The notes beneath the pieces are model-generated. The model was given only the letters and a program-made list of their open reading frames with translations, did not search any database and was not told the DNA's origin. From an uncultured Ruminococcus sp. (GTDB taxonomy: Bacteria > Bacillota > Clostridia > Oscillospirales > Ruminococcaceae): a stretch of DNA of 7,093 nucleotides. Location of the stretch: positions 1 to 7,093 of the forward strand of contig CAMCMW010000073.1 in assembly GCA_945876155.1 (NCBI GenBank). Reading direction: 5' to 3'. Each line of letters opens with the position of its first letter. Positions within the stretch are counted from its first letter, which is position 1. Below are positions 1-7,093 of this stretch, piece after piece. The translations under genes and the position numbers were made by a program.

Positions 1-1
1 G

Positions 2-448
2 CTCTATATCGAGCCTTTCGAATATTATGACAACGACGCAGTTTTAACAGCTGACGGCAGTGATATCATAAGCCTTTTCAGCGGCGCTCTTGACCCGGCT
101 GCTGCTTTTGAAAGCGGAAAGCTTACTGTAACAGGCGATATCGCAAAGGTACTTTCAATCCAGCCGATTATCGAGAACAACAAGAAGGCTGCCAAGAAAG
201 CAACTGCTAAGAAAGCTACAGCTAAGACAGCTGAAAAGCCTGCAAAAACTACAAAGACTACAAAAACAACAAAGGCTGCTGCCAAGAAAGATGACACACC
301 TGCAATCGTAGGTCTTGCTGAACCTAAGAAGGCTCCGGCAAAGTCAGCTGCTCCAAAGGCTGCTGCAAAGAAAACAACAAAGACAACAACTAAGGAGTCA
401 ACAAAGGCTGCTAAGCCAACTCCAAAGACAACATCTAAAAAAGGCTGA
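2..448 (+). CDS. SCP2 sterol-binding-domain protein with Lys/Ala/Thr-rich tail (C-terminal part, 5' end outside window)
   Basis: The frame is open from the window edge to TGA at 446-448, giving 148 visible residues. Residues about 10-57 fit the C-terminal half of the SCP2 (sterol carrier protein 2) fold: an acidic strand (DNDAVLTADGSD), a helix ISLFSGALDPAAAFESGKL, then VTGDIAKVLSIQPII. The 'LDPxxAFxSGKLxVxGD' pattern is the family hallmark. SCP2 domains hold a lipid or other hydrophobic ligand; the ligand here cannot be read. Residues 59-148 form a low-complexity tail of repeated AAKK, KTTK and PAK motifs, resembling histone H1-like or HctB-like tails and likely to bind nucleic acid or another polyanion (inference). 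Codons in the tail are highly uniform (aag, gct, aca), which would suit strong expression. Only three bases separate it from the next gene, so the two are probably co-transcribed. The SCP2 call is fairly firm; cellular role unknown. Confidence 0.72.
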   Translation, partial: LYIEPFEYYDNDAVLTADGSDIISLFSGALDPAAAFESGKLTVTGDIAKVLSIQPIIENNKKAAKKATAKKATAKTAEKPAKTTKTTKTTKAAAKKDDTPAIVGLAEPKKAPAKSAAPKAAAKKTTKTTTKESTKAAKPTPKTTSKKG

Positions 449-451
449 TTA

Positions 452-1054
452 ATGCTTCATTTAAAGAAGTGTAAGCATTCTGAGGGCGACAAAAGAATAT
501 CACACAGAAATGCAGTGAGGGCGGAGGCACATAATCTCCTCCGCTCGGTGCTGCTGCAAAAGGGTATTCCCGAAAGCAAACAGGAATTTGTTTACAACAG
601 ATACGGCAAGCCGTCACTTAAAGATAATCCCGGCTGCCACTTCAACATTAGCCACTGTGAAGAACTTGCAGTGTGTGTAACAGCGGAAAATCCTGTCGGG
701 ATTGACGCTGAAAAAATACGGAAGTTTCCGGAACACGTTCTCAGAAGATGCTTTACAGAACGTGAAATAAAATTCGTAAGGGAAAACAGCTCGCCCGAAA
801 CGGCATTCTTTCAGCTGTGGACTCTTAAAGAAAGCCTAGTCAAAGCAATAGGAAAAGGGCTTTCATATCCGCTGAAAAAAGCGGAATTTAACATCGAAAA
901 CAATCATATTACTGTAAATTCAGAATATAACCTTTCGGTTTTGCAGATAATAATAGACAAAGAGTTTGTCTGCTCTGTGTGCGGCAGTAATATTTTCAAT
1001 AATCAGGTATACTACAGGTCATTTGAAGAAAAATTCTCCTTTGACCAATTTTAA
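452..1054 (+). CDS. Sfp-type 4'-phosphopantetheinyl transferase, compact form
   Basis: Transfers the 4'-phosphopantetheine arm of CoA to a conserved serine of carrier proteins (acyl, peptidyl or aryl carrier domains), a cytosolic Mg-dependent reaction. Visible motifs are GKP at residues 52-54, FNISHC at 64-69, VGIDAEKI at 82-89 (metal-binding Asp85 and Glu87), FTEREI at 101-106 and the W-x3-KES-x3-K block at 121-138 (LWTLKES, KAIGKGLS), with Glu127 as the third metal ligand by family analogy. At 200 aa it is shorter than typical Sfp (about 220-230). The first N-terminal strand appears to be missing, and an upstream in-frame start is impossible because the preceding gene's TGA lies in the same frame six bases upstream. 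A modest AAGG at 441-444 is 7 bases from the ATG. No NRPS or PKS gene is visible, so the partner carrier protein is unknown. Whether it acts on primary (AcpS-like role) or secondary metabolism cannot be decided. Confidence 0.88.
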   Translation: MLHLKKCKHSEGDKRISHRNAVRAEAHNLLRSVLLQKGIPESKQEFVYNRYGKPSLKDNPGCHFNISHCEELAVCVTAENPVGIDAEKIRKFPEHVLRRCFTEREIKFVRENSSPETAFFQLWTLKESLVKAIGKGLSYPLKKAEFNIENNHITVNSEYNLSVLQIIIDKEFVCSVCGSNIFNNQVYYRSFEEKFSFDQF

Positions 1055-1077
1055 ACCGACATTTTCATTGGTCTTTT
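1043..1077 (+). terminator. Possible weak stem-loop at the 3' end of the transferase gene
   Basis: GACCAAT (1043-1049) can pair perfectly with ATTGGTC (1067-1073) across a 17-base loop, followed by TTTTA. The left arm overlaps the last codons of the transferase gene. The loop is long and the T-run short, so this is at best a minor terminator. The much stronger hairpin at 1127-1155 probably does the work. Confidence 0.25.
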
Positions 1078-1126
1078 ACAAGGCCTTTAATAGCGGCAGC
1101 AGGCCGCCGTGATCCCCCTCTCTATT

Positions 1127-1155
1127 AGCACCGTTTAACCACGGTGCTTTTTTTT
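1127..1155 (+). terminator. Strong intrinsic terminator of the SCP2/transferase transcript
   Basis: AGCACCG (1127-1133) pairs with CGGTGCT (1142-1148) over an 8-base loop, and the stem runs into eight T residues (1148-1155). This is a textbook Rho-independent terminator on the + strand. It closes the upstream transcription unit just before the esterase promoter. A smaller GC hairpin, GCGGC (1093-1097) with GCCGC (1103-1107), precedes it. I recognise no RNA family in 1055-1126. Confidence 0.88.
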
Positions 1156-1164
1156 GCATTCCCA

Positions 1165-1193
1165 TTGACAAAACTTTGTTTATGGTTCATAAT
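1165..1193 (+). promoter_or_regulatory. Sigma-A/sigma-70-type promoter for the esterase operon
   Basis: A perfect -35 box TTGACA (1165-1170) is followed after exactly 17 bases by CATAAT (1188-1193), five of six matches to the -10 consensus. Transcription would start near 1200, inside the left arm of the next inverted repeat. The promoter lies directly after the terminator at 1127-1155, which fits a new transcription unit leading to the gene at 1347. Confidence 0.75.
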
Positions 1194-1194
1194 G

Positions 1195-1230
1195 TATAGT
1201 GAACGCAAAAATAGTTTTGCTTTCACTATA
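1195..1230. promoter_or_regulatory. Long dyad over the predicted transcription start (candidate operator or leader hairpin)
   Basis: TATAGTGAA (1195-1203) and GCAAAA (1205-1210) pair with TTTTGC (1215-1220) and TTCACTATA (1222-1230). This makes a 15-bp stem with a single C/T mismatch and a 4-base loop. It begins two bases after the -10 box, the position expected for a repressor operator. If transcribed, it would form a stable hairpin at or near the RNA 5' end. The bound factor, if any, is unknown. Confidence 0.55.
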
Positions 1231-1240
1231 ATTATTTTAT

Positions 1241-1284
1241 TGCCTTGCACATCCGCTTACTTCGTAAGCTCCGTGCATATCGGC
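1241..1284. repeat. 43-bp REP-like palindromic repeat, copy 1
   Basis: An interrupted palindrome with three nested arms: GCC (1242-1244) with GGC (1282-1284), TGCAC (1246-1250) with GTGCA (1273-1277), and GCTTAC (1255-1260) with GTAAGC (1264-1269). A second copy of the same length lies at 4450-4492 with 34 of 43 positions identical by my count. The pair TGCAC/GTGCA becomes CGCAC/GTGCG there, a compensatory change. Both copies sit in the untranslated stretch ahead of a gene's ribosome binding site. It is probably a dispersed genomic repeat. Confidence 0.65.
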
Positions 1285-1286
1285 TA

Positions 1287-1318
1287 ATATTAAACTAAAA
1301 ATTTTTTTAGTTTAATAT
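1287..1318. promoter_or_regulatory. Perfect AT-rich palindrome just upstream of the esterase ribosome binding site
   Basis: ATATTAAACTAAAAA (1287-1301) is the exact reverse complement of TTTTTAGTTTAATAT (1304-1318), a 15-bp perfect stem with only TT between the arms. It ends 13 bases before the AAAGGA ribosome binding site at 1332-1337. It could be a regulator site, an RNA hairpin affecting initiation, or a terminator-like element. A run of T follows the left arm only inside the stem, so simple termination is unlikely. Confidence 0.55.
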
Positions 1319-1346
1319 GGTTTTTACAGCGAAAGGAAGTTTTACT

Positions 1347-2855
1347 ATGCTAAACACAGCGGCAGTATTCAGCAGCAACATGGTTTTGCAGCGTGATAAG
1401 AATATAAATGTTTTCGGAAAAACTGACAGTTCTTCTGTCACCGTTTCAATAAACGGAATCACAGCAAATGCGGAAATCACAGACGGAAAGTGGACAGCCG
1501 TTCTCCCTCCTATGAACGCAGGGGGTCCTTACACTCTGACTGTTGAGGACGGTACTGACAGGCTTGTTTTTGATAATGTAATGGTAGGCGAAGTGTGGCT
1601 TGCCGGAGGACAGTCCAACATGGAATTTGAACTGCGCAATGATAAAAACGGGAAGGAAGTCCTTGAAAAGCTCTCTGATAAAACCAATGTGAGATTTTAC
1701 TACACCCCTAAAAACGGATTTATGGACGACGACTTTTACCGTGACGAGGAAAACTCCTCATGGCAGACCGCCGGAAAGGAGTCCTCACAGCTCTGGTCGG
1801 CGGCAGGCTTTTACTTTGCACAGATGCTGTCTGAAAAACTGGGTGTGACTGTCGGCATAATCGGCTGCAACTGGGGCGGTACTTCCGCTTCGGCGTGGAT
1901 GAGCCGTGAGTATCTCAGTGGAATTGCGGAAATTGCACCGTACATTGACGAATACGAAAAAGCTACCGCCGGAAAAACTGACCAGCAGATGATTGATGAG
2001 TATGACGAGTACTGCCGCTATGATGCGGAGTGGAATGTAAAGTCCCAGAAATGCTATGCTGAAAATCCGGATATCAGCTGGGACGAGGTACAGAAAATCT
2101 GTGGCAAAAACCTGTGGCCAGGACCTATGGGTATTAAAAATCCTTTCAGGATATGCGGTCTGCACGAAACAATGATTTCAAGGGTTGCGCCCTACACAAT
2201 CAGAGGCTTTCTCTATTACCAGGGCGAATCTGACGACCACAGACCCGACAGCTACTACACCCTTTTAACACGCCTTATCTCCTGCTGGCGTCACGACTGG
2301 AACAACGAAGAACTCCCCTTTATAATGGTTCAGCTGCCAATGTTCAAGTACAGGGACGATGAGGACAGAAAAAACTGGTGCAAAATCCGTGAGGCACAGA
2401 TGAGAGCGTACAAGACGGTAAAGAACACCGGCATCGCAGTAATTATCGAGTGCGGAGAGTTCAACAACATTCACCCGACGGACAAAAAACCTGTTGGTGA
2501 AAGGCTGTGCTTGCAGGCGCTGTATCACGTCTACAATGACAGGACAGCCGACGCTTTCGGTCCTCTTTACTGTTCCCACATTTACCGTGACGGCGGAGTT
2601 GAGCTTTTATTTGACCATGCACAGGACGGTTTTGACTTGAAGGGTGAACCGGTGGGATTTGAAATTGCCGGTGCGGACAAGGTGTATTACACAGCAAATG
2701 CAGAAGTCAACGGTGACAGAATTTTCGTTAAGTCTGACAAGGTGACAGTGCCGAAGTATGTAAGATACGCATGGACGAATTACATGGAAGTCACTGTTTT
2801 CGGCAAAAACGGAATACCCCTTGCGCCTTTCAGAACTGACATGGCTGACGAGTAA
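1347..2855 (+). CDS. SASA-family carbohydrate esterase (sialate O-acetylesterase-like)
   Basis: Predicted SGNH-type hydrolase of the SASA/SIAE group, which removes O-acetyl groups from sialic acid or other glycans. Start chosen at 1347 (502 aa): AAAGGA at 1332-1337 is 9 bases away, and the protein then opens with the family pattern AAVFSSNMVLQRD. The in-frame ATG at 1317 lies inside the AT palindrome without a ribosome site. An N-terminal beta domain (about 10-75) leads to GEVWLAGGQSNM with nucleophile Ser90. Next come GGTSASAW, the YYQGESD block (290-296), and IHPTDK with His376 as catalytic-base candidate. The C-terminus PLAPFRTD is also typical. No signal peptide or membrane segment is visible, so it is probably cytosolic and acts on imported sugars (inference). 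It is followed after 14 bases by the dehydrogenase, suggesting an operon. True substrate unknown; xylan or other plant-glycan acetyl groups are possible. Confidence 0.88.
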   Translation: MLNTAAVFSSNMVLQRDKNINVFGKTDSSSVTVSINGITANAEITDGKWTAVLPPMNAGGPYTLTVEDGTDRLVFDNVMVGEVWLAGGQSNMEFELRNDKNGKEVLEKLSDKTNVRFYYTPKNGFMDDDFYRDEENSSWQTAGKESSQLWSAAGFYFAQMLSEKLGVTVGIIGCNWGGTSASAWMSREYLSGIAEIAPYIDEYEKATAGKTDQQMIDEYDEYCRYDAEWNVKSQKCYAENPDISWDEVQKICGKNLWPGPMGIKNPFRICGLHETMISRVAPYTIRGFLYYQGESDDHRPDSYYTLLTRLISCWRHDWNNEELPFIMVQLPMFKYRDDEDRKNWCKIREAQMRAYKTVKNTGIAVIIECGEFNNIHPTDKKPVGERLCLQALYHVYNDRTADAFGPLYCSHIYRDGGVELLFDHAQDGFDLKGEPVGFEIAGADKVYYTANAEVNGDRIFVKSDKVTVPKYVRYAWTNYMEVTVFGKNGIPLAPFRTDMADE

Positions 2856-2869
2856 ACGGAGGAAATAAA

Positions 2870-4441
2870 ATGCCGCTTATCATAAATAACATACGTGGAG
2901 AACTCAGTGAGAGCAGTGATTCCGTCATAAAAAAAGGACTGAAAAAAGCCGGTATTCCGGGCAGTGAAGTCATAAGGAGCGGTATTTACAAGACCTCTCT
3001 TGACGCCCGGAAAAGAAATGATATCCACTTTATACACTCGGTTTTTGCGGAACTTGCGGACAAGGACACGGAAAAGTCCATAAAATGTGCCAATGTAAAA
3101 TACATCGAAAAGGATACTTTCACCCCTGAAATTTCCGGCGAAAAGGCTGACGGCAGAATAGTTATTGCCGGGTTCGGGCCTGCCGGAATGTTCTGCGGAC
3201 TTGTCCTTGCGGAACACGGCTACCGTCCGCTTATTCTTGAAAGAGGTGAGGACGCAGAAAGCCGTGTTGAAAGCGTTAAGAGGTACTGGGAAGGGGGCGG
3301 ACTTGACCAGGAATCAAACGTTCAGTTCGGAGAGGGCGGCGCAGGTACGTTCTCTGACGGCAAGCTGACAACACGTATAAACGACCCTCTTTGCAGATAC
3401 GTTCTGGAACGGTTTGTGCAGTTCGGCGCACCGGAAGAGATACTCATAAAAGCCAAGCCCCATATCGGTACGGACAATCTGCGAAAAATTGTGAAGAATA
3501 TACGAAACCGCATAATTGAATCGGGGGGCGAAGTGAAGTTCAGTTCAAGGCTTGACGATATCGTGACTGAAAACGGTGAGGTGAAAAAGGCAGTCTGGAA
3601 CGGCAATGAAACCCAGACCGCCGCTCTTGTTGCCGCTGTGGGGCACTCCGCAAGAGATACCTTTGAAATGCTGGCACAAAAGCAGATTTTTATGGAGCCA
3701 AAGCCTTTTTCAGTCGGCGTGAGAATCGAGCATAAGCAAAAGGACGTGAACGAGAGCCTTTACGGTAAATACGCCGACAACCCGTTTCTGCCTGTCGGTG
3801 AATACCAGCTTTCTCACAGGCGCAAAGACGGAAGGTGCGTTTACACCTTCTGTATGTGTCCCGGCGGTCACGTTGTTCCGGCGGCAAGTGAGGAAAAAAC
3901 TGTGGTCACCAACGGCATGAGCGAGTTTGCCCGTGACGGAGAGAACGCAAATGCGGCAGTTGTGGTATCTGTTTCACCGGAGGATTTCGGAAACGGAGTG
4001 CTGGACGGAGTTGACTTCGCGAGAAAAATTGAGCAGAACGCATACGGAAAATACGCTCCGGCAACAACTGTAAGAGGCTTTTTAAACGGCAAGCCGGATA
4101 TTGATACCGACATCAAACCCACCTACGACAGGGGTGTTACACCTTGCGAATTCAGGAAAATTTTTCCGACGGCTGTGACTGATATGCTTGAAGAAGGACT
4201 GGGTGTATTCTCCCGTAAAATGCACTGTTTCGGCGACCAGTCTGCCCTTATGACAGCGCCGGAAACAAGGACTTCCTCACCGGTGAGAATCAGCCGTACC
4301 GAAAACAGAAACAGCGTATCACTGAAAAATTTCTACCCCTGCGGAGAGGGTGCAGGATATGCCGGAGGGATAATGTCGGCGGCAGTTGACGGGATAAAAA
4401 CTGCACTGGAGATAATGAAAAGAATCGCTCCACAAAATTAA
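2870..4441 (+). CDS. FAD-dependent dehydrogenase of the COG2509 type (uncharacterised NAD(P)/FAD oxidoreductase)
   Basis: A 523-aa flavoprotein close to the usual length of this family (about 530). Residues 1-90 form the N-terminal region that precedes the Rossmann fold in these proteins. The dinucleotide-binding motif IVIAGFGPAGMFCG (97-110) leads to LERGED (123-128), where Glu124 should hold the FAD ribose. The family signature follows: SNVQFGEGGAGTFSDGK at 149-165 with LTTRINDP after it. A C-terminal FAD-contact motif GEGAGYAGGIMSAAVDG (492-508) closes the fold. The substrate of COG2509 proteins has not been established, so no pathway is assigned. GGAGG at 2858-2862 is 7 bases from the ATG and only 14 bases separate it from the esterase stop, so co-transcription is likely. 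No membrane segments or iron-sulfur cysteine clusters are visible. Family assignment is confident; function is not. Confidence 0.9.
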   Translation: MPLIINNIRGELSESSDSVIKKGLKKAGIPGSEVIRSGIYKTSLDARKRNDIHFIHSVFAELADKDTEKSIKCANVKYIEKDTFTPEISGEKADGRIVIAGFGPAGMFCGLVLAEHGYRPLILERGEDAESRVESVKRYWEGGGLDQESNVQFGEGGAGTFSDGKLTTRINDPLCRYVLERFVQFGAPEEILIKAKPHIGTDNLRKIVKNIRNRIIESGGEVKFSSRLDDIVTENGEVKKAVWNGNETQTAALVAAVGHSARDTFEMLAQKQIFMEPKPFSVGVRIEHKQKDVNESLYGKYADNPFLPVGEYQLSHRRKDGRCVYTFCMCPGGHVVPAASEEKTVVTNGMSEFARDGENANAAVVVSVSPEDFGNGVLDGVDFARKIEQNAYGKYAPATTVRGFLNGKPDIDTDIKPTYDRGVTPCEFRKIFPTAVTDMLEEGLGVFSRKMHCFGDQSALMTAPETRTSSPVRISRTENRNSVSLKNFYPCGEGAGYAGGIMSAAVDGIKTALEIMKRIAPQN

Positions 4442-4449
4442 TTTTAATT

Positions 4450-4492
4450 GCCTCGCACATTCGCTCACTGCGTTCACTACGTGCGTATCGGC
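4450..4492. repeat. 43-bp REP-like palindromic repeat, copy 2
   Basis: Same architecture and length as 1242-1284: GCC (4450-4452) with GGC (4490-4492) and CGCAC (4454-4458) with GTGCG (4481-4485). The innermost stem is degraded here. It fills most of the 76-base gap between the dehydrogenase stop and the methyltransferase start. No T-run follows, so it is not an obvious terminator; it may mark the boundary between two operon blocks or affect RNA stability. Confidence 0.65.
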
Positions 4493-4517
4493 AAAATATC
4501 TGGAGGACTGTTTGAAT

Positions 4518-5237
4518 ATGAATTTTGAAAAGCTGTCTGAAAAACTGCATATATGCGTCAGCGAGGAACACGGTTTTGGTACTGACGCTTTTCTGCTGAC
4601 CCATTTTTCGGAATACAAGGCTAAGGACACCGCCTGTGACTTAGGAACAGGGTGCGGAATAATCCCGATGATAATGCAGAGAAAGAATCCCCCGGCTGTC
4701 ACATACGCCGTTGATATACAAAAACAGGCAATCGAACAGTTAAAAATAAGCCTTGAAAAAAGCGGAGTTGATACCATAGTTCCGGTATGCGCCGATTTAA
4801 AGGTGCTGTGGGAGGACGCACCGCTGGGAAAGTGCAGTCTTGTCACCTGCAATCCTCCGTACAAGGCGGCAAAGGCTGGTATTGAAAGCGAGCTTGACGC
4901 TCACAAAATCGCAAGGCATGAGATACTGTGCGACATAAACGACGTGTGCAAAGCCGCTGAAAAACTGCTTAAATTCGGAGGCAGGCTTTGTATATGCAAC
5001 CGTCCGGAAAGGCTTGCAGACGTGATTTCTGCCATGAAAAACAACAACATTGAGCCGAAAAGACTGCGGTTTGTCAGCAAGAATCCGTCCACTGCTCCGT
5101 GGCTGTTTCTTATCGAGGGCAAAAAAGGCTCAAAGCCGTTTATGAAGATAATGCCACAGCTTTACATCTGGAACGAAAACGGCTATACAGACGAGGTTCA
5201 GGCTATCTATTCCGCCGGACTTGAAAAGGAGGACTGA
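4518..5237 (+). CDS. trmN6: TrmN6-like tRNA1(Val) (adenine37-N6)-methyltransferase
   Basis: A class I SAM-dependent methyltransferase predicted to methylate N6 of A37 in tRNA-Val. The opening HGFGTDAFLL (18-27) is typical of TrmN6/YabB-type proteins. The SAM-binding motif DLGTGCG is at 41-47, an acidic residue Asp66 ends the second strand (YAVDIQ), and the catalytic NPPY tetrad of adenine N6-methylases is at 112-115. Length 239 aa fits B. subtilis YabB. Two starts are possible: ATG 4518 (GGAGG at 4502-4506, gap 11) or TTG 4512 (gap 5), adding Met-Asn. I prefer ATG because rsmI next door uses a 10-base gap. The stop overlaps the rsmI ribosome site, leaving 5 bases between the genes. The trmN6-rsmI pairing is known from Firmicutes (yabB-yazA-yabC order in B. 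subtilis), here without yazA. Exact tRNA target is inferred from the family. Confidence 0.87.
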   Translation: MNFEKLSEKLHICVSEEHGFGTDAFLLTHFSEYKAKDTACDLGTGCGIIPMIMQRKNPPAVTYAVDIQKQAIEQLKISLEKSGVDTIVPVCADLKVLWEDAPLGKCSLVTCNPPYKAAKAGIESELDAHKIARHEILCDINDVCKAAEKLLKFGGRLCICNRPERLADVISAMKNNNIEPKRLRFVSKNPSTAPWLFLIEGKKGSKPFMKIMPQLYIWNENGYTDEVQAIYSAGLEKED

Positions 5238-5242
5238 CGCTG

Positions 5243-6079
5243 ATGGGAACACTTTATGTTGTGGGAACGCCAATCGGCAACATGGACGATATAACTTTCA
5301 GACAGCTTAAAACCCTTGAAGAAGTGGATTTTATCGCCGCTGAGGACACCCGTGTGACACTAAAGCTTTTGAACAGGTACGAGATAAAAAAGCCCCTTGT
5401 AAGCTATCACGGACACAGTACCGAAAGCTGTGCCGCCAATATTATTGCAAGAATACAAAGCGGTGAAAACGCCGCAATCGTAACCGACGCCGGAATGCCC
5501 TGCATCTCAGACCCGGGAGAGATACTGGTTAAAATGTGCGCTGAGCATGGGGTTGACGTTAAAGTAGTACCGGGACCCAGTGCCGTGGTTTCTGCCCTTG
5601 CCATTTCCGGACTGAACACTTCCCGCTTTGCCTTTGAGGGATTTTTGTCAGTGAACAAAAAGCAGAGGTATGACCACCTTGAAAGTATTCGCAGCGAAAC
5701 AAGAACGCTGATTTTCTACGAAGCCCCCCACAAGCTTATGAACACTCTACAGGACTTTCTGAAATATTTCGGGGACAGGAAAATTTCCCTTTGCCGTGAG
5801 CTTACCAAAATCCATGAAGAAGTCCTGAGAATGACCGTTTCTGAGGCGATAACATATTACCAGAGCAGAAATCCAAAAGGTGAATATGTACTGGTGGTTG
5901 AAGGGGCAAAGCCGGTATCGCTTTCAGATGAGTTCACCCTTGAAACCGCCGCACAGCTTGCAAGACAGTATGTCAGCGAGGGTGAAAAGCTGTCGGACGC
6001 CTGTAAAAAAGCCGCAAAGGAAACCGGGTTCTCCAAAAGCAATATTTATTCATTCATAATAAACGGGGAGGACGAATGA
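5243..6079 (+). CDS. rsmI: 16S rRNA (cytidine1402-2'-O)-methyltransferase RsmI
   Basis: RsmI adds the 2'-O-methyl group to C1402 in the decoding centre of 16S rRNA, using SAM and a tetrapyrrole-methylase fold. The 278-aa length is normal. Family motifs appear in order: GTLYVVGTPIGNMDDITFR (2-20), AEDTRVT (33-39), SYHGHST (54-60), VTDAGMPCISDPG (80-92), VPGPSA (109-114), FYEAPHK (158-164), CRELTKIHEE (174-183) and GEYVLVVEG (213-221). Residues after about 230 form the small C-terminal helical extension seen in many RsmI proteins. Start: GGAGG at 5228-5232 lies 10 bases from ATG 5243, and the protein then begins exactly at the conserved GTLYVV. The gene is last in its + strand run and faces the minus-strand M23 remnant, with the large inverted repeat between them. 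Confidence 0.96.
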   Translation: MGTLYVVGTPIGNMDDITFRQLKTLEEVDFIAAEDTRVTLKLLNRYEIKKPLVSYHGHSTESCAANIIARIQSGENAAIVTDAGMPCISDPGEILVKMCAEHGVDVKVVPGPSAVVSALAISGLNTSRFAFEGFLSVNKKQRYDHLESIRSETRTLIFYEAPHKLMNTLQDFLKYFGDRKISLCRELTKIHEEVLRMTVSEAITYYQSRNPKGEYVLVVEGAKPVSLSDEFTLETAAQLARQYVSEGEKLSDACKKAAKETGFSKSNIYSFIINGEDE

Positions 6080-6083
6080 GAAT

Positions 6084-6110
6084 AAAAAAATTGACTGCCA
6101 AAACAGTCAA
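6084..6110 (-). terminator. Minus-strand terminator-like hairpin directly behind rsmI
   Basis: TTGACTG (6091-6097) and CAGTCAA (6104-6110) form a perfect 7-bp stem with loop CCAAAA. On the minus strand the stem is followed by seven T residues (complement of A 6084-6090), the arrangement of an intrinsic terminator for leftward transcription. On the + strand no T-run follows. It would stop any minus-strand RNA that reads through the repeat region before it enters rsmI. Confidence 0.5.
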
Positions 6111-6361
6111 CTAAATCCGCCGAACGGCGAACCAAAAGTTTCGCCAGCCTTTTCAAAGGCTGCAGGGGTTCAAAGGGGACGGCGGTCCCCTTGTCGCTCA
6201 CCGCAGTGAGCGAAACTCCTTAAAGCCGCCGTTCTTTTCGCAAAAAAATACAAACTATAAGTCCATATCAAACTGACCAAAATCGTGATTACTCACGGCG
6301 GCTTTATTCATTTAAGAGCAAAACGATTTAAATGAACCGCCGTCAGGCGGCGAAAAACTAA
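6109..6361 (+). repeat. Left arm (copy A) of a giant interrupted inverted repeat with structured modules
   Basis: About 250 bp matching the reverse complement of 6441-6692, roughly four fifths identical by eye over the outer 125 bases and lower further in. The outer module (6109-6234) is a nested multi-stem structure described separately. The inner module holds the conserved block CTGACCAAAATCGTGATTA (6273-6291). It also has stem CGGCGG (6296-6301) with CCGCCG (6337-6342) and stem TTCATTTAA (6307-6315) with TTAAATGAA (6328-6336). A competing hairpin CCGCC-gtca-GGCGG (6337-6350) also exists. No coding frame is evident. I see no target-site duplication at its ends. Confidence 0.75.
6122..6234 (+). 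other. Predicted multi-branched RNA/cruciform fold, copy A
   Basis: GAACGGCG (6122-6129) pairs with CGCCGTTC (6227-6234), and inside it AGTTT (6137-6141) pairs with AAACT (6213-6217). Three hairpins lie within: CAGCCTTT/AAAGGCTG (6145-6162), GGGGAC/GTCCCC (6175-6190) and CGCTCAC/GTGAGCG with loop CGCA (6195-6212). The result is a closed stem carrying three arms, compatible with a small structured RNA or 3' UTR element. The second copy keeps the fold with compensatory changes. I do not recognise a named RNA family. Confidence 0.5.
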
Positions 6362-6400
6362 AGGCATGATTCAAGCTAAATCTAAGAATATAAACAAAAG

Positions 6401-6435
6401 ACCCTCTGAAAAATTCTCAGAGGGTTACTTTATTC
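6401..6435. terminator. Bidirectional terminator-like hairpin at the centre of the inverted repeat
   Basis: ACCCTCTGA (6401-6409) pairs with TCAGAGGGT (6417-6425) over a 7-base A/T loop. On + it is followed by TACTTTATT. On - it is followed by CTTTTGTTTATA, the better U-tract. It sits between convergent genes, so it can serve rsmI from the left and the M23 remnant from the right. The tracts are interrupted, so termination strength is uncertain. Confidence 0.65.
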
Positions 6436-6440
6436 GTATC

Positions 6441-6692
6441 GTTAGTTTTTTCTCGCCTGTCGGCGGTCATTCAATGCGCTGACGCTGTTGAATGACAAAG
6501 CCGCCGTGGATAATCATGATTTTGGTCAGCTGACTTGTGTCGTTAGTCTGACTGTTTTTTCATTCTTTGAACGGCGGCTTTAAAGAGTTTCGCCCTCTGC
6601 GGAGGGCGACAAGGGGGCTTTGCCCCCGTTGACCCCCACAGCCTTTGAAAAGGCTGGCGAAACTTTTATCTCGCCATTCGGCGGGGTTAGTT
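6441..6692 (-). repeat. Right arm (copy B) of the giant interrupted inverted repeat
   Basis: Inverted counterpart of 6109-6361. Its inner module has CGGCGG (6461-6466) with CCGCCG (6501-6506), and TCATTCAA (6467-6474) with TTGAATGA (6488-6495). Copy A has T-A pairs at a position where copy B has C-G, so the stem is preserved by paired changes. The conserved block around 6498-6529 mirrors 6273-6305. The hexamer GTTAGT (ACTAAC on -) stands at 6441, 6542 and 6686, marking the two edges and the module junction. No gene is evident on either strand. Confidence 0.75.
6569..6679 (-). other. Predicted multi-branched RNA/cruciform fold, copy B
   Basis: Read on the minus strand, GAATGGCG (6679-6672) closes with CGCCGTTC (6576-6569), one pair being G-U. 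Inside are AGTTT/AAACT, then CAGCCTTT/AAAGGCTG (6639-6656), GGGGGC/GCCCCC (6613-6627) and CGCCCTC/GAGGGCG (6591-6608, loop CGCA on -). Compared with copy A, the last two hairpins differ in sequence but keep pairing. The wobble pair exists only in the minus-strand reading (the + reading gives a C-A mismatch), which favours minus-strand RNA for this copy. Confidence 0.5.
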
Positions 6693-6695
6693 TAC

Positions 6696-6715
6696 TGCGG
6701 AACTTTTGGTTCGCA
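6696..6715. other. Small hairpin between the peptidase remnant and copy B
   Basis: TGCGGAAC (6696-6703) pairs with GTTCGCA (6709-6715) with one bulged G. On the minus strand the loop reads CAAAA, close to the CCAAAA loop of the hairpin at 6091-6110 that borders copy A. The two border hairpins have different stems but the same loop and the same distance to their arm, so they may be equivalent parts of the repeat. Confidence 0.4.
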
Positions 6716-6735
6716 AGCATAAATTGCACGTACTA

Positions 6736-7093
6736 TCAGCCTATAATTTCCAGTGGGTTCACATACGAACCGTTTTTCACCGTTTCAAAATGCAGATGTG
6801 ATTCCTCTGAGGTTTCAATATCAGCAGTCTCCCCTACTGCACCGATTTCCTCACCGCTTCCGACTTCCTGTCCCACCTGTACAGTAACACCCTCATTGAG
6901 ATTGCTGTATCTTGTGATAATACCGTTTCCGTGGTCGATAGTAACAGTGATACCCCAGAGAGGGTCGTTAGCAACCGCCGAAACTGATCACGAACAAGCC
7001 GAAAGCAAAACATCACCCAGTGACGCAGAAATATAAAAACAGAAATGTGTCTGCACAGCGACTGTGGAATTTGACTTCACAATCTCGCCGTTA
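6736..7093 (-). pseudogene. C-terminal fragment of a LytM/M23-family (SpoIIQ-like) peptidase with an in-frame TGA
   Basis: On the minus strand one frame from the window edge to TGA 6738-6736 reads as an M23 domain. In order come GEIVKS, QTH, ISASLGD, LSACS, then an in-frame TGA (6990-6988), then ANDPLWGITVTIDHGNG, RYSNL, VGQEVGSGEEIGAVGETA, SHLHFE and NGSYVNPLEIIG. M23 proteins cleave or bind peptidoglycan cross-links outside the membrane. The HLH zinc/catalytic motif is intact. YSNL has Asn where active LytM enzymes have His, as in SpoIIQ-like members, and the Asp expected four residues after QTH is Tyr. Lost ligand plus stop suggest a decayed gene, but see the finding on clustered changes, since a sequence error could give the same picture. 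The 5' part lies outside the window, so the signal or membrane anchor cannot be judged. Confidence 0.72.

Follow-up and report, generated by a model that had tools for sequence, protein, structure and literature searches.

The window, a 7,093-nucleotide stretch of DNA from an uncultured Ruminococcus sp. (genome G000, contig C73), carries at positions 6104 to 6697 a long interrupted inverted repeat of about 590 bp, downstream of a TP_methylase gene that ends at position 6079. A first-pass annotation of this DNA had described a giant interrupted inverted repeat here, and its presence was confirmed both by a mechanical search for complementary arms and by folding. As a single strand, positions 6085 to 6720 reach −343.9 kcal/mol against a shuffle mean of −176.9 kcal/mol (standard deviation, 7.2; z = −23.06), with 0 of 20 shuffles folding as low. 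No open reading frame of at least 60 amino acids lies inside 6104 to 6697; one frame, at 6620 to 7036, overlaps its right end. From the outside inward, each arm starts with a lead that holds a CCGCCGAACGGCG-type hairpin; next come a three-hairpin outer module of about 86 nt (module A), a body that TAAAGCCGCCGT/ACGGCGGCTTTA closes, and the inner hairpins, before the central hairpin is reached on the axis. The arm pairs from the mechanical search and the parts of the element are as follows.

6104-6178 and 6623-6697: arm pair, 83% complementary (inverted repeat I1)
6187-6234 and 6569-6616: arm pair, 90% complementary
6273-6305 and 6497-6529: arm pair, 91% complementary
6336-6375 and 6428-6467: arm pair, 75% complementary
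6401-6412 and 6414-6425: central hairpin pair, 92% complementary (inverted repeat I9)
6091-6133, plus strand: left outer end, with terminal-repeat remnant TTGACTGCCAAAACAGTCAACTA and lead with hairpin CCGCCGAACGGCG (sequence; alignment with the ends of other copies)
6134-6221, plus strand: left module A, three covarying hairpins (covariance model match at 6133-6221, plus strand, 93.2 bits; covariation)
6221-6306, plus strand: left body, closed by TAAAGCCGCCGT and ACGGCGGCTTTA (inverted repeat I7; alignment)
6307-6352, plus strand: left inner hairpins TTCATTTAA...TTAAATGAA and CCGCCGTCAGGCGGCG (sequence; kept in the aligned near-full copies)
6401-6425, no strand assigned: central hairpin, the axis of symmetry (inverted repeat I9; altered in copy L060)
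6454-6495, minus strand: right inner hairpins CGCCTGTCGGCG and TCATTCAA...TTGAATGA (sequence; alignment)
6498-6582, minus strand: right body, the inverted counterpart of 6221-6306 (inverted repeats I2 and I3)
6582-6668, minus strand: right module A, inverted (covariance model match at 6582-6668, minus strand, 96.8 bits)
6669-6697, minus strand: right outer lead with hairpin and decayed terminal repeat (inverted repeat I1; alignment)

The three hairpins that had been proposed for the outer module are real. Starting from 75 usable distinct sequences, of which 43 remained after near-duplicates were thinned, 42 copies of module A were aligned, with L103 left out on account of its diverging 3' end. 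In this alignment, in which hairpin 2 is poorly aligned, 96.2% of cells are paired and 17 of the 21 base pairs show double compensatory changes; when the partner is shifted by 1 to 3 columns, the paired cells fall to 34 to 52%. The covariation score was reached by 0 of 500 shuffles, which is not to be read as a probability because the structure was predicted from the same alignment used for the covariation test and the sequences are related. The covariation in these copies supports the earlier view that local base pairing is conserved. The 8-bp stem AGTTTCGC/GCGAAACT, described as closing the module, shares bases with hairpin 3, is rivaled by a GGAGT/ACTCC-type stem in predicted folds, and is absent from the consensus fold, which has the three hairpins only. 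The inner hairpins TTCATTTAA and TCATTCAA had also been counted as a covariation event between the arms; their difference is a left/right asymmetry fixed across the aligned copies and is therefore not an independent covariation. Pairing from arm to arm is not specially kept either. In the 10 of 14 copies that could be parsed (two of odd length), the likeness of arms within a copy was 0.68 versus 0.71 between copies, so that a copy's own two arms match no better than arms taken from different copies, and long-range pairing is not supported as the conserved feature.

A covariance model of module A (E ≤ 1e-4, strict filters, 38 candidates scored per genome) detected the module in 30 of the 119 genomes sampled from the family, which represent 29 of its 118 sampled genera. 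The statement that no named RNA family fits the layout held when the window and 22 element loci were compared with Rfam. In the window nothing scored above the cutoff; the match to MIR8562 reached 42.3 bits against a cutoff of 211 and falls on the palindrome, and this identity was rejected. Among the 22 loci no family matching the element scored above the cutoff, with asX2, RNAI, and STnc350 below it. SAM and TPP riboswitches near some element copies (L039:2635-2737, L186:991-1094, and L012:455-559) are ordinary neighbors.

Further copies, which the first-pass annotation had proposed to look for in related genomes, were found. The window's own genome gave 64 matches at 32 places, whole or partial (8 places of at least 500 bp, 14 of 200 to 499 bp, and 10 shorter). 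Twelve of these 32 places start within 11 bases of a contig start; the repeat therefore breaks the assembly, and the copy number in this genome is a lower bound. The element was matched in 16 of 61 genomes, its own included, and among the matches listed, near-full copies occur only in this genome and in the relatives G008 (MAG SUG375) and G001 (Ruminococcus sp. UBA1394). A core pattern of the element was found in five stretches of GTDB contigs, four from Oscillospiraceae MAG SUG375 and one from Ruminococcus sp. UBA1394. The alignment of near-full copies comprised 14 sequences (8 from G000, 5 from G008, and 1 from G001), some of which end at a contig end. Phage records gave no match to the window's element and plasmid records gave none to a type 1 element (see below); among open-license papers, no literature on such elements in Ruminococcus was found.

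A simpler element of roughly 300 bp, here called type 1, is likewise headed by module A and has the terminal inverted repeats CAGNNTGTMGAAAAA. We call the window's element type 2; it has module A at each end, in inverted orientation, and remnants of the terminal repeats. In type 1, module A is followed by a GCGCTCCGCAAGGGGTGAATT-like sequence and then by a terminal GGGGACGCCC...GGGCGTCCCC-like hairpin. The outer ends are inverted with respect to each other: CAGNNTGTCGAAAAAGT stands at the module A end, and the opposite end has CAGNNTGTAGAAAAACC in G009 and G002. DNA matching one type 1 element occurs in all 11 genus genomes, and CAGNNTGTCGAAAAAGT ends were found in 9 of the 11 with one mismatch allowed, at 57 places in G009 and 49 in G002 (control pattern, 0 to 2 per strand). 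Outside these ends, an identical hairpin stands on either side in direct orientation. From 47 end pairs listed, of which 46 could be scored and whose rows are partly redundant through overlapping end motifs, 34 had flanking direct repeats scoring above the 99th percentile of mismatched pairs.

Filtering for spacing of 200 to 420 bp, clean end letters, and a repeat score of at least 17 left 27 rows, or 26 distinct cases (L030 appearing twice), with 18 in G009, 4 in G002, and 1 each in G006, G007, G008, and G012. These are clear cases and do not give a rate, since a good repeat was the ground for keeping a row and a single genome supplied 18 of the 26. Their duplications measure 19 to 30 bp (mean, 25.1) and lie no more than 2 bp from the element ends; in every case they are centered within 1.5 bp of the middle of the hairpin. 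At least four A's occur in the eight bases before in 24 of 26 cases and at least four T's in the eight bases after in 20 of 26 (random 8-mers, 23%). By these A/T flanks and their place at gene ends, the duplicated hairpins appear to be terminator-like. Module A was present in all 25 clear cases scanned (the 26 minus L118, with L029 scanned through L172), and the covariance model did not detect it at four element-free sites of relatives (L244, L218, L215, and L238). At several type 1 pairs the duplication test failed or the two flanking hairpins differed (L108, L123, and L172 lie between different hairpins), and some of the pairs failing the test have decayed ends. The arrangement extends beyond the genus: locus L292 of G063, from another genus, shows these ends together with module A and a hairpin duplicated over 21 bp, and clear case L030 lies in a further genus. 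The terminal motif CAGNCTGYCGAAAAA had 10 exact matches in three of five genomes of other genera; the one in G063 is a clear case, and several others resemble coding sequence.

Occupied and empty sites were compared by probing 14 insertion sites with joined flanks, and five of these, along with the window's own locus, were read base by base. At the site of L109, G008 has two copies of TTCGCCGGTCAGAAGACCGGCGATT around the element, G001 has a single 25-bp hairpin, and G000 has a related single hairpin. The type 2 copy L039 of G000 is placed at the 3' base of a hairpin. This hairpin occurs once in G008, and a second copy cannot be recognized; at the site of type 2 copy L041, a terminator-like hairpin is present in both G008 and G001. 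At the sites of L060 and L055, G001 bears another repeat in the same place. At the window's own locus (6080-6735 versus L238:1740-2564), G001 and G008 carry a gene for a 274-amino-acid PF08543 kinase that is missing here, and the window copy is thus located where a stretch has been replaced or deleted. The neighboring minus-strand frame at 6736-7093, the translation of which we take to resemble the end of an M23 peptidase, holds an in-frame stop that was not seen in its G008 counterpart. At one site, G008 has a truncated type 2 element (L063) and G001 a type 1 element (L068, contig C18), and copies of both types (L057, L067, and L109) contain a small nested insert that has CCCCACAGTGTGGGG and TGTCAGCG.AGCTGACA-like hairpins. 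Other gene-free interiors, for example with GGGCGACCATTGGTCGCCC-type hairpins, stand beside a CAGNNTGTCGAAAAAGT-like end and hairpin at L106, L112, L125, and L129; given this shared end and hairpin, one mobility system may serve several repeat families.

The window repeat belongs to a gene-free repeat family in which the simpler members have a terminator-like hairpin copied on either side, and it is therefore likely a passenger mobile element. We read it as a two-headed form within that family and consider it probable that it is a nonautonomous mobile element moved in trans by a putative hairpin-cutting recombinase. Among the options first put forward, that of a palindromic nonautonomous element is thus the one favored by the evidence, namely, the many copies together with the inverted ends, hairpin duplications, and empty site of type 1. 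Like miniature inverted-repeat transposable elements (MITEs), the window's element is multicopy, short, and without coding capacity. Terminal inverted repeats are present in type 1 and as remnants only in type 2; target-site duplication was seen for type 1, and none was recovered cleanly for type 2. What is seen in type 1 is extended to type 2 on the basis of the shared lead, module A, the terminal-repeat remnants, and a few type 2 ends (L039, L051, L060, and L066) at which such a remnant stands beside a strong hairpin. As a group, the 25 type 2 ends are not richer in hairpins than controls (mean, −7.42 versus −7.44 kcal/mol; P = 0.96).

A partner enzyme carrying the same ends was not found in searches with NF033594, Cas1, and Y1 models or among loose end pairs, and no autonomous copy or duplicated flanks at other spacing appeared among 5,894 loose end pairs in the loci examined. 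The model NF033594, which we take to stand for IS1202, gave no match above the cutoff in any of 149 genomes; in G000, G001, G007, and G008 it gave no match of any score. The transposase-like matches below the cutoff were without element ends in the surrounding DNA examined, and an IS1202-like transposase was set aside as the partner. Cas1 and the Y1 transposase were likewise rejected, as the presence of neither follows copy number. Cas1 is absent from G002 and G009, the genomes richest in copies; Y1 matches occur in 5 of 11 genus genomes and in none of G009, G000, G007, and G008, a distribution that does not fit a REP/REPIN-RAYT system.

It has to be asked whether the element is instead kept for its RNA. 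A structured RNA at mRNA 3' ends, serving stability, processing, or bidirectional termination and spread to many genes because it is useful, would account for the covarying hairpins of module A and for sites at gene 3' ends, where divergent neighbors were found at only 2 of 35 type 1 and 0 of 14 type 2 sites with both neighbors called (the calls being stop-to-stop frames rather than curated genes, with the window's right-hand neighbor called wrongly). In 28 of 43 copies the sense strand also has a slight folding advantage (P = 0.04), a weak difference among related sequences on which we do not rely. However, by hand count at 17 type 1 sites between tandem genes, module A and the gene reading into it share a strand at 8 and lie on opposite strands at 9. 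This even orientation argues against a strand-specific mRNA role, and the proposal of a 3' untranslated region RNA as the main function is left unsupported. The sequence-independent duplication of hairpins and the empty site point to insertion, so that we regard an RNA function of this kind as decidedly improbable; the fold of module A may matter as DNA.

The compensatory changes could also have arisen without selection on structure, if replication switched templates between the two arms of DNA hairpins; the element would then be mobile and its hairpins functionless. Template switching is a known process in quasi-palindromes, and the unpaired cells amount to only 3.8%, so that intermediates are rare. 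However, the three-hairpin layout, the loops, and the flanking motifs are kept in 29 sampled genera, which suggests conserved use, and we hold this origin to be unlikely, if worth bearing in mind. A further explanation concerns the duplications, which might be the work of a fixed-stagger DDE transposase of the IS1202 type with target duplications long enough to cover hairpins by chance. The mean of 25 bp falls within the 16 to 28 bp given for the IS1202 group, for which the targets are described as unknown (PMC10132070). However, the length here varies from 19 to 30 bp and stays centered on the hairpin, the ends start with CAG as opposed to the 5'-TGT described for ISAjo2 (PMC10132070), and the NF033594 search gave the negative result above. 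A transposase of this type therefore seems improbable to us.

Our preferred reading, a nonautonomous element moved in trans, can be set beside several known systems. CRISPR repeat duplication by Cas1-Cas2 and the integration of casposons duplicate a palindromic target whole, as happens here, whereas G002 and G009 have no Cas1. Group IIC introns insert beside terminator stem-loops, which is a further likeness, but introns are not known to duplicate their target, and no Rfam intron family was found in the window or the 22 loci. The closest precedent that we have seen, by its description, is YPAL (RU-2) of Yersinia, a family of short palindromic gene-free repeats of about 168 bp with internal inverted repeats, target duplications of 3 to 26 bp, targets that span or adjoin dyad symmetry, and both filled and empty sites (PMC2229807). 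Type 1 resembles it in inserting at dyad symmetry with a variable, hairpin-centered duplication (19 to 30 bp). As far as that description goes, the present family appears set apart from YPAL by duplication that coincides exactly with one hairpin, the CAGNNTGTMGAAAAA terminal repeats, the three-hairpin module A, and the 590-bp two-headed form. Bacterial MITEs such as RUP, Correia/NEMIS, and ERIC are described as small, noncoding, and present in many copies, with terminal inverted repeats and target duplications (PMC2229807), all of which is also seen here; unlike those listed there, mostly with terminal TA motifs, the present family has a hairpin as its target and no known partner insertion sequence. 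The IS1202 group shares long target duplications but encodes a transposase and, in its ISAjo2 group, has TGT ends (PMC10132070), and the duplication in the present family follows the hairpin.

By the route that we propose, a putative recombinase acting in trans would cut at the two bases of a terminator-like hairpin, and the element would be inserted at the cut hairpin with one hairpin copy left on each side, the duplication presumably arising because the cuts at the two bases are staggered. Module A may have kept its hairpins because folded DNA, single-stranded or cruciform, is what the recombinase recognizes, and type 2 would move, or have moved, by the same route as type 1. The copying of the hairpin would leave a terminator stem to the genes on both sides and may in this way make insertion tolerable. 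We advance more tentatively, with somewhat less than even confidence, the fuller proposal that transposition here reads DNA shape: a putative recombinase would take any terminator hairpin regardless of its sequence, cut both stem bases, duplicate the hairpin, and seed the element between genes, the giant palindrome being the two-headed form with a folded recognition module at each end.

The length of a target duplication is usually set by the transposase. Duplications of 19 to 30 bp that match a hairpin point to a target that is chosen and measured by structure. The work also supplies a covariance model for module A, which was detected in roughly one in four of the genera sampled from this family. 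If borne out, the proposal would provide a sequence-independent, terminator-directed insertion system to study and would explain how repeats can accumulate at the gene ends of this family without breakage of genes.
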